A stretch of 64,000 nt of DNA, from assembly GCA_018433765.1 (NCBI GenBank), contig JAHDQO010000013.1, forward strand, positions 186,001 to 250,000. The letters run 5' to 3'. A program made the position numbers and the translations under genes. Positions 1 through 64,000 of this stretch are shown in pieces; the stretch's first letter is position 1; each line of letters begins with the position of its first letter. The DNA comes from Tissierellales bacterium (lineage in GTDB: Bacteria; Bacillota; Clostridia; Tissierellales; Sedimentibacteraceae). The notes under the pieces are model-generated. The model ran no database searches. It was not told where the DNA came from and saw nothing but the letters and a program-made list of their open reading frames with translations.

Positions 1-78
1 GATAGACCTTTCGTATTTCTTATTATGGATGAAGAAACAGGTACTATATTATTTATGGGTAAGTATTGTAGAAAGTAA
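1..78 (+). CDS. Serpin, C-terminal end only (partial)
   Basis: The window opens inside a reading frame whose last 25 residues include DRPFVFLIMDE and GTILFMGK. That is the strongly conserved C-terminal strand region of serpins (usual form: RPF-hydrophobic-FLI, then T-G-x-I-L-F-M-G). Serpins are suicide inhibitors of serine or cysteine proteases; the reactive-centre loop lies upstream of the window, so target protease and signal peptide cannot be judged. The frame ends at TAA and is followed by a hairpin. A degenerate copy of this same 3' end lies about 2.5 kb downstream. The family call rests on a short but characteristic segment. Confidence 0.75.
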   Translation, partial: DRPFVFLIMDEETGTILFMGKYCRK

Positions 79-95
79 TTTAACATAATATAACC

Positions 96-121
96 AGAGA
101 ATTGATAATTATCAATTCTCT
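96..121 (+). terminator. Hairpin after serpin gene
   Basis: A perfect inverted repeat (arms AGAGAATTGATA and TATCAATTCTCT) begins 17 nt after the serpin stop codon. There is no T-tract, so termination strength is uncertain. A related AGAGAA/TTCTCT hairpin follows the degenerate serpin-tail copy at 2639. Confidence 0.5.
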
Positions 122-129
122 AATAAACT

Positions 130-151
130 GGGGACGGTACTTTTTTGATCA
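130..151 (+). repeat. REP-like dispersed element, half copy
   Basis: The string GGGGACGGTACTTTTTTG recurs almost identically at 21544-21565, and a full palindromic relative (GGGACGG...CCGTCTC) occurs at 8340-8389. GGGGACGG-type elements are dispersed in many Firmicutes and are often linked to REP-associated tyrosine transposases (recalled knowledge, not checked). No transposase gene is in the window. Confidence 0.55.
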
Positions 152-175
152 TTTATTATGAATGCTGACATTTTA

Positions 176-919
176 TTATTCCCATTTGAAAAACTTAAGA
201 GCTACCCCTATGCATATGATTGTAATAACGCTCATTAAAACGATAGGTATTATTACACTATCTATCATTAAATTAAGAGAAGTCGATTTTAGAAGTTTTA
301 TACCTTGTGTTAAGGGTAAAATATCTGCAATTTTTTGAAGTGTTGTTGGCATAATTTCATAAGGCAGCGTTGCTCCTGAAAAAATCAGCATTGGAAAATA
401 TAAAATGCTTGCAATAACACCTGCTGTCTTGATGTTTGAAGCAATTCCACCTACCATCATACCTATACTAAACATGGATACTATTACTAAAAAGTATGAA
501 CCTAAAAATGGAAGCCATGAACCTATGAAATGAAAATCAAAGAAAAGCGTTGCTACACAGTAAATAAGTAAAAGTGAAGCAATAGAGTATATTACATAAA
601 TTACTACCTGAACTGTTAAAATCATAGCAGGACTTATTGGTGTTACCTGAAATCTTTTAAGAATTTTTTTGTGACGATAATCAGATACTACTAAAGGTAA
701 ACCCATCACACCTCCTGCACATATTGCAATCGTAGTGACAGCTCCAAATGACTGTTCTAAAAAAGTATATTCTGCACCATTAAATGCAGGTTTATTTCCA
801 TATATAATGCCAAGAAGAATGGTAACAACTACAGGCATACAAATTGCGAATATAAACATATCCATTCCTCTAAGTGATAATTTTAATTCTGTTTTTAGCA
901 TTGTTCTAAATACTTTCAT
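176..919 (-). CDS. ABC-2 type transporter permease
   Basis: Membrane subunit of a two-gene ABC exporter of the ABC-2 (drug/antibiotic efflux) type. About six hydrophobic segments are visible: one near residue 20, then paired helices around 55-80, 95-125, 135-165, 170-200 and a C-terminal one near 220-240. This matches the 240-260 aa size of the family. The start is taken at the ATG giving MKVFRTM, because a GAGGAGG site sits 8-9 nt upstream; a longer frame would place that site inside the gene. It overlaps the ATPase gene by 14 nt, so the two are translationally coupled. Substrate is unknown; the MerR regulator next door suggests drug or toxin export. Confidence 0.85.
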   Translation of the reverse strand: MKVFRTMLKTELKLSLRGMDMFIFAICMPVVVTILLGIIYGNKPAFNGAEYTFLEQSFGAVTTIAICAGGVMGLPLVVSDYRHKKILKRFQVTPISPAMILTVQVVIYVIYSIASLLLIYCVATLFFDFHFIGSWLPFLGSYFLVIVSMFSIGMMVGGIASNIKTAGVIASILYFPMLIFSGATLPYEIMPTTLQKIADILPLTQGIKLLKSTSLNLMIDSVIIPIVLMSVITIICIGVALKFFKWE

Positions 920-1637
920 AATCAAAATCCTCCTCATCAGTATACCATAAATAAGCTTCTTCTAATTTTTCAAAAGGACTTCCAGCTATTGCTTCTTTTA
1001 CAGTTCCGTAGAAAATGCAAGTTCCTTTTTTCAGAATACAAATCTTATCACATAATGTTTCTACTTCATCCATAAAATGAGAAGTCAAAATAATTGTAAG
1101 CCCTTTTCTTTTTAAATTAGATAAGTATTTCCATACATCTCTCCTTGCTTTTGCATCCAATCCTGTTGTAAGTTCATCTAAAAACACAACTTCTGGATTA
1201 GGAATTAAAGCAAGTATAATGAATAGTTTTTGTTTCTGCCCTCCTGAAAGTTCACTTACTTGGCTTTTACATTTATTCAAAAGATTAAATTGCTTTAATA
1301 ATTCTGTGTACTCTGAAGGTTGTTTGTAAAGAGCTTGTGTGAGTTCACATAGTTCTTCTACTGTTATCTTATCTTGATATTTTGATTCTTGAAATTGAAC
1401 TCCAACTCGTTCAAATAATTTTTTCCGCTCCGTTTGAGGATTCATTCCTAAAATTGAAATCTGTCCACGGTCAAATTTCTTTGTACCTAAAATACATTCA
1501 ATCGTTGTACTTTTTCCAGCTCCATTTGCTCCAAGCAATCCAAACACTTCGCCATGTTTTACTGATAGGCTAACATTATTTACAGCTTGCACATCTCCAT
1601 ATGCTTTGCACAGAGCATTAATCTTAATTGTTTCCAT
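906..1637 (-). CDS. ABC transporter ATP-binding protein (drug-type)
   Basis: ATPase partner of the downstream permease. Walker A (GANGAGKST), the signature LSGGQKQK, and Walker B (VVFLDE) are all present, followed by a switch histidine in LTSHFMDE. The Walker B-D-loop stretch reads LDELTTGLD where most family members have LDEPTTGLD, a Pro-to-Leu change that leaves the catalytic Glu intact. The start is set at METIKIN, preceded by AGGAGG 8 nt upstream; the extra 15 residues of the open frame contain that site. The promoter side carries a 28-nt element also found upstream of the MerR gene, so MerR control of this operon is likely. Confidence 0.9.
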   Translation of the reverse strand: METIKINALCKAYGDVQAVNNVSLSVKHGEVFGLLGANGAGKSTTIECILGTKKFDRGQISILGMNPQTERKKLFERVGVQFQESKYQDKITVEELCELTQALYKQPSEYTELLKQFNLLNKCKSQVSELSGGQKQKLFIILALIPNPEVVFLDELTTGLDAKARRDVWKYLSNLKRKGLTIILTSHFMDEVETLCDKICILKKGTCIFYGTVKEAIAGSPFEKLEEAYLWYTDEEDFDYESI

Positions 1638-1685
1638 GTATATAAACCTCCTGTTTTTTACTAGATAAAATAATAACACCATAAA

Positions 1686-1713
1686 AAAGTCTGGTGTTAA
1701 ACTGTAGGGTTTA
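1686..1713 (-). promoter_or_regulatory. Candidate MerR operator upstream of ABC operon
   Basis: A 28-nt block matches the block at 2501-2528 in the same orientation at 23 of 28 positions (shared core CACCAGACTTT on the minus strand). It overlaps the last codon of the merR gene and lies upstream of the ABC ATPase start. At the same distance downstream of both copies is a -10-like sequence (TATTTT here, TATAAT at the other). Assignment to the neighbouring MerR protein is inference. Confidence 0.5.
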
Positions 1714-2461
1714 TATTAAATTTTTCCTGCATTGATTTTAATTGATTTAAAATGCAATATGCATTTGATTCTGCACTGCTTAGTGAAGTAAGAAGTTTAT
1801 CACAGGCTGTTACAATATCTTCATCTTTATTGGGGGTATTAATAACTTTTCGTATATCAATTCTCATGTTTTTGGAGGTTGCATTTATCATACGTAAAAT
1901 TGCTGAAAGAGAGTAATTTGCACAGCGCAAAGAACGTATAATCTTCAATTTTTGAATATCCTTTTGCGTATATATACGATATCCATTTTGTTTTCTTTTT
2001 ACTGAAAGAAGTCCATTCATTTCCCAATTTCTTAATGTATCTATCGTAACTTTAAGATACTCTGCTGTTTGCTTTCTTGTCAAAGCTATATTGTTATCTT
2101 CATTTTCTATGCCGGAAAGCAGTTTTTTTGTAATTTCTATAGCTTCTTCAGCATGATTTTGTTCTATTTTGATCTGATTTATATAGCCATTTGTACATGC
2201 GATTGCATTTTGAAATTTACCTTTTGCAGATAATTTAATGATATGAATTATTTTTTTCCGAAGTCCACTCTGTAATACTTCAACTTTAAGTGCAGTCCTC
2301 GCAAGTCTAAACTGTTCAATATGAAAGTCGGTAAAAACTCTATATCCATTTGATAATCTTTGAGCTTTAGGTATTAAATCAAGTTTTTCATACAGTCGAA
2401 CAGTATTAGGATGTACACCAATTATATTTGCTACTTGGGCTGTCTTGTATTTTTTTTCCAT
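1697..2461 (-). CDS. MerR-family regulator with two HTH domains
   Basis: A 254-aa transcription factor with two complete MerR-type winged-helix DNA-binding domains in one chain. The first covers about residues 5-70 (VANIIGVHPNTVRLYEKLDL, then NGYRVFTD); the second about 120-190 (YLKVTIDTLRNWEMNGLL, then NGYRIYTQ). Ordinary MerR proteins have a single N-terminal HTH followed by a dimerisation helix and effector domain; here a linker of about 50 residues separates two HTHs and a short helical tail (190-254) follows. The start has AGGAGG-type spacing (GGAGG, 9 nt). It likely controls itself and the ABC exporter through the repeated 28-nt element. No metal-binding Cys cluster is apparent. Confidence 0.85.
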   Translation of the reverse strand: MEKKYKTAQVANIIGVHPNTVRLYEKLDLIPKAQRLSNGYRVFTDFHIEQFRLARTALKVEVLQSGLRKKIIHIIKLSAKGKFQNAIACTNGYINQIKIEQNHAEEAIEITKKLLSGIENEDNNIALTRKQTAEYLKVTIDTLRNWEMNGLLSVKRKQNGYRIYTQKDIQKLKIIRSLRCANYSLSAILRMINATSKNMRIDIRKVINTPNKDEDIVTACDKLLTSLSSAESNAYCILNQLKSMQEKFNINPTV

Positions 2462-2500
2462 TATATTTTACCTCCATTTATATTATACTAGCACACATTT

Positions 2501-2528
2501 AAAGTCTGGTGCTATAGTGGAGAGTTTA
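2501..2528 (-). promoter_or_regulatory. Candidate MerR operator and promoter region, autoregulatory copy
   Basis: Second copy of the 28-nt element, 40 nt upstream of the merR start. On the minus strand it is followed 13 nt later by TATAAT (2482-2487), and the segment TAGCAC...GTGCTA forms an inverted repeat across the gap. This arrangement suits a MerR factor acting between or upstream of the -35 and -10 boxes. Confidence 0.5.
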
Positions 2529-2591
2529 TTATATTGTTCATAGTATTGAAAATTTTTAAGGGAATAGTGATTATAAGAATTTTTTATGGTG

Positions 2592-2629
2592 GATAGACAT
2601 TTATGGGTGAGTATTGTAGAAAGTGAATT
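2592..2629 (+). pseudogene. Degenerate copy of serpin gene 3' end
   Basis: The stretch encodes FMGEYCRK followed by TGA, against FMGKYCRK-stop at 55-78; at DNA level it matches the serpin tail nearly base for base over more than 25 nt. The preceding GATAGAC also occurs at the start of the window, so this looks like a serpin 3' end with an internal deletion. A hairpin of the same AGAGAA type follows. It indicates an ancient tandem duplication or recombination around the ABC-MerR cassette. Confidence 0.6.
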
Positions 2630-2638
2630 AAAATATTA

Positions 2639-2666
2639 GCAGAGAATTTTACAGTTCTCTGCTTTT
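2639..2666. terminator. Hairpin between XRE gene and serpin remnant
   Basis: GCAGAGAA and TTCTCTGC arms enclose an 8-nt loop, and TTTT follows on the plus strand. It could end plus-strand transcripts or, less clearly, the XRE gene on the minus strand. Confidence 0.5.
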
Positions 2667-2692
2667 AAAATTAGTAGAGTTCTTACTTTTTA

Positions 2693-3103
2693 CTAATTTA
2701 AATTATTTCTAGCTTTAAATATTTCTACAGCAGCATTAAGACCGTAATTAACAGTTAGCTGTAAAATATTTTTAGGTATTAAATCACCTTTTTTTATAAT
2801 ATCTTCTTCAATAAGTTTATTAGTAATTTCATTTATTATTTCTTTGTAAAATTCATACTTGTCTGAATCTTCTTTTATATTTGTTTGAAAACGTCCATTT
2901 TTCTTATATACTCTTTCAAAAAGAAAATCAATAGAAACCTCAAAAAAATCAGCAATTTTTTCTAAAATATTCTTGTCAGGAAATCTTTCATTGTTCTCAT
3001 AGCGACCGACTGTTGCTCTTGAAACATTTAAAATATTTGACAGCTCTTCTTGGGTCATATTATTCTCTAGTCTTAATTGTTTCAATTTGTTTCCAAAAGA
3101 CAT
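2693..3103 (-). CDS. XRE-family HTH transcriptional regulator
   Basis: A 136-aa DNA-binding protein. Residues 5-60 form a classic Cro/CI HTH (LKQLRLENNMTQEELSNILN, then VSRATVGRYENNERFPDKN). The C-terminal 70 residues are helical and hydrophobic enough to be a dimerisation domain; no peptidase or cupin domain is seen. It is transcribed away from the amidohydrolase operon, and the 235-nt gap between them holds a strong promoter with flanking inverted GCACC repeats. It is probably the local repressor of that operon (inference). Confidence 0.85.
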   Translation of the reverse strand: MSFGNKLKQLRLENNMTQEELSNILNVSRATVGRYENNERFPDKNILEKIADFFEVSIDFLFERVYKKNGRFQTNIKEDSDKYEFYKEIINEITNKLIEEDIIKKGDLIPKNILQLTVNYGLNAAVEIFKARNNLN

Positions 3104-3181
3104 TTAACTCATCCTTATAATAAATTTTTTATTTTTAAGTACTTATAAAATATCATTTTTAATATATTTATATAAGTATAT

Positions 3182-3242
3182 GCACCGATATGACGAAATA
3201 TTTATATAAAAACATTGACATGCGACATAATGGTGCTATAAT
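3182..3242 (+). promoter_or_regulatory. Sigma-A promoter with flanking inverted repeat (candidate XRE operator)
   Basis: TTGACA (3215-3220) and TATAAT (3237-3242) are consensus boxes with a 16-nt spacer. GCACCGATATG (3182-3192) and CATAATGGTGC (3226-3236) form an imperfect inverted repeat whose right arm fills the spacer. Binding there would block the promoter, consistent with control by the divergent XRE protein. Confidence 0.65.
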
Positions 3243-3338
3243 ATATATATACCCAAATCTTAAATAAAAAGTAAATAAATGACTAATAAGATTTCGTAAT
3301 AAAGTTAAATCAAATTTTAATTATAAGGAGGAGTAGAA

Positions 3339-4964
3339 ATGGATTTAATTTTAACAAATGGGAAAGTTGAAACAATGAATGAAAAACATCAAAGAGCACA
3401 AGCAGTAGCTATTAATGAAGGTAAGTTTGTAAAGGTTGGACTAGATGATGAGGTTTTGAAGTTGAAAACTAAAAATACTAAAATAATAGATCTCAAAGGG
3501 AAGATGTTAGTGCCGGGGTTTATTGACAGCCATATGCATTTTTTAGATTTCGGATACAGTTTGACAAAGGTTGAATTAAATGGTTCAAAGAGTATTGATG
3601 AAGTAGTTAAAAAAACAAAATCGTTTTTTAAAGATAAGAAAATAAGAGAAGGAGAATGGTTGAAGGGAAGAGGATGGAATCAAGACTTATTTAAAGAGAA
3701 TAGATTTTTAAATAGATATGATTTAGATTTAGTTTCCACAGAGATACCTATATATTTGACTAGAGTATGTGGGCATATTGCAGTTGTTAACAGCAAAGCA
3801 TTATCTATAATAGGAATAACAAAAAATAGCAGTCAAATAGAGGGTGGACGGTTTGATTTAGATAAAAGTGGAGAACCAACAGGTGTATTTAGAGAGAAAG
3901 CACTTGATTTAATTTATAGAAAAGTTCCTGCTCCAAGATTAGAAGATATAAAGAACATGCTTATAGATGCAACTGAAGCATATGCAGCACAAGGAATAAC
4001 TTCAGTTCAAACTGATGATTTATCTACTATTCCGGGTGTTGATTATGAAGATGTTATCAAAGCCTATAAAGAACTTTTTGCAGAAGGTAAAATGAAAACT
4101 AGAGTTTATGAGCAATGCTTATTTTCTAATATTGGTCAATATAGAGAATTTCTTGCTAAGGGATATAAGACTGGATATGGTGATGAAAATTTCAAAATAG
4201 GACCTTTGAAGATACTGAGCGATGGTGCTTTAGGTGGAAGAACAGCATTTATGACTGAGCCTTATGCTGATGATCCAACTACATCAGGGATTGCATGCTA
4301 TACCCAAGAAGAAATGGATGAATGGGTTCTTACAGCTCAAAATGGAAATATGACTACTGCTATTCACTGTATTGGTGATGCTGCAATGTATAGAGCATTA
4401 GAAAGTATAGAAAAAGCTCAAAAAATAGAACCTAGAAAAGATATGAGACATTCGATTGTTCACTGTCAAATAACAGATAAAAATTTAATAAAAAAATTCA
4501 GTACACTTGGAGTTATAGCACATATACAGCCTGTGTTTTTAGATTATGATCTTCGTATAGTAGAAGATAGAATAGGCAAAGATAGAGCACAATACACATA
4601 CAATTTCAAAAGAATGCTTGATGAAGGTGTTCATGTAGCAGGTGGTTCTGATTATCCATATTGTGAATTTTATCAAACATTCTATAATTTGCATGAAGCA
4701 GTTAACAGGCAGGATCTTAAAGGATATCCAGAAGGAGGTTGGCTGCCTGACCAAAAGCTTACAATCGATGAAGCTATGAGTATATTTACTAAAGGCGGAG
4801 CATATGCGTCCTATGAAGAGGATGTGAAGGGAACAATAGAAGAAGGAAAATTAGCTGATTGTTTTGTTATGTCAGATGATATTTTCGAGATAAATTCTTC
4901 TGAAATAAAAAATATGAATGTTGAAATGACATTTATGGGTGGTAAATTAGTTTATAAAAAATAA
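3339..4964 (+). CDS. Amidohydrolase family 3 (YtcJ-like) metal-dependent hydrolase
   Basis: A 541-aa hydrolase of the amidohydrolase superfamily, YtcJ subgroup. The metal-binding start of the TIM barrel reads VPGFIDSHMHFLD; later metal or catalytic residues fit IHCIGDAAM, HSIVHCQIT and the final Asp in VAGGSDYPYC. The last 60 residues (KGGAYASYEEDVKGTIEEGK, then ADCFVMS) are the typical composite C-terminal domain. Members cleave N-acyl or cyclic amide bonds in amino-acid derivatives; the exact substrate cannot be read. AAGGAGG precedes the ATG. It leads a group with an amino-acid/Na+ symporter and an M20 peptidase, so release or salvage of amino acids is a reasonable guess. Confidence 0.85.
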   Translation: MDLILTNGKVETMNEKHQRAQAVAINEGKFVKVGLDDEVLKLKTKNTKIIDLKGKMLVPGFIDSHMHFLDFGYSLTKVELNGSKSIDEVVKKTKSFFKDKKIREGEWLKGRGWNQDLFKENRFLNRYDLDLVSTEIPIYLTRVCGHIAVVNSKALSIIGITKNSSQIEGGRFDLDKSGEPTGVFREKALDLIYRKVPAPRLEDIKNMLIDATEAYAAQGITSVQTDDLSTIPGVDYEDVIKAYKELFAEGKMKTRVYEQCLFSNIGQYREFLAKGYKTGYGDENFKIGPLKILSDGALGGRTAFMTEPYADDPTTSGIACYTQEEMDEWVLTAQNGNMTTAIHCIGDAAMYRALESIEKAQKIEPRKDMRHSIVHCQITDKNLIKKFSTLGVIAHIQPVFLDYDLRIVEDRIGKDRAQYTYNFKRMLDEGVHVAGGSDYPYCEFYQTFYNLHEAVNRQDLKGYPEGGWLPDQKLTIDEAMSIFTKGGAYASYEEDVKGTIEEGKLADCFVMSDDIFEINSSEIKNMNVEMTFMGGKLVYKK

Positions 4965-4992
4965 TATTATGTTTCTTTAATAAATTTTAAAC

Positions 4993-5022
4993 AATTTAAG
5001 CCGTGAAGCCATGGTTTAAATT
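4993..5022 (+). terminator. Hairpin after amidohydrolase gene
   Basis: AATTTAAGCC pairs with GGTTTAAATT around a 10-nt loop, 28 nt after the stop codon. No T-run follows, so it may be a weak terminator or processing site within the operon rather than a full stop. Confidence 0.35.
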
Positions 5023-5155
5023 GGTATTTAGTGTACCCATTTTTAAGGTGTTAAATCTCATAAAACATCTAATGATTAGAGAAACAGGTATTTGATCATA
5101 AGTGAGGAGGTGAATTTACTTATTTATATTATAAAAATTAAAAGGAGGAATGTAT

Positions 5156-6613
5156 ATGTCTAGTTTTTTGGAGAAAGCGGTTGAAATTTTATGGGGACTG
5201 CCGCTTATTATAACAATTTTATTCGTTGGTTTATTTTTTACTATTGGATCGAGATTTTTTCAATTCAAATATTTTGGACATATTATGAAAAAGACTTTAG
5301 GAAAACTGCTTAAAGGAAGTAGTGGAGAAGGTGATGAAGGTTTATTATCTCCATTTCAAGCAGTAAGTACGGCAATCGGAGGATCAGTTGGAGTAGGTAA
5401 CATAGGTGGAGTTGCAACAGCTGTTGCAGTTGGAGGTCCGGGAGCAGTTTTTTGGATGTGGATTACTTCATTAATAGGTATGCTTATAAAGAATGTTGAG
5501 GTTACATTAGCAGTGCATTATCGTTCAAAAGATGAAGAAGGGAATCCATATGGAGGACCTACTTATTATATGGAAAAAGGACTAGGAGAAGAGAAGGGGT
5601 TTAAAGGATGGGCTCCATTAGCATTAATATTTGGAGCAGGAATATTTTCTACTTTTTTTATTACTCTACAGAACTATACGGTATCAGAAGCAGTAGGTGG
5701 AACATTTAATATTAATATGATATTAGTTAGTTTTGTATATTTGGCATTAACTTATTTAATGATAATAGGAGGCATACCGGGACTGGGAAAAATAGCTGGA
5801 TATTTGGTACCTTTTATGTGTTTGTTTTACGTACTATCAGGCATATTTATTATTTTAAAGAATGCTGGACAAATTGTTCCTGCTTTTGAATTAATATTTA
5901 GAAGTGCGTTTTCGGGAACAGCGGCAGTAGGAGGGTTTACTGGTGCTGCAGCAGCACAGGTCCTTAGAGTAGGTATTGCACGTTCAGTGTACAGTAATGA
6001 AGCTGGTTGGGGAACATCACCAATGATACACTCAACAGCAAAAACAGATCATCCTATAAAACAAGGTTTGTGGGGATCGTTTGAAGTATTTGTAGATACA
6101 ATGGTTGTATGTACTATTACAGCGTTAGTAATAGTTATAACTGGAACATGGTCATCAGGATTAGCAGGGGCTACGCTGACATTAACTGCATTTGAAACGG
6201 GAATAGGATTTTTTGGACGTGTTATAGTTACTATAGGAGTGTTTTTGTTTGGACTAACAACAGCTGGTGGATGGTATTCTTATTATGAAATTTTGTTGAG
6301 ACATTTGTTCAAAGAAAATGTAGAAGCTAAAAACAAAGTGCTAAAAGTGTATAAAGTTGTATATTCATTACCGGGGTTTTTACTAGTAGTTTATGCAGTA
6401 TTAAATGGAATGCCGGGACAGGATGTGTGGAATTTTGCTGATATGACATCTGCTATACCTACATTTATCAATGTTGTAGTTATTCTTATTTTAAGTCCTC
6501 GATATTTTCAACTATTAAAAGATTATAAAGCTAGATATCTCGGCATAGGACAAGTTGATTTATCATTCCAACCGTTTTATGAGGATAGGAAAAAGATAGG
6601 AACAAAACAATAA
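5156..6613 (+). CDS. Sodium:alanine/glycine symporter (AGCS family)
   Basis: A polytopic cytoplasmic-membrane protein of about 485 aa with roughly eleven hydrophobic helices. The AGCS signature is plain: SVGVGNIGGVATAVAVGGPG, then FWMW, and later RSVYSNEAGWGTSPMIHSTA. The family imports alanine or glycine with Na+ (or H+). The start is put at the second ATG (MSSFLEK), 7 nt from AAGGAGG; the ATG two codons upstream abuts that site. It lies between the amidohydrolase and RocB-like peptidase, suggesting uptake of the amino acid or derivative processed by them. No glycine riboswitch was recognised upstream. Confidence 0.93.
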   Translation: MSSFLEKAVEILWGLPLIITILFVGLFFTIGSRFFQFKYFGHIMKKTLGKLLKGSSGEGDEGLLSPFQAVSTAIGGSVGVGNIGGVATAVAVGGPGAVFWMWITSLIGMLIKNVEVTLAVHYRSKDEEGNPYGGPTYYMEKGLGEEKGFKGWAPLALIFGAGIFSTFFITLQNYTVSEAVGGTFNINMILVSFVYLALTYLMIIGGIPGLGKIAGYLVPFMCLFYVLSGIFIILKNAGQIVPAFELIFRSAFSGTAAVGGFTGAAAAQVLRVGIARSVYSNEAGWGTSPMIHSTAKTDHPIKQGLWGSFEVFVDTMVVCTITALVIVITGTWSSGLAGATLTLTAFETGIGFFGRVIVTIGVFLFGLTTAGGWYSYYEILLRHLFKENVEAKNKVLKVYKVVYSLPGFLLVVYAVLNGMPGQDVWNFADMTSAIPTFINVVVILILSPRYFQLLKDYKARYLGIGQVDLSFQPFYEDRKKIGTKQ

Positions 6614-6705
6614 ACAAAATAAAATAAATATGATATTATAGCAAGAGATAAAGTATTACTGCTTTGTCTTTTGCTGTTCAAAAACAAAACAAGGAGATGA
6701 TTACG

Positions 6706-8328
6706 TTGACTTGGTACGAAAAGGATAAAATTAAGGAGATTTTATTTAGGCTGGTTGCAATACCAAGCATTTCTGAAAGTGAAGGAGAAATTGAAGTAGA
6801 AAAAGAAATATATAATATATTAAATGAAATTACTTATTTTAAAGAGAATCCACAATATGTAAACATGCATCCTATAAAAGATGATAAGTTCGGAAGATAT
6901 GTTGTTACATCATTAGTCAAAGGAAAAGGTAATAATACAGCTATAGTATTTGGACATCATGATATTGTAGATTTTGAGGGTTATGGAGATTATAAGGATT
7001 TGGCATTAAACCCAGAAGAATTGACTAAGAATCTTGACCCTAATATTTTACCAGAGGAAGCTAAGAAAGACTTGTTATCTGGAGAATGGCTTTTTGGAAG
7101 AGGAATTAATGATATGAAGTATGGACAAGCTCTCAGTATAGCACTTATGCAGGATTTGAGTATTAAAGCAGACGAGCTTGATGGAAATGTTTTGTTTGTT
7201 TCGGTACCTGATGAAGAAAATAACTCTGTAGGAATGCTGACAGCTGTTCCTATAATAAATGAAATAAGTGAAAAATATAATCTTGACTGCAAAGCATATG
7301 TAATAAACGAACCAGATATGGGGGTTAAAAGATATAGTTTATTTGTTGGTTGTGAAGGAAAAGTACTTCCTATTTTTTATTGTATGGGAAAAGAAACTCA
7401 TTCCAGCCATATTTACGGCGGTATAAATGCAGGGAATATGATAGCAGAAATAGAAAGAGAGATGAACTTAAACACAAAGTTTGTAGATTATGCAAATGGA
7501 CATTACACTGTCCCACCAACAGTTTTACAAATGAGAGATACAAAAGAGCAGTATAATGTGTCAACATGTGCTTATGCTTATTCATACTATACAATTTATA
7601 CTGTCAGCAATACACCTAAACAAATAATGGAGTTGTTAAAGGAAACTGCGTATAGAGCATTTGAAAATGTTTTAGATAAATTTAAAGAATCTAGCAAACA
7701 ATATGAAGAAATAACAGGTATAAGAAACGAGTGCCTTTGGAAGCCCAAAGTTTTGACTTATGAAGAATTATATAATTACAATAAGGAAGTAATTGGACAG
7801 GAATTTGTAAAAAGCATGAATGTTTACATTAAAGAAAATAAAAATAAATTTAAAGATCAAAGGCTATTTACTATAGATATTATAAAAGAAGCTGTTAGAG
7901 TATGCCCAAATAAGGAACCTAAAATAATTATAGCTTATGGACCTCCATATTACTCCCATACAACTAATAATGGAAAAACAGAGAAAGAAAGATATATGCT
8001 TGAAGTACTAGATAAAGTAAATGAATACAGTTTGGAAAAATATAATATAAAATGGAATATTGAAAATTACTTTGGTATTGCAGATTTGTGTTATACAAAG
8101 ATAGACGAATATGAAGATGTTGTAAATAGTTTAAAACCTAATATGCCAGTATTAGAAAATGGATATTCAATACCTTTTGAGGATATTAAAAAATTAAGTC
8201 TACCTGTAGTTAATCTTGGACCAGTTTCAAAGGATCCACATAAATTTACTGAAAGGCTACATGTTAAGTCATCTTTTGAAATGATACCTGATTTATTTAA
8301 ATATACTGTTTTAGAGATTATAAAATAA
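6706..8328 (+). CDS. RocB-like M20 family peptidase
   Basis: A 540-aa protein of the M20/ArgE metallopeptidase fold resembling RocB of Bacillus arginine catabolism. Zinc-site motifs are GHHDIVD, GRGINDMKYG and the catalytic pair in VPDEEN; KETHSSHIYGG marks the later His. The extended length relative to ordinary M20 enzymes is typical for RocB. The start is a TTG (6706), 9 nt after GGAG; an upstream TTG has no ribosome site. It follows the AGCS symporter by 92 nt and is probably co-transcribed. RocB's biochemical role is still vague; hydrolysis of an amino-acid conjugate is inferred from fold and context. Confidence 0.82.
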   Translation: MTWYEKDKIKEILFRLVAIPSISESEGEIEVEKEIYNILNEITYFKENPQYVNMHPIKDDKFGRYVVTSLVKGKGNNTAIVFGHHDIVDFEGYGDYKDLALNPEELTKNLDPNILPEEAKKDLLSGEWLFGRGINDMKYGQALSIALMQDLSIKADELDGNVLFVSVPDEENNSVGMLTAVPIINEISEKYNLDCKAYVINEPDMGVKRYSLFVGCEGKVLPIFYCMGKETHSSHIYGGINAGNMIAEIEREMNLNTKFVDYANGHYTVPPTVLQMRDTKEQYNVSTCAYAYSYYTIYTVSNTPKQIMELLKETAYRAFENVLDKFKESSKQYEEITGIRNECLWKPKVLTYEELYNYNKEVIGQEFVKSMNVYIKENKNKFKDQRLFTIDIIKEAVRVCPNKEPKIIIAYGPPYYSHTTNNGKTEKERYMLEVLDKVNEYSLEKYNIKWNIENYFGIADLCYTKIDEYEDVVNSLKPNMPVLENGYSIPFEDIKKLSLPVVNLGPVSKDPHKFTERLHVKSSFEMIPDLFKYTVLEIIK

Positions 8329-8339
8329 TATGCAAATTT

Positions 8340-8389
8340 TGGGACGGCACCAATCTGGTCAATTAATTGACCAAATTGGTACCGTCTCA
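8340..8389. repeat. REP-like palindrome (GGGACGG family)
   Basis: A 50-nt near-perfect palindrome lies just after the RocB-like gene: left arm TGGGACGGCACCAATC..., right arm ...AATTGGTACCGTCTCA, with mismatches that are mostly G-U compatible in RNA. Outer AAATT arms extend the symmetry. It may act as a terminator, but its core matches the half copies at 130 and 21544, so it belongs to a dispersed family. Confidence 0.65.
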
Positions 8390-8457
8390 AATTCGCATAA
8401 AGTATCATCCATTTCCATATTTATTATGGTATATAAAACTCCTCTATAAGAGATATT

Positions 8458-8628
8458 TTAATCTACAATATATATATTATAGAATACATCACCATTATCA
8501 AATTGTACTATTAAATCATCAATGGTAGATATTTTGTATTTTTCTTCACTTAAGAATAACATAATTATTAAAGCATCTTCTGATAATACTAAAGTATTTT
8601 CAACTCCCTCACATATACAACTTAAATT
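8458..8628 (-). pseudogene. Possible gene remnant, 56 codons without a start
   Basis: The minus strand holds an open frame encoding a protein-like sequence (EGVENTLVLSEDALIIMLFL, later TIDDLIVQFDNGDVFYN) ending in TAA. There is no ATG/GTG start with a ribosome site, and a stop lies just upstream. Its composition looks coding rather than random AT-rich filler, so it may be the C-terminal end of a decayed gene. The family was not recognised. Otherwise this 337-nt gap holds only the REP-like palindrome. Confidence 0.3.
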
Positions 8629-8665
8629 TTATTTGTTAAGCATATTTAATTAATAATTATAATGT

Positions 8666-9082
8666 TTATTTAGCTTTTTCTAGTTTTGTCATTATTTTTA
8701 ATTTTATATATGTAATTAATTCACTAGAAATAAAGCAGGTAATTATTAAAATCAATACTGTTTGTAAGTCAAATACTCCATGTCTAAATAATGCTGGTAT
8801 TAATTTAACTATTAGAATAATTGTTGCAATATGTAATATTCTTTGTTTTCTAGTTAAATTTAAAAAAACTATTATTAGTCCTACAACAGATGTTGCTATA
8901 CACTGCTTTAAAATCGTAGAAGAAATTTCTGTATCAAATATATTAAAGTCAAAAGTGGCTTTAAAATAACTAAAAGAACCGTTAGAGTAAAATGGTGCTA
9001 TTCTGCTTAAATTGCTTAATATCCTGCTTACTATAAAAATACCACATAGAATATAAAGTACTATCAAAAATAATCTTTTCAT
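8666..9082 (-). CDS. Small four-helix membrane protein, unknown
   Basis: A 138-aa protein with hydrophobic segments near residues 3-22, 63-80, 84-100 and 105-125, and a basic C-terminus (KLKIMTKLEKAK). Family not recognised. The residues between the first and second helix (SYFKATFDFNIFDTEIS) probably face outside. The ribosome site AAGGAG lies 16 nt from this ATG, unusually far, and is better placed for a short out-of-frame ATG (9090-9092), so translation may be weak or the start misjudged. It is divergent from the sensor kinase gene; no function can be inferred. Confidence 0.55.
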   Translation of the reverse strand: MKRLFLIVLYILCGIFIVSRILSNLSRIAPFYSNGSFSYFKATFDFNIFDTEISSTILKQCIATSVVGLIIVFLNLTRKQRILHIATIILIVKLIPALFRHGVFDLQTVLILIITCFISSELITYIKLKIMTKLEKAK

Positions 9083-9238
9083 ATAGTTTCATTTATTTCT
9101 CCTTAAAAAAATTAATTTTCTATATATATAAACAAAAAAACTATCATTTTATCAACCATTTTTAGAAAAAAACATTATAAATGTTTCATTTAGTGCATTT
9201 TTAATAAAATATTAACACGTTTAAAAAACTTGCAACAA

Positions 9239-9267
9239 TTGAAATTATTCATACTTCGTGTTACAAT
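9239..9267 (+). promoter_or_regulatory. Sigma-A promoter for two-component operon
   Basis: TTGAAA and TACAAT with a 17-nt spacer lie about 90 nt upstream of the kinase start. This suggests the sensor/regulator pair itself is expressed by the housekeeping sigma factor. Confidence 0.55.
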
Positions 9268-9358
9268 AATTCACAGTATTTACTAGAATAAAACAAAATT
9301 ACAAATAAGATCAATAATATAAAAACTAATTAATGCATAATGAAAAGGAGCATGAATT

Positions 9359-11242
9359 TTGAGAATCATATATTTGATTATAGTTTTTATTTTTTTACTA
9401 ATCTCTCCAACTTACGCTGATGTAAATACATATATAGTAACTGGTGATAACAATTTACCTCCTTATGAATATGTTGATGAGGACGGTGTCTATAAAGGAT
9501 TTAATGTAGATATAATTAAAGCTATAGGATTAACAATGGGTGAAGATTTTGTATTTAATCCTATGCCTTGGGAAAACGCATACCATGCTATAGAAAACGA
9601 TAAAGCTGATATAATTCAAGGATTGAAAATAAGTGAAGAGCGTAAGAAAAAATTTATATTTTCTAATAGTTTTTTAGAAAATACTCAATCAATATTTGTT
9701 TTAAAAGAAAATCAAAACATAAAAAATCTAAATGATTTAGAAAATAAGAAAGTTGGACTGCTTAAAGAAGACACATTGTATGAAACTATTAAAGACATAG
9801 ATAATATAACTATTTATCAATATAATAGTTTAGAAGAAATTTTGAATCTATTATTAAATGATGAAATTGATGCACTTATAGGTAATACATTAACTGTAAA
9901 CTATTTAAGCAATAAACAAAAAACAAGAGATGATATTAAAATCGTTGGTTCTGCTTTAAATAGAGCAAAATATGCAATAGCAGTGTCACCTGAAAATAAA
10001 CAACTTCTTCTAATGATAAATGAAGGTATAAAAAAAATTCATAAAAACGGCATGTATGATATTATCTATAGGAAATGGTTTGGTTCTCCAGTAAATCAAA
10101 CAAATAAAACTGCAAGCATTGCTATTTTTGTGTTGGTAATAATATTTTTTGTATTTTGCGGAGTAATATTAATAATAGAAAAAATAAATCTAAGATTAAA
10201 AAAAGAAGTTGAAAGTAAAACACGTGAACAAAAATTATTAGTAAATCAATTAAGATTACAAAATAGAAAATTAAATGAAGAAAAAAATTTTAGAGAGATA
10301 GTTCTAAATAATATTTTAACAGGTGTATTGGCATTAAACTTTAATAACGAAGTAATCTTTTTGAACGATGTAGGAAAAGAGATATTTTCTAATATAGAAA
10401 TCAAAAATAGAATTTATGAAATAATTCAAAACAATGATTTTAAACAATCTAATGAAACTATTAAGGACAGGTATATAGAGTATGTTGTTACAAGCATAGA
10501 AGATGTAGACAAGCATAGGTTGAAAATAGTTATATTTAAAGATTATACAGAAAGTAAAATAATGGAGGATGAAATTCAGCGAAATGACAAGCTTAGATTT
10601 ATGGACAAGATAATATCATCTATAGCACATGAAATTAGAAATCCTTTAACAGCTATAAAAACTTATGCAGATTTAATACCTAAAAAACTAAATAATAAAG
10701 AATTCCAGAAATCTTTAACAACTGATATACCTAGAGAGATTGACCGTGTAGATAGTTTAATAAAAGAGTTTATAGAATATACTTCTCCTAGAAAACCTTT
10801 AAAAGAAGAATTAAAATTATATGATGAATTTTCATCAGCTATAATGTTCATAAAAAATCAGTTAAAAGGCATTAGCATAAATATAGATATTGATAAAACT
10901 ACAAAAATATTATTTGACCGAAACCATTTAAGGCAGATTATTATTAATATTTTATTAAACAGCAAAAGTGCTTTAGAAGATATTAAGAAACCTTATATAA
11001 ATATAAATATTATAAATGAAAAAAATAATATCTTTATTATAATAAAGGACAATGGAAAAGGTATTGAAAACGACAATTTACAAAAAATATTTGATCCTTT
11101 TTATACTACAAAAGACAAAGGTAACGGACTAGGCTTGTTTGTTGTAAAAAAATTAGTAAATGAGAACAACGGTCTAATATATGCTAAATCAGCAGAGAAT
11201 GAAGGAATGACATTGACAATAAAAGTAGAAAGTGTGAGTTGA
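9359..11242 (+). CDS. Sensor histidine kinase with extracellular SBP_bac_3 sensor domain
   Basis: A 627-aa membrane kinase. Residues 1-20 are a signal peptide/anchor; 22-245 form a family-3 solute-binding domain of the amino-acid ABC-receptor type (LPPYEYVDEDGVYKGFNVDI); one transmembrane helix spans about 253-277; a coiled coil and PAS-like region (280-405) follow. The HisKA motif SSIAHEIRNPLTAIKTYADL has the phospho-acceptor His424, and HATPase boxes are NILLNSKSAL, DNGKGI and GNGLGLFVVKKL. The TTG start is backed by AAAAGGAG 8 nt upstream. Its stop is one base from the response-regulator start. The sensor fold and the GltS gene controlled nearby suggest detection of an external amino acid such as glutamate (inference). 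Confidence 0.9.
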   Translation: MRIIYLIIVFIFLLISPTYADVNTYIVTGDNNLPPYEYVDEDGVYKGFNVDIIKAIGLTMGEDFVFNPMPWENAYHAIENDKADIIQGLKISEERKKKFIFSNSFLENTQSIFVLKENQNIKNLNDLENKKVGLLKEDTLYETIKDIDNITIYQYNSLEEILNLLLNDEIDALIGNTLTVNYLSNKQKTRDDIKIVGSALNRAKYAIAVSPENKQLLLMINEGIKKIHKNGMYDIIYRKWFGSPVNQTNKTASIAIFVLVIIFFVFCGVILIIEKINLRLKKEVESKTREQKLLVNQLRLQNRKLNEEKNFREIVLNNILTGVLALNFNNEVIFLNDVGKEIFSNIEIKNRIYEIIQNNDFKQSNETIKDRYIEYVVTSIEDVDKHRLKIVIFKDYTESKIMEDEIQRNDKLRFMDKIISSIAHEIRNPLTAIKTYADLIPKKLNNKEFQKSLTTDIPREIDRVDSLIKEFIEYTSPRKPLKEELKLYDEFSSAIMFIKNQLKGISINIDIDKTTKILFDRNHLRQIIINILLNSKSALEDIKKPYININIINEKNNIFIIIKDNGKGIENDNLQKIFDPFYTTKDKGNGLGLFVVKKLVNENNGLIYAKSAENEGMTLTIKVESVS

Positions 11243-11243
11243 A

Positions 11244-12605
11244 ATGGAAAAAATATTAGTAATAGATGATGAAACTGCAATATTATCTTCTTTAAAATAT
11301 CTTTTAGAAGATTATTACAAAGTATACACAACTGAAGATTATCAAAAAGGTATAGAATTAATAGCTAAAGAAAATATAGATATTATTCTCCTTGATTTAA
11401 GACTTGGAAATGTTAATGGTTTAGATGTTCTAGAAAAAATATTAGACAAGAAGCCAGAAGCATTGATTATCATGATGACAGCGTACAGCAGCATAAAAAC
11501 ATCTCTAAAAGCTATAGAAATCGGTGCATTTTATTATCTTTCAAAACCTATTGAAAATGAGGAACTTTTATTTCTATTAAACAAGGCATCAGAAAAATTA
11601 GAATTTAAAAGAAAAATTGCTAGTCTTGAAGGTTATATAAAGAAAGATATTATTGGTAAATCTAAAAAAATTAAGTCTGTTTTGTCTTTAATAAATCAAA
11701 TAAAAGATTTTAACTCAAATGTTCTAATTACAGGAGAAAGCGGGACGGGTAAAGAACTTGTTGCACAAAAAATACATTATTCAAGTTTAAGAAAAGATCA
11801 GCCTTTTAATGCTATAAACTGTGCAGTAATTCCAGCAAATCTTTTTGAAAGTGAACTATTTGGTTATAAAAAAGGATCTTTTTCTGGAGCGTATAAGGAT
11901 GAGATAGGTATTATTAGAAAGGCTGATAAAGGAACACTGTTTTTAGATGAAATAGGAGAAATGGATATTAATCTCCAATCTAAACTTCTAAGGTTCATAC
12001 AAGAAAGAGAAGTTCGACCTATTGGTTCAGATAATACCTACAAGGTAGATGTTAGGATCATATGTGCTACTAATAAAAATTTAGAAGAAGAAATCAAACA
12101 AGGTGCTTTTAGAAAAGATCTTTTTTATAGAATTAATGTAATAAATATACATCTTCCACCTTTAAGAGAAAGAAAAGAAGATATTAAATATCTAACACTG
12201 CATTTTATACAAAAATATAATATATGTTTTAATAAAAATATTACTACAATATCTGATGAAGCATTGAAATCTTTAGAAGAACATTATTTTGATGGCAACA
12301 TAAGAGAATTAGAGAACATTATTGAAAGATCGATTTTGCTAAGCACATCAGATGTAATTCAACAAGATTCTCTAAAATTAGAACCGAAAAGTAATATACA
12401 TAAGAATTTTAATAATGAAAATATTTCTGATTACAGCACAAATTGTATAAATATTAATGCTAACGAGACATTAAAGGAAATTGAAAAGAAAGCTATAAAA
12501 TTGAATTTAGAATATAATAATAACAATAGAAAAAGAACAGCTGAATCTTTAGGTATAAGTGAGCGGTCATTAAGATATAAAATTAAAGAATATAGTTTGA
12601 ATTAG
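11244..12605 (+). CDS. NtrC-family sigma-54 response regulator
   Basis: A 453-aa three-domain regulator: receiver (1-115; phospho-Asp51 in LLDLRLG, Thr79, Lys101), AAA+ ATPase (about 135-370; Walker A GESGTGKE, Walker B GTLFLDEIGE, sensor RIICATNKN, arginine finger region FRKDLFYRINV), and Fis-type HTH (TAESLGISERSLRYKIKE). The sigma-54 contact loop, usually GAFTGA, here reads GSFSGA at residues 211-216, a double conservative change. It is the partner of the adjoining kinase (1-nt spacing) and the obvious activator of the -24/-12 promoter 120 nt downstream of its stop. Confidence 0.92.
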   Translation: MEKILVIDDETAILSSLKYLLEDYYKVYTTEDYQKGIELIAKENIDIILLDLRLGNVNGLDVLEKILDKKPEALIIMMTAYSSIKTSLKAIEIGAFYYLSKPIENEELLFLLNKASEKLEFKRKIASLEGYIKKDIIGKSKKIKSVLSLINQIKDFNSNVLITGESGTGKELVAQKIHYSSLRKDQPFNAINCAVIPANLFESELFGYKKGSFSGAYKDEIGIIRKADKGTLFLDEIGEMDINLQSKLLRFIQEREVRPIGSDNTYKVDVRIICATNKNLEEEIKQGAFRKDLFYRINVINIHLPPLRERKEDIKYLTLHFIQKYNICFNKNITTISDEALKSLEEHYFDGNIRELENIIERSILLSTSDVIQQDSLKLEPKSNIHKNFNNENISDYSTNCININANETLKEIEKKAIKLNLEYNNNNRKRTAESLGISERSLRYKIKEYSLN

Positions 12606-12612
12606 ACAAAAG

Positions 12613-12659
12613 AGCCCTGCATATTTTTCTTAAGTGGAAAATTTTGCAGGGCTTTTTTT
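12613..12659 (+). terminator. Intrinsic terminator after response regulator
   Basis: AGCCCTGCA pairs with TGCAGGGCT and a run of seven T follows. It closes the two-component operon. Confidence 0.9.
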
Positions 12660-12727
12660 GATTCTGTCAATATGAGAAAAATACATTTTAACTTGTAAAA
12701 ACAATATTTTAGGAAGTATGAATATTT

Positions 12728-12745
12728 TTGGCATAGAGTTTGCTT
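12728..12745 (+). promoter_or_regulatory. Sigma-54 promoter of glutamate symporter gene
   Basis: TTGGCATAGAGTTTGCTT matches the -24/-12 consensus with GG at 12730-12731 and GC at 12742-12743, exactly ten bases between them. It sits about 70 nt upstream of the GltS start, behind the terminator of the NtrC-type operon. No clear enhancer dyad was found in the short upstream stretch. Confidence 0.85.
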
Positions 12746-12815
12746 ATTATAAGTGTGATAGTACTATCTAGGACATTTTTAATTCATTGAACTTTATAAG
12801 ATAGGGAGGACTTAT

Positions 12816-14036
12816 ATGTCATTTGAAATGATTAATTCAATTTTAAACATAAATTTAGATAACGTTGGAACATTAACAGTTGCAGCTTTATTGTTTTTGT
12901 TAGGATATTTTTTAAGAAAACGTATTAATTTTTTGGAAAAATTTTGTATACCAGCTCCAGTGATTGGAGGATTAATATTTGCTTTAATGAACTTTGTATT
13001 TTGGCAGACAAATATAATTCATATAAATTTTGATGTTACTTTCCAAGACCCTATGATGATAGCATTTTTCACTACTGTCGGTATTGGAGCTAGCTTTGCT
13101 CTACTAAAAAAAGGTGGGAAATTATTAATTGTTTATTGGCTTCTATGCGGAGCTCTCGGTATTTTACAAAACAGTATAGGTGTAGTATTAGCTAAACTTA
13201 CTGGAATTGCTCCAATGTTTGGATTAATGGCAGGTGCAATCTCTCTTGAAGGTGGACACGGTGGTGCAGCATCCTTTGGACAAACAGCTGAAATTATGGG
13301 ATATGAAGGAGCCGTAGTTGTTGGTATGGCGGCAGCAACATTTGGGCTTGTAGCTGGAGGACTGTTAGGCGGTCCTGTAACTAAAAGACTTATTGATAAA
13401 TACAACTTAAAACCTGATGAAGTTGAAGAAGCGTGCAGTCAAGAGATAGAGTCAGAAAAGAAGTTTGATGTAGACTATTTAACTATTATCAAGCATATAA
13501 CTCTTATTACATTATGTATGACCATAGGTTCACTGGTAGGTAAAAAAGTATCAGGTTTATTGGATATAATTCTTCCAAGCTATGTTAGTGCTATGTTTGT
13601 TGCAGTTATTGCACGAAATGTAAACAATAAATTCAAATTTATGAATATAGATATGAAAGTCATTGAGAAAATAGGTGATGTATGTCTTGGTTTATTCTTA
13701 TCTATGGCATTAATGTCATTAAAATTGTGGCAGCTTGCAGATCTTGCAGGACCGATGATTATAATATTAACTTGTCAGATAGTTGTGATATTTTTATTTG
13801 TAAACTTCATTACATTTAGACTTCTTGGGAAAACGTATGATGCGGCAGTAATGAGTGCAGGAATGCTGGGACACGGACTAGGTGCAACACCTAATGCGAT
13901 AGCTAATATGGGGGCAGTAACTGAAAAGTATGGATATTCACGAAAAGCTTTCTTAATAGTGCCAGTTGTTGGAGCATTCCTTGTTGATTTAATAAACATT
14001 CCAGCAATAGTTTGGTTTATGAATTATTTTGGATAA
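12816..14036 (+). CDS. gltS: Sodium/glutamate symporter GltS
   Basis: A 406-aa integral membrane protein of the ESS family with the standard 400-residue length and about ten helices in two repeated halves. Diagnostic stretches are FLEKFCIPAPVIGGLIFAL, ISLEGGHGGAASFGQTAE, and in the second half SAGMLGHGLGATPNAIANM; the two glycine-rich re-entrant loops are intact. It imports glutamate with Na+. GGGAGG lies 7 nt before the ATG. It is a single-gene unit between a sigma-54 promoter and a terminator, directly behind a sensor kinase with an amino-acid-binding domain, so it is very likely that system's target. Confidence 0.93.
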   Translation: MSFEMINSILNINLDNVGTLTVAALLFLLGYFLRKRINFLEKFCIPAPVIGGLIFALMNFVFWQTNIIHINFDVTFQDPMMIAFFTTVGIGASFALLKKGGKLLIVYWLLCGALGILQNSIGVVLAKLTGIAPMFGLMAGAISLEGGHGGAASFGQTAEIMGYEGAVVVGMAAATFGLVAGGLLGGPVTKRLIDKYNLKPDEVEEACSQEIESEKKFDVDYLTIIKHITLITLCMTIGSLVGKKVSGLLDIILPSYVSAMFVAVIARNVNNKFKFMNIDMKVIEKIGDVCLGLFLSMALMSLKLWQLADLAGPMIIILTCQIVVIFLFVNFITFRLLGKTYDAAVMSAGMLGHGLGATPNAIANMGAVTEKYGYSRKAFLIVPVVGAFLVDLINIPAIVWFMNYFG

Positions 14037-14054
14037 ACAAATTTAGGTAAAAAT

Positions 14055-14084
14055 AAAGGTGGTGATTTAGATCTCCACCTTTTT
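14055..14084 (+). terminator. Intrinsic terminator after gltS
   Basis: AAAGGTGG pairs with CCACCTTT and is followed by T residues; inner GAT/ATC lengthens the stem. Confidence 0.85.
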
Positions 14085-14255
14085 AAAATACAAATAAAGC
14101 GCGTGTTTTTTTCTAAACACTTCACGAACAATATCTTTTAATAGAGTTGTGCATATATTGATATATAATGTACTTAGTGATACAATACAATTTATCACAG
14201 ATTTGATTATTAACATATAGTTGATAAATTATTTAAATTTTATAGAGGTGGCAGA

Positions 14256-15146
14256 TTGTATAATAATAAAACTAAAGCAGTTTTACTCATGCTCTTTTCA
14301 TCGTTAAGTTTTGCAGCTATGGGAGCATTTGTAAAATTATCAGGAGATGTACCAACTTTTGAGAAAGCTTTCTTTAGGAATTTGGTTAGTTTGATTATAT
14401 CAGTTATTGTGGTAATTAGTAGACACGAAATTCCTTGGGGGCAAAAGCAAAATAGAAAGTATCTTCTTGGAAGAGCGATTTTTGGAACTATAGGTATGCT
14501 GTTCTATTTTTATGGGATAGATAGACTTATACTTGCTGATTCTGGCATGCTTAATAAAATGCATCCTTTTTTTGTTACTATTTTTGCAGCAATATTTTTG
14601 AAAGAAAGTATAACTAAACATCAAGTAATTTCACTTTTTATAGCAATAGCTGGAGCAATTTTTATTATTAAACCAAGTTTCAATTTTCAACAGTCATTTC
14701 CAGCTGTAATATGCTTTATGTCAGCAGTATTTGCAGGATTAGCATATACATTTGTAAGTTATCTGGGTGATAAAGAAGATAAGTATACAATAGTTTTTTA
14801 TTTTTCATTGATTTCAACATTGGTATCACTACCATTATCGTTATATGATTTTCATATGCCTAATACTATACAATTAATTTTTCTTATTTCGTCAGGATTG
14901 ACTGCTGCTCTGGGTCAATTTTCACTTACAACTGCATATAAATATGCTTTAGCTGGAGAAGTATCTATTTATAATTATTCTAACGTAATATTTTCAAGCA
15001 TTTTAGGTGTTTTTTTATTCTCAGAAATACCTGATTTATTTAGTTTTATAGGGTATGTTTTAATAATTGGTGCAGGATTTATTGTATATAAGCATAGCAG
15101 AGTAAAGAATAATAATGAGTTAATAGGTAAAGATTCTTTATGTTAA
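14256..15146 (+). CDS. EamA/DMT family transporter
   Basis: A 296-aa membrane protein with ten predicted helices in two EamA repeats of five. Recognisable points are the first-helix SSLSFAAMGAFVKLSGDVP, the FRNLVSL loop and the second-repeat end GEVSIYNYSNVIFSSILGVF. DMT exporters move metabolites or amino acids outward; the substrate is unknown. A TTG start is used, with AGAGGTGG 5 nt upstream. An inverted repeat AATTTATCA...TGATAAATT (14189-14197, 14222-14230) lies 26 nt before the start and could be an operator. It is a single-gene unit with a palindromic hairpin after it. Confidence 0.85.
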   Translation: MYNNKTKAVLLMLFSSLSFAAMGAFVKLSGDVPTFEKAFFRNLVSLIISVIVVISRHEIPWGQKQNRKYLLGRAIFGTIGMLFYFYGIDRLILADSGMLNKMHPFFVTIFAAIFLKESITKHQVISLFIAIAGAIFIIKPSFNFQQSFPAVICFMSAVFAGLAYTFVSYLGDKEDKYTIVFYFSLISTLVSLPLSLYDFHMPNTIQLIFLISSGLTAALGQFSLTTAYKYALAGEVSIYNYSNVIFSSILGVFLFSEIPDLFSFIGYVLIIGAGFIVYKHSRVKNNNELIGKDSLC

Positions 15147-15177
15147 AGACTTAATTAGGAATTTTGTATTTATATTC

Positions 15178-15199
15178 ATTGTTAATTTTAATTAACAAT
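15178..15199 (+). terminator. Perfect palindrome after EamA gene
   Basis: ATTGTTAATT-TT-AATTAACAAT is a perfect inverted repeat 31 nt past the stop. It lacks a T-tract, so it is a weak terminator candidate or a protein-binding site. Confidence 0.4.
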
Positions 15200-15218
15200 T
15201 TACATAATATGTCTACTA

Positions 15219-15247
15219 TTGACAAACATATTATTTGGTACTATAAT
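15219..15247 (+). promoter_or_regulatory. Consensus sigma-A promoter without adjacent gene
   Basis: TTGACA and TATAAT are both perfect, with a 17-nt spacer. The first gene on this strand (oppD) starts 450 nt later, so the transcript would have a very long leader or be a separate small RNA. Confidence 0.7.
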
Positions 15248-15698
15248 GAAAAAACACAATAATATAACAGTATAATATTGACACATCTTTAAACAACATA
15301 ATGTACTCGCTTAATAAATTTTCATCATAAACTTGGTAAAAATATAATTTTACACATATAAAATATAAGTTAGCTAAAATTTTGTGCATAAAAATTAAAT
15401 TATGCACCTTGAAAATTTAATATTTAGCATATATGTAATACCAGATTTTATATTTATAAACACAAAAAAAGCAGTCAACTAGGGTATGCTTTTAATTAGC
15501 TTTTATTTTAAATTGTGTTAATTTTTATTAGTGTGAACCTCCATTATTGTAATTAGTTTCTCACAATTATATTATACAAAATATAATGGTATTTCATGCT
15601 ATTTTATTGCAAGAATATATTAAATTTTCTAGGTGCATAGCTTTTTATATGTACTAAATATAAATAATTTATAAACATACTAAGAAGGGAGGTTAATA
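15248..15698 (+). other. Long untranslated region ahead of opp operon
   Basis: No open frame with a credible start is seen. Structures present are a GTGCATAA/TTATGCAC hairpin (15384-15407) and an AAAAGCA/TGCTTTT hairpin flanked by A and T runs (15464-15493), which would work as a terminator in either direction. No riboswitch class was recognised. It could be a regulated oligopeptide-operon leader or contain a small RNA ending near 15493. Confidence 0.4.
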
Positions 15699-16703
15699 AT
15701 GGAAAGTGAAAAATTATTAGAAATCAAAAACTTACATACTGCCTTTAAATTACAAAATGAGTACTTCGATGCTGTAGATGGAGTTGATTTAACTTTGTAC
15801 AAGAATGAAGTGCTGGCAATTGTTGGAGAATCAGGTTGTGGGAAAAGTACAATAGCAAATTCTATTGTAGGGTTGCATAACAAAAACTACACAAAGGTTA
15901 GTGGAGAAATAATTTATAATGATGAAAACTTGGTTGAATATTCAGAGAAACAATTAAATGAGATCAGAGGTAAGGAAATAGGGTTTATTTTTCAAGATCC
16001 ATTAGCTTCATTAAACCCACTACAAAAAATTGGTATTCAGATAGAAGAATCGCTAATATACCATACTGATTTTGACAAGGAACAGAGGCATGAACGGATG
16101 TTACAGCTTTTAGACCAAGTGGGTATTATTAATCCAAAAAGAACAGCTAATCAGTTTCCACATCAATTATCAGGTGGGATGAGGCAAAGAGTTTTGATTG
16201 CTATTGCGCTTTCGTGTAAACCTGAAATAATTATAGCCGATGAGCCGACTACTGCATTAGATGTTACAATACAAGCTCAAATATTAGACCTTTTAACAGA
16301 ACTTCAAAATGAGATTAATGCAGGAATTATACTTATTACTCATGATTTAGGCGTAGTTGCACAGACGTCGAATAGAGTTGCTGTAATGTATGCAGGTCAA
16401 ATAGTTGAATGTGCAGATACAATAGAATTATTTAAAAATCCTCTTCACCCTTACACAAGGTCATTGCTACAATCAGTACCTCAAGCAGATTCACAAGAAG
16501 AGCTACATGTTATTCAGGGAATGGTTCCATCTTTGAAATACTTGGAAAGACAAGGCTGTCGCTTTGCTCCAAGAATTCCATGGATTTCAGAATCAGAACA
16601 TGAAAAAAACCCTGTGCTTCATGAGGTATCAAAGGATCATTTTGTAAGATGTACTTGCTGGAAGAATTTCCACTTTAAAGATGATGGAGGTAGCAAAATA
16701 TGA
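15699..16703 (+). CDS. oppD: Oligopeptide ABC transporter ATPase OppD
   Basis: First gene of a five-gene Opp operon; a cytoplasmic ATPase energising peptide import. Walker A is GESGCGKST, the Q-loop is FIFQDPLASLNPL, the signature LSGGMRQRV, Walker B IIADEPTTALDV and the switch His is in LITHDLGVV. The C-terminal oligopeptide-transporter extension has a Cys-rich element (GCRFAPR, then VRCTCW), as in family members that bind an Fe-S cluster or metal. Length (334 aa) is normal. AGGGAGG precedes the ATG. Its stop overlaps the next start (ATGA). Confidence 0.95.
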   Translation: MESEKLLEIKNLHTAFKLQNEYFDAVDGVDLTLYKNEVLAIVGESGCGKSTIANSIVGLHNKNYTKVSGEIIYNDENLVEYSEKQLNEIRGKEIGFIFQDPLASLNPLQKIGIQIEESLIYHTDFDKEQRHERMLQLLDQVGIINPKRTANQFPHQLSGGMRQRVLIAIALSCKPEIIIADEPTTALDVTIQAQILDLLTELQNEINAGIILITHDLGVVAQTSNRVAVMYAGQIVECADTIELFKNPLHPYTRSLLQSVPQADSQEELHVIQGMVPSLKYLERQGCRFAPRIPWISESEHEKNPVLHEVSKDHFVRCTCWKNFHFKDDGGSKI

Positions 16704-17665
16704 GTTTTTTAGAAATAAATGACCTGAAAGTTCATTTTCCTATTCGTGGAGGTGTATTTAATACTATAAAAGATTATGTTTATGCCGTTGATGGAGTTAA
16801 TATGTCAATTAAAGAAGGTAAGACATATGGGCTTATAGGTGAATCTGGCTCTGGAAAAACTACAATTGGAAAAGCTATAGTTGGATTAGAAAATTCAACG
16901 GGTGGAGAAATCTTATATAAGGGACAACCAGTTAATAGTAAAAAGCATAGAAAAAAGATGAACTATAATAAAGATGTCCAAATGATATTTCAAGACGTTT
17001 TATCAAGTTTGGACCCTAAAAAAAGAATTATTGATATTATTGCAGAACCAATTAGAAATTTTGAAAATTTTACAAAAGATCAAGAATTAGAAAAAATTCT
17101 AACTTTATTAAATATAGTTGGTATGCCACCTGATACCTTATATAAATATCCACATGAGTTTTCTGGAGGACAAAGGCAAAGAATTGGTATAGCAAGAGCT
17201 GTTGCATTGAATCCAAAACTTATTGTTGCAGATGAACCTGTATCTGCTCTAGATTTATCAGTTCAAGCACAGATATTAAATTTCATGAAATCGATACAAA
17301 AGGATTTTAATTTAAGTTATCTTTTTATATCTCATGACTTAGGTGTAGTAAAGCATATGTGTGACTATATTTATATTATGTATAGGGGCAAATTTGTTGA
17401 AACAGGGACAAAAGAAGACATATATAATAATCCTCAACATATTTATACTAAAAAATTAATTGCTGCTATACCCGAGATTAATGTTCAAAAAAGAGATGAA
17501 ATGCGTATGAATAGAATCAAATTTGAGAAAGGATATAAAGAATTAGAAAGTATATTCTATGACAAAAATGGGGGAGTATATGATTTGGTTAAAATCTCAG
17601 ATACACATTTTGTTGCAATTAAAAATAAGGAGGATTTAAAAAATGTGGAAAACAGTATTGCGTAG
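16700..17665 (+). CDS. oppF: Oligopeptide ABC transporter ATPase OppF
   Basis: Second ATPase of the Opp transporter (321 aa). Walker A is GESGSGKTT, signature FSGGQRQRIGIARA (Phe for Leu in LSGGQ), Walker B VADEPVSALD. The N-terminal LKVHFPIRGGVF is typical of OppF. The usual C-terminal oligo_HPY extension is atypical here: instead of the common Cys-containing tail there is a short basic segment and an acidic end (EKGYKELESIFYDKNGG). It overlaps oppD by 4 nt and oppB by 23 nt, giving tight translational coupling. Confidence 0.93.
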   Translation: MSFLEINDLKVHFPIRGGVFNTIKDYVYAVDGVNMSIKEGKTYGLIGESGSGKTTIGKAIVGLENSTGGEILYKGQPVNSKKHRKKMNYNKDVQMIFQDVLSSLDPKKRIIDIIAEPIRNFENFTKDQELEKILTLLNIVGMPPDTLYKYPHEFSGGQRQRIGIARAVALNPKLIVADEPVSALDLSVQAQILNFMKSIQKDFNLSYLFISHDLGVVKHMCDYIYIMYRGKFVETGTKEDIYNNPQHIYTKKLIAAIPEINVQKRDEMRMNRIKFEKGYKELESIFYDKNGGVYDLVKISDTHFVAIKNKEDLKNVENSIA

Positions 17666-18608
17666 ATTTTTAGTGATGATACCGCAGCTTTTCATATTGA
17701 GCATAATCGTTTTTGCTTTAGGCAAGATGATGCCAGGAGATCCTTTTACAGGTTTAATAACACCAAATATTGATCCTTCAGCAATTGAAAGGTTGAGAGA
17801 GGAAGCAGGACTAAATGATCCTATACCTGTTCAATATAAGAATTGGATGGTTCGAATTTTTAGGGACGGCGATTTCGGGAAATCGTATACATACAAAATG
17901 CCAGTTACCTCATTAATTGGAGAAAGAGCTGCAAATACACTTTGGTTATCATTATTGACTTTGATAATAATGTATTTAATTGCTGTACCAATGGGTATTT
18001 ATGCTGGGCGTTATCAGAATTCCCGTTTTGACAAGGCAGTAATAGTATATAATTTTATAAGTTTTGCCGTACCTTTGTTTGTTTTTGCGCTGATAGTACT
18101 ACTCATTTTTGGATATAGACTGGGGTGGTGTCCAACCACAGGCTCTGTTGAATTAGGAATTGAAAAGGGAACACTAGCTTATGCTTTAAGTAAACTGCAT
18201 TATATGATTGCACCTGCAATTACAGCTGCTGTTTTGAGGACAACATATACTGTACAATATTTAAGAAATGAAGTAATTGATGCAAAGAATCAGGATTATG
18301 TCAAAACAGCTAGAAGTAAAGGAGTTCCAGTGAATAAAATTTACTCTCATCATATATTTAGAAATTCATTACTTCCTATAGCTGCATTCTTTGGGTTCCA
18401 AATTACAGGACTTTTAAGCGGTTCTGTTTTCATAGAAACTATATTTGGTTATTCAGGAATGGGTGAATTATTTATTTCTTCAATTTGCAGCAGAGACTAT
18501 TCGGTTATAAATGCTTTGGTTTTATTATTTGGATTTTTAACATTAGTGGGAAGCTTGCTGTCAGATATAATAATGTCAGCTGTTGACCCAAGGATTAGGA
18601 TAGAATAG
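17643..18608 (+). CDS. oppB: Oligopeptide ABC transporter permease OppB
   Basis: Membrane subunit (321 aa) with six helices. The first helix follows a short basic N-terminus, then a periplasmic loop with DPIPVQYKNWM. The EAA-type coupling loop is YVKTARSKGVPVNKIYSHHI, preceded by the usual TTYTVQYLRNEV. AAGGAGG is 8 nt before the ATG, inside the 3' end of oppF. It forms the channel with OppC. Confidence 0.95.
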   Translation: MWKTVLRRFLVMIPQLFILSIIVFALGKMMPGDPFTGLITPNIDPSAIERLREEAGLNDPIPVQYKNWMVRIFRDGDFGKSYTYKMPVTSLIGERAANTLWLSLLTLIIMYLIAVPMGIYAGRYQNSRFDKAVIVYNFISFAVPLFVFALIVLLIFGYRLGWCPTTGSVELGIEKGTLAYALSKLHYMIAPAITAAVLRTTYTVQYLRNEVIDAKNQDYVKTARSKGVPVNKIYSHHIFRNSLLPIAAFFGFQITGLLSGSVFIETIFGYSGMGELFISSICSRDYSVINALVLLFGFLTLVGSLLSDIIMSAVDPRIRIE

Positions 18609-18618
18609 GAGGTAGCAA

Positions 18619-19551
18619 ATGAGTGATAAAAATATTGATGTAAAAGCTGTTGCCTCTGAAATAGATGAAAAAGCATTAAAAGAAGCTAATGAGGTTACAT
18701 CTTTTTGGGAAATAATAAAGAGAGAATTTAAAGCTGATAAAACTGCAACAGTTTGTTTAATTTTGTTGATTATCATTTTTGCAACAGTTATTATAGGGTC
18801 TTTAATATTAGATCAAAAAGCTGTTATGAAAATAAATTTAAGAAATAAGTATTTGCCGCCTAGTAAAGATTTTATTTTAGGGACTGATATTGGAGGAAGA
18901 TCAATAGCAGCTCAATTATTAATAGGTGGTAGAAATTCAATTTTGATAGGATTTGCTGTAACAATGTTCACATCAATTATAGGTATAATGGTTGGATTGA
19001 TTACAGGCTTCTATGGAGGAAAGGTAGATAATGGAATAATGAGAATAGCTGATTTTGTCTCAGTACTACCTGCAACCTTGCTTATTATTACATTTGTAGT
19101 TGTTATTCCTCAATATACTATGTGGCATTTTATATTTATTATGACAATATTCTATTGGGTAGGTTTTACGAGACTGGTAAGAAGTAAAGCATTATCAGAG
19201 AATAGAAAAGATTATGTAAATGCTTCGAGAATAATGGGAACAAGTGATTTGAAAATTATGCTTACAGGTATTTTACCTAATATAAGTTCAATTATTATTG
19301 TTGATTTAATTTTATCATTTGCTGGCAATATAGGTATAGAAACAGGTTTATCCTTTTTAGGATTTGGATTACCACCTTCTACACCTTCACTTGGAACTTT
19401 GGTATCTTATGCTAGAACTCCGGGTGCGATGTCAGATATGTTATGGTTATGGCTGCCTGCATCATTATTAATTTTAGTGATGATGCTGTGTATAAATTAT
19501 GTCGGACAAGCAGTGAGAAGAGCGTCCGATGCAAAACAAAGATTAGGGTAA
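18619..19551 (+). CDS. oppC: Oligopeptide ABC transporter permease OppC
   Basis: Second membrane subunit (310 aa). After a cytoplasmic N-terminal stretch of about 45 residues the first helix is followed by LPPSKDFILGTDIGGRSI, the signature start of OppC-type permeases (DxxGRD-like). The coupling loop is YVNASRIMGTSDLKIM. The protein ends with the usual RRASDAKQR tail. It follows oppB by 10 nt with its own GGAGG site. Confidence 0.95.
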   Translation: MSDKNIDVKAVASEIDEKALKEANEVTSFWEIIKREFKADKTATVCLILLIIIFATVIIGSLILDQKAVMKINLRNKYLPPSKDFILGTDIGGRSIAAQLLIGGRNSILIGFAVTMFTSIIGIMVGLITGFYGGKVDNGIMRIADFVSVLPATLLIITFVVVIPQYTMWHFIFIMTIFYWVGFTRLVRSKALSENRKDYVNASRIMGTSDLKIMLTGILPNISSIIIVDLILSFAGNIGIETGLSFLGFGLPPSTPSLGTLVSYARTPGAMSDMLWLWLPASLLILVMMLCINYVGQAVRRASDAKQRLG

Positions 19552-19566
19552 TAAAAGGAGGAAAGT

Positions 19567-21453
19567 ATGAAAAAGAATTTTAAAGTTTTAATTTCACTAT
19601 TATTAGTGCTATCACTTATTTTGGTAGGTTGTGGTGCTAAACAGACTGATGTACCAGCAAATAACGATCAGAATGCTGAAGCACCAGAAAATGGGGATGG
19701 GCAAGAACCAGAAAATGAAGCTGCTCAAACACCTGTAAAGGATAATCAACCTAAAGAAGTTAAAATTGAACTGCCTTATCCATCAGTTCTAGAAAAAGAT
19801 GGAGAAACAGTTGGAGGGACTCTTAATGTAGCGTTGGTTTCTGATACACCTTTCCAAGGAGTTTTTAATACATTCTTATATGAGGATGCTTACGATTCAC
19901 AATTGATGAAACCAAGGAATGGTAATTTTATGATGGGTGGTACTGATCATGAAATTGTTAATGGTGGCTATTGTGATGTAGAATTTAATAGGGAAGCTAA
20001 AACAGCAACTTATAAGATTAACGAAGATTTGACTTGGAGTGATGGAGTTCCTGTAACAGCAGATGATTTAATGTTTTGTTATGAATGTATTGCACATAAG
20101 GATTACACAGGTGTTAGATATGACAGTGACTACCAAAATGTTGTAGGTATTGAAGAATATCATAAAGGTGATGCAGATACTATTTCTGGGTTAAAGAAGA
20201 TTGATGAGAAGACATTGGAAGTAACATTTAAGGAATTTTATCCAGGTATCTTATGGGGCTCAGGACTTACTTACAATGTTGAGCCAAAACACTATTTGAA
20301 GGATATTCCATTAAAAGATATGGAAGCTCATGACAATGTTAGAGTAAATCCATTATCTTGTGGACCATTTGTAATTTCTAACATAGTACCGGGTGAATCA
20401 GTAGAATATATTCCAAATCCATATTGGTTTGGAGATAAACCTAAGGTTGATAAAATTGTTTACAAAAGAACAGGAAGAGATACTATTGTAGAAGCATTGA
20501 AATCAGGAACATTTGATGTTGTTGACGAAATTAATTTAGATAGTTATCCAGAGTATAAAGATTTAAGTAATATTACATTATTATCTGATATACATGATGT
20601 TTTTGGATATGTTGGATTCAAATTAGGAAAATACGATGAAGAAGCAGGTCAAGTTGTAATGAATGAAAATTGTAAGTTGGCCGATGTAAAATTAAGACAA
20701 GCTATTGCTTATGCAATGGATAATGATCAAGTTGCAGAGGTGTTCTATAATGGTTTGAGAATATCTGCAAATGCATTAATAGATCCAGGACATGCAAGAT
20801 TTTGGAACAATAAGCAGGCAGGATACAATTATGATCCAGAAAAAGCAAAACAAATTCTTAATGAAGCTGGATACCTTGATGTAGATGGAGATGGAATGAG
20901 AGAAGATCCAGAAGGTAATAAATTACAAATTAATTTCCTATCAATGTCAGGTGGAGATATAGCTGAACCTTTAGCTCAATTTTATATCCAATGCTGGAAT
21001 GAAGTTGGATTAGATGTACAGCTGCAAAATGGTAGATTAATGGAATTTAATGCTTTCTATGATATGGTTCAAGAAGACGATCCAGATGTTGAGTTATATA
21101 TGGCAGCTTGGCAAACAGGCTCTAATCCTGATCCATCAGGATTATGGGGAAGAGAACCTGTATATAACTACACAAGATTTGCATCAGAAGAAAATGATAA
21201 ATTATTAGCAGCTATTGCTTCTGAAAAAGCATTTAAACAAGACGGTGGAGTTGATGATGAATATCTTATAAATGCGTATCATGAATGGCAGCAGTATGCA
21301 AGTGATCAAGTTATAGTAGCACCAACTCATTATAGAGTTAAGCTATCAGCAGTTAATAATAGAGTTACTAACTGGGATGCAAGATCAACAAATAGTGATT
21401 GGGATTGGGATCAAGTTGGTTTACTTTCAGATACTCCTGAAAAAGCAAAATAA
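19567..21453 (+). CDS. oppA: Oligopeptide-binding lipoprotein OppA (SBP family 5)
   Basis: A 628-aa extracellular lipoprotein. The signal peptide ends in a lipobox LVGC (Cys22), followed by a 40-residue Glu/Asn/Pro-rich linker and the peptide-binding domain. Family-5 motifs visible are TYKINEDLTWSDGVPVTADD, PHYLKD-like PKHYLKDIPL, ADVKLRQAIAYAMDNDQVAE and KAKQILNEAGY. An acidic insert DVDGDGMREDPEG follows the last motif, as in many family members. It is the last gene of the Opp operon, 15 nt after oppC, and is closed by a strong hairpin. The large size suits oligopeptides rather than di-/tripeptides. Confidence 0.93.
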   Translation: MKKNFKVLISLLLVLSLILVGCGAKQTDVPANNDQNAEAPENGDGQEPENEAAQTPVKDNQPKEVKIELPYPSVLEKDGETVGGTLNVALVSDTPFQGVFNTFLYEDAYDSQLMKPRNGNFMMGGTDHEIVNGGYCDVEFNREAKTATYKINEDLTWSDGVPVTADDLMFCYECIAHKDYTGVRYDSDYQNVVGIEEYHKGDADTISGLKKIDEKTLEVTFKEFYPGILWGSGLTYNVEPKHYLKDIPLKDMEAHDNVRVNPLSCGPFVISNIVPGESVEYIPNPYWFGDKPKVDKIVYKRTGRDTIVEALKSGTFDVVDEINLDSYPEYKDLSNITLLSDIHDVFGYVGFKLGKYDEEAGQVVMNENCKLADVKLRQAIAYAMDNDQVAEVFYNGLRISANALIDPGHARFWNNKQAGYNYDPEKAKQILNEAGYLDVDGDGMREDPEGNKLQINFLSMSGGDIAEPLAQFYIQCWNEVGLDVQLQNGRLMEFNAFYDMVQEDDPDVELYMAAWQTGSNPDPSGLWGREPVYNYTRFASEENDKLLAAIASEKAFKQDGGVDDEYLINAYHEWQQYASDQVIVAPTHYRVKLSAVNNRVTNWDARSTNSDWDWDQVGLLSDTPEKAK

Positions 21454-21493
21454 TATAAACGTTTAGAAAACATATTATAAATTTATATATAAG

Positions 21494-21534
21494 AAACGAA
21501 GCTAATAATCAAATTATTATGCTTCGTTTTCTTT
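21494..21534 (+). terminator. Intrinsic terminator of opp operon
   Basis: AAACGAAGC pairs with GCTTCGTTT, the stem continues through AATAAT/ATTATT, and T residues follow. Confidence 0.88.
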
Positions 21535-21543
21535 TGATAATCA

Positions 21544-21565
21544 GGGGACGGTACTTTTTTGACCA
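21544..21565 (+). repeat. REP-like dispersed element, half copy
   Basis: Almost identical to 130-151 (one base differs: GACC for GATC). It lies immediately after the opp terminator and six bases from the end of the convergent CoA-binding gene. Confidence 0.55.
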
Positions 21566-21570
21566 TATTT

Positions 21571-21954
21571 CTAGTTGTTTTCACTTAACTCATTCATTAC
21601 ACATGAAAAAGTTACATTGATATTGTTATCAACTGCTTTCTTAACTATTTTAGGATCTCTTGTTCCTGGCTGCATCCAAATGTTTTTAATTCCTAAGTCA
21701 ATAACCTCTTCAATTACAGATAGACCTACTTTGGGATTTACAATAAAACCTACTACATCTATTTCTTTACGGATATCTTTTATAGATTTGTAAGTTTTTA
21801 TTCCATCAATTTCTTCATATCTAGGCGTAACAGGATATACATTGTAACCGTGATCTTTTAATGTTTTAAACATCTTATAACCAAAAGATTCCTTGTTTTG
21901 AGTTGCACCTACAACAGCCCAATTTTTTAATTTTAGCATTTCTTTTTCTTTCAT
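21571..21954 (-). CDS. CoA-binding domain protein (YccU-like)
   Basis: A 127-aa single-domain Rossmann protein of the CoA_binding_2 family. Characteristic points are WAVVGATQNKESFGYKM near residue 12, the YPVTPRYEEIDGIKTYKSI segment and the end WMQPGTRDPKIVKKA. The length matches stand-alone family members. These proteins bind CoA; physiological role is not settled. It is convergent with the opp operon and has an AAAGG site before its ATG. It probably stands alone. Confidence 0.85.
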   Translation of the reverse strand: MKEKEMLKLKNWAVVGATQNKESFGYKMFKTLKDHGYNVYPVTPRYEEIDGIKTYKSIKDIRKEIDVVGFIVNPKVGLSVIEEVIDLGIKNIWMQPGTRDPKIVKKAVDNNINVTFSCVMNELSENN

Positions 21955-22204
21955 AAAATTATACCTTTCTTAAAATAATGTTATAATATAGATTCTAACA
22001 TAAAATATGATTCTTTATACAAAAAATAATTATAAGAAGATCAGAGGGGTGTTGTAGGTAAAATATTATTTATAATGTAATAACATATTGATAAGTAATG
22101 GAAATGAATAAAGCTTGAAAATGCTTCATATTTAATATATAATTATAAAAAAATATTAATGAAATGTGTATGAAATTTATTGCAAAATTATATAGGGTGA
22201 TATT

Positions 22205-22531
22205 ATGTGTGATAACAATACAGTTTACATCATAGGTGAATCTAGGACTAATATGGATAATGCTATAACTGTAATATACAATTCTTTTTATATAGCTTTT
22301 GAAGTGAATGCAGAAACTGATGAGATAGTAGATGTGGGATGTGTTCATACAATTAGTATTACTGAAAATTTTATTAAAAAGATTTTTATAGGTAAAAATA
22401 TTATAGAATTTGAAAAAGATATTGAAAAAGAAGTTAAAAAGCGGTATCATGGAACATCTCAAAAAGCTATCTTGGTATCATACAAGGATGCATTAAAAAA
22501 ATATCTTGATGTTAAAAGGAAATATTATTAA
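22205..22531 (+). CDS. DUF3870 domain protein
   Basis: A 108-aa cytoplasmic protein whose whole length fits the DUF3870 family: start VYIIGESRTN, middle AFEVNAETDEIVDVGC, and conserved end RYHGTSQKAILVSYKDALK. No biochemical function is established for the family as far as I know. AGGGTG precedes the ATG and a strong terminator follows, so it is a single-gene unit. It sits among peptide and amino-acid catabolism genes. Confidence 0.8.
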   Translation: MCDNNTVYIIGESRTNMDNAITVIYNSFYIAFEVNAETDEIVDVGCVHTISITENFIKKIFIGKNIIEFEKDIEKEVKKRYHGTSQKAILVSYKDALKKYLDVKRKYY

Positions 22532-22580
22532 TATAGCTGCTTTATTTATGTGATTTAGAACAACTATGTCGGAGTAAATG

Positions 22581-22621
22581 AAAACCAGCAAAACAAGTTT
22601 CTTGTTTTTGCTGGTTTTTTT
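22581..22621 (+). terminator. Intrinsic terminator after DUF3870 gene
   Basis: AAAACCAGCAAAACAAG pairs with CTTGTTTTTGCTGGTTTT, followed by T residues; a long, strong stem. Confidence 0.92.
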
Positions 22622-22672
22622 GTATTATATGAATATTAATTATTAAATGTTGAGTTTAATAATGATAGCTGA

Positions 22673-22700
22673 AGATTCTTCGACTAACGCTCAGGATGAC
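22673..22700. repeat. CATCCTGAGCG-type dispersed repeat
   Basis: On the minus strand this reads GTCATCCTGAGCGTTAGTCG then AAGAATCT, a sequence type I recognise as widespread in intergenic DNA of unrelated bacteria (TCATCCTGAGCG...GTCGAAGGATCT). Its GC content is clearly above the surroundings. The rest of the 365-nt gap before the epimerase gene shows nothing else convincing. Confidence 0.5.
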
Positions 22701-22896
22701 TCAATAAAGCTATTTCTGTGCTAAGCAAATAAGTAACTAATAACAAATTATCATTATATGTAAGTGATAAAACCAAATTATAAATTTATCTATTAATTGG
22801 AGGGATGAGTTTGGAAATACTATGTTAACACAAGTAATATCAATGGTTACACATTTATAAACTGCTACTAAAATAAAACATATGGAGGTAATAGAA

Positions 22897-23988
22897 ATGA
22901 AAATTACAAATATTAGAATAGGTGAAATTTCAGTTCCATTAAAAACACCTTTTAAGACTGCTTTGAGAACAGTTAATAGTGTAGAGGATGTAATTGTCGA
23001 GATTCATACTGATACAGGTAACATTGGATATGGTGAAGCACCACCAACGGGTGTTATTACAGGAGATACTAAAGGAGCTATAATAGGGGCTATTCAGGAT
23101 CATATAAAAAAAAGTATTATTGGAATGGATATAGAAAATTTTGAAGATATAATGCTAAGGCTTGATAAATCTTTAATAAAAAATAATAGTGCTAAGGCAG
23201 CTGTAGATATTGCTTTATATGATTTGTATGGACAATTATACAATGCACCGCTTTATAAATTATTAGGGGGACATAGAGAAGAAATAATTACAGATGTAAC
23301 TATTAGTGTAAATGACCCTGAAGAAATGGCAAAAGATAGTTTGAATGCTATAAGAAAAGGATTCAAAACATTAAAAATAAAAGTAGGTAAAGATGCATCG
23401 ATGGATTTAGAAAGAATGAAATCAATAAGGAATGCAGTCGGATATAATATTAATCTTAGAATTGATGCAAACCAAGGCTGGAAGCCTAAAGAAGCTGTTA
23501 AAGCTTTAAGGAAAATGGAAGATGCAGGGATAGATATTGAATTTGTAGAACAACCAGTAGAAGCACATGATATAGATGGATTAAAATATGTAACAGATAA
23601 TGTTTCAATACCTGTCTTAGCAGATGAAAGTGTATTTTCACCTCAAGATGCACTAAAAATACTTCAAACAAGGGCTGCAGACTTTATAAATATAAAGCTT
23701 ATGAAAACAGGTGGCTTGCACAATGCTCTCAAAATTTGTTCTATTGCAGAGGTATATGGTGTAGAATGTATGATAGGATGTATGTTAGAAGCAAAAGTAA
23801 GCGTGAATGCAGCAGTACATTTAGCGGCAGCAAAAAGCATTATAACGAAGATAGATTTAGACGGACCAGTACTTTGCAGTGAAGATCCGGTAGTAGGTGG
23901 ATCAATTTTTGAAGAATATAAAATTACTTTAAATAATGAACCGGGTCTTGGAATTAAGAAGGTTAATGGAATAAAATATTTAGATTGA
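22897..23988 (+). CDS. Dipeptide epimerase (enolase superfamily)
   Basis: A 363-aa enzyme of the muconate-lactonising/mandelate racemase branch, closest in pattern to L-Ala-D/L-Glu (dipeptide) epimerases. The two catalytic lysines fit KIKVGKD and INIKLMKTGG; metal ligands are in RIDANQGW, FVEQPV and LADESVFS, in the order and spacing of the family. It interconverts stereoisomers of dipeptides, for example from peptidoglycan. The start is MKITNIR, 8 nt after GGAGG; an upstream ATG overlaps that site. It is followed by the PepV gene, giving an epimerise-then-hydrolyse pair, and lies near Opp. Confidence 0.88.
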   Translation: MKITNIRIGEISVPLKTPFKTALRTVNSVEDVIVEIHTDTGNIGYGEAPPTGVITGDTKGAIIGAIQDHIKKSIIGMDIENFEDIMLRLDKSLIKNNSAKAAVDIALYDLYGQLYNAPLYKLLGGHREEIITDVTISVNDPEEMAKDSLNAIRKGFKTLKIKVGKDASMDLERMKSIRNAVGYNINLRIDANQGWKPKEAVKALRKMEDAGIDIEFVEQPVEAHDIDGLKYVTDNVSIPVLADESVFSPQDALKILQTRAADFINIKLMKTGGLHNALKICSIAEVYGVECMIGCMLEAKVSVNAAVHLAAAKSIITKIDLDGPVLCSEDPVVGGSIFEEYKITLNNEPGLGIKKVNGIKYLD

Positions 23989-24069
23989 TATTATATTAAA
24001 TATTTGTATATATTATTACTGATTCTAAATGTTAAATTAAAATAAAAATATTCGAAAGAGAGGAATATT

Positions 24070-25455
24070 ATGGATAGAAAAAGCTTAGATAGTAAGATAT
24101 TAGAATTAAAAAATGAAATGATTAAAGGTGTTCAAGGAGCAATTAGGATAAAAAGTGTAGAAAAGAATGATAAATCAGGTTTTCCTTTTGGTCAAGGGGT
24201 ACATAACTCTCTTTTATATTGTTTAAAGTTAAGTGAAGAGCTTGGTTTTAGAGTAAAAAATGTAGATAATATGGTTGGATATGCTGAGTATGGAGAAGGT
24301 AGTGAACTCATAGTAGTCCTTGGACATTTAGATGTAGTTCCTGAAGGTGATGGGTGGACATATCCTCCTTATGGTGGAGAGATACATGATGGTAAAATAT
24401 ATGGTAGAGGTGCCATTGATAATAAAGGGCCTATAATCGGAGCATTATATGCTTTGAAAGCAATAAAAGATTTAGGAATTTCACTGAAACGAAGAGTTAG
24501 AATTATTTTTGGATTGAATGAAGAAACAGGAAGTGCAGGTGTAAAGCATTATGTAAATGTAGGTGAAGATTTGCCTGTTGCAGGTTTTACTCCGGATGCA
24601 GAATATCCGATTATAAATGGTGAAAAAGGAATTGTAAACTGTAAGTATGTAAGAAAAATGAAACCACAAGGTGATAAATATATTAAGAGTATAAATGGAG
24701 GAATAGCTCCAAATGTTGTTCCTGATTATGTAAAAGCAGAAATTAGTATATCTGAAAACATAAAAAATGAAGCTGTAAAGCTTGCAGAAAAAAGGGAAAG
24801 AATTAAAGTAGAATCTACTGACTTTGGAATTATTGTTGAAGCTTTTGGAATATCAGCACATGGTAGTACTCCGGAAAAGGGTATAAATGCAATATCTGTA
24901 TTGTTTGAATATTTATCTTTATTAAATTTTGATGGAACTAGTGGCGAACTAGTAGATTTTATTAATAAATATATTGGAAGAGATACTAGGGGAAAGCTTA
25001 TGGATATTTATATGCACGATGATATTTCAGGCGATTTTATATTAAATATGGGTGTAATATCAGGTGATGAAAATGAAGTAGGTATTATATTTAATATGAG
25101 ATATCCTGTTACTAAAAAATATGAAGATTTTATGGACAAATTTAAAGGTATTATGGAATCTAACAATATGGAAGAAAAAAGCATGAGACATTCTAATAGT
25201 CTTTATATACCAGCAGACACTGATTTTATTAAAAAGTTACGAATGGTTTATGAAGAAAAGACTGGTGACATTGGAGAGCCTATTTGCATTGGTGGAGGAA
25301 CATATGCTAAATCTATGAAAAACGTAGTTGCTTTTGGACCAGTATTTAAAGGGGAACCAGAAGTCGAGCATAAACCAGATGAATATATTAAAATAAACTC
25401 ATTAATTAAGAATGCTCAGATTATGGCTGCCGCAATATATGAATTAGCAAATTAA
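24070..25455 (+). CDS. pepV: M20 dipeptidase PepV
   Basis: A 461-aa zinc dipeptidase. Metal and catalytic motifs are VVLGHLDVVPEGDGW, YGRGAIDNKGP, and GLNEETGSAG; the lid/dimer region includes SAHGSTPEKG and the end has the family motif GGGTYAKSMKN with PEVEHKPDEY. It removes the N-terminal residue of dipeptides in the cytoplasm. The gene is 81 nt after the dipeptide epimerase and shares its terminator, so the two probably form one transcript handling dipeptides brought in by the Opp system. Confidence 0.92.
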   Translation: MDRKSLDSKILELKNEMIKGVQGAIRIKSVEKNDKSGFPFGQGVHNSLLYCLKLSEELGFRVKNVDNMVGYAEYGEGSELIVVLGHLDVVPEGDGWTYPPYGGEIHDGKIYGRGAIDNKGPIIGALYALKAIKDLGISLKRRVRIIFGLNEETGSAGVKHYVNVGEDLPVAGFTPDAEYPIINGEKGIVNCKYVRKMKPQGDKYIKSINGGIAPNVVPDYVKAEISISENIKNEAVKLAEKRERIKVESTDFGIIVEAFGISAHGSTPEKGINAISVLFEYLSLLNFDGTSGELVDFINKYIGRDTRGKLMDIYMHDDISGDFILNMGVISGDENEVGIIFNMRYPVTKKYEDFMDKFKGIMESNNMEEKSMRHSNSLYIPADTDFIKKLRMVYEEKTGDIGEPICIGGGTYAKSMKNVVAFGPVFKGEPEVEHKPDEYIKINSLIKNAQIMAAAIYELAN

Positions 25456-25486
25456 AAAGAAATTACATTATTCTGAATAATTAAAG

Positions 25487-25524
25487 ACGTTGAAAGATTA
25501 TTTAATTTATCTTTCAGCGTTTTT
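25487..25524 (+). terminator. Intrinsic terminator after pepV
   Basis: ACGTTGAAAGAT pairs with ATCTTTCAGCGT and TTTT follows. Confidence 0.85.
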
Positions 25525-25576
25525 ATATTTACATTTTTAAATAAAAAGGTTATTTTATAAAATTTGAAACAAACTA

Positions 25577-25585
25577 TGTTATAAT
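25577..25585 (+). promoter_or_regulatory. Extended -10 promoter of PrpR-like gene
   Basis: TGTTATAAT is a perfect extended -10 box 40 nt upstream of the regulator start. No good -35 hexamer was seen, as is usual for extended -10 promoters. Confidence 0.5.
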
Positions 25586-25624
25586 GAATAAAGTTTTTAG
25601 AATGATTTAGACATGGAGGTAGTT

Positions 25625-27511
25625 ATGAAAGGTAAATTGGCTTTTGTGGCACCATATGATAAACTTAGACAAATTGTTGAAAAGATAACAAATACAATGG
25701 GTATAGACTTGTTAACATATACAGGTGATCTTGAAGAGGGAATTTTATGCGCCAAAGAAGCGGTAGAAAAAGGTGCTAAAATTATTATATCAAGAGGAGG
25801 AACTGCTAAGGAAATAAGAAAAGCTGGTTTTACTGTAGTAGAATTAAAAGTTACAGGTTATGATTTATTGAGAGTTATTTATAAATATTATAATAAAAAT
25901 ATTAAAATTGCAGTTATAGGATATGATAATGTAGTTTTTGGAGCAAAATCCATATGTAATATAATGAATATGGATATAAGCTTTATTCCTATTAATGATG
26001 AGCAAGATTTATTTGAAAAAATAAATTATGCAAAGGAAAAAAATATTGATGTAATAATAGGTGATACTATAGCAGTTAAAAAAGCGAAAGAAGCAGGATT
26101 TAAGTGTGATTTAATAGAATCAGGAGAAGAATCTATAATAAATGCTATAAATGAATCTATAGAATTATATAAAGCTGTAGAAAGTGAAAAAATAAAAAGG
26201 CAAAGATATCAAATCATACTTGAATCAATACAAGAAGGTGTCATAGCAGTAGATAAAGAAGACAAAATAATATTATTTAATTATGCAGCAGAAAAAATCA
26301 TAGGAACGAATAAAGACAAAGTTATGAACAAAAAAACATCTGAAATAATTAAAAACAGTAGAATAAATCAAGTATTAAAAAAAGGAGAACCTGAACTTAA
26401 CTGTATTCAAAACCTTGAAACTGCTATAGTCGCTACTAACAGAGTACCAATAATCGTTGATGGTCAGGTTTTTGGAGCTGTTGCAACATTTCAAGATATA
26501 ACTAAAATTCAAGAATTAGAAAAAAGAATAAGGTTTGAATTATCTGAAAAAGGTTTGACTGGCAAATATACTTTTGATGAAATTCTAGGTGAAAGTTCAA
26601 TAATGAAAAAAACAATAGAGATTTCAAAAAAATATTCTTTAACTGATTCTACTATTTTATTAACAGGAGAAACTGGAACAGGTAAAGAGATATTTGCTCA
26701 ATCTATTCATAATTACAGCAAGAGAAGTAATGGTCCTTTTGTTGCTGTTAACTGTGCTGCTATTTCAAAGAATCTTCTTGAAAGTGAATTGTTTGGATAT
26801 ACTGGTGGCGCATTTACAGGGGCAAGAAAAGAAGGTAAGAAAGGTTTATTTGAACTAGCTCATAAAGGTACAATTTTTCTTGATGAAATAACTGAAATGG
26901 ATTTAGATATACAGTCTAGATTGTTAAGAGTAATTCAAGAAAAAGAAATAATGAAAATAGGTTCAGATAGAGTTATACCTATAGATGTAAGAATTATAGC
27001 AGCAAGCAATAAGAATTTAAAGGAATTAGTAAGAGAAAACAAATTTAGGAGCGATTTATATTATAGAATAAATGTACTTAAAATAGATATTCCTCCTCTT
27101 AGAAGCAGAAAAGAAGATATAAAGATACTTGCAGAAAAACATTATCAGAAATATACGAAAAAATATTTGGGAGAAGCAAAAAAATTGGAAAAAAGGATAT
27201 TAAAAAAACTTGAAGAATACAGCTGGCCGGGTAATGTTAGAGAATTAATAAATATTACAGAAAAAATGGCAGTAGTGGGAAATAAAAATATTTTGGATGA
27301 TGATTTTTCAGAACTTATATTTAATGATTTGGATAATGACCCATGTAAAGAAAAAGAGTCTTTAGTTAAAATAATTAATTTGGGAAAACTAGAAGATATA
27401 GAGAAAGCTGTTATAGAAATAGTTTTGAAAGAAGAAGGTTATAATAAGACAAATACTGCTAAAAGATTAGGTATAACTAGAACAACATTAAATTCTAAAC
27501 TGTCTAAATAA
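25625..27511 (+). CDS. PrpR-type sigma-54-dependent activator
   Basis: A 628-aa enhancer-binding protein. Residues 1-175 are a PrpR N-terminal sensor fold (KLAFVAPYDKLRQIVEKI; GAKIIISRGGTAKEIRKAG); a PAS domain follows (about 195-300, ILESIQEGVIAVDKED); then AAA+ (315-540; Walker A GETGTGKE, intact GAFTGA, FLDEITEMD, SNKNLKEL) and a C-terminal Fis-type HTH (NTAKRLGITRTTLNSKLSK). The start is the ATG 5 nt after GGAGG. It stands directly before a dyad and a consensus -24/-12 promoter that drive an acid-sugar operon, which it most likely activates in response to a pathway metabolite. Confidence 0.9.
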   Translation: MKGKLAFVAPYDKLRQIVEKITNTMGIDLLTYTGDLEEGILCAKEAVEKGAKIIISRGGTAKEIRKAGFTVVELKVTGYDLLRVIYKYYNKNIKIAVIGYDNVVFGAKSICNIMNMDISFIPINDEQDLFEKINYAKEKNIDVIIGDTIAVKKAKEAGFKCDLIESGEESIINAINESIELYKAVESEKIKRQRYQIILESIQEGVIAVDKEDKIILFNYAAEKIIGTNKDKVMNKKTSEIIKNSRINQVLKKGEPELNCIQNLETAIVATNRVPIIVDGQVFGAVATFQDITKIQELEKRIRFELSEKGLTGKYTFDEILGESSIMKKTIEISKKYSLTDSTILLTGETGTGKEIFAQSIHNYSKRSNGPFVAVNCAAISKNLLESELFGYTGGAFTGARKEGKKGLFELAHKGTIFLDEITEMDLDIQSRLLRVIQEKEIMKIGSDRVIPIDVRIIAASNKNLKELVRENKFRSDLYYRINVLKIDIPPLRSRKEDIKILAEKHYQKYTKKYLGEAKKLEKRILKKLEEYSWPGNVRELINITEKMAVVGNKNILDDDFSELIFNDLDNDPCKEKESLVKIINLGKLEDIEKAVIEIVLKEEGYNKTNTAKRLGITRTTLNSKLSK

Positions 27512-27516
27512 TATAC

Positions 27517-27542
27517 GCATACGTTTAAAAATTAAACAATGC
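27517..27542 (+). promoter_or_regulatory. Candidate enhancer dyad (UAS)
   Basis: GCATACGTTTAA-AAA-TTAAACAATGC is an inverted repeat (perfect GTTTAA/TTAAAC core, outer GCAT/ATGC). It begins 5 nt after the PrpR-like gene and lies about 50 nt upstream of the -24 box, a normal place for an enhancer-binding-protein site. Confidence 0.55.
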
Positions 27543-27587
27543 AAAACGCTTATTATTCAAATTGCTTTGAAATTAGAGCGTTTTTTT
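27543..27587 (+). terminator. Intrinsic terminator after PrpR-like gene
   Basis: AAAACGCT pairs with AGCGTTTT followed by a T-run. It sits between the dyad and the sigma-54 promoter, separating regulator and operon transcripts. Confidence 0.75.
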
Positions 27588-27589
27588 AT

Positions 27590-27607
27590 TTGGCACGAAT
27601 ATTGCTT
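27590..27607 (+). promoter_or_regulatory. Consensus sigma-54 promoter of acid-sugar operon
   Basis: TTGGCACGAATATTGCTT is a full match to the -24/-12 consensus (GG 27592-27593, GC 27604-27605). The first operon gene starts 27 nt after the -12 box. Confidence 0.93.
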
Positions 27608-27633
27608 ATATCTAGTATCAGGAGGTGTAAAAA

Positions 27634-27930
27634 ATGAAGAATAATTCAGTAATAGCAAATAGCAAGGATAATGTTGCTACAGTTTGCACAGTTATAAAAA
27701 AAGGAGAAAAGATTTATTCTGAAATTAACAATAAGAAATTTGAGCTTAAAGCTGTTGAAGAAATTCCTGATTTCCATAAAATAGCGCTCAAAGATATTAA
27801 ACAAGGTGAAAACGTAATTAAGTATGGAGAATCAATAGGTTTAGCTACGAAAAATATTAAAGCAGGTGAATATGTACATGTTCATAATATTGAAAGCAAT
27901 AGAGGTAGAGGAGACAAAATAGTAAAATAA
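27634..27930 (+). CDS. UxaA-type dehydratase small subunit (SAF domain)
   Basis: A 98-aa SAF-domain protein corresponding to the N-terminal part of altronate/galactarate dehydratases, or to the small subunit of two-part enzymes such as sulfolactate sulfo-lyase. The pattern DNVATVCTVIKKGEKIY, ALKDIKQGENVIKYGESIG and GEYVHVHNIESNRG is typical. It works with the 387-aa subunit encoded 16 nt downstream. GGAGGTG is well spaced from the ATG. It is the first gene after the sigma-54 promoter. Confidence 0.87.
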   Translation: MKNNSVIANSKDNVATVCTVIKKGEKIYSEINNKKFELKAVEEIPDFHKIALKDIKQGENVIKYGESIGLATKNIKAGEYVHVHNIESNRGRGDKIVK

Positions 27931-27946
27931 AAGGAAGGTGTATAAA

Positions 27947-29110
27947 ATGAAAATTTTGGGATATAAAAGGATTAACGGAACATATGGGATTAGAAATCAT
28001 CTTGCAATAATACCATCATCAATATGTGCTTCAGACACAGCTGTAAAAATAAGTAATCTGGTATCTAATTCGATAGCATTACCACATCAACATGGCTGCT
28101 GTCAAGTAGGGGAAGATTATAAGCAGACATTCAAAACTTTAGTTGGGTTAGGTTCTAATCCAAACGTTGGTGCAGTACTAGTAGTTGGATTAGGATGTGA
28201 AGGTATAAAACCAGAAATTTTAGCAGAAGAAATTAGAAAAGAAAACAAAAGAGTTGAAATGATTAAAATACAAGAATGTGGAGGAACTTTAGGTGCTGTA
28301 AAAGAAGGCGCAAGGTTAGCTAGTGAGATGGCAAGAGAGCTATCAAAACAGCAAAAAGTTGAATTTGACATTTCTAACTTGATTTTAGCTCTTGAATGTG
28401 GCGGATCGGATTCAACATCAGGTATGGCATCAAATCCAGCAGTTGGAGCAGCATCTGATTTACTTATTAATCATGGTGGTACTTCTATATTATCTGAAAC
28501 TACTGAATTAATTGGAGCAGAACATATTTTAGCAAAAAGATGTATAAATGAAAACGTTGCAAAGAAACTAATTGATATAGTGAATAGAACAGAAAGAAGA
28601 GCACTCAATATGGGAGAAGATTTAAGAGGAAGTCAGCCTACTCCAGGAAATATTGAAGGTGGACTTTCTACTATTGAAGAAAAATCTCTTGGATGTATAT
28701 ATAAGGCAGGAAATGCACCAGTGCAGGAAATTTTAGAGTATGGAGAGCAAGTACCTACAAAAGTTAAAGGTTTATATGTTATGGACACTCCTGGAGAGGA
28801 TATTGATTCGATAACTGGAATGATAGCTGGTGGAGCTCAAATAGTAGTATTTACTACAGGAAGAGGTACACCAACAGGATCTCCAATAGCTCCGGTTATA
28901 AAAGTTACAGGAAATCCTTTAACTTATAAAAAAATGATAGACAATATTGATGTAAATGCAGGAAAAATAATTGATGAAGGGGTGACAGTAAATCAAGTAG
29001 GTGAAGAAATATTTAATGAAATTGTAGAAGTAGCAAATGGAAAAAGTACAAAAGCTGAAAGTATGGGGCATAATGAATTTGGTATATTTAGGATAGGGTA
29101 TACATTTTAG
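27947..29110 (+). CDS. UxaA-type dehydratase large subunit
   Basis: A 387-aa catalytic subunit of the altronate/galactarate dehydratase family (Fe-dependent loss of water from sugar acids). Characteristic pieces are GYKRINGTYGIRNHLAIIPS, LPHQHGCCQVGEDY, LECGGSDSTSGMASNPAVG and TTGRGTPTGSPIAPVIKVTG. The conserved Cys and His residues are present. The start is the ATG after AAGGAAGG; a GTG three codons earlier overlaps that site. The substrate is unproven: an aldonate, aldarate or related hydroxy acid. SuyAB-type sulfo-lyases share this split architecture, so sulfolactate cannot be ruled out from sequence alone. Confidence 0.87.
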   Translation: MKILGYKRINGTYGIRNHLAIIPSSICASDTAVKISNLVSNSIALPHQHGCCQVGEDYKQTFKTLVGLGSNPNVGAVLVVGLGCEGIKPEILAEEIRKENKRVEMIKIQECGGTLGAVKEGARLASEMARELSKQQKVEFDISNLILALECGGSDSTSGMASNPAVGAASDLLINHGGTSILSETTELIGAEHILAKRCINENVAKKLIDIVNRTERRALNMGEDLRGSQPTPGNIEGGLSTIEEKSLGCIYKAGNAPVQEILEYGEQVPTKVKGLYVMDTPGEDIDSITGMIAGGAQIVVFTTGRGTPTGSPIAPVIKVTGNPLTYKKMIDNIDVNAGKIIDEGVTVNQVGEEIFNEIVEVANGKSTKAESMGHNEFGIFRIGYTF

Positions 29111-29154
29111 TTAAATTACAGAAAATATATTAGATATTATTTGGAGGTAAAAAA

Positions 29155-30105
29155 ATGAATATTAAAGGCAAAATTGAAAAAATTCCAGGCGGAATGATGG
29201 TAATTCCATTAATCTTAGGTGCATTTATTAATACATTTTTCCCACAGGTTTTAGAAATAGGAGGATTTACTACTGCATTATTTAAAAATGGTGCTAGCCC
29301 TTTAATTGGTATGTTCTTATTTTGTATGGGAGCTGGTATAAGCTTTAAAGCAGCTCCAAAAGCTTTAAAAAAGGGAGCAGCAATTACTTTATCTAAATTT
29401 ATTGTTGCAGTTGGTTTAGGTTTAATAGTAGCAAAAGTATTTGGTAATAAAGGTTTCTTAGGTTTATCTTCTCTAGCAATTATATCTGCAATGTCAAACA
29501 GTAATGGTGGACTTTACGCAGCATTAACTGGAGAATTTGGAGATAAAACAGACATAGGTGCAATAGCTGTTGTATCTATAAATGATGGACCATTTCTAAC
29601 TATGGTTGCATTAGGTACTGCAGGAATAGCAAACATTCCATTAATGTCATTGGTTGCTGTTATTATACCTATAGTACTTGGAATGATTCTTGGTAATTTA
29701 GATGATAATATGAGAAAGTTTTTAACAAAAGGCGGACCAGTATTAATTCCATTCTTTGCATTTGCACTAGGAGCAGGTATAGATTTTAAAATGCTTATAA
29801 CAGCAGGTGCACCGGGAATTTTATTGGGACTTATGACAGTATTTATTGGTGGATTCTTTAATATTGCAGCAGATAAATTAACTGGTGGTAGTGGTGTTGC
29901 AGGTGCAGCAGTATCTTCAACTGCTGGAAATGCAGTTGCTACTCCTATGGCAGTAGCTTTAGCTGACCCTACATTAAAAGCGATGGCTACTATAGCTACA
30001 CCACAAGTTGCAGCATCAACAATTACATCTGCATTATTAGCACCGTTACTTACTTCATACATTGTTAAAAGAAAAAATAAAAAGGAAAATAATAAAAAAG
30101 CATAA
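29155..30105 (+). CDS. kdgT: 2-keto-3-deoxygluconate permease-like transporter (KdgT)
   Basis: A 316-aa membrane protein of the KdgT family with about ten hydrophobic helices. The start [41 protein letters not shown] and the Ala-rich end [19 protein letters not shown] are the family's landmarks. KdgT takes up 2-keto-3-deoxygluconate with H+; in this operon it probably imports the acid sugar degraded by the neighbouring enzymes. It has GGAGG 8 nt before the ATG. The C-terminus is strongly basic ([12 protein letters not shown]). Confidence 0.9.
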
Positions 30106-30128
30106 GTTTTTTGCAGAGGTGATTTTAC

Positions 30129-31403
30129 ATGAGAACAAAATTAGTAATAGTTGCTGATGACTTTACAGGTTCAAATGATACAGGGGTACAATTTAGTAAG
30201 AAAAATTTAAAAACTATTGTGCTTACAGATTGGAATAAGTTTAATCAAGCATCAGAAATATGCGATATTATAGTAGTTGATACAGAAAGTAGATTTGACA
30301 GCAGCAAAGCAGCATATAATAAGGTATTGGATTTAGGAACAAAACTAAAAGAGAATAATATTAAGTATGTTTATAAAAAAATAGATTCAACTTTTAGAGG
30401 AAATATAGGCAGTGAAATATCTGGAGTTATGGATGCTATAGGAACCAACAGATGCATACTAGTGCCTGCTTTGCCTTCTAATGGAAGAACAACATTAGAT
30501 GGTAAAGTATATGTTAAAGGAGTTTTATTAGAAGAAACAGAAGTTTCAAAAGATCCTAAAACACCAGTTAACAAATCATATATTCCTGCTATAATATCAG
30601 AGCAAACTGATAAAAAAGTTAAAGTTATAAACATAAATGAAATAAAAAAAGGAAAAAATTATTTAAATAATAAAATTCAAGAGTTGTTTAATGCAGGTGA
30701 TAACATTATCGTCATTGATGCAGTAGCTGATGATGATATGAAATTAATAGCATCTACTATTTCTGAAATAGACGGTAGTATTTTGTATTCTGGTTCTGCT
30801 GGACTTGCTGAATACTTATCAAAGCATCTAGATATTCAAAGCAAGAAGAGAAGTGGAGTAATTTTGGCGGGAAGTGTTAGTGATGTTACTAGAAAACAAA
30901 TAGAATATGCGGAGAAAGAAAAAAATGTCAGTGTTATTGATATAGACTTAGCTAAGATGTTTAATGATAGTGAAAAAGAAAAAAATCGTATTGTACTTTT
31001 AGCAGAAAAATTAGTTAATGATGGTGAAGATTTTATAATAAGAAGTGCACCTTCAAGAGAATCTGTAAAATTAGGTAATGAAATAGGCAGTATGAAAAAG
31101 TTAAGTTCATATGAAGTAAGTGATACAATTGCTAATTTTATGGGTGAAATAGGTAAGGTTATTATAGAAAATTATGAAATTTCAGGTATGCTTATGACTG
31201 GTGGAGACATTGCTATAAAGACGATTAATCATCTTGGAATTACTGGAACATTTATAAAAAATGAAATAATGCCGGGTATACCATATGGATATTTTGTTGA
31301 AGAAAATTTCAAAGATATAACAATTGCATTAAAAGCAGGTGCTTTTGGAAAAGAGGATGCCATTGTTAAAACACTTGAATTTTTCAGGAAAGGAGATGAA
31401 TAA
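30129..31403 (+). CDS. Four-carbon acid sugar kinase (DUF1537)
   Basis: A 424-aa ATP-dependent kinase of the DUF1537 family (OtnK/DtnK/LtnK group), which phosphorylates 4-carbon acid sugars such as threonate, erythronate or 2-oxo-tetronate at O4. The N-terminal sugar-binding domain has VIVADDFTGSNDTGVQF, KKIDSTFRGNIGSEI and VPALPSNGRTT; the nucleotide-binding C-terminal domain has MLMTGGDIAIKTI and the end EIMPGIPYGYF. Its stop GATGAATAA overlaps the ribosome-site region of pdxA2. Pairing with PdxA2 is the known signature of threonate/erythronate pathways leading to dihydroxyacetone phosphate. Confidence 0.9.
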   Translation: MRTKLVIVADDFTGSNDTGVQFSKKNLKTIVLTDWNKFNQASEICDIIVVDTESRFDSSKAAYNKVLDLGTKLKENNIKYVYKKIDSTFRGNIGSEISGVMDAIGTNRCILVPALPSNGRTTLDGKVYVKGVLLEETEVSKDPKTPVNKSYIPAIISEQTDKKVKVININEIKKGKNYLNNKIQELFNAGDNIIVIDAVADDDMKLIASTISEIDGSILYSGSAGLAEYLSKHLDIQSKKRSGVILAGSVSDVTRKQIEYAEKEKNVSVIDIDLAKMFNDSEKEKNRIVLLAEKLVNDGEDFIIRSAPSRESVKLGNEIGSMKKLSSYEVSDTIANFMGEIGKVIIENYEISGMLMTGGDIAIKTINHLGITGTFIKNEIMPGIPYGYFVEENFKDITIALKAGAFGKEDAIVKTLEFFRKGDE

Positions 31404-31404
31404 A

Positions 31405-32394
31405 GTGAATAAAAAAGACATTATTGGAGTAACAATGGGCGATCCATCTGGAATAGGCCCAGAAATAATACTTAAAAGTTATATTCATCCTTTAATTAAC
31501 AAAATGGGTATTATGGTGATAGGTGATTACAAAATACTTGAAAAATGTGCTGAAAAGTTAAAAATTAATTCTTTTACTTTAAACAAAATAGAAAAAACAG
31601 AAGATTTTATACAATCAAATACTGTTTTGAATGTACTAGATATGGACTTAATTGATCTTGATGAATTTCAACCCGGTAAAGTTCAAATAGCGTGTGGAAA
31701 TGCAGCGTTTCAATATGTAAAAAAAGCAGTTGAACTTGCAAATAATAAACAAATTGCATCTATAGCAACAGCTCCATTAAACAAAGAGGCTATGCATAAA
31801 GCTGGGCACAATTTCCCTGGTCATACAGAGATACTTGCACATTATACTAATACTAAAGATTATGCGATGCTCTTATATGATGCTAAGCTGAATGTAATTC
31901 ATGTATCTACCCATGTTTCTTTAAAAGGAGCAATAGAACAATTAAAGTCAGAAAGAGTTGAGAAGGTTATTCAATTAGCAGATAATTATATGAATAAGAT
32001 AGTTAAGAGAAAACCTAAAATAGCTGTAGCTGGTATAAATCCTCATGCAGGAGAGAATGGGTTGTTTGGAGATGAAGAAATTAATATTATCAATCCAGCT
32101 GTGAAAAAAATGAAAGATTTAGGTATTGATGTTGAAGGTGCAGTTCCTCCAGATACTGTTTTTCTTAAAGCAATAGAGGGTAATTACGATATAGTAGTTG
32201 CTATGTATCATGATCAAGGTCATATTCCTTTAAAATTATTAGGATTTCATAGTGGTGTCAATATAACAGCAGGTTTACCTATAATAAGAACTTCTGTAGA
32301 TCATGGAACAGCTTTTGAGATTGCATGGCAGGGAAAAGCTAAAGAAGACAGTATGATTGAAGCTATTAAATTAGCTGAAGCTTTAGGTAAATAA
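31405..32394 (+). CDS. pdxA2: 4-phospho-threonate/erythronate dehydrogenase, PdxA2-type
   Basis: A 329-aa NAD-dependent, metal-binding dehydrogenase of the PdxA family. Motifs are GVTMGDPSGIGPEI, TAPLNKEAMHKAGH, FPGHTEILAHYT, GINPHAGENGLFGDEE and AMYHDQGHIPLKLLGF, with the three metal-ligand histidines. In vitamin B6 synthesis PdxA oxidises 4-phospho-hydroxythreonine; next to a DUF1537 kinase the PdxA2 form oxidises and decarboxylates 4-phospho-threonate or erythronate to DHAP. The start is the GTG at 31405, 9 nt from GGAG; an ATG nine bases earlier abuts that site. It is the last gene of the operon. Confidence 0.88.
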   Translation: MNKKDIIGVTMGDPSGIGPEIILKSYIHPLINKMGIMVIGDYKILEKCAEKLKINSFTLNKIEKTEDFIQSNTVLNVLDMDLIDLDEFQPGKVQIACGNAAFQYVKKAVELANNKQIASIATAPLNKEAMHKAGHNFPGHTEILAHYTNTKDYAMLLYDAKLNVIHVSTHVSLKGAIEQLKSERVEKVIQLADNYMNKIVKRKPKIAVAGINPHAGENGLFGDEEINIINPAVKKMKDLGIDVEGAVPPDTVFLKAIEGNYDIVVAMYHDQGHIPLKLLGFHSGVNITAGLPIIRTSVDHGTAFEIAWQGKAKEDSMIEAIKLAEALGK

Positions 32395-32429
32395 TTATAA
32401 TATAAATATCTATTAACCTTAATTATTAG

Positions 32430-32465
32430 AACAGGGCAAAAACTAGAAATGTTTTGCCCTGTTTT
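32430..32465 (+). terminator. Intrinsic terminator of acid-sugar operon
   Basis: AACAGGGCAAAA pairs with TTTTGCCCTGTT and T residues follow. Confidence 0.92.
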
Positions 32466-33196
32466 TGACTCCTTTTAAATTAAAATTATTTAATAATTTT
32501 ACATTTTATAGTTACTTGAATAAAAATTTTATTATAATATTAAAATAAAAAATCAATAAATATAATTAAAAAGTAATATAAACGTATATTTTAGCCTGCT
32601 TTGAAACTATTTAACTATCCAAAATTTATTTATATTAACCAATTTTATGAAATAATTACATAATTCACAAAAAAGCATTTACATTTTCGACAATATATGA
32701 TATCTTCACATTATACATATTACCAATAAAGTAATATATAGATAAAAAAACTAAAAAAAGAAAGTGATAAGGAGTAATGCTTGTCTATATGACAAATAAA
32801 GTTGAAATAAAAATAAAAAAATTATGAATAACAGAAAAGTTAATTAAAAGAAGAGAAAAATAACAGTTAAGTTTTTATATTCATATTTAACGATATTGTC
32901 TTATAAAAGAAATAGATTAGATTTTTTGAAAATTACTATTAAAGTGATATTGAAACACAAAAGTATTAAAGAAGTAGACAAGCATAACTGTTGTTAAAAA
33001 TTTTAGTTTGCTAATATTACAAAAATACAATATTGTTTATTTAAAATTAATTTATGGCTAGTATTAGAAATGACGATTTCTAATCAATATAAAGCTAGCA
33101 TATTGAACGTTCAAGAATAGTAATAAATTTTGCTTATAGTGTAGATGTTATTTCTATATTATTAGAGCAAAATGACAAAATGAAAGGAGAAAATAT
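32466..33196 (+). other. Long AT-rich leader ahead of bacteriocin gene
   Basis: About 730 nt with no credible gene. Near its end are a hairpin TTAGAAAT-GACG-ATTTCTAA (33064-33083) enclosed by GCTAG/CTAGC arms (33057-33061, 33095-33099) and a perfect 12-nt palindrome TTGAACGTTCAA (33103-33114). These are candidate regulator sites or RNA structures for the bacteriocin operon. A 16-codon frame at 32777 was considered and rejected. Confidence 0.45.
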
Positions 33197-33613
33197 ATGA
33201 AAAAGTTAATAGGTACTCTAATTTTAGTTCTTTTGATTACCACTATGTTAACACCTGTTTTAGCAACCGAAAATGCTATTGATTATACTAAGGAAACTAA
33301 GACAATAGCTGAAATAGATTTAAGCAACGATAGTATAAATTTTGGATTGTTTGATGACTATAATGTATATGCCGATAAATGGTGGATTATGGATGGATAT
33401 GTAGGAGTTGGAGCTGAAGGTTATACAAATATAGTTGAAAAAAAAGATGGAAGCTATAGATACCATTACTCAAATGTAGTAGTTTATGCAGATTCTAAGG
33501 AAGAATTTGCGTACGAATCTGGTAGAGAATGGGGAGAAGGTAAAGTATACGCTTCAACTGGTAATGTAGGACATGGTGCAATGCATCACCATAGAATTTT
33601 TTATGGTTGGTAG
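33197..33613 (+). CDS. Lactococcin-972-family bacteriocin precursor
   Basis: A 138-aa secreted protein. Residues 1-23 are a clear Sec signal peptide (basic KK, hydrophobic core, VLA cleavage site). The mature part ends in a lactococcin-972-like domain: GGY-type aromatic start (WWIMDGYVGVGAEGY), a Tyr/Val-rich strand region, REWGEGKVYAS and the aromatic end HHHRIFYGW. Lactococcin 972 blocks septum formation by binding lipid II. The mature chain, about 115 aa, is longer than the 66-aa prototype and has an extra acidic N-terminal segment. AAAGGAG precedes the ATG. It is followed by two membrane proteins and an ATPase, the typical surroundings for this family. Confidence 0.72.
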   Translation: MKKLIGTLILVLLITTMLTPVLATENAIDYTKETKTIAEIDLSNDSINFGLFDDYNVYADKWWIMDGYVGVGAEGYTNIVEKKDGSYRYHYSNVVVYADSKEEFAYESGREWGEGKVYASTGNVGHGAMHHHRIFYGW

Positions 33614-33673
33614 TACACTGAAAATGTAAATTAAATATCTTTAATGTGTTGCTTTGTAAGAAAGTAAAAAAGT

Positions 33674-33712
33674 ATATGGCATGGTTATTTTAAAAAAATA
33701 ATTGTGCCATAT
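33674..33712 (+). terminator. Hairpin between bacteriocin and exporter genes
   Basis: ATATGGCA pairs with TGCCATAT with an inner TTATTTT/AAAATAA stem. There is no T-tract after it, so it may act as a partial terminator or mRNA stabiliser that makes bacteriocin transcripts more abundant than the downstream genes. Confidence 0.5.
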
Positions 33713-33748
33713 GAACTATAATTTAAAGAATAGTAAGAAAGAGGAAAT

Positions 33749-34777
33749 ATGACAAAAAAATTAGTTTTGGGTTTTTCAACAATTATTTTTTTATTGCAAT
33801 TATTGTTTATATCATATATTAATTATATTGATTTTATTGATCTACAAATAACTATATCAAATTCTTTAATTTCAGATAAATCGGTTTCATTTATTTTTAG
33901 AAAAAACAAAACACCATCATTATATGAATTCTCAGAATTACTTGAACCATATTCTGATATAACTTTATTATCAGAACTACATAATTTCAACAATTTAAGA
34001 GTATGGGGAATTTATGGAGATTGCCATTTAGATAATAATGCAAATTCATTGATAAATGGAGCTTTTTTTATGAAAGAAGATTTTTTAAAGGGAAACTTCA
34101 AAGCTGTGATTGGTGAAAATATATTAAATTCAGATAATTGCTTTTTAGATGAAAATGGAAAAACATATTTTAAATTTAACAATAATAATTATGAAGTAGT
34201 GGGTACTATAGATACAAATATTACTAAAATGCTTGATAATACAGCTTTTCTAAATCTTGATTCATTCAATATTGAATATCTAAGTAAATTTGTTATAGAT
34301 GGCATAGATAGTAATGTTATAAATAATACAGTAAATAGAATAAAACAAAAATACAATATTGATATAATAAAAGAGGATGATAATTTCATCGAAAGATATA
34401 TGTTTGATGATATTGATAAACATACATTAAATGAGTTCATAATTGTTTTTATTAGTATACTTATTATTACACTTTTAATGTTTACTTTACGATATTATAA
34501 GGAAGAAATTATGGTTAAAAGAATTGTAGGTATAAGTTTCAAAAAAATTCTGTTTGATTTGTTTAAAAACATATTTGTTTTGGCTTTGATGAATACCGCT
34601 TTTTTTGTTAGTGGTTATATAATTATTTACTACAATATCTTGCAGAAAATCCATTTAAGCTTCTATTGTGTTCACTTGATTATATTTTCATGTACTATAT
34701 TTTTAATTATGGTCTTGTTTATATATCTATATATGATAATATCAAATAATTTCTTTTATAGAAATGGAGTGAAATGA
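33749..34777 (+). CDS. Bacteriocin-associated FtsX-like membrane protein 1
   Basis: A 342-aa protein with one N-terminal helix (about 5-27), an extracellular domain of about 200 residues, and three C-terminal helices (about 229-250, 272-300, 305-330). This is the MacB/FtsX topology. Lactococcin-972 loci usually carry one large membrane protein (about 650-700 aa, seven or more helices); here two separate proteins of half that size follow each other, this being the first. It is likely the permease half of an ABC system for immunity or export of the bacteriocin. Sequence similarity to known families is weak, so the call relies on topology and context. Confidence 0.6.
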   Translation: MTKKLVLGFSTIIFLLQLLFISYINYIDFIDLQITISNSLISDKSVSFIFRKNKTPSLYEFSELLEPYSDITLLSELHNFNNLRVWGIYGDCHLDNNANSLINGAFFMKEDFLKGNFKAVIGENILNSDNCFLDENGKTYFKFNNNNYEVVGTIDTNITKMLDNTAFLNLDSFNIEYLSKFVIDGIDSNVINNTVNRIKQKYNIDIIKEDDNFIERYMFDDIDKHTLNEFIIVFISILIITLLMFTLRYYKEEIMVKRIVGISFKKILFDLFKNIFVLALMNTAFFVSGYIIIYYNILQKIHLSFYCVHLIIFSCTIFLIMVLFIYLYMIISNNFFYRNGVK

Positions 34778-34781
34778 AAAT

Positions 34782-36068
34782 ATGAAATATAAATTCAGTA
34801 AATATATAAATTTATTAGTATGTTTTTGTTTATTGACTGTTGGCATGACAACTTTTATGATTTCAAATAAAAACTATCTTAAAGCAAAACACAAAATAAT
34901 AGATTTTGATAATAAAAATATTGAATCATTGTATTTAAGAGTAACCGATGTTTATGGGCGAGATAATCAAAAAACATTATTTCAATTTTTTTCAGAAGAA
35001 GATTCACTAGAACGAATGAAAAAATTTTGCGGTATTCTAAACAAAGAATTTAACTATTTAGAGTTTGATACACAGTCTTTGCTTGTATTAGATGATTTTA
35101 ATTATAAAGATGAATTTAGAATTGATTATGGAAAAGAATTTTTTGGAGAAAACGATGAAATTGGTATATCTTTAAAATCTGTGCAAATGGGAGAAAACAC
35201 TTATGATATATTTAATCTTGAAAGTCAATTAATTGATGGAAGAGGATTTGAAAATAATGACTTTATATTTGAAAATAATAGAACAGTTTCAGCTATATTA
35301 GGTCATGAATATTCAGAGTTAATTAATATAGGTGATACAGTTAACTTTGAATATTTATCAAAAAATATAACTGTAACAGTTATAGGATTTTTTGAAAAAA
35401 ACACCTCAGTGACATTAAATAACAATATTTATTTTTTAGATGAATTCATTATAATTCCTTCTCTAGACTTAAATTATGATATATTAAATGAAGATGATGA
35501 AAGATTTCAAAAAATACTGTATTCATTAAAAAATTGGGGTTATATAAAAATAAACAATGGTGAAGATTTTTGCGATTATAGAAAAAGGATTGATGATATA
35601 AGTAAGGAGTTAGACTTAAAATATGTTGTAAACGAAGGTTTTGTTTATCCATATATTAGAAATATTTCAAATACAATTAACTCAAATAAAGGAATATTTT
35701 TAATAGCTTCTATAGTTTTATTTCTAATATTATCAGCGATTATTGCTTATATATATATATGGAATTACAATAAAAACAAAAAAATATATTCAATCCATTT
35801 AATTTGTGGGTGTAGTTTACTAAGATTAAAATTAAGAATATTTTTTCAAATTTTCATACAATTCATGTTATCACTAAGTATTGCTTCTTTAGTTAATAGG
35901 TTAATATTAGGGTATGATAACATTTATGTATCTGAACGTATTTTACTTAGACAAGCAGTTAGGCAAACTTCGATATTATCAATTATTATAATGATTGTAA
36001 TATGCTTAATTTTGAATATTTATATTAATAAAAGTAATATTTATTCTTCTATACGAAAAGAAAATTAA
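34782..36068 (+). CDS. Bacteriocin-associated FtsX-like membrane protein 2
   Basis: A 428-aa protein of the same plan: N-terminal helix (8-28), extracellular region of about 270 residues including a GRGFENNDFIFENNRTVSAI segment with the G(R)xF-N-D pattern of MacB periplasmic domains, and three C-terminal helices (about 303-326, 350-375, 395-418). It starts 4 nt after the first permease and ends 18 nt before the ATPase, so the three genes should be one assembly. The two permeases probably form a heterodimer as LolC/LolE do. Whether it confers immunity or exports is not shown by sequence. Confidence 0.6.
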   Translation: MKYKFSKYINLLVCFCLLTVGMTTFMISNKNYLKAKHKIIDFDNKNIESLYLRVTDVYGRDNQKTLFQFFSEEDSLERMKKFCGILNKEFNYLEFDTQSLLVLDDFNYKDEFRIDYGKEFFGENDEIGISLKSVQMGENTYDIFNLESQLIDGRGFENNDFIFENNRTVSAILGHEYSELINIGDTVNFEYLSKNITVTVIGFFEKNTSVTLNNNIYFLDEFIIIPSLDLNYDILNEDDERFQKILYSLKNWGYIKINNGEDFCDYRKRIDDISKELDLKYVVNEGFVYPYIRNISNTINSNKGIFLIASIVLFLILSAIIAYIYIWNYNKNKKIYSIHLICGCSLLRLKLRIFFQIFIQFMLSLSIASLVNRLILGYDNIYVSERILLRQAVRQTSILSIIIMIVICLILNIYINKSNIYSSIRKEN

Positions 36069-36086
36069 TTTGAAAGGAAAATATAT

Positions 36087-36746
36087 ATGATTAAACTTAA
36101 TAATATCTGTAAAAATTTTAGATATAAAAATACAGAAATAAAGGCTCTTAATAATATAAATATACAGATAGATAAAAATGAAATGGTTGCAATCATGGGT
36201 CCAAGTGGCTCAGGTAAATCAACATTACTGAATATAATAGGTGGAATACTTAAACAAACTAGTGGAGAATATTTATTCAATAATAAAGTTGTGATAGGTA
36301 ACGAAACTTATATGGCTAAATTCAGAAGTGACAACATTGGATTTATTCTCCAACATTTTGCATTAATTAACAACAGAAATATTTTATATAATATAGGGTT
36401 GCCACTGAAATACAAAAATATAGAAAAGAGCAAAATAAAAGAAAAAGTTATTTCGATTGCTGATTCACTTGGTATTCTAAACAAGCTTGAAATGTATCCT
36501 CATATGTTGTCTGGTGGAGAATGTCAGCGTGTAGCTATTGCTCGAGCAGTTGTTTCAAGTCCAAATATTATCTTAGCTGATGAACCAACCAACTCTCTAG
36601 GTGACTATAACAAATGTGAAGTATTAGATATACTTAAAAGATTAAACAAAGAAGGTATAACAATCATAATAGCTACTCATGATGAAAATGTAGCTAGAAT
36701 ATGTTATAAAAAAATAAACATCAATGACGGAAAAGTTTCTAACTAA
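36087..36746 (+). CDS. Bacteriocin ABC transporter ATPase (MacB/LolD type)
   Basis: A 219-aa ATPase of the MacB/LolD/FtsE group. Walker A is GPSGSGKST, signature LSGGECQRVAIARA (Glu where Gln is usual), Walker B IILADEPT and switch His in IATHDENVA. The D-loop, normally S/A-L-D, reads NSLGD, moving the Asp by one residue. It follows the two FtsX-like proteins and completes a three-part ABC system for the lactococcin-972-like peptide. Confidence 0.88.
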   Translation: MIKLNNICKNFRYKNTEIKALNNINIQIDKNEMVAIMGPSGSGKSTLLNIIGGILKQTSGEYLFNNKVVIGNETYMAKFRSDNIGFILQHFALINNRNILYNIGLPLKYKNIEKSKIKEKVISIADSLGILNKLEMYPHMLSGGECQRVAIARAVVSSPNIILADEPTNSLGDYNKCEVLDILKRLNKEGITIIIATHDENVARICYKKININDGKVSN

Positions 36747-36828
36747 AATATTTATACTTGGCTAATGTATAATTATAATAGATAGAAGAAAAGAGTAGAC
36801 TTTAAGGATTCGTAGATTTATTCAGTGA

Positions 36829-36858
36829 TTTACAAACATAAACTTATTATGCTATAAT
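36829..36858 (+). promoter_or_regulatory. Sigma-A promoter before O-antigen-ligase-like gene
   Basis: TTTACA and TATAAT are 18 nt apart, with TGC forming an extended -10. It lies 80 nt upstream of the Wzy-type gene, separating it from the bacteriocin operon. Confidence 0.55.
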
Positions 36859-36937
36859 TAGTTAAAATATGGTAAATGTATTTAAGATTTATTTTTACGG
36901 GGATTTAGAAACAAGGTAATAAAAGGGGATAGGAGTT

Positions 36938-38755
36938 TTGAATACTGAGAGTATTGGGAAAAGTAGGGGGAGTGTTATACACTTTTTTCCTGTATTATTT
37001 ATTGTGGGCATAGTTCCGCTAATTGTGAAAGGTAAATATTTTATTTTAAACGGAATTGAAAAGGTTTATTGGAAAGGTTGTTATCACTTTGATATTTTTA
37101 CTTATTATAAAGCATTATGTTTTATTATAGCAGTATTAATATTGGGGATAATTTTTACATTTCTGAAAGTTAAAAATAAAATATTAATAAAACGTATCAA
37201 ATATAACAAATTTATATTGTCTTATGCATTTCTTATAGTCTTATCTTCGTTATTTTCAGAAAATATTTTAATATCAATAAGAGGTTATACCGATACTTAT
37301 CAAGGAATGATTGTTCTTTTATGTTATTTGTTTTTAGTGTTCGTAGTTTATAATATGGTTAATGATGAAAAAGAAATAAGAATTATATTTAAGACTTTGA
37401 TTATATCATCATTAATTGTAGCTGTTATAGGTATTCTACAGCATCTTGGATATGATATATTTTTGTCAGAGAATTTTATAAATTTTTATCAGCCTAAGAA
37501 TTTCAATCTAACCCCAGAGGATATGTCGTATATAACAGAAGGAAATAGCTATTCAACTATGTATGTATCTAACTATTTAGGAAACTATGTTATTTTAGTT
37601 TTTCCAATAATAATACCTATGATTTTATATGGTAAAAATAAGAAAACAAGAATATTTTATATTTTTGCATTAATAATTTCATTAGTCCTACTTCTTTATA
37701 GTGAATCTAGAGCAGGGTATCTTAGTATGTTTTTGGTATTAATAGTATTAACAGTATTTTTTAGAAAGCAGTTATTAGAATATAAGAAGTTTACTTTAAT
37801 AGGTATAGTTATTATTCTACTACTAATTTTTGGGTTAAATTTTAAAACAAATGGTGAAATATTTAAAGAAATGTCGAGATTAAATATTTTTGAAGAAAAT
37901 GAAAGGATGGAAGAAGCAAGTAAAAGGTTTAAAATTATAGATATAGTTTTAGAAAATAATAAGTGTAAAGTTGTTACTAGTGAGAATGCTTTTAGTTTAG
38001 ATTTTTCAGATGGAATAAAGTTTTATAATAAAAAAAATATATCAGTTGAACTTATAAAAGAAAATAATACAATAAAAGTTAATGATGAAGCTTTTAATAA
38101 ATACAAAATAGTTGAAACTAAGTTTGAGCAGTATACTGACTATATTTTGTATCGTGGTGGAACCATACTTATTATATTTAAAAATATTAATGGTAAAATT
38201 TATATAGAATCAGGCTGTAATAAATTGATAGATACTGTACCTAAAATAGAAAGCTTTGGTTTCAGAAATTGGGGTAGATTTGCATCGAGTAGAGGTTATA
38301 TTTGGTCTAGATCTATACCTCTATTAAAAGATACAATTTTATTAGGATACGGCCCAGATAATTTTATAATAAATTATCCACAGGATGATATTGTAGGTAA
38401 ATTTAACAATATGAATACATATAAAATTATAGTTACTAAACCTCATAATATGTTTTTACAAATTGGAACGAATACAGGGGTATTATCATTATTAATATAT
38501 TTAGTATTTATATTTATGTATATAAGAGAGTGTTTTAAGCTGTATTTTAAAAGAAGTTCACATACATTTTTAACAACTTCTGGTGTTTGTATATGTGCTT
38601 GTGTTATAGGTTATCTTGCAGCAGGAATATTTAATGATAGTCTTATATATTCAGCTCCTATTTATTGGACGCTGTTGGGAATAGGGATTTCTGTTAATTA
38701 TAAAATGAAGATTGAGAAAGATGTTGAAGATAAGCAGTTGAAATATATTGATTAG
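36938..38755 (+). CDS. O-antigen ligase/polymerase family membrane protein (Wzy_C)
   Basis: A 605-aa membrane protein with about ten to twelve helices and a large extracytoplasmic loop (about residues 305-445). The Wzy_C/WaaL motif region reads SSRGYIWSRSIPLLKDTILL, then GYGPDNFIINYPQDD and TKPHNMFLQIGTNTG, with the His typical of the active loop. Such proteins join or polymerise surface glycans, or transfer them to acceptors. Start is a TTG with AAAGGGG 9 nt upstream; a nearer AGGAG is too close. It has its own promoter and no glycan-synthesis neighbours, so its partner glycan is unknown. Linkage with the bacteriocin locus may be incidental. Confidence 0.8.
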   Translation: MNTESIGKSRGSVIHFFPVLFIVGIVPLIVKGKYFILNGIEKVYWKGCYHFDIFTYYKALCFIIAVLILGIIFTFLKVKNKILIKRIKYNKFILSYAFLIVLSSLFSENILISIRGYTDTYQGMIVLLCYLFLVFVVYNMVNDEKEIRIIFKTLIISSLIVAVIGILQHLGYDIFLSENFINFYQPKNFNLTPEDMSYITEGNSYSTMYVSNYLGNYVILVFPIIIPMILYGKNKKTRIFYIFALIISLVLLLYSESRAGYLSMFLVLIVLTVFFRKQLLEYKKFTLIGIVIILLLIFGLNFKTNGEIFKEMSRLNIFEENERMEEASKRFKIIDIVLENNKCKVVTSENAFSLDFSDGIKFYNKKNISVELIKENNTIKVNDEAFNKYKIVETKFEQYTDYILYRGGTILIIFKNINGKIYIESGCNKLIDTVPKIESFGFRNWGRFASSRGYIWSRSIPLLKDTILLGYGPDNFIINYPQDDIVGKFNNMNTYKIIVTKPHNMFLQIGTNTGVLSLLIYLVFIFMYIRECFKLYFKRSSHTFLTTSGVCICACVIGYLAAGIFNDSLIYSAPIYWTLLGIGISVNYKMKIEKDVEDKQLKYID

Positions 38756-38843
38756 AATAGTATAATAGATTAATCATTATTTAAACTTAAATCAATCATT
38801 TCAAATTAAAAGAGCAATTAAAATAAATAAGGAGAAATGTATT

Positions 38844-39554
38844 ATGATTGTAAATTCAACTGAATTCAAAACAAATTTAGGCAAATATTTAGATTTACTA
38901 AAAAAGGAAGACATATATATATTAAGAAATGGAAAACCTGCTGCAATGGTAACTAAATGCAATTATCTAACTGATGCTGACTTATTAAAAGAGAATGCAG
39001 GCATATATGATTATAAGCCAATTTATATATCTTATGAAGATTTTATTGAACGTTATGAAAAAACAGATGAGAGACTAGAGTATATAGATGGAAAAATATT
39101 TGCCATGAGTTCGCCAAGCCATGAACATCAAAGAATATCTATGATTTTAAGCAGTATACTTTTTTCTTTCTTTAGAGAAAATAAGTGCCAAGTTTTTGCA
39201 GCTCCTTATGATGTGCATTTTGAAAATACAGAAATCAAAGCTTGTGTACAGCCAGATTTATTAGTTATATGTGATAATGAAAATATAATAAACGGCAAAT
39301 ATTATGGTACACCAACTTTAGTTATTGAAATATTATCTCAAGCATCAAGAGCAAAAGATTCTATAAAAAAACTAAATCTTTATTGGGAGAATGGAGTATC
39401 TGAATACATTATAGTTGATCCAATAAAGAAAAATATAATGTACTGGAATTTTGAGAATGGTGAAATTATTGAACAAGGTAGTACGAATAAAAGAGAAACC
39501 TATAATTCAGTAATGTTTAAAGGGTTGAACTTTAAAGTTGATGAGCTATTTTAA
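38844..39554 (+). CDS. Phd antitoxin domain fused to Uma2 nuclease domain
   Basis: A 236-aa protein of two parts. Residues 1-40 (MIVNSTEFKTNLGKYLDLLK, then ILRNGKPAAMVTK) are a Phd/YefM antitoxin DNA-binding domain. Residues 60-236 are a Uma2/DUF820 restriction-like domain: RLEYIDGKIFAMSSPSHEHQ, VQPDLLVICD, and TLVIEILSQAS carry the PD-(D/E)xK pattern, with YWENGVSEYIIVDP near the end. Phd domains normally neutralise a separate toxin; here it is tethered to a putative nuclease. The DNA is continuous, with no frameshift or stop. GGAGAAATG spacing supports the start. It is a single-gene unit closed by a hairpin. Activity and role are unknown. Confidence 0.8.
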   Translation: MIVNSTEFKTNLGKYLDLLKKEDIYILRNGKPAAMVTKCNYLTDADLLKENAGIYDYKPIYISYEDFIERYEKTDERLEYIDGKIFAMSSPSHEHQRISMILSSILFSFFRENKCQVFAAPYDVHFENTEIKACVQPDLLVICDNENIINGKYYGTPTLVIEILSQASRAKDSIKKLNLYWENGVSEYIIVDPIKKNIMYWNFENGEIIEQGSTNKRETYNSVMFKGLNFKVDELF

Positions 39555-39588
39555 TATAATATTATTAATTTTACTTAAATTTTAAGAT

Positions 39589-39625
39589 TACAAGCCCTAT
39601 GAAATTAAATTCCATAGGGCTTGTA
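39589..39625. terminator. Bidirectional hairpin between convergent units
   Basis: TACAAGCCCTATG pairs with CATAGGGCTTGTA around an 11-nt loop. It lies between the Phd-Uma2 gene and the convergent polyol operon and could stop both. Confidence 0.75.
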
Positions 39626-39645
39626 AGTAATTTGAACTATATAAA

Positions 39646-39816
39646 CTAATCTATATCGCTTTTTTGTTCTACTTTTTTATAGTATTTATTGAAATATATC
39701 CATATGAACCCTAATGTTATGACAACTACATTAAGAACATTTTGATGGGCTGTATAGTAGTCAACTACTTTATTTAAATAAGGTCCAGCCATAAATCTCA
39801 TCATTTCATATATCAT
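39646..39816 (-). CDS. Small single-helix membrane protein in polyol operon
   Basis: A 56-aa open frame with AAAGGTG 6 nt before its ATG. The protein starts MIYEMMRFMAGPYLNKVVDY, has one hydrophobic helix (NVVVITLGFIWIYF) and a charged tail (NKYYKKVEQKSDID). It is the last gene of the operon encoding the Gat-type PTS, aldolase and dehydrogenase, 29 nt after the dehydrogenase. Family not recognised. The good ribosome site, operon position and amphipathic organisation argue that it is real; it may assist the membrane IIC component (inference). Confidence 0.6.
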   Translation of the reverse strand: MIYEMMRFMAGPYLNKVVDYYTAHQNVLNVVVITLGFIWIYFNKYYKKVEQKSDID

Positions 39817-39845
39817 ATATATCACCTTTCTTTTTTATTTTAAGC

Positions 39846-40895
39846 TTATTTATCTAGTTCCGGTAAAATTGCATATTTTATTCCTTCTTGTCTTCCTATA
39901 CTTTCTAAAGCATCTATTGTTTTAGACAAAGGATATTCACCTGTAATAAACAAACTTCCGTCTACTTGCTTTGAAGCTAAAAGTTCTAATGCCATTTTTA
40001 CATGATATGGAGTATGATGGTACACAGCTTTAATTTGTATTTCTTCATAATGAAATTTTTGACAATCCATTGAAAAAGTAGTACCTTTTTTTGTTCCTCC
40101 AAAAGTAAGAACTAATCCTCTAGGTCTTACCATATTAACAGCATTTTCCCATACTTCTGGAAAACCTGTCGCTTCAATTACTGTATCAGCACCTTTTAAT
40201 TCTTCTGTCAGATTTTTTACTTTATTTATATGATCTTTATCTTTAGCATTTACAGTATATAAAGCTCCAAACTTTTTAGATTCTTCTAATCTATAATCTG
40301 ATAAATCTACTGCAATAACTTTTGCTCCTTTTAATGATGCTAGCTTCACAAACATAAGACCTATTGGGCCTGTTCCAATTACAACTACAGTTTCTCCGAC
40401 CTTTATTGGTACTCTATCAATACCATGAAGAGCACAGGCTAATGGTTCTAGTAAAGCTGCCTCTTTATAATCTAATGTGTCTGGTATTTTATAAAAATTA
40501 TAATTAACTAAGTGCTCAGGAACAGCTACATATTCTGAATAACCTCCGTTAAGGTATTGTAAATTTTCACATAAACTGTACATGTTTCTTTTGCAAAAGT
40601 AGCAGTCAAAACATGGAACAGAATTTGCCCCAACAACTCTATCTCCTACTTTAAATTTAGTTACCTTATCTCCAATCTCTACAACTTCTCCTGAAAATTC
40701 ATGTCCAAAAGTAGAAGGTACACTTTTAATTATGGTTGGATGACCTCTTTTATAAGTTTTTAGGTCAGTTCCACATGTTAATGCTGCTTTTACTTTAACA
40801 AGTATTTCACCATCTTTAATAGTTGGAATATCTGCTTCTTCAAATCTCACATTTCCAGGTGCATAAAACATCTGAGCTTTCATTTTACCTATCAT
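39846..40895 (-). CDS. Zinc-dependent alcohol (polyol-phosphate) dehydrogenase
   Basis: A 349-aa medium-chain dehydrogenase. Catalytic zinc ligands fit TCGTDLKTY and GHEFSGEVVE; the structural zinc loop has the four-Cys pattern CFDCYFCKRNMYSLC; the NAD-binding Rossmann motif is VIGTGPIGLMFVKLA. The start is the ATG 8 nt after AGGAG; an upstream GTG overlaps that site. Placed between a class II aldolase and a small membrane protein in a Gat-type PTS operon, it probably oxidises the imported polyol phosphate to a ketose phosphate. The sequence does not define which polyol. Confidence 0.88.
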   Translation of the reverse strand: MIGKMKAQMFYAPGNVRFEEADIPTIKDGEILVKVKAALTCGTDLKTYKRGHPTIIKSVPSTFGHEFSGEVVEIGDKVTKFKVGDRVVGANSVPCFDCYFCKRNMYSLCENLQYLNGGYSEYVAVPEHLVNYNFYKIPDTLDYKEAALLEPLACALHGIDRVPIKVGETVVVIGTGPIGLMFVKLASLKGAKVIAVDLSDYRLEESKKFGALYTVNAKDKDHINKVKNLTEELKGADTVIEATGFPEVWENAVNMVRPRGLVLTFGGTKKGTTFSMDCQKFHYEEIQIKAVYHHTPYHVKMALELLASKQVDGSLFITGEYPLSKTIDALESIGRQEGIKYAILPELDK

Positions 40896-40919
40896 TAATA
40901 TCACTCCTAAGAATTAATT

Positions 40920-41564
40920 TTATTGTCCATAATTTTCTTTTGTATCAGCTTGTAAGAATTTACACATTTCATCGTTAATAGGTTTTAATTGTCCAAGTTG
41001 TGATGCTAAATAAGTTATTTTTGCTGATTCTTCTACTATAACTGCATTAACAAATGCCTGGTCAATGTTTGCTCCAACTGCAAAAGCTCCATGTTTTTCC
41101 ATTAATACTACACTATCTTGTGCTAAGCAATCTGTAGTAACATCTGCCAAATCAACTGTACCCATAGGTTTAAATGGTGCACACTTTATTTTTCCGCCAA
41201 CTAATGCAGCTGCTTCAGCAGTTACACAAGGTAGATCAACACCTGCACATGCCCAAGCTGTACAATAAGTTGAATGTGTATGAACTATACCGCCGATATC
41301 ATCTCTTTTTTTATAAGCAGCACAGTGAAGCGGTGCTTCTATAGAAGGTTTTCTATTTCCATCAATTTTATTGCAATCTACATCTAAAACAACTATATCT
41401 TCAGGTTGTAAACTTTCATAAGGCATGCCGCTAGGAGTTATACACACATATCCAGTTTCTTTATCTCTTAGACTGAAATTACCAAAAGTCAGAGGAACTA
41501 ATTTTTCTCTTTGAACTGATAACGCAATTTCAATAACCTTTTTTCTTTGTTCATCTAATATCAT
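40920..41564 (-). CDS. Class II aldolase (fuculose/ribulose-phosphate aldolase-like)
   Basis: A 214-aa zinc aldolase of the FucA/RhaD/AraD superfamily. LTFGNFSLRD carries the phosphate-binding GN, ITPSGMPYE follows, EAPLH the catalytic Glu, VHTHSTYC two zinc histidines and MEKHGAFAVG the third. Members cleave ketose-1-phosphates to DHAP and an aldehyde, or epimerise pentose phosphates. With no sugar-phosphate kinase in the operon, direct cleavage of a ketose-1-phosphate made by the neighbouring dehydrogenase is the simplest reading. It is 24 nt upstream of the dehydrogenase gene. Confidence 0.87.
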   Translation of the reverse strand: MILDEQRKKVIEIALSVQREKLVPLTFGNFSLRDKETGYVCITPSGMPYESLQPEDIVVLDVDCNKIDGNRKPSIEAPLHCAAYKKRDDIGGIVHTHSTYCTAWACAGVDLPCVTAEAAALVGGKIKCAPFKPMGTVDLADVTTDCLAQDSVVLMEKHGAFAVGANIDQAFVNAVIVEESAKITYLASQLGQLKPINDEMCKFLQADTKENYGQ

Positions 41565-41685
41565 AATATTATACCTCGCTTATTTTTTTTGATAAAATCT
41601 CATAAATGATTATTTATACCAAATTATAATTACAATAATATGTTATTGCTGTTGAGAAATAATCTTTTCTTTTTTACTTGTAATA

Positions 41686-42948
41686 TTAAACACCTGCACC
41701 TGTAAAGAATTGTACAATCTTATAAATAAGATATGGAACCAAATGAGCTCCTCCATCAATAGAAGAAATAGTAGTTGCTCCTTCTGGAAAATCAAATTTT
41801 ACTGCATGAGCCATTATTGTTGAAACTTCTGCAATATCAGTTGCAATATAAAGTATAGCTGTCATAAAAATAGTACCTATAATAATACCTCTAAAAACAT
41901 TACCTTTAGAAGGTACTACTGCCCAAATCATAAAAAATGGTAATACTGCAAGGTCAGTAAATGGAAGTAATCTATTACCAGGTAATACTGCTGCTAAAAA
42001 TAGTGTTATTGGTATCATAACAAGTCCTGTTGCAATTACAGCCGGATGTCCTACTGCTACTGCTGCGTCAAGTCCAACATATACTTCTTTTCCTGGAAAT
42101 TTCTTTTGTAGGAATTCTCTTGCACTTTCTGATAAAGGCATTAAACCTTCCATTAAAATTCTAACCATTCTTGGCATTATAAACATAACTGCCGACATAC
42201 TAACTCCAAGTTGAATAATTCCTTGTGCATCATATCCAGCAAGTGCTCCAATACATCCACCAAGTATAATACCCATTAACATTGGTTCTCCAAGTAATCC
42301 AAACCTTTTTTGTATAGTGTCTGTATCCAATTGTATCTTGTTTATTCCTGGTATTTTATCTAATAATTTATTAATAGCAATTCCCAGGGGAGCCCAAGAT
42401 ACAGTTTCAGTATGAGGTAATGATACTCCCGGTAATTCAAAGAAATTTTGTACTAATGGTGCAGAAAAATCTGCAAATTTTATTATAATAATAAATGATA
42501 ATGCAGCAGCAGCTAATCCTAATGCAACACTATTTGTTAAATACTGTACTAAAGCACCCGCAAAGATAAAGTGCCAATAATTCCATAAGTCTACATTCAT
42601 AGTTTTAGTCCAGTTTAATGCAAGCATAAAGAAGTTAATAGCAATACATATACCAAATACTGCTGGAACTATTGATGTACCAAAACTTATAGCTGCTGCT
42701 ATGGGCCACCCAACATCTATTACATCTAGTGATAATCCCCATCTACTTACCATAGCGGTAGTTGCTGGTGCTAAGTTACTAACTAATAAACCGATTACAA
42801 GATTAATTCCTGCAAACCCTATTCCAATAGTTAGTCCTGCTCTAAAAGCTTTTGAAAACTTTTGCCTAAAAAGTAAACCTAAAAGAGTTACTATTATTGG
42901 CATCATTACGGTAGGTCCAAGATCAAGAATAAATTGAATAAATTGCAT
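41686..42948 (-). CDS. gatC: PTS system galactitol-type IIC component
   Basis: A 420-aa membrane permease of the GatC family with about eleven helices. The start MQFIQFILDLGPTVMMPIIV, the GFAGINLVIGLL segment and EPMLMGIILGGCIGALAGYD match the family; length is standard (about 420-450). It carries a polyol across the membrane while IIB phosphorylates it. The inner ATG is chosen because GGGAGGA sits 7 nt ahead; another ATG two codons upstream abuts that site. It is the third gene of the gatA-gatB-gatC order. Confidence 0.92.
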   Translation of the reverse strand: MQFIQFILDLGPTVMMPIIVTLLGLLFRQKFSKAFRAGLTIGIGFAGINLVIGLLVSNLAPATTAMVSRWGLSLDVIDVGWPIAAAISFGTSIVPAVFGICIAINFFMLALNWTKTMNVDLWNYWHFIFAGALVQYLTNSVALGLAAAALSFIIIIKFADFSAPLVQNFFELPGVSLPHTETVSWAPLGIAINKLLDKIPGINKIQLDTDTIQKRFGLLGEPMLMGIILGGCIGALAGYDAQGIIQLGVSMSAVMFIMPRMVRILMEGLMPLSESAREFLQKKFPGKEVYVGLDAAVAVGHPAVIATGLVMIPITLFLAAVLPGNRLLPFTDLAVLPFFMIWAVVPSKGNVFRGIIIGTIFMTAILYIATDIAEVSTIMAHAVKFDFPEGATTISSIDGGAHLVPYLIYKIVQFFTGAGV

Positions 42949-42991
42949 TTTCATTCCTCCCCATTAAATTTTTCTTATGTTATTAATTTAA

Positions 42992-43294
42992 TTATTTGTT
43001 TAAGCTTTTAAGATAATCTGCTATTTCATCGGCAAGTTTGTCTCCGCCAATACCTGTCAAAAAAGGAATAGCTAAAAATCTTTTTATATCTGGAGCTATT
43101 TTGCTACTTACTGGAGTTGTGTTAACGATTGCATGAGGCATAAAAACTTGAACTTTAGATGCAAATTCAGTTACTCTGCATTCAATAACTTCAACATCTA
43201 ATCCTCTTTCCTTGAGTAACTTTTTACAGTTTTCAGCCGCAACAGTTGATGTAGCAATACCTGTACCACAAACTGATAAAATTCTAAATTTCAT
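42992..43294 (-). CDS. gatB: PTS system galactitol-type IIB component
   Basis: A 100-aa cytoplasmic phosphocarrier. The phospho-cysteine is Cys9 in LSVCGTGIATSTVAAENCKK, the P-loop of the family. It takes phosphate from GatA and passes it to substrate in GatC. GGGAG precedes the ATG. A second, more diverged IIB gene lies at 47407 in another operon. Confidence 0.92.
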   Translation of the reverse strand: MKFRILSVCGTGIATSTVAAENCKKLLKERGLDVEVIECRVTEFASKVQVFMPHAIVNTTPVSSKIAPDIKRFLAIPFLTGIGGDKLADEIADYLKSLNK

Positions 43295-43411
43295 TATTAT
43301 TACTCCCTTCTATTTATTTTTTGTCACTCCTTTTACTTTTAATTTTATATTCTAATAAATATCATAGGCATATCTCCTTTCATTTTAGATTTTTGTATTT
43401 AAAAATATAAA

Positions 43412-43885
43412 TTAGTTTATATTGATTCTTTTTTCTAACAAAGAAAGTAGTACGTCTTCGTTCTTAATTAATGCGATTTTATCTAGCAGTTCATTGTCTT
43501 GTATTACATTTATTATATTTTTTAATAATTCAAGTTGAGCAGTACTATCATTCATAGCTAGTAAGAAAACTATTTTTACGTCTATAATTTCTTCTTCGCT
43601 ACCTCCCATAACTCTAAATTTAACAGGTTCTTTTAGTGTAGCTGCTGCAATCATAGGTTTATTAACATGTTTCACATCAGTGTGGGGGATAGCTACCCCA
43701 ATATTTCCTGTAGGTAATCCTGTTGGAAATATTTCTTCTCTCTTTATTATTCCATCTTTATAGCTTTTCTTTACGTAACCGCAATCTTCGAGTAAATCTG
43801 CCATTTGTGCTAATACTTCTTCTTTTGTTTTTGCTTCAAGTTGAGTCTTTACTACCTTGCTGTCAAGTTTGAACTTGTTAGTCAC
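43412..43885 (-). CDS. gatA: PTS system IIA component (galactitol/fructose type)
   Basis: A 157-aa IIA domain of the fructose/mannitol/galactitol class. Phospho-acceptor is His68 in GVAIPHTDVKH; EIFPTGLPTGNIG precedes it as in GatA. The GTG start has AAGGAGG 9 nt upstream. It is the first gene of the operon behind a minus-strand -24/-12 promoter, about 90 nt away. Phosphate comes from HPr; an Enzyme I/HPr pair is encoded 4-6 kb away on the other strand. Confidence 0.92.
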   Translation of the reverse strand: MTNKFKLDSKVVKTQLEAKTKEEVLAQMADLLEDCGYVKKSYKDGIIKREEIFPTGLPTGNIGVAIPHTDVKHVNKPMIAAATLKEPVKFRVMGGSEEEIIDVKIVFLLAMNDSTAQLELLKNIINVIQDNELLDKIALIKNEDVLLSLLEKRININ

Positions 43886-43971
43886 CTGTAATTACCTCCT
43901 TATGTTGTTTTGTATTTTCTGTTCCTTTAAATTTTTAATAATGGTTTTGTTTTTTTACTCACATTTAACTA

Positions 43972-43989
43972 TTGCAAATTACATGCCGC
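43972..43989 (-). promoter_or_regulatory. Sigma-54 promoter of gat operon
   Basis: On the minus strand CGGCATGTAATTTGCAAT has GG (43987-43986) and GC (43975-43974) ten bases apart. The first base deviates from TGGCAC, but -12 is good. It faces gatA, and the divergent gene encodes a sigma-54 activator with PTS domains. Confidence 0.75.
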
Positions 43990-44013
43990 TTTTTTGGCTC
44001 ATTTTGTGAAACC

Positions 44014-44134
44014 GTGTCATTTAGCCATTCTTTTCTGTGATTCATGACAATTTCCACATAATTGATACACTATTTTAAATAACCATCTACATTTTATGTC
44101 ACAAAAAATATTATTCATACTAAAAAAATGACAC
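44014..44134. promoter_or_regulatory. Cluster of TGTCAT/ATGACA boxes, candidate enhancer sites
   Basis: GTGTCAT (44014), ATGACAA (44044), ATGTCAC (44096) and ATGACAC (44128) recur in both orientations, and TGATACACTATT (44063) resembles ATGACACTATT (44128). They lie 30-160 nt upstream of the gat -24 box. The spacing fits binding sites for the LevR-like activator. The rest of the 435-nt divergent gap is AT-rich with nothing else clear. Confidence 0.5.
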
Positions 44135-44252
44135 TATTAATGAAAATTTATATTTATAAATATTATTTTAAGTAAAAACAAATAATAGTATAAATTAAAT
44201 TATGTTAAATATTTTATTGTAGCATGCTATATTTGATTAATTTAAGTAAATA

Positions 44253-44280
44253 TTGATATATTAATTTATTGTGATATAAT
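44253..44280 (+). promoter_or_regulatory. Sigma-A promoter of LevR-like regulator
   Basis: TTGATA and TATAAT with a 16-nt spacer, about 40 nt before the chosen start codon. Confidence 0.6.
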
Positions 44281-44320
44281 AATGAAAAAATTTAACTAAA
44301 TAGTGAGAGTTGTTGATGTT

Positions 44321-47209
44321 ATGGAAAAGAAAATCTTAGAAATTATCAAAAATGAAAACAGGAAAATTCCTTTGACAGACAGTGAAATTGCTAAGCTCGC
44401 CAATGTTTCTAGAGAAAAAGTTAATGATGTTAGAAAGAAAAATAATATACCTAATTCAAGAGAACGTTTGAAACCTTATTTATTGAAGGATGCTAGGAAA
44501 ATAGTTGAACAAAGTTATAATATTTCTCATAGAGCATTAATGACTGCCTTAAATGAAATTGGTTATAAAATTTCAAGGCAGGTAGCTTTAAATATCAGAC
44601 AACAAATAGATAGTAAAATAGTAAATGTAGAAGATAATAATGAGAATGAAGATTTTATAGATAAAGATATTTTTAAGAGTATTATTGGATATAACAAATC
44701 TTTAAAAATTCAGATTAGTCAAGCACAAGCAGCTGTTTTATATCCTCCTAAGGGAATGCATACTCTTATTTTAGGAGAATCAGGAGTTGGAAAAAGTCAG
44801 TTAGCAGAAGTAATGTATAAATTTGCTGTACATACTGATAATTTTGATAATGATGCTCCATTTGTTACTTTTAACTGTGCAGATTATGCAGAAAATCCAC
44901 AATTACTATTGTCACAACTTTTTGGATATGTGAAAGGAGCTTTCACAGGAGCTGAAAAAGAAAAAGAGGGGATAATAGAGTTAGTAAATGAAGGAATTTT
45001 ATTTTTAGATGAAATTCATAGATTGCCAAGTGAGGGTCAAGAAATACTATTTACAATACTGGATAAAGGAAGATATAAAAAGTTAGGTGAAACTAATTCT
45101 TATAGAAATGCTAATTTGATGATTATTGGTGCTACATCTGAAAATCATAATTCAACACTTTTAACTACTTTTAGAAGAAGAATCCCAATGGTAATTGAAA
45201 TGCCTAATTTAGAAAAAAGAACTCCTTCTGAAAGATATAATTTAATTAAATATTTTTTCAATGAAGAAGCTAAGAAAATAAAAAAAGAAATTATAGTAGA
45301 AAAAAATACTATTAGTATGCTTATTGCTTACGAATGTGCAGGTAATGTTGGACAATTGAGAAGTGATATACAAGTTGCCTGTGCAAGAGCTTTGCTTAAT
45401 GCAATGATAAATAAGAAAGAAAATTTACTTGTGAGACCGTCTGATCTAGCTGATCATGTTAAAATAGGAATTTTAAATAAAAATTTAAGAAGCAGCGAAA
45501 TTACTAAGTATTCAAATGAAGATCTTAAATTTAAAAATGATGGTGTTTTAATAGAAGAACAGGACAGCAGATATGTTATGCCTGATTGGATATATAAATT
45601 TATAGAAGATAGAACATATAAATTAGAAATTGAAGGGTTAAATCCTAGTGAAATAAATAGTGTTATAGGCAGAGAAATTGAAAAGAAATTTGAAGACTTA
45701 TCTGATATTACTAATATTAAAGATAATATAACTAGGGGTGAGCTTAGAAATCTTGTAGGTTCAAAAATAACAAGGGTAGTTGATTCATGTCAAAATGTAG
45801 CTAAGAATTATTTTATAAATTTAGAAGATAGCTTTTACTATACATTAAGTATACATTTGAGTGCTACATATGAAAGATTATTAAATGGTAAAAAAATTAA
45901 AAATCCTCATTTAAGTAAGATTAAAGATAAATATGCCAATGAATATAAAGTAGCACAGATATTAGCTGAAATTATAAGCACCGAATTAGAAATTGAAATA
46001 CCTGAAGAAGAAATAGGATTTATAGCAATGTATTTAAAAACTTTCTCAGGTAAATCAGTTAAGAAAACAAAAAAGGTTGGTGTAGTAATTTTAACTCATG
46101 GCAAAGTAGGAAAAGCAATAGCAGAGGTAGCTAACAAAATACTTAATACTAATCATGCAATTGGTGTTGAAATGTTATTGACTGAAAGTCCTAAAGTTGC
46201 ACTCGAGAAAGCTATTAATGCTGTAAAGCAAGCAGATGAAGGAAAAGGGTGTGCACTGATTGTTGATATGGGATCACTAGTTGTTTTTGGTGATATAATT
46301 ACTAAACAAACAGGTATACCTGTAAAAGTTTTGAAAAGAGTAGATACTCTAATGGCATTAGAAGTATTGAGAAGAGCATTGGTTTCGGATTCTACTCTTG
46401 ATGATGTAGTTGCAGATCTTAATAAGGATAATATTAAATATTTAAATAAGTCTAATAAAAAATATCCTAATCATTTACCTAAAGCAATTGTTACTATATG
46501 TATGACAGGAGAAGGTTCTGCAGAAAAGATTAAAACATTTATTGAAGGAATAGTAAATAAATTAGGTAAAGAAGTAAAAGTAATTTCAATAGGATTGGTT
46601 TCTCCAATCAATGTTGATGTAGAAATAAAAAGAATTGAAGATAAATATCATATTTTATCTTTTGTAGGTACTATTAATCCCGAAATTGATGATATACCAT
46701 ATATATCTATTGGTAATTTACTTAACGGAAACGGTATAGATAAACTTAATAATATCATTAAGTATTCAGATACATGTAGTATAGAAGATATATTGGATGA
46801 TAGGCTGATTATTACTGATATAGAGTATAATGACAAAAACCACGCAATTGAGTCAATGGTAAATATGTTAAAAGAATATGGGTATGTAGATGATGAATTT
46901 TTATTAAGCGTGTTTAAAAGAGAGACAATTGTTCCTACATTTATTAAAGGAAATATTGCTATACCGCATGGATTACCACAACATGTCAAGAAACCCGTGA
47001 TAGTTATAGCCAAATTGAAAAACGACATATTTTGGTCTAAGGATAGTACTATTAATTTAATTTTTTTAATTGCTTATAGAAATGATTCAAAAAAATACTT
47101 TAAGAATTTTTATAAAGTAATTTTAAACAGTGATGTAATTAAAGAAATTAGAAGATGCACGAATTCTCATGAAATCAAAAATGTTATTATAGATAATTAT
47201 AAGGAATAA
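44321..47209 (+). CDS. LevR-like sigma-54 activator with PRD and PTS domains
   Basis: A PTS-controlled enhancer-binding protein of about 962 aa. In order: N-terminal HTH region (DSEIAKLANVSREKVNDVRK); AAA+ domain (from about 125 to 390; Walker A GESGVGKS, intact GAFTGA, FLDEIHRLPSEGQ); a PRD (about 450-580, HLSATYERLLNGKKIKNPHL); a mannose-type IIA-like domain (VGVVILTHGKVGKAIAEVA); a IIB-like segment (IVTICMTGEGSAEKIK); and a C-terminal IIA of the GatA/fructose type with IAIPHGLPQHV. Phosphorylation of PRD and IIA-like His by HPr or gat IIB should tune activity. The ATG is preferred over a GTG six codons earlier; neither has a strong ribosome site. It is divergent from the gat operon it probably controls. 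Confidence 0.88.
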   Translation: MEKKILEIIKNENRKIPLTDSEIAKLANVSREKVNDVRKKNNIPNSRERLKPYLLKDARKIVEQSYNISHRALMTALNEIGYKISRQVALNIRQQIDSKIVNVEDNNENEDFIDKDIFKSIIGYNKSLKIQISQAQAAVLYPPKGMHTLILGESGVGKSQLAEVMYKFAVHTDNFDNDAPFVTFNCADYAENPQLLLSQLFGYVKGAFTGAEKEKEGIIELVNEGILFLDEIHRLPSEGQEILFTILDKGRYKKLGETNSYRNANLMIIGATSENHNSTLLTTFRRRIPMVIEMPNLEKRTPSERYNLIKYFFNEEAKKIKKEIIVEKNTISMLIAYECAGNVGQLRSDIQVACARALLNAMINKKENLLVRPSDLADHVKIGILNKNLRSSEITKYSNEDLKFKNDGVLIEEQDSRYVMPDWIYKFIEDRTYKLEIEGLNPSEINSVIGREIEKKFEDLSDITNIKDNITRGELRNLVGSKITRVVDSCQNVAKNYFINLEDSFYYTLSIHLSATYERLLNGKKIKNPHLSKIKDKYANEYKVAQILAEIISTELEIEIPEEEIGFIAMYLKTFSGKSVKKTKKVGVVILTHGKVGKAIAEVANKILNTNHAIGVEMLLTESPKVALEKAINAVKQADEGKGCALIVDMGSLVVFGDIITKQTGIPVKVLKRVDTLMALEVLRRALVSDSTLDDVVADLNKDNIKYLNKSNKKYPNHLPKAIVTICMTGEGSAEKIKTFIEGIVNKLGKEVKVISIGLVSPINVDVEIKRIEDKYHILSFVGTINPEIDDIPYISIGNLLNGNGIDKLNNIIKYSDTCSIEDILDDRLIITDIEYNDKNHAIESMVNMLKEYGYVDDEFLLSVFKRETIVPTFIKGNIAIPHGLPQHVKKPVIVIAKLKNDIFWSKDSTINLIFLIAYRNDSKKYFKNFYKVILNSDVIKEIRRCTNSHEIKNVIIDNYKE

Positions 47210-47258
47210 TTAAATTAATTATAAATCTATTAATTAAATAAGTATTATTTTGCACTTT

Positions 47259-47292
47259 AAGCATGCCATAAAATGTTGTTGGTATGCTTTTT
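47259..47292 (+). terminator. Terminator overlapping a sigma-54 promoter
   Basis: AAGCATGCC pairs with GGTATGCTT followed by TTT, 50 nt after the LevR-like stop. The right arm is also the -24 box of the next promoter. Confidence 0.65.
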
Positions 47293-47296
47293 GCTT
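47279..47296 (+). promoter_or_regulatory. Sigma-54 promoter of gatB2-ptsI-ptsH unit
   Basis: TTGGTATGCTTTTTGCTT has GG (47281-47282) and GC (47293-47294) ten bases apart. It lies about 110 nt upstream of the IIB gene and would give a leader containing a short 18-codon frame. An extended -10 (TTGGTATAAT, 47359-47368) further down may be a second, housekeeping promoter. Confidence 0.7.
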
Positions 47297-47339
47297 TTAC
47301 AATAAACAAATACAAAAATGGTAAAGGAGGGCAGCGAGT

Positions 47340-47396
47340 GTGCGATCTTTTGTTGCATTTGGTATAATAGATGAGATGGAAAACAGGATAAATTAA
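47340..47396 (+). CDS. Possible 18-codon leader ORF
   Basis: A GTG 9 nt after AAAGGAGG opens an 18-codon frame (MRSFVAFGIIDEMENRIN) whose TAA is 10 nt before the IIB start and 2 nt before the IIB ribosome site. The strong site and tight coupling suggest translation; the product has no recognised function. It may be a coupling peptide or chance. Confidence 0.3.
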   Translation: MRSFVAFGIIDEMENRIN

Positions 47397-47406
47397 GGAG
47401 AAAAAC

Positions 47407-47700
47407 ATGAAAGAAGTTAAAATATTAACAGTTTGTGGGTGTGGAACAGTTAGCTCATCAATGCTATCTGAGAAGCTTAAAGATACTTTAAGTATGTATG
47501 GATATGAAGTGATTACTCAAGAAGTTAGTTTGAATAGAGTTTCTAGTGCCGTCTTACTAAAAGATTTCGATTTAATTGCATATACTAGTCCAGTACAAGG
47601 TAATTATAATATTCCTGTTTTAAATGCTGTTGGATTTTTAACTGGATTTACTGAAGAGGAATTCTTAGCAGAAGTTCTTGATATTTTGAAAGACATATAG
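47407..47700 (+). CDS. Orphan PTS IIB component (galactitol type)
   Basis: A 97-aa IIB protein with phospho-Cys10 in ILTVCGCGTVSSSMLSEKLK. A second Cys (CGC) sits two residues on. There are no IIA or IIC genes beside it; instead it precedes Enzyme I and HPr. It may serve the gat IIC encoded 4.5 kb away, or act as a phosphorylation-state reporter to the LevR-like protein (inference). AAGGAG precedes the ATG. Confidence 0.8.
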   Translation: MKEVKILTVCGCGTVSSSMLSEKLKDTLSMYGYEVITQEVSLNRVSSAVLLKDFDLIAYTSPVQGNYNIPVLNAVGFLTGFTEEEFLAEVLDILKDI

Positions 47701-47851
47701 TATAAAATGAAAATAGCTAATGAAAGTTAATTAATTTAAGAATTTGATATTTCATTATAATAATTATAAATTAAAATAAAAAAGACTATTAGTGTACTTT
47801 ATAAAAATAATTTGATTAAAACTTATATTACATTTAAATTAGGAGGTTAAA

Positions 47852-49585
47852 ATGAAAGGAATAGGTGTATCACCAGGTATTGTTTTTGGTAAGGCTTTTG
47901 TATATATTAAAAATGAAATTATAATTTCTGAAGAATTAATTTCTGAAGAATTAATAGAAGAAGAAATTAAAAAGTTTAATAATGCTATAGTTAAATCTAA
48001 AAATCAATTAAATAAACTTAAAGAAAAAACTAAATCTGAAGTAGGACAAAAAGAATCTGAAATTTTCCAAGCTCATATAATGATGCTTGATGATGTAGAA
48101 TACACTGGAAAAATAAAATATGAGATAGAGAAAAATCTATATAGAAGTGAAAAGGCAGTTAAAGTAGTTTCAGAAGAATTCATAAAATTATTTGAATGTA
48201 TAGATGATGAGTATATGAGAGCTAGAGCTGATGATATAAAAGACATTAGTGATAGAATTATTAAAAATATTTTAGGAATAATTGATTCTGATATATCAAA
48301 TTTTGATACTGAAGTCATTGTTATAGCAAATGATTTGACACCTTCTGATACAGCTCAAATGGATAAAAAAAATGTTTTAGCATTTGTTGCAGAGATTGGA
48401 GGAAAGACTTCACATACTGCTATTATGGCTAGAAGTTTAGAAATACCTGCTGTTCTAGGTTTCAATGATGCAACTAAAGTAATATCCGATGGTGATTATT
48501 TAATAGTTGATGGACTTAAAGGTGAAGTATTTGTAAATCCTGATAACGAGACAATAGAAAGTTATAAGATTGCTAGAAGTGATTATTATAAGAAAATAAA
48601 AGAACTTAATAACATAAAAAGTTTAGAAGCTATTACTTCAGATGGTCATAAAGTTGAAATAGCAGGTAATATAGGAACTCCAGATGATTTACAAAGTGTA
48701 ATAAATAATGGAGGAGAAGGAATTGGGCTGTATAGAACAGAATTTCTATATATGAATAGTGATTCTATGCCTGATGAAGACATACAGTTTAAAGCATATA
48801 AAGATGTCCTCGAAAAAATGAATCCTAATCCTGTTATTATAAGAACTTTAGATATTGGTGGAGATAAAAATTTAGAATATCTTGACATGGATAAAGAGTT
48901 GAATCCCTTCTTAGGATTAAGAGCTATAAGATTATGTTTTGAAAAAGTTGAAATGTTTAAAACACAGTTAAGAGCTATTTTGAGAGCAAGTGTTTATGGT
49001 AATACTCATATTATGTTTCCAATGATAGCTAATGTTGGTGAGGTAATAAAAGCTAAAAAATTATTAAATGAATGTAAAGAAGAATTAAAAATAGAAGGTA
49101 TAAAATTTAATAATAATATAAAAATAGGAATAATGATAGAAATACCGTCAGCAGCTATGACAGCTGACATCATTGCAGATGAAGTTGACTTTTTCAGTAT
49201 AGGAACAAATGACTTGTGTCAATACACCTTAGCAGCAGATAGAATGAATGAAAAAGTATCATATTTATATGACCATTTTGATATTGGTGTTTTAAGATTA
49301 ATTAAAAAAGTTATTGATGCTTCTCATAAAAAAGGTATTTTTACTGGCATGTGTGGAGAAATGGCTGGTGATATTTATGCATCTGTGATTTTACTAGGTA
49401 TGGGGCTGGATGAGTTTAGCATGAGTGCATCATCTATACCAAAAGTTAAAAAGCTAATTAGAGAAATTAAATTTAAAGATGCACAAGAATTATCTAATAA
49501 AGTACTAATGATGAAAAATAGTCAAGAAATTAAATCTTATATTAAACAGAGATTAAAAGAATTAAAAATTGATGTTATAGAATAA
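47852..49585 (+). CDS. ptsI: PTS Enzyme I (phosphoenolpyruvate-protein phosphotransferase)
   Basis: A 577-aa complete Enzyme I. The N-terminal HPr-binding helical domain has a small duplicated ISEEL segment near residue 25; active His188 is in GGKTSHTAIMARS; PEP-binding motifs include GEGIGLYRTEFLYM, FLGLRAIR and SIGTNDLCQYTLAADR; the catalytic Cys is in GIFTGMCGEMAG. It moves phosphate from PEP to HPr. AGGAGG precedes the ATG, 150 nt after the IIB gene, and HPr follows at once. Confidence 0.95.
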   Translation: MKGIGVSPGIVFGKAFVYIKNEIIISEELISEELIEEEIKKFNNAIVKSKNQLNKLKEKTKSEVGQKESEIFQAHIMMLDDVEYTGKIKYEIEKNLYRSEKAVKVVSEEFIKLFECIDDEYMRARADDIKDISDRIIKNILGIIDSDISNFDTEVIVIANDLTPSDTAQMDKKNVLAFVAEIGGKTSHTAIMARSLEIPAVLGFNDATKVISDGDYLIVDGLKGEVFVNPDNETIESYKIARSDYYKKIKELNNIKSLEAITSDGHKVEIAGNIGTPDDLQSVINNGGEGIGLYRTEFLYMNSDSMPDEDIQFKAYKDVLEKMNPNPVIIRTLDIGGDKNLEYLDMDKELNPFLGLRAIRLCFEKVEMFKTQLRAILRASVYGNTHIMFPMIANVGEVIKAKKLLNECKEELKIEGIKFNNNIKIGIMIEIPSAAMTADIIADEVDFFSIGTNDLCQYTLAADRMNEKVSYLYDHFDIGVLRLIKKVIDASHKKGIFTGMCGEMAGDIYASVILLGMGLDEFSMSASSIPKVKKLIREIKFKDAQELSNKVLMMKNSQEIKSYIKQRLKELKIDVIE

Positions 49586-49598
49586 ATTGGAGGTAATA

Positions 49599-49862
49599 AT
49601 GAAAAGAGAAGAAGTACTAATTAATAATGAATCAGGCTTACATGCTAGACCAGCATCACAGTTTGTTAAAACAGCAGGAATGTTTAAATCTGATATATTT
49701 ATTGAATATAATGGTAAGAAAATTAATGCTAAGAGTATTTTAGGAGTTTTATCTGGTGGAATAGTTAAGGGTTCAAAGATATTTATTCAAGCTGAGGGTG
49801 AAGATGAAGAAGAAGCAGTAAATGAATTAGTAAATTTAATAAAAGATAAACTCGTTGACTAG
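49599..49862 (+). CDS. ptsH: PTS phosphocarrier protein HPr
   Basis: An 87-aa HPr. With the ATG after GGAGG taken as start, the phospho-histidine is exactly His15 (SGLHARPASQF) and the regulatory serine exactly Ser46 (NAKSILGVLSGG), which supports this start over an upstream TTG. Ser46 implies HPr kinase control as in other Firmicutes. It is 13 nt after ptsI and followed by a terminator. Confidence 0.95.
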   Translation: MKREEVLINNESGLHARPASQFVKTAGMFKSDIFIEYNGKKINAKSILGVLSGGIVKGSKIFIQAEGEDEEEAVNELVNLIKDKLVD

Positions 49863-49896
49863 TAATAAAATCTCGGCTTATAATAATTAGAACATC

Positions 49897-49921
49897 AGGC
49901 TGCATAAAAGCAGCCTATTTT
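49897..49921 (+). terminator. Intrinsic terminator after ptsH
   Basis: AGGCTGC and GCAGCCT form a short GC-rich stem followed by ATTTT. Confidence 0.8.
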
Positions 49922-49964
49922 CGTGCATAAATAGGAAAATACTTCATGTTAGAGGTGGTTATCT

Positions 49965-50543
49965 CTATAATCCCTTAATTGTTTTTATGAATTCATTCTT
50001 TTCATCTCGATTTTCAAACATATTAAACCAATCACATATTTCAACTGCAAAATCAATAAAAGATATACCTTGAGCAGTTATAACATTTTTGTCTCTTACA
50101 ACATTATCAAAAACGAAATTACTTCTTGGAAAAGGGTCATGTTCACCGAAGACTTTTTTATGTTTTTGTGTCCATTCTACAATAGGTGTAGTATATTTTA
50201 CGTTCTGTAGAATTCCTGCTTTCGCCAAGAAAAATGTTCCAGCTCCACATATTCCGCCTAATAGCTTTTCTTTTGAATATAGATTATTAATTAAGTCAAG
50301 AAGCTCTTTTCTAACATTTCCATACCATCCACCACAAATTATTAAACCTTCTACATCTTTGTTTATTACATCTGCAACTAATTTATCCGGTTTGTATGAT
50401 AGACCAGAGCGGCCTTTAATGATTTTATCTTCATAAGCTATAGTTATTACTTCTTTATCGCCACTTGTACTCAGTAGATGAGTAATGAATGTTATTTGGT
50501 AGTCTGTCATTTCATCAAAAACAAATACTAATATTTTATTCAT
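49965..50543 (-). CDS. DJ-1/PfpI family protein
   Basis: A 192-aa class I glutamine amidotransferase-like protein. The nucleophile elbow is LGGICGAGTFFLAKAG with the Cys, and FDEMTDYQI near the N-terminus carries the conserved Glu/Asp region. It resembles YdeA/PfpI-type proteins acting in glyoxal detoxification or as stress proteins; the catalytic His is not certain. AAGGGG precedes the ATG. It is divergent from the MATE exporter gene, about 200 nt away. Confidence 0.85.
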   Translation of the reverse strand: MNKILVFVFDEMTDYQITFITHLLSTSGDKEVITIAYEDKIIKGRSGLSYKPDKLVADVINKDVEGLIICGGWYGNVRKELLDLINNLYSKEKLLGGICGAGTFFLAKAGILQNVKYTTPIVEWTQKHKKVFGEHDPFPRSNFVFDNVVRDKNVITAQGISFIDFAVEICDWFNMFENRDEKNEFIKTIKGL

Positions 50544-50747
50544 CTAATTTTCCCCTTTTATTCATATTATACCATTTTAAAATTAAAATAAAAATCAAAT
50601 TAGTAAAACATTTCAAGTTATCACAAGTATATCTAATAAAAATTATGATTATTTAATATATTCTTAGGTAAATATAACAACAAAATTTGCTTTGACTGGT
50701 TAATAGTGTTATAATTCTTATTAAACATATCTAATCGAGGTTATTAT

Positions 50748-52109
50748 ATGGACTATAATCAGAAAAGAGAAATGATTCTTACCGGAAACATGTCAAGAAC
50801 AATAATTCAACTTTCTTTACCAATTATGTTTAACAATTTTATTCAAACAGTATACAATTTGACAGATACTTTTTGGGTTAGCAAAATAGGTGATACAGAA
50901 GTGGCCGCTATGACATTAGTTTGGCCTTTGATTTTTTTTATAATGTCACTAGCAATAGGAATATTTATGTCAAGCACTACTTTAATTTCACAATATATAG
51001 GAAATGATAATACTGCTGATGCAGCTGATGTGGCAGGACAGTCTATTTCTCTTGCAATAATAATTTCTGTTTTTGCAGGCTTATTAGGATATTTCCTTAC
51101 TCCTAGTTTAGTGTCTTTTATGGGAGGTACTGGCAAGTTATACACCTGTGGAGTTGATTTCATGCAAATAATGTACCTGGGTATGCCAACTATGTTTGTA
51201 TTCAACGCACATAACTGCATACGTCAAGGTTTAGGTGATACTGTAACTCCTATGAAATTTACTGTATTATCAGTAATTATGAATATTGTTTTAGATCCTA
51301 TATTTATCTTTTGTTTTGATTTAGGTATAAAAGGTGCTGCATATGCAACAGTGCTTTCAAGAGGTGTATTTGCTATAATAGCAGTATATGATCTTTTTGC
51401 AAAAGATTGTGGCTTATTTTTAACAACTAAGCATTTAAAGTTAAAAAAGAATGTGGTTTCTAATTTATTTAAGATTGGGATACCTTTATCTATAGGGCAG
51501 TCTACTGCATCATTAGGATTTACAGTTTTGAATTATTTTATTATTTCATTTGGGGAAAATACAATGGCCGCTTTTGGAATAGGAAACAGAATAAATTCTT
51601 TAGTACTTATGCCTGCAATGGGTATAGGTAGTGCATTAGCTACCATAGTTGGTCAAAATATGGGAGCGGATAATATTAAAAGGGCTAAAGAGGCTGTTAA
51701 AACTAGTGTACAATTGACAACGACACTTCTTGTAATAGGTTGCATTATTATGTTTCTTATTTCTGGTAATGTTATAGGAATATTTACAAAAAATCCAGAT
51801 GTTTTGGAGCAAGGAATAGCATATCTTAAGCTTATTTCACTTGGACTGCCGTTAATGGGATTTTTTCAAATATTTATTGGTACCTTTCAAGGATCAGGGC
51901 ATACTATTATGGCTATGATAGTTATGATGGGAAGACTATGGTTAATTAGGATACCTATGATATTACTTCTTAAAGAATATACTAATCTTGGTTCATACTG
52001 CGTATGGTATTCTATGGTATCAAGTAATGCAATAATATGCGTTGTAGGATTGTTACTTTATAAGTCAGGAAGATGGGAAAAGAAAGTTATAAAGAAAGAA
52101 GCTATATAA
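50748..52109 (+). CDS. MATE family efflux transporter
   Basis: A 453-aa multidrug/toxin exporter with twelve helices in two similar halves. Family signs are MFNNFIQTVYNLTDTFWVSK, GMPTMFVFNAHNCIRQGLGD and in the second half GIGNRINSLVLMPAMGIGSA. It expels cationic or other small compounds with Na+ or H+. A GAGG site lies 7 nt before the ATG. It is a single-gene unit with no regulator next to it. Confidence 0.93.
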   Translation: MDYNQKREMILTGNMSRTIIQLSLPIMFNNFIQTVYNLTDTFWVSKIGDTEVAAMTLVWPLIFFIMSLAIGIFMSSTTLISQYIGNDNTADAADVAGQSISLAIIISVFAGLLGYFLTPSLVSFMGGTGKLYTCGVDFMQIMYLGMPTMFVFNAHNCIRQGLGDTVTPMKFTVLSVIMNIVLDPIFIFCFDLGIKGAAYATVLSRGVFAIIAVYDLFAKDCGLFLTTKHLKLKKNVVSNLFKIGIPLSIGQSTASLGFTVLNYFIISFGENTMAAFGIGNRINSLVLMPAMGIGSALATIVGQNMGADNIKRAKEAVKTSVQLTTTLLVIGCIIMFLISGNVIGIFTKNPDVLEQGIAYLKLISLGLPLMGFFQIFIGTFQGSGHTIMAMIVMMGRLWLIRIPMILLLKEYTNLGSYCVWYSMVSSNAIICVVGLLLYKSGRWEKKVIKKEAI

Positions 52110-52467
52110 TAACATATCTTACCTTTTATATTTTTACATAAAATCTTTTTATTAATATTAAATTTTTTTAAGATATAGCTATTTAATTTCATATCCTTAA
52201 TAATCAAAAATTATCAATTTATAACTTAATATCTAAGTTTTATTAAATATGATAATTTTTTTATTATGTTATTATATAATATAGTATCATATACTTATTT
52301 TTCAATGTAAAAATAAAATTCTAAAATATAATTATGATAGTAACTTTTATTATAAACATATAGTATAGGTATAATTATTATGTTATTATAAAGAAGTAGT
52401 AATTAAATTTAAAAATTAAAAATGCAAAATTAAATTGAGATTTAAAACTATTATGGAGTTGGAAAAT
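52110..52467 (+). other. AT-rich intergenic stretch
   Basis: About 350 nt between the MATE gene and the GGDEF/EAL gene. No gene, clear terminator or c-di-GMP riboswitch was recognised; TATAAT-like strings are many because of base composition. Confidence 0.4.
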
Positions 52468-54087
52468 TTGCTGGAAAAGAAAATTGTATATAATATTAAA
52501 AATGGTGTATTATACATAGATGTTGATTACAATATTTTGCAATCAAGTAAGTATGCAGCTGAACTTGGAGGCTATAAAGAACCTAATCAAATTATAGGAC
52601 AGAAATGTTATAATGCATTTTTTGGATTAGATAAACCATGTTATGGTTGTCCAGCAGCACTTGCGATTAGTAGTAAAACATATTTTAGCAATGAAAAAAT
52701 GCTCATGAATAATGGCAAATATTATTCTATAAGAGTAATGCCTGATTTTGATAAAGATGGAAATGTAATAGGTATTATAGAAACATTTGACGATGTTACA
52801 TCAAAAATAAAAGAAGAAAATAGCTTGAAAAAAATAGCATATTTTGATGAACTTACTAATCTTCATAATAGAAATGCACTTTATAGAATGATAGATAAAA
52901 AAAAAGAAAGTAAATGGGCATTAATTTTAATAGATTTAGACGATTTTAGAAGTATAAATGATAAATCAGGATATGATTTTGGAGATAAATTTTTAAAAGC
53001 TTTTTCACAAAAATTAAGTGAAGAGATTGGTAATAAAGGTACTATAGGCAGGCTTGGTGGAGATGAATTTTTAATAATTTTAGATTGTGATAGAGAAGAA
53101 ACAGAGATCATAATAAAGAAATTGTATAAAAAATTAGAAGATCCAATTGAATTTGAATGGAATAATATTTTTATTTCTTGCAGTATGGGTATTGCTTTAT
53201 ACCCTGACGATGCAAATAATAGAAGCAAATTATTAAAATATGCAGATTTAGCTTTATATCAATCAAAACAATTAGGCAAAAAAACTTATACATTTTATAG
53301 TGATGAAATACGTAAGAAATTTAATAGAAAACAAACAATTATAGAAACACTTAGAGAAGCTATTAGAAATGACAAAAGCGTAGAAATATATTATCAACCA
53401 ATAGTAGATATAAAGACAGGAAAAGTAAAAAAAATTGAGGCTTTGTCAAGATTAGAAAATGAAAAGTTAAAAGATATTTCTATAAGTGAGTTTATTTGTA
53501 TAGCTGAAGAAACTGGACTTATTATAGAATTAGGGGATATCATTTTTGAAAGAGTATGTGGCGATATATATGATTGGAACGAAAGAGGTTATAAAAATTT
53601 TGATGTTTCAATAAATTTGTCTATAGTTCAGTTAAAGAATAAGAATTTAATTAATAGAATATTATTATTAACTAATAAATATAAAATAGATAGAAGTAGA
53701 ATTAGTTTAGAAATAACCGAAACTGCTTTTTTGGATAATTTAGATGTTATTAAAGAACCTTTATCAAAGCTTTCGGAGTTAGGATATTCTTTTTCGGTAG
53801 ATGATTTGGGTTCAGGATATTCTTCTATTGATTACATAGTTAATTTACCTATAGATATAATAAAAATAGATAAAGATTATATTAATAGAATTAATGAAGA
53901 TAATGTTATAGCATTCCTAAAAACTATTAGATATTTTGCTTTTCTTACAAACAAAACAATTATAATAGAAGGTGTAGAAATTAAAGAGCAGTATCAAAAA
54001 CTAGAAGAGATGGGATTTAATTATATTCAGGGCTACTACTTTTATAAGCCCATGAATAAGAGGGAAATTGAAAAAATATTATCATAA
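52468..54087 (+). CDS. PAS-GGDEF-EAL cyclic-di-GMP protein
   Basis: A cytoplasmic protein of about 540 aa. A PAS-like domain (1-110) contains two Cys in KPCYGCPAAL, a possible metal or redox site. The GGDEF domain has the intact RLGGDEFLI and DELTNLHNRN start; the EAL domain has KIEALSRL, NLSIVQL, DDLGSGYSS and IIEGVE, all active-site regions of phosphodiesterases (DDLG where DDFG is usual). It could make or degrade c-di-GMP. Start is uncertain: a TTG at 52468 has GGAG 9 nt upstream, while an ATG at 52453 and a TTG at 52435 lack sites. No transmembrane helix is seen. Confidence 0.88.
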   Translation: MLEKKIVYNIKNGVLYIDVDYNILQSSKYAAELGGYKEPNQIIGQKCYNAFFGLDKPCYGCPAALAISSKTYFSNEKMLMNNGKYYSIRVMPDFDKDGNVIGIIETFDDVTSKIKEENSLKKIAYFDELTNLHNRNALYRMIDKKKESKWALILIDLDDFRSINDKSGYDFGDKFLKAFSQKLSEEIGNKGTIGRLGGDEFLIILDCDREETEIIIKKLYKKLEDPIEFEWNNIFISCSMGIALYPDDANNRSKLLKYADLALYQSKQLGKKTYTFYSDEIRKKFNRKQTIIETLREAIRNDKSVEIYYQPIVDIKTGKVKKIEALSRLENEKLKDISISEFICIAEETGLIIELGDIIFERVCGDIYDWNERGYKNFDVSINLSIVQLKNKNLINRILLLTNKYKIDRSRISLEITETAFLDNLDVIKEPLSKLSELGYSFSVDDLGSGYSSIDYIVNLPIDIIKIDKDYINRINEDNVIAFLKTIRYFAFLTNKTIIIEGVEIKEQYQKLEEMGFNYIQGYYFYKPMNKREIEKILS

Positions 54088-54246
54088 CTGCTTTACTAAT
54101 GTAAATAAGTTAAAACGATTAATAAAAGTACGATGAACTAACAACAGTGTGTAGAATTTGTATTAATTAGTAAATGTTAAAGAATAAAAATTGGTAAGTT
54201 TGAAGTGGTTTGTGAAACAATAGTAGATAATTAATGATAAGGATAG

Positions 54247-54726
54247 ATGATGGAATATAAAAAATATTTGAAGTTTGGCATATTAATACTTTTTATAATG
54301 TATATAATGACTGTATTATATATAGTTTTTTTAAAGCATAGATTTGTATTTGGAAGTTTAAATTATGATATACCATTTGAATTTTATTGGAAGCATAGTG
54401 TGAATTTAACACCTTTTAAAACAATAAAGGATTATATGGTATATGAAAATAATTTAAGCAATAATATTAAATATATAAATATTTTAGGAAACATATTTTT
54501 ATTTGTCCCTTTTGGGATAATACTTCCTACTTTAATAGATGGAAGATTTAAGTTTATTAGAACTTTATTTTATAGTTTTGTGTTTAGCTTAACTATAGAA
54601 ATGCTACAAATGATTTTTAGAATAGGTAGTTTTGATGTTGATGACATAATTTTGAATGTCTTTGGAGGTTTTGCTGGATATTTTATGTACATAATAATTA
54701 TTAGAATAAGAAGACTTCTCAATTAG
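54247..54726 (+). CDS. VanZ family membrane protein
   Basis: A 159-aa protein with four to five hydrophobic helices. The order NLTPFKTIKDY, NILGNIFLFVPFGIILP and FSLTIEMLQMIFRIGSFDVD, then DIILNVFGGFAGY is the VanZ signature. VanZ raises teicoplanin resistance in enterococci, but most relatives have no defined role. It precedes the LytM lipoprotein by 12 nt, so the pair may act on the cell envelope. Confidence 0.9.
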   Translation: MMEYKKYLKFGILILFIMYIMTVLYIVFLKHRFVFGSLNYDIPFEFYWKHSVNLTPFKTIKDYMVYENNLSNNIKYINILGNIFLFVPFGIILPTLIDGRFKFIRTLFYSFVFSLTIEMLQMIFRIGSFDVDDIILNVFGGFAGYFMYIIIIRIRRLLN

Positions 54727-54738
54727 GAGGAGATTGTT

Positions 54739-56313
54739 TTGAGAAAAATTTTATTATTAATTATTATACTTATGTTAATATTGTGCAGCTGTAGTGGTAA
54801 TATTAAAAATATTACAAAGATTGATTATGCAAGTCCTGTAGATTCGAGCATGCCTAAAATTAGTGAAGATAAAGATTTTATTAATCTCTTAGTTGATTCA
54901 ATAAATAACAGTTCTAAATTAGAAGAATATGACGACAATAAAGTTGGATATAATTACTTAATTAATTTGTATAAAGGTAACAAATCTACATTAAATTATA
55001 TTCTTCGTTTTATAAATGAAGAAAAACTAGTCTTATTTAAAGATAGCTCAGGTGAGTGGTTTAAAGTAAAAGATGAATATGCTGAAAATTTATTTCTAGA
55101 TGAAAGATTTTCAGATATTTATCCTAATAGTAAGCCGCCGGGAATGTTTATGTTTCTAAATGATAATATTTTAGAAACAAATATTTCATATGATTGGAGC
55201 TATAAAAGAATTAATAATTTATTTTATAATAAGAATTATATTTTTAATACTAAAAATAATAAAATAAATTTTACTTCCAAAGATAAATTAACAATTAAAT
55301 TCACACAGCAACCAGATGATTTAAAAATAAATGTTTATCATAATAATGAGATATTAAAAACAATAAAGTCTTTTGATGAGCTAAACCAATGCTTATCGAA
55401 AGATGGAGATTACAAATTTGAAGTAGAAGCTATCTGGAATCAAAATGACAATAAAGATTACTATGGTAGTTGTATATTGAGTAATTCTTTTACTGTAGAT
55501 ATGGATGCAAGTGTAAAAATATTATCTAAAAACAATTATCCTGGAGATATATTAATAACATTAGTTCAAAATTTAAATAAGGACGAAACTGTTAAATTAA
55601 GTACAGATGTAGTTAATGTTGAAGTACAAACTTATCCTTATGAAGACACAGATAGTCAGATAAGTTTTATGCCTATTAATATTTGGACTGCAACCGGTAC
55701 TTACAAATTAACGGCTGTTTATAATGAAGGTACTGAAAAAGAACGTATAGATACTATGACATTTGCAGTATCAAATAAAGATTTTCCAGTGCAGTATTTG
55801 AAGATTTCTGATGAGGTAAGTAACAGCACGAGAAATGATAAATCTTATGAAGAGTTTGCCAAATTTGTTAAATCGGAAAGAAGTAAATCATGCAATGAAA
55901 AATTATGGGAAGGTAAGTTTATTATGCCTTTAGAAGGTAGAATGACTACAGATTTCGGAGAAATAAGATATGTTAATGATGAAATAGATTCTTCAAGACA
56001 TTCCGGATTAGATATAGCAGCACCCTGCGGTACAGATGTAGCATCATCAAATTCTGGCAAGGTAGTGCTTGCGAAAGAACTTATATTAACTGGAAATACA
56101 ATAATAGTTGATCACGGACTTGGAATTTTTACTACATATTATCATCTTAATAGTATGAATGTTACCAAAGGAGATATGGTAGCAAAAGGTCAAATAATAG
56201 GAACAGTAGGGTCAACTGGCTTTTCTACGGGACCACATTTACATTTTTCAGTAAGCGTTTATAATTCATATGTAAATACACACCAAATCTTAGATGGAGA
56301 ATTTTTTAACTAA
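54739..56313 (+). CDS. M23 (LytM-type) endopeptidase lipoprotein
   Basis: A 524-aa envelope protein. A hydrophobic signal ends in a lipobox (LILC or LCSC; Cys16 or Cys18). A 350-residue region of unknown fold follows, with an Ig/beta-sandwich look around 180-350. The C-terminal M23 domain (about 390-520) keeps the zinc ligands: His and Asp in SRHSGLDIAAPCG, His-x-His in GPHLHFSV. It probably cuts peptidoglycan cross-links. The TTG start has AGGAGGAG 8 nt upstream. Confidence 0.88.
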   Translation: MRKILLLIIILMLILCSCSGNIKNITKIDYASPVDSSMPKISEDKDFINLLVDSINNSSKLEEYDDNKVGYNYLINLYKGNKSTLNYILRFINEEKLVLFKDSSGEWFKVKDEYAENLFLDERFSDIYPNSKPPGMFMFLNDNILETNISYDWSYKRINNLFYNKNYIFNTKNNKINFTSKDKLTIKFTQQPDDLKINVYHNNEILKTIKSFDELNQCLSKDGDYKFEVEAIWNQNDNKDYYGSCILSNSFTVDMDASVKILSKNNYPGDILITLVQNLNKDETVKLSTDVVNVEVQTYPYEDTDSQISFMPINIWTATGTYKLTAVYNEGTEKERIDTMTFAVSNKDFPVQYLKISDEVSNSTRNDKSYEEFAKFVKSERSKSCNEKLWEGKFIMPLEGRMTTDFGEIRYVNDEIDSSRHSGLDIAAPCGTDVASSNSGKVVLAKELILTGNTIIVDHGLGIFTTYYHLNSMNVTKGDMVAKGQIIGTVGSTGFSTGPHLHFSVSVYNSYVNTHQILDGEFFN

Positions 56314-56375
56314 AAATTTTTTGCTTTTTCTATAGAAAAATGGTTAAATCATAAAATATTGGGTAAAAGAGTATT

Positions 56376-56470
56376 AAGGCTAAGGCTAAGATTGTGGAGC
56401 AATAAAAGAAAATTAGAGAAGACAAAGGTAGAAAAATGTAAAAAAAAAACACAATCTTAGTTTTAACCTT
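56376..56470. repeat. Long imperfect inverted repeat
   Basis: AAGGCTAAGGCTAAGATTGTG (56376-56396) can pair with CACAATCTTAGTTTTAACCTT (56450-56470), 17 of 21 positions, around a 53-nt A-rich loop. It sits between the LytM and thioesterase genes. It could be a stable RNA stem, a terminator variant or a small mobile remnant. Confidence 0.5.
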
Positions 56471-56539
56471 TTATATTTTATAGTATAATTAAAAGTATAC
56501 AAATAGACAAGACTAATTGTTTATGTTAAAGGAGAAATT

Positions 56540-57298
56540 ATGGCTGGTATAAAAACAGAAAAAGATTATAATATACACAGTTTTGATGTTAACTATAGAT
56601 ATGAATTGCTTCCAACTAGGTTAATAAGTTTTTTTCAAGATATAGCTATGTGGCAGTCAGAGAAGATTGGAATAGGAAATAAATTTTTGATAAAAAATAA
56701 TTTATCATGGGTGATAATTAGGTATAATATTAAAATTTATAAATATCCTAAGTATATGGATACAATAAGAATGCAAACATATCCTTTATATAATAGAAAA
56801 TTATATGCATATAGAAAATTTAAAACATTTGATAAATCAGGAGAAATCATTAATGAAGTAGATTCAGCATGGATACTTTTAGATAGTGAAAGTCGCAAGC
56901 CTCGTATAATGACTGATGAAATGATAAATGCTTATGAATACAATGATGAAAATGATGATAAGTTAAAGTTTGACAATATAGATATATTGACAGATTACGA
57001 TATAGTAAGAAAATTTAAAGTAAGGTATAGTGACATTGATAGTAACAGACATGTTAACAATACTGTATATGTTTCATGGTCAATTGAAACAATGCCGAAA
57101 GAAAGTGTAATCAACTTTGAATTAAATAATATAGAAATCTTATTTAAAAAAGAAGCTTTGTATGAAGATAAGGTAATTGTAAAGACTAAATTATATGAAG
57201 AGAATGATGAAACTATAACAGCCGTTCATAATATTGTTAATAATCAAGACGGAAAAATGCTATGTTTGTTAAGGACTAAATGGAGAAAAATTTATTAA
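56540..57298 (+). CDS. Acyl-ACP thioesterase
   Basis: A 252-aa double-hotdog thioesterase of the bacterial FatA/FatB-like family. The N-terminal half has FQDIAMWQSEKIGIG and SWVIIRYNIKIYKYPKY; the second half carries the Asn/His active-site region DIDSNRHVNNTVYVSW. It releases free fatty acids from acyl carrier protein. Length is normal. AAAGGAG precedes the ATG. The mosaic repeat begins 28 nt after its stop. Confidence 0.9.
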   Translation: MAGIKTEKDYNIHSFDVNYRYELLPTRLISFFQDIAMWQSEKIGIGNKFLIKNNLSWVIIRYNIKIYKYPKYMDTIRMQTYPLYNRKLYAYRKFKTFDKSGEIINEVDSAWILLDSESRKPRIMTDEMINAYEYNDENDDKLKFDNIDILTDYDIVRKFKVRYSDIDSNRHVNNTVYVSWSIETMPKESVINFELNNIEILFKKEALYEDKVIVKTKLYEENDETITAVHNIVNNQDGKMLCLLRTKWRKIY

Positions 57299-57325
57299 GA
57301 TAAAAGTTAAAGGAGAACGAAAGAT

Positions 57326-57480
57326 GATTAACTAGTAACGAGTAATGAGAAATGAGTAACGAGTAACATGGTAGTTTTACTACCGTAAAACATAGTGAAA
57401 TGAGAAATGAGAATTAATGGTAGTTTTACTACCGTAAAACTTAAACCTTGTTCCTAGTTAATCGTTTTTCGTTACTCATT
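57326..57480. repeat. Mosaic repeat element, copy A (two palindromic units)
   Basis: Bounded by GATTAACTAG (57326) and CTAGTTAATC (57454). It holds two copies of the palindrome GTTTTACTACCGTAAAAC (57374-57391, 57423-57440) and heptamer-like GAGTAAC/GAGAAAT runs. Its last 38 nt (57443-57480) match 61176-61213 in inverted orientation with one mismatch, so it is an inverted relative of the array beside recD2. Confidence 0.85.
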
Positions 57481-57528
57481 TATTAAAAACACTATCAACT
57501 ATCAATTGTATACTAAGGGAGGTAGAAC

Positions 57529-57972
57529 ATGGAAATAACAGATTATATATGGATTATTGTAGCGATTGCTAGTGCAATAATAGAAGGAGCTACATTAGGT
57601 CTTACTACAATATGGTTTGCTTTTGGAGCTATATTTGCGTGGATTGCACAGCTAATTGGGTTAAATCAAACAATTCAAATTGTCGTGTTCTTAATTTCAT
57701 CAACAATTTTAATAATTTTTACACGACCTATAGCTATAAAGTACTTAAAAATTGGCAAAGTAAGAACTAATGCTGACAAATATATAGGTGGAAGTGGAAT
57801 TGTAATAGAAAAAATAGTTAATATAAATAACAAAGGACAAGTAAAAGTAAATGGACAAATATGGTCAGCTAAGTCACTTAACAATGAGGACATTGAAAAA
57901 GACACAGTTGTTTTAATTAAAGATATAAAAGGTGTAAAGCTCATTGTTGAAAAGATAAATAATTTAAATTAA
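57529..57972 (+). CDS. NfeD-like membrane protein
   Basis: A 147-aa protein with three helices (about 7-25, 28-45, 48-66) and a C-terminal OB-fold domain (about 80-147: GGSGIVIEKIVNINNKGQVK, QIWSAKS). This is the short NfeD form always found with SPFH/flotillin-type partners; the next gene, 14 nt on, is such a partner. The pair is thought to organise membrane microdomains. Confidence 0.88.
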   Translation: MEITDYIWIIVAIASAIIEGATLGLTTIWFAFGAIFAWIAQLIGLNQTIQIVVFLISSTILIIFTRPIAIKYLKIGKVRTNADKYIGGSGIVIEKIVNINNKGQVKVNGQIWSAKSLNNEDIEKDTVVLIKDIKGVKLIVEKINNLN

Positions 57973-57986
57973 GGAGGTAATTATTT

Positions 57987-58913
57987 ATGGGAGAATTAGG
58001 TTTTATAATCTTATTTGCTGCAATAGTTATTATTGCTATTTTAAATATTAAAGTAGTACCACAAGCATATGCATATGTAGTTGAAAGATTAGGTGCATAT
58101 CAAGCTACTTGGAATGTAGGTCTTCATATAAAAATTCCATTAATAGATAGGATAGCAAGAAGAGTTTCTTTAAAAGAGCAGGTAGTTGATTTTCCACCTC
58201 AGCCAGTTATAACAAAAGATAATGTTACTATGCAGATTGATACAGTAGTATTCTTTCAAATAACTGATCCTAAAGCTTTCACATACGGTGTTGATCACCC
58301 TATTGCTGCTATAGAAAATCTAACAGCAACAACACTTAGAAATATTATTGGAGACTTGGAACTTGATGAAACTCTTACTTCAAGAGAACTTATTAATACT
58401 AGAATGCGAAGTATACTTGATGAAGCTACAGATCCTTGGGGTATAAAAGTTAATAGAGTAGAACTTAAGAACATAATGCCGCCGTCTGAAATCCAAGATG
58501 CAATGGAAAAACAAATGAAAGCTGAAAGACAAAGAAGAGAATCTATTCTTAGAGCCGAAGGTGAAAAGAAATCAGCTATTCTTGTTTCAGAAGGTAAGAA
58601 GCAATCAGCAATACTTGAAGCTGAAGCTGAAAAACAAGCAGCAATACTTAGAGCTGAAGCTAAGAGAGAAGCTACTATTAAAGAAGCAGAAGGTCAAGCA
58701 GAAGCTATATTGAAAGTACAACAAGCTACAGCAGAAGGTATTAGATTAATAAGAGAATCTGAACCAAATAAAGAAGTTATTTCACTCAAGAGCCTTGAAG
58801 CATTCACAAAAGCAGCTGATGGTAAAGCTACTAAAATCATTATTCCATCAGAAATACAAGGAATTGCAGGTTTAGCAACTTCATTTAAAGAAATAATAAA
58901 AGAAGATAAGTAA
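57987..58913 (+). CDS. SPFH/band-7 (stomatin-like) membrane protein
   Basis: A 308-aa protein with an N-terminal helix, a band-7 domain (VPQAYAYVVERLGAYQATWN; DTVVFFQITDPKAFTYGV), then a long Ala/Glu/Lys helix (about 180-255: RAEGEKKSAILVSEGKKQSA) typical of QmcA/stomatin oligomerisation, and a C-terminal end. It forms large oligomers on the membrane. Partner NfeD gene is directly upstream; AAGGAGG precedes the ATG. Confidence 0.93.
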   Translation: MGELGFIILFAAIVIIAILNIKVVPQAYAYVVERLGAYQATWNVGLHIKIPLIDRIARRVSLKEQVVDFPPQPVITKDNVTMQIDTVVFFQITDPKAFTYGVDHPIAAIENLTATTLRNIIGDLELDETLTSRELINTRMRSILDEATDPWGIKVNRVELKNIMPPSEIQDAMEKQMKAERQRRESILRAEGEKKSAILVSEGKKQSAILEAEAEKQAAILRAEAKREATIKEAEGQAEAILKVQQATAEGIRLIRESEPNKEVISLKSLEAFTKAADGKATKIIIPSEIQGIAGLATSFKEIIKEDK

Positions 58914-58940
58914 AATAACCACCCGCGGGTGGTTATTTTT
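58912..58940. terminator. Intrinsic terminator, perfect palindrome
   Basis: AAAATAACCACC-CGCG-GGTGGTTATTTTT is perfectly symmetrical with A and T tails. It begins at the SPFH stop codon and could also serve the convergent DUF5317 gene. Confidence 0.9.
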
Positions 58941-58965
58941 TTCTGTGTATTTCCGTGGTTAATTT

Positions 58966-59559
58966 TCAATTTTTAAACATTCCTTTAGCAAATTTTAATT
59001 TTCCTTTACCTTTTATAAATCTGTCGGACATTACAGATTGAATAAATAGGATAATTCCTAGTGCTATAACTATGTCTCCTATACTGATTATAAGATCATT
59101 TACAAAAGGCATATTAATATAAATTGTATTTCCTAAGAAGCTTAATTTAGCTTCTTCTAATGGAATGAAAAACTTAATTTCATTATTTATAAGATGTTGA
59201 TAGAATTCATTGCCATAAGTTAATTTTACTGCATTACTGTTTATAGGAAATCTAAAATTGTTAGCAGCAAAACAAACAAAATTGATTGCTAAACCTGATA
59301 TTATTAATATAAAATATCTAGAATGAATATTAATAATTAAACCGACTAAAATTAAAATATATGATGAAGTTAGCATAATAGTGTAGTAGTTTGTATTATA
59401 TTCAAAAACTCCTAAGTTCATTATTATTATTCCTATATGCAAAATAATGGCAAGTAAAAATAAAAATGAACCCTTTAAATTAATATATTTTAATCGTGAA
59501 ATCTTTCCACCTCTAACTAATCCAATTATAATTCCTAATAGTACAGCTTCAATTATCAA
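58966..59559 (-). CDS. DUF5317 family membrane protein
   Basis: A 197-aa protein with about five helices. The segment FRFPINSNAVKL followed by FLGNTIYINMPFVNDLIISI and GDIVIALGIILFIQ is the DUF5317 pattern. No function is known. The start is a TTG 6 nt after AGGAGG. Confidence 0.72.
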   Translation of the reverse strand: MIIEAVLLGIIIGLVRGGKISRLKYINLKGSFLFLLAIILHIGIIIMNLGVFEYNTNYYTIMLTSSYILILVGLIINIHSRYFILIISGLAINFVCFAANNFRFPINSNAVKLTYGNEFYQHLINNEIKFFIPLEEAKLSFLGNTIYINMPFVNDLIISIGDIVIALGIILFIQSVMSDRFIKGKGKLKFAKGMFKN

Positions 59560-59655
59560 TTGTATCCTCCTGTTTAAGATTAAAGTTATTATACCATAAC
59601 TTAATCATTATTATGTACTATTATAATTCTATAGTAAAAGGTAAAATTATGCAAT

Positions 59656-59687
59656 AAAAAATATGCTGTTTTTACAGCATATTTTTT
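59656..59687. terminator. Hairpin after hpf gene
   Basis: AATATGCTG pairs with CAGCATATT with A and T runs on both sides. It lies 6 nt beyond the hpf stop and ahead of DUF5317. Confidence 0.85.
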
Positions 59688-59692
59688 ATTTT

Positions 59693-60220
59693 TTATAATA
59701 ATTCTGGTTCAATTAAACCATATTGATTGTCTTTTCTTTTATATAAGACATTAACCTCATCAGATTCTGAATTTAAGAATACGAAGAAATTATGTCTAAG
59801 TAGATTCATTTGCAATACTGCTTCTTCTATATTCATTGGTTTTATTGCAAATCTTTTTGTCTTTACTATTTTGGGTGAATCTTCCTCATATAAAGGTTCG
59901 ATGTTTTCAAATTTTATTGATTCTTTTGAATGCTTTTTGTTTTGCAACTTAGTTTTATACTTTCTAATCTGCCTTTCTAGTACATCAACTGCTTTATCGA
60001 TTGAGTAATACATATCATTAGTAATCTCTTCAGCTCTAAGTATTGTTCCGTTGAAAGGTATAGTTATTTCTACAATTTGCCTTAATTTTTCTACGTGTAA
60101 AACTACTTTTGCTTCAACATCCTTGTAAAAATATTTGTTAAGTTTGCCAATCTTTTTTTCTGCGGCTTCTTTTAATGAGTCTGTTACATTTAAGTTCTTA
60201 CCATAAACATTAATTTTCAT
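59693..60220 (-). CDS. hpf: Ribosome hibernation promoting factor, long form
   Basis: A 175-aa long-form HPF. The N-terminal domain (1-100; MKINVYGKNLNVTDSLKEAA, RAEEITNDMYYSIDKAVD) binds the 30S decoding region; the C-terminal domain (120-175; VKTKRFAIKPMNIEEAVLQM, LRHNFFVFLNSESDEVNVLY) drives 100S dimer formation. A GAAGGAG site precedes the ATG. Single-gene unit. Confidence 0.95.
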   Translation of the reverse strand: MKINVYGKNLNVTDSLKEAAEKKIGKLNKYFYKDVEAKVVLHVEKLRQIVEITIPFNGTILRAEEITNDMYYSIDKAVDVLERQIRKYKTKLQNKKHSKESIKFENIEPLYEEDSPKIVKTKRFAIKPMNIEEAVLQMNLLRHNFFVFLNSESDEVNVLYKRKDNQYGLIEPELL

Positions 60221-60368
60221 GTAATCAACTCCTTCTGAGTATTTTTTATGATTAATATATATTTATATATATATAATACCCAAATCTATGTTATTGAAAC
60301 ATATTTTAAGAAAGATATTAAACACTACTAATAATTATAAACTATAAATTCTCAACTATCAATTATAA

Positions 60369-61091
60369 TTATTCCCCCCTTGCAATTGTCAGTCCATATA
60401 CACTATGAGCACCATTTTCAATTAATAATTTACTACATTCATTAATGGTAGATCCAGTTGTATAAATGTCATCAATAAGAAGTATTCTCTTATTATTAAT
60501 TATATGCAAATTTGTTAATAAAAAAGCATTTTTTATGTTTTGTCTCCTTTTTATTTTTGAGAGTTGGTTTTGAACGTTAGTTTTCTTTATTCTTTTAACA
60601 CAATTAGAATATTTAATATTAGTTTTTACTGATAAAAATTTAGCAATTAGTTCAGATTGATTATATCCTCGAGAACGTAATTTACTTTTATGTAGGGGTA
60701 TGGGTATAATCAAATCGAAGTCCATATAGTTATTGTTAACCATATAATCCAGAAGTATACTACCAAATAATTTATAATAGTATGTTTTGTCATAATATTT
60801 AAAATCGTAAATTGATTTTTTAACAAGACCTGTATATTTTAAAGGAGATTTTACAGTTTCAAAAAATTTGGTGTCTTTTTTACATTCATTACATAAATGT
60901 GTAGTATCATTGTTAATTGGTTTTGAACATTTTTTGCATAAATTGCCAGTAAGCCTTTCTAGTTTCTTATTACAATTACAACAGATATATTTATCCTTAA
61001 TTTCTTTATCGTATTTATCACAAATAAAACATGTATTTTTTTCAGGATATAATATCTCCAAAAACGATTCAAAATAACTTCTTAAATTCAT
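60369..61091 (-). CDS. comF: ComF family phosphoribosyltransferase-like protein
   Basis: A 240-aa protein related to the late competence protein ComFC. N-terminal zinc-binding cysteines (CFICDKYDK, CCNCNKK, CKKCSKPIN, CNECKK) form two finger-like motifs; the PRPP-binding loop is ILLIDDIYTTGSTINECSKL. It takes part in DNA uptake or replication-related DNA processing. The start is the ATG 7 nt after AAGGGTG. Its N-terminus lies next to the mosaic repeat that separates it from recD2. Confidence 0.9.
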   Translation of the reverse strand: MNLRSYFESFLEILYPEKNTCFICDKYDKEIKDKYICCNCNKKLERLTGNLCKKCSKPINNDTTHLCNECKKDTKFFETVKSPLKYTGLVKKSIYDFKYYDKTYYYKLFGSILLDYMVNNNYMDFDLIIPIPLHKSKLRSRGYNQSELIAKFLSVKTNIKYSNCVKRIKKTNVQNQLSKIKRRQNIKNAFLLTNLHIINNKRILLIDDIYTTGSTINECSKLLIENGAHSVYGLTIARGE

Positions 61092-61117
61092 ATAAAACAC
61101 CCTTTTTATAAACGAAA

Positions 61118-61255
61118 AACGAGTAACTAGTAACGAGTAATAATGAAGATATACTCATACTTCGTAAATCTTTTAAATGAGTAACGAGAAACGATTAACT
61201 AGGAACAAGGTTTAAATTTTCTTTTGGAAAATTTATTTAATTATTTTAGTTTTAA
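61118..61255. repeat. Mosaic repeat element, copy B flank
   Basis: Contains GAGTAAC/GAGAAAC heptamer runs and the 38-nt block 61176-61213 shared, inverted, with 57443-57480. A 47-nt AT-rich insert (about 61209-61255) separates this block from the tandem array; in copy A the corresponding parts are directly joined. Confidence 0.8.
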
Positions 61256-61681
61256 GTTTTACAGTAGTAAAACTTCCATGTTTCTCATTACTCATTTTTC
61301 GTCATTCGTTTAAATTGTTTTACAGTAGTAAAACCACCATGTTACTCGTTCTTATTTCTCGTCATTCGTTCAAATTGTTTTACGGTAGTAAAACCACCAT
61401 GTTACTCGTTACTCATTTCTCGTTATTCGTTTAAATTGTTTTACGGTAGTAAAACTTCCATATTACTCGTTACTTATTTCTCGTTATTCGTTCAAATTGT
61501 TTTACGGTAGTAAAACCACCATGTTACTCGTTACTTATTTCTCGTCATTCGTTTAAATTGTTTTACAGTAGTAAAACCACCATGTTACTCGTTACTTATT
61601 TCTCGTCATTCGTTTAAATTGTTTTACGGTAGTAAAACTTCCATGTTACTCGTTACTCATTTTTCGTTATTCGTTTAAATT
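61256..61681. repeat. Seven tandem repeats of about 61 bp
   Basis: Units start at 61256, 61317, 61377, 61438, 61499, 61560 and 61621. Each opens with the palindrome GTTTTACGGTAGTAAAAC (or CAG variant), then CCACCATG or TTCCATG, then degenerate heptamers (TTACTCG TTACTCA TTTCTCG TTATTCG) and TTTAAATT. Units differ at a few positions. There are no unique spacers. The last unit overlaps the 3' end of recD2. Confidence 0.95.
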
Positions 61682-63907
61682 GTCTATATTGTACAGTTCC
61701 TTTATAGAGCTTAGTCTTAAATCGAGGGCGGAGTATCTTTTAGATATTCTGTTATTTTCTATCATCGTACTTAAATATTTTTCATATCCTACTAATACTA
61801 CGAGATGTTTAGCTCTTGTTATTGCAGTATATAATAAATTTCTAGTTAGTAGCATAGGTGGCCCCCAAGCTATGGGCATTATTACAGCGGGGAACTCACT
61901 TCCTTGGCTTTTATGGACAGTAGCTGCATAAGCTAGAATAAGTTCATCAAGTTGATTAAAGTTATAAACAACTTCTTTATTCTGATCAAATTCAGCCCAT
62001 AACTGCTGTTCTAATTCATCGATAAATGTTATATATCCAATGTCTCCATTGTATATACCTTCTCCATCTTCTTTTGTATTGTCAGAATGAGTTATAGTCC
62101 ATTTAGCTTGATAGTTGTTTTTTATCTGCATAATTTTATCACCTGTTCTAAAAACATATCCTCCTGCTTTCTTTTCTTTTTTGTGTTTAGCTGGCGGGTT
62201 AAGAACAGCTTGCAGTTTATTATTTAATTCAATTACACCTATTGTTCCTTTTTTCATAGGTGATAGAACTTGTATATCTTTTAATGGGTCTAGATTATAA
62301 TGAGAAGGAAGTCTATTGGTACATAAACCAACTATTGTTTCCAATACTTTTTCATTTGTCTTTTCTCTCATAAAATAAAAATCATTATCTTTTATATTAA
62401 AAATTGGGTGCTCACCTTTATTTATCTTGTGAGCATTTACTACAATCATACTTTCTTGTGCTTGTCTAAATATTTTATTAAGTTCAACAACTTTTATTAT
62501 ATTGCTATCTATTATATCTTTAAGTACATTTCCCGCACCTACTGAAGGAAGCTGGTCAGTATCTCCAACAAGTATAAGTCTTGTTCCTTTGACTATAGCT
62601 TTAAGTAGACTATTCATAAGAAGTATGTCAACCATAGACATTTCATCAATTATTATAACATCGTAATCTAAAGGTGTTTCTTCATTCTTACTAAAAGATA
62701 AAGAGTTTTCTTCTTCTCCATAAGAATATTCCAAAAGACGATGTATAGTTTTTGCCTCTTTGCCTGATGTTTCTGTAATTCTTTTAGCTGCTCTTCCTGT
62801 CGGTGCACATAAACCAATTTTTTTCTTTAGTATTTCATATATTTTAATTATTGCATTTATTGTAGTAGTTTTACCTGTACCGGGGCCACCTGTAATAACA
62901 GTTACTCCGTTTGAGATTGCTTGATAAACTGCTTCTTTTTGATTATCAGCCAAGATTAACTGTGTTTCTTTTTCTATAGTTGATATTTTGTTTTTTATAT
63001 CTTCTTTGTCTATATCAAAATCTACGCACGCTAATTCAATTAATTTTTTACATACATTTGTTTCAGCATAAAAGTAAGGTAAATAATATACACAGCTTTC
63101 ATTATTTATAATATCTATATATAGTTTTTCTTGAAAAGCCATATTTGATATCTCAGATTGTATAATATTTTCTTGAAGATGCAGAAGGCTGCATGCATTA
63201 TTAATTAATGAGTGTTTTGGTACGTACGAATGACCTTTGGAAGCATATTCCATCAATATAAATTTTATTCCTGCTGATATTCTGAATGGTGACTGCTGTT
63301 CTATACCCATAGTTTCAGCTATTTTATCAGCAAGCTTAAAACCGATACCATAAATATCTTCTGTTAATTGATATGGATTACTTCTAACTTTATTTATTGT
63401 ATCTTTACCGTAGCTTTTATATATCTTTACGCCATAAGATGGACTTATACCATATTTCTGTAGGAATAACATTATTTCTTTAAGATCTATTTGTTCTAAA
63501 AAACTTTCTGCTATTACAGCAGCTTTTTTCTTACCTATTCCTTCTATTTTACAAAGTTTTTCAGGTTCGTATTGGATTGTTTTAAATGTATCTTCTTTAA
63601 ATTTTTCGACAATTTTTTGGGCTGTAGCTTTACCAATTCCTTTTATTAATCCAGATGCTAAGTATTTCTCTATACCTTCAGAAGTTGATGGTAAAACCAG
63701 CTCATAAACTTCAACTTTAAATTGTTCGCCATAACGAGGATGATTTGTCATATTGCCATGTACTTCTATTGCTTCTCCTTGAATAATGGAAGAGAAAACT
63801 CCTGTTATAGTAAGCATATTATCTTCTGTTTCTAACAAAGCTACAGTATAGCCATTATCTTCATTTCTAAAAATTATTTCAAATACTGTTCCGCGAATTA
63901 TTTCCAT
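61667..63907 (-). CDS. recD2: RecD2-type SF1 DNA helicase
   Basis: A 746-aa 5'-3' helicase of the RecD2/YrrC family. The N-terminal OB/beta part (TVFEIIFRNEDNGYTVALLE) is followed by tandem helix-hairpin-helix motifs (GLIKGIGKATAQKIVEKF, LCKIEGIGKKKAAVIAE, DIYGIGFKLADKIAE); helicase motifs are Walker A ITGGPGTGKTTT, DEMSMVD, GDTDQLPSVGAGNVL and the C-terminal TVHKSQGSEFPAVIMP with YTAITRAK. It acts in mismatch repair and fork maintenance without RecBC. GGGAGA precedes the ATG. The last four residues (NLNE) and stop codon lie inside the tandem repeat. Confidence 0.95.
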   Translation of the reverse strand: MEIIRGTVFEIIFRNEDNGYTVALLETEDNMLTITGVFSSIIQGEAIEVHGNMTNHPRYGEQFKVEVYELVLPSTSEGIEKYLASGLIKGIGKATAQKIVEKFKEDTFKTIQYEPEKLCKIEGIGKKKAAVIAESFLEQIDLKEIMLFLQKYGISPSYGVKIYKSYGKDTINKVRSNPYQLTEDIYGIGFKLADKIAETMGIEQQSPFRISAGIKFILMEYASKGHSYVPKHSLINNACSLLHLQENIIQSEISNMAFQEKLYIDIINNESCVYYLPYFYAETNVCKKLIELACVDFDIDKEDIKNKISTIEKETQLILADNQKEAVYQAISNGVTVITGGPGTGKTTTINAIIKIYEILKKKIGLCAPTGRAAKRITETSGKEAKTIHRLLEYSYGEEENSLSFSKNEETPLDYDVIIIDEMSMVDILLMNSLLKAIVKGTRLILVGDTDQLPSVGAGNVLKDIIDSNIIKVVELNKIFRQAQESMIVVNAHKINKGEHPIFNIKDNDFYFMREKTNEKVLETIVGLCTNRLPSHYNLDPLKDIQVLSPMKKGTIGVIELNNKLQAVLNPPAKHKKEKKAGGYVFRTGDKIMQIKNNYQAKWTITHSDNTKEDGEGIYNGDIGYITFIDELEQQLWAEFDQNKEVVYNFNQLDELILAYAATVHKSQGSEFPAVIMPIAWGPPMLLTRNLLYTAITRAKHLVVLVGYEKYLSTMIENNRISKRYSALDLRLSSIKELYNIDNLNE

Positions 63908-63934
63908 AATTAATCTCCCAAAAGTGGTAAAACT

Positions 63935-63943
63935 ATTATAACA
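63935..63943 (-). promoter_or_regulatory. Extended -10 promoter of recD2
   Basis: On the minus strand TGTTATAAT lies about 30 nt upstream of the recD2 start. A weak -35 may fall in TTATCTTTATC. The final 55 nt of the window hold no recognisable gene. Confidence 0.5.
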
Positions 63944-64000
63944 TAAGTTGATAAAGATAAGAAGATTCTTAAGCGAAAAGCTAAAGTAAAAAAAGCAGTA

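Follow-up and report, generated by a model that had tools for sequence, protein, structure and literature searches.

A four-gene cassette for a candidate Sec-secreted antibacterial peptide and a putative type VII ABC self-protection complex in a Tissierellales bacterium

The lactococcin 972 (Lcn972) system of pBL1, covered by the models TIGR01653, TIGR01654 and TIGR03608, encodes a small Sec-type precursor followed by a membrane protein and an ATPase. Lcn972 adopts a beta-sandwich fold, and its transporter is presumed to confer immunity. A 2024 account states that in no lactococcin 972 locus had the functions of membrane protein and ATPase been verified, and reports that 157 of 571 pneumococcal genomes carry scbBC of the streptococcin B locus scbABC but no scbA (PMC11796350). 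LolCDE, MacB and YknXYZ combine half-permeases bearing a MacB-like outer domain with a separate ATPase. Within this type VII ABC class, MacB is described as moving no substrate across its own membrane and acting outside it, while other members sense, traffic lipoproteins or act in division (PMC5985334). BLB8/JUQZ-1 is described as a secreted antibacterial protein with a signal peptide (PMC11747845).

The window analyzed here is a 64,000-nucleotide stretch of a Tissierellales contig that contains the cassette listed in Table 1. As the initial annotation had it, the four ORFs lie in the order precursor, perm1, perm2 and ATPase on one strand, separated by 135, 4 and 18 nt. A second genome of the family has the same four genes (precursor 65%, perm2 76% identical), so the cassette is more than a chance grouping. 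The half-permeases and ATPase follow the LolC-LolE-LolD layout; unlike LolCDE, MacB and YknXYZ, the cluster includes no adaptor gene, and the first gene of the operon encodes a predicted secreted peptide. A scan for terminator-like hairpins found one, against a mean of 0.3 (sd 0.5) in shuffles, and this hairpin could dampen transporter expression. The number of promoter sites in the locus is not above that in shuffles, and an Rfam scan gave nothing at gathering score. Among relatives, the flanking pdxA is found in one of four and the ligase in all four; in Sedimentibacter saalensis, both lie on contigs other than that of the precursor.

Table 1. Features of the cassette, numbered from the first nucleotide of the window
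Feature	Position	Strand	Description
Precursor ORF	33197..33613	+	138 aa; Sec-type N-terminus ~residues 1-23, mature part ~114 aa
Terminator-like hairpin	33573..33592	+	overlaps last codons of precursor
perm1	33749..34777	+	342-residue half-permease, first of two; one N-terminal and three C-terminal TM segments judged from homologues; outer domain MacB-like
perm2	34782..36068	+	428-residue half-permease, second of two; TM layout as in perm1, judged from homologues; outer domain (~residues 33-290) MacB-like
ABC ATPase	36087..36746	+	219 aa; best NCBIfam model TIGR03608

The precursor begins with MKK, followed by a hydrophobic stretch; VLA occupies residues 21-23 and RIFYGW closes the sequence, in agreement with the Sec signal and aromatic GW end initially proposed; its mature part carries RYHYSNVVVYADS and SGREWGEGKVYASTG. 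With cleavage placed by eye after residue 24, and Lcn972 from pBL1 read likewise, the mature part spans 114 residues versus 66 in Lcn972. The suggestion that it is nearly twice the prototype's length holds for the window but not as a general trait, since split-type precursors range from 75 to 117 mature residues. On sequence grounds, the precursor is a member of a family without a name in the databases searched, marked by HY[ST], SGRxW and a final YG. A family model from which its own subgroup was omitted recovers it at E 0.0014 among 1631 small ORFs, and this subgroup of three scores 29.4 in hhalign against 11 other split-type precursors, equalled by none of 100 column shuffles. An AlphaFold2 model of the precursor, predicted with one relative, is unusable (mean pLDDT 35.4). 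Like BLB8/JUQZ-1, the precursor is a candidate antibacterial protein predicted to be secreted by way of a signal peptide, but membership was rejected because profile NF053514 reaches 17.7 bits, below its cut-off (40), over residues 1-86 with the signal included. In the G622 precursor, TraG_N gives a weak hit (22.5 bits, under the cut-off of 36.1) that has no evident explanation.

Profile searches with PF09683 and TIGR01653 did not bear out the description of the precursor as lactococcin-972-like. With E 10 as the threshold, searches of Pfam, NCBIfam and its own genome yielded no hit to either, and none of the 14 aligned split-type members matches at E 1; the positive control Lcn972 scores 108.6 bits (TIGR01653) and 55.5 bits on the two family profiles. 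This sequence test is low in power because, of five proteins preceding fused permeases, two match these profiles weakly, below cut-offs, and three are missed. When the 14 split-type mature precursors are aligned by hhalign to six of Lcn972 type (Lcn972 and those five), the score is 8.97, equalled by 63 of 100 column shuffles; Lcn972 against the five gives 16.3, equalled by none of 100. Homology read by eye from the final aromatic residues and the GGW start of some relatives was lost in this comparison, and the precursor fails by sequence as a lactococcin 972, within the limited power of the profiles. The scbABC precursor, described as Lcn972-like (PMC11796350), is set apart from that of the window by this description.

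Hydropathy of close homologues gives perm1 and perm2 each one N-terminal and three C-terminal TM segments around a large outer domain. Their profiles weakly resemble MacB (perm2 E 3e-4, perm1 E 1e-4), that of perm1 also resembles YknZ (E 6e-4), and resemblance to FtsX reaches only E 0.16 and 0.26. Neither permease itself matches Pfam MacB_PCD, and a lipoprotein relative of perm2 passes it (29.2 bits; cut-off 27). A four-TM permease, an outer domain between TM1 and TM2, and sequence similarity together place the predicted complex in the type VII ABC class (MacB/LolCDE/FtsEX). The BceAB class was rejected, as its permease has ten TM segments (PMC5985334) and hydropathy in close homologues gives four per protein here. 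A structure model of perm2 alone is unusable (mean pLDDT 39.0). The ATPase is nearly tied between TIGR03608 (202.1 bits; cut-off 254.85), DarD (199.9) and FtsE (193.7) on NCBIfam; the pBL1 ATPase scores 253.4 bits on TIGR03608, itself below the cut-off.

Split permeases were opened at 32 places. An intact family precursor adjoins them at 15, in Clostridia, Tissierellia and Bacilli, so the proposed arrangement of a precursor with a LolCDE-like pair recurs, including in Clostridia. Decayed precursors stand beside kept transporter genes at four places, and no precursor was found at the other 13, 11 of which were searched with the family model; G001 has a second transporter set without a precursor. 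Retention of transporter genes without the bacteriocin gene is also reported for scbABC (PMC11796350). Plasmids carry four of the 15 intact-precursor places, two of these plasmids measuring 11.3 and 5.6 kb; plasmid carriage and the aromatic end of the precursor are likenesses to the pBL1 system. The Paenibacillus polymyxa and Priestia megaterium plasmids that bear the cassette contradict its proposal as a subtype of strict anaerobes. A single gene run in G204 contains a precursor, a split pair and ATPase, a fused TIGR01654 protein (197.6 bits) and a TIGR03608 ATPase (263.7 bits), the last two over cut-off. S. saalensis has an intact precursor and a 99-residue perm1 fragment, with perm2 not found anywhere in its genome, and a Terrisporobacter plasmid carries a precursor and perm2, with no perm1 or ATPase in its annotation or among ORFs of at least 150 aa.

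A precursor-only search matched five of 297 Bacillota genomes, all five beside split permeases and all five rows of the model. The window precursor as query found intact relatives in three of 150 genomes, its own included, and missed G065, which is among the 150. Its own sequence found nothing on the plasmids searched, and the viral contigs and phages searched gave no relative. The 150-genome search matched eight genomes, and four of these (16.7-18.4 bits, within ORFs 371-880 aa long) were dropped as chance. Eight genomes of one 12-genome match list were opened, that of the window included, leaving out G053, G085, G090 and G096; from this list, matches in G112 and G116 and a second in G043 were classed as generic or chance. 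Another 12-genome list was opened except for G610, with G576 classed as generic. Twelve genomes of a 44-genome list were opened, that of the window included, and its 32 short matches were classed as generic without individual checks. The genome-contig scan that gave S. saalensis also returned a 965-residue Acetatifactor protein, set aside as a different protein. A second P. polymyxa plasmid (perm2 99.3% identical) was left unopened.

The operon probably encodes a Sec-secreted antibacterial peptide of this unnamed family together with its own self-protection ABC complex; its activity, binding, immunity and processing are what we infer. The precursor would exit via Sec and be cleaved near residue 24, and the peptide would act outside, on a target on the membrane's outer face or within the cell wall, perhaps lipid II by analogy with Lcn972. 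Perm1 and perm2 would form a LolC/LolE-like pair on two ATPase copies, and this type VII complex, working outside the membrane, may strip the peptide from the membrane or target of the producer, with the perm2 outer domain as the likely peptide-binding part. Self-protection is suggested by the four places where the transporter genes persist although the precursor has decayed, and by two genomes that pair a predicted secreted peptide with a perm2-ectodomain lipoprotein (below). Protection rather than export is favored by the Sec-type start of the precursor and by MacB, which carries no substrate through the membrane it sits in. The recurrence of one precursor family beside split permeases also speaks for the reading. 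The genetics look bacteriocin-like in their patchy distribution, their plasmid carriage, the decay of precursors and the precursor-less set in G001, and the fused TIGR01654 protein and TIGR03608 ATPase in the G204 run add a link to bacteriocin systems. Against this reading stand the 13 places where no precursor was found, the Terrisporobacter plasmid with neither perm1 nor ATPase, the TraG_N hit of the G622 precursor and the doubtful kinship of the peptides paired with lipoproteins, and the intact precursor of S. saalensis is awkward for a toxin needing this immunity.

The initial annotation instead suggested a genuine subtype of lactococcin 972 in which two genes had arisen by a split of the large membrane protein, a reading we consider unlikely. 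The window has two half-permeases where pBL1 has one 648-residue protein, and hhalign against 13 fused proteins matches perm1 to the N half (E 2e-11) and perm2 to the C half (E 4e-7), and the reverse pairings are restricted to 96-110 columns of the C-terminal TM end. Promising at this stage, the split from a fusion then failed a control with other permeases. Under the fused C-half model at E 1, split perm2 proteins score at most 4.5 bits and other MacB-like permeases up to 13.1 bits, and the perm1 model scores L106 (41.0) and the permease pair in L103 (51.8) above the fused proteins (maximum 34.6), the comparison permeases being used as a set and not checked individually. Relative to other type VII permeases, perm2 is clearly not closer to the fused halves and perm1 is about equally close. 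The 7-TM family profile TIGR01654 matches neither permease, nor anything in their own genome; replacement of the fused protein was not confirmed. The ATPase's best model and the G204 run, where both types occur together, speak for a subtype, as does the weakness of the precursor test, in which the profiles miss three of five and Lcn972 itself reaches only 16.3; the precursors nevertheless show no sequence link, as far as tested. In the ATPase tree the fused type is monophyletic (98/91) and the split type is not, but neither a single split clade (p 0.17) nor a single split-plus-fused clade (p 0.124) is rejected, and at this depth the tree decides nothing on origin. Its outgroup (n=11) comprised nine loci of the 32 set-aside short matches, L015 and L053; one outgroup ATPase, L100, groups with the split type.

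More doubtful still is a non-bacteriocin role, with a secreted signal or envelope protein served by an ABC complex of the LolCDE/FtsEX type that works as sensor or chaperone. The sensing, lipoprotein-trafficking and division roles of type VII ABCs fit it, some precursors exceed 110 mature residues, and no activity is known so far; patchy occurrence, plasmid carriage, decayed precursors and the cassette lying beside a TIGR01654/TIGR03608 pair argue against it. Least probable is a role of the complex in exporting or maturing the peptide, which the TIGR03608 name (putative bacteriocin export) and the adjacent, co-directional genes would suggest, given the Sec-type start, a MacB that acts outside its membrane, transporter genes retained where the precursor has decayed, and the S. 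saalensis precursor without perm2.

Self-protection by the complex may extend to the perm2 outer domain on its own, which recurs alone in lipoproteins. In G125 and on a Virgibacillus plasmid, a perm2-ectodomain lipoprotein is encoded directly behind the gene of a secreted peptide ending in RIFY(N/A)W; the two peptides are 70% and the lipoproteins 53% identical. Kinship of these peptides with the precursor family is doubtful, with 6.8 bits (E 1 among 1632 ORFs) and an hhalign score of 16.1, equalled by two of 100 shuffles. NisI-type lipoproteins and NisFEG-type ABC transporters together confer immunity, and the G125 and Virgibacillus form would parallel this pairing; unlike that system, the peptide is no lantibiotic and the lipoprotein shares homology with the outer domain of the permease itself. 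Tentatively, the perm2 outer domain could be a portable bacteriocin-binding immunity module of an undescribed Sec-secreted family, occurring in a heteromeric type VII ABC (most loci, that of the window among them), in a permease for which no ABC partner is seen (the Terrisporobacter plasmid) and as a free lipoprotein beside its peptide (G125, Virgibacillus), with one peptide gene in G204 served by both the module and a fused Lcn972-type protein.

If the self-protection reading is true, the cassette would add an unannotated bacteriocin family across Clostridia, Tissierellia and Bacilli. It would also offer a way to test what the membrane protein and the ATPase do in lactococcin 972 loci. The lipoprotein form would uncouple binding from the ATP-driven step, which would allow immunity to be tested with the soluble domain and the peptide.

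The precursor of the window opens a four-gene cassette in which two membrane proteins, perm1 and perm2, and an ABC ATPase follow on the same strand, separated by gaps of 135, 4 and 18 nt, and this set is real, as the initial annotation had described. The same is true of the Sec signal and aromatic GW end that it assigned to the precursor: an N-terminal MKK precedes a hydrophobic stretch and VLA, and the C-terminal residues are FYGW. A PdxA gene lies 5' of the cassette across an 802-nt gap, and the 3' neighbor encodes an O-antigen-ligase-family protein. The G+C contents of perm1 (21.5%) and perm2 (22.0%) lie below the mean of 31 chosen window genes (30.5%, sd 3.2), which fits a foreign origin, although the adjoining ligase gene is also low (24.4%). 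Elsewhere in the window, a single chain joins a Phd/YefM antitoxin N-terminus to a Uma2 nuclease-like domain.

Coordinates of the cassette and of related loci (window positions, or locus and positions)
Feature	Coordinates	Strand	Basis
Precursor, 138 aa, first ORF	within 33197-36746	+	ORF calling
perm1, membrane protein, 342 aa, second ORF	within 33197-36746	+	ORF calling
perm2, membrane protein, 428 aa, third ORF	within 33197-36746	+	ORF calling
ABC ATPase, 219 aa, fourth ORF	within 33197-36746	+	ORF calling
Antitoxin/Uma2-like chain, window	38844-39554
VanZ gene, window	54247-54726
Sedimentibacter saalensis precursor locus	L042:7001-10057
Terrisporobacter plasmid precursor and perm2	L136:3102-4776
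Terrisporobacter plasmid VanZ-family gene	L136:4855-5412
Adjacent permease pair	L103:1201-3500
G204 split and fused gene run	L077:3488-9972
G204 further split set	L120:6088-9035
perm2-outer-domain lipoprotein (G125)	L061:6994-8498
perm2-outer-domain lipoprotein (Virgibacillus plasmid)	L152:3438-4954
perm2-outer-domain lipoprotein	L059:7554-8501
perm2-outer-domain lipoprotein	L069:1748-2641
Other small secreted precursor kind (G158)	L086:5902-6294
Other small secreted precursor kind (G158)	L032:3091-3489
VanZ-family gene near fused-type locus	L079:5794-6294
VanZ-family gene near fused-type locus	L081:5617-6156
VanZ-family gene near fused-type locus	L082:9844-10332

Precursors of this kind form a family that accompanies split-type permeases, in which perm1 and perm2 are separate genes. 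A precursor search of 150 relatives matched eight genomes, four of them real: the window's own, G001 (66%), S. saalensis (59%) and G043 (a remnant). The other four were dropped as chance, and the precursor of G065, a genome among the 150, was not picked up. With permease profiles, 12 of 391 genomes of the class and 44 of 398 of the phylum gave matches, 32 of the 44 being taken as generic; when plasmids were searched, each of four different perm2 queries returned the same six plasmids. Across 32 split-type permease places, the precursor is intact at 15 (window, G001, S. saalensis, G065, G664, G622, G204, G158, G356, G823, G357, Terrisporobacter, Sarcina p6, Paenibacillus and Priestia) and decayed at four (G043, G546, G243 and Sarcina p1); none was found at 13, on 11 of which the family model was run (all but G570 and G797). 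Intact precursors have in common an H that never varies, usually within HY[ST]; SGRxW/Y follows in most of them, and YG closes the sequence.

In a leave-out test against 1631 small ORFs, a model lacking the member in question or its subgroup recovered 12 of 14 members at E <0.05, the window precursor at E 0.0014; those of S. saalensis (E 0.18) and G622 (0.66) were not. Aligned by hhalign with the other 11 members, the window trio scores 29.4, a value reached by none of 100 shuffles. A precursor-only search matched five of 297 Bacillota genomes, each time next to split permeases, and shows specificity more than reach because all five matches are rows of the model. With the signal cut placed by eye after residue 24, the window's mature part (114 aa) is nearly twice the prototype's, as originally noted; mature lengths run from 75 to 117 aa, so this does not hold for the family. 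Among the open-licence PMC papers that searches listed, with subscription journals and preprints outside the scope, none covers the precursor family or the lipoprotein form described below in its title or the start of its abstract.

Gene content varies among these loci. G001 carries a complete cassette and a second perm1-perm2-ATPase set without a precursor. In S. saalensis, an intact precursor is next to a 99-aa perm1 fragment and then a 721-aa TPR protein, and perm2 was not found in the genome. A 5.6-kb Terrisporobacter plasmid pairs a precursor with a lone perm2, perm1 and the ATPase being absent from its annotation and from its ORFs of at least 150 aa. Plasmids of Paenibacillus polymyxa and Priestia megaterium hold all four genes (Priestia perm1 spans the record start and was read as two pieces). 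Neither species is a strict anaerobe, which contradicts the suggested restriction of the subtype to strict anaerobes.

The window family is, by sequence and with a test of limited power, not lactococcin 972 (Lcn972), contrary to its first assignment. The precursor has no Pfam match at E 10 and only weak NCBIfam matches, NF053514 (BLB8/JUQZ-1; 17.7 bits, cut-off 40) and NF041742 (12.7, cut-off 35); PF09683 matches nothing in the window's own genome, and in Bacillota matches five of 299 genomes, two over cut-off. As a control, the pBL1 proteins of Lactococcus lactis score 108.6 (TIGR01653), 706.3 (TIGR01654) and 253.4 bits (TIGR03608). In hhalign, the mature parts of 14 split-type precursors score 8.97 against six of Lcn972 type (Lcn972 itself plus five encoded ahead of fused proteins), and 63 of 100 column shuffles do as well; Lcn972 against those five scores 16.3, a value that none of 100 shuffles reached. 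Two of the five have weak TIGR01653 matches (26.7 and 22.2 bits against a cut-off of 32.1), one of these being over the PF09683 cut-off in the genome search (24.3) and narrowly under it in hmmscan (21.4); the other three match neither model. The window family and Lcn972 may have a common fold. Another small secreted precursor kind, by eye unlike both, precedes fused-type proteins in G158.

Perm1 and perm2 exceed no family cut-off in Pfam or NCBIfam, and the top NCBIfam model of the ATPase is TIGR03608 (202.1 bits, cut-off 254.85), with DarD (199.9) and FtsE (193.7) near. Against 13 fused-type proteins, single membrane proteins like those of TIGR01654, perm1 aligns in hhalign on the N half (E 2e-11) and perm2 on the C half (E 4e-7), cross-matches to the opposite halves being only 96-110 columns long and restricted to the C-terminal TM end. 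The idea that split halves replaced the fused protein is weakened by the controls: with the fused C-half model and an E limit of 1, no split perm2 scores more than 4.5 bits, less than other MacB-like permeases do (up to 13.1), and on the N-half model split perm1 (up to 32.3) is on par with another permease (30.2). The perm1 model likewise places L106 (41.0) and the L103 permease pair (51.8) above fused proteins (34.6 at most). That pair, of 401 aa (51.8 bits, perm2 model) and 362 aa (51.8, perm1 model), could represent a more remote set of the split type. In the ATPase tree, fused-type sequences form one clade (98/91) and split-type sequences do not; topology tests reject neither a single split-type clade (p 0.17) nor a split and fused one (0.124). 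Given the control scores and this tree, both types resemble type VII ABCs, and an origin of the split pair by fission is only a possibility. TIGR01654 matches 13 of 299 Bacillota genomes, four over cut-off. G204 links the two kinds most clearly: on one strand it carries in succession a precursor, a split pair and an ATPase, then a fused TIGR01654 protein and another ATPase, with a further split set lacking a precursor about 1.5 kb upstream.

The perm2 outer domain also occurs in free form. G057, G125 and G627 encode proteins, 297-354 aa long, that begin with a lipobox-like segment (by eye), have no TM beyond the first and match perm2 at about residues 8-296, 81-288 and 19-288; that of G627 exceeds the Pfam MacB_PCD cut-off. 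The lipoprotein gene overlaps that of a secreted peptide in G125 and begins 5 nt after one on a Virgibacillus plasmid, both peptides having RIFYNW/RIFYAW-type ends (identity 70% between peptides, 53% between lipoproteins); no RIFY(N/A)W-type peptide was seen next to the lipoprotein among the ORFs listed for G057 and G627. Kinship of these peptides with the window family is only suggestive (family-model search E 1; hhalign score reached by two of 100 shuffles).

A Sec start together with a type VII ABC favors action at the outer side of the membrane, in protection of the producer, over export of the peptide (PMC5985334). In pneumococcus, 157 of 571 strains are scbBC-only (PMC11796350), and these parallel the window-type transporter genes kept without a precursor. 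VanZ-family genes, which may hint at a cell-wall target, occur on the small Terrisporobacter plasmid and near three fused-type bacteriocin loci from a single genus; the window's own is about 18 kb from the cassette. For the window system we infer killing, a target and immunity.
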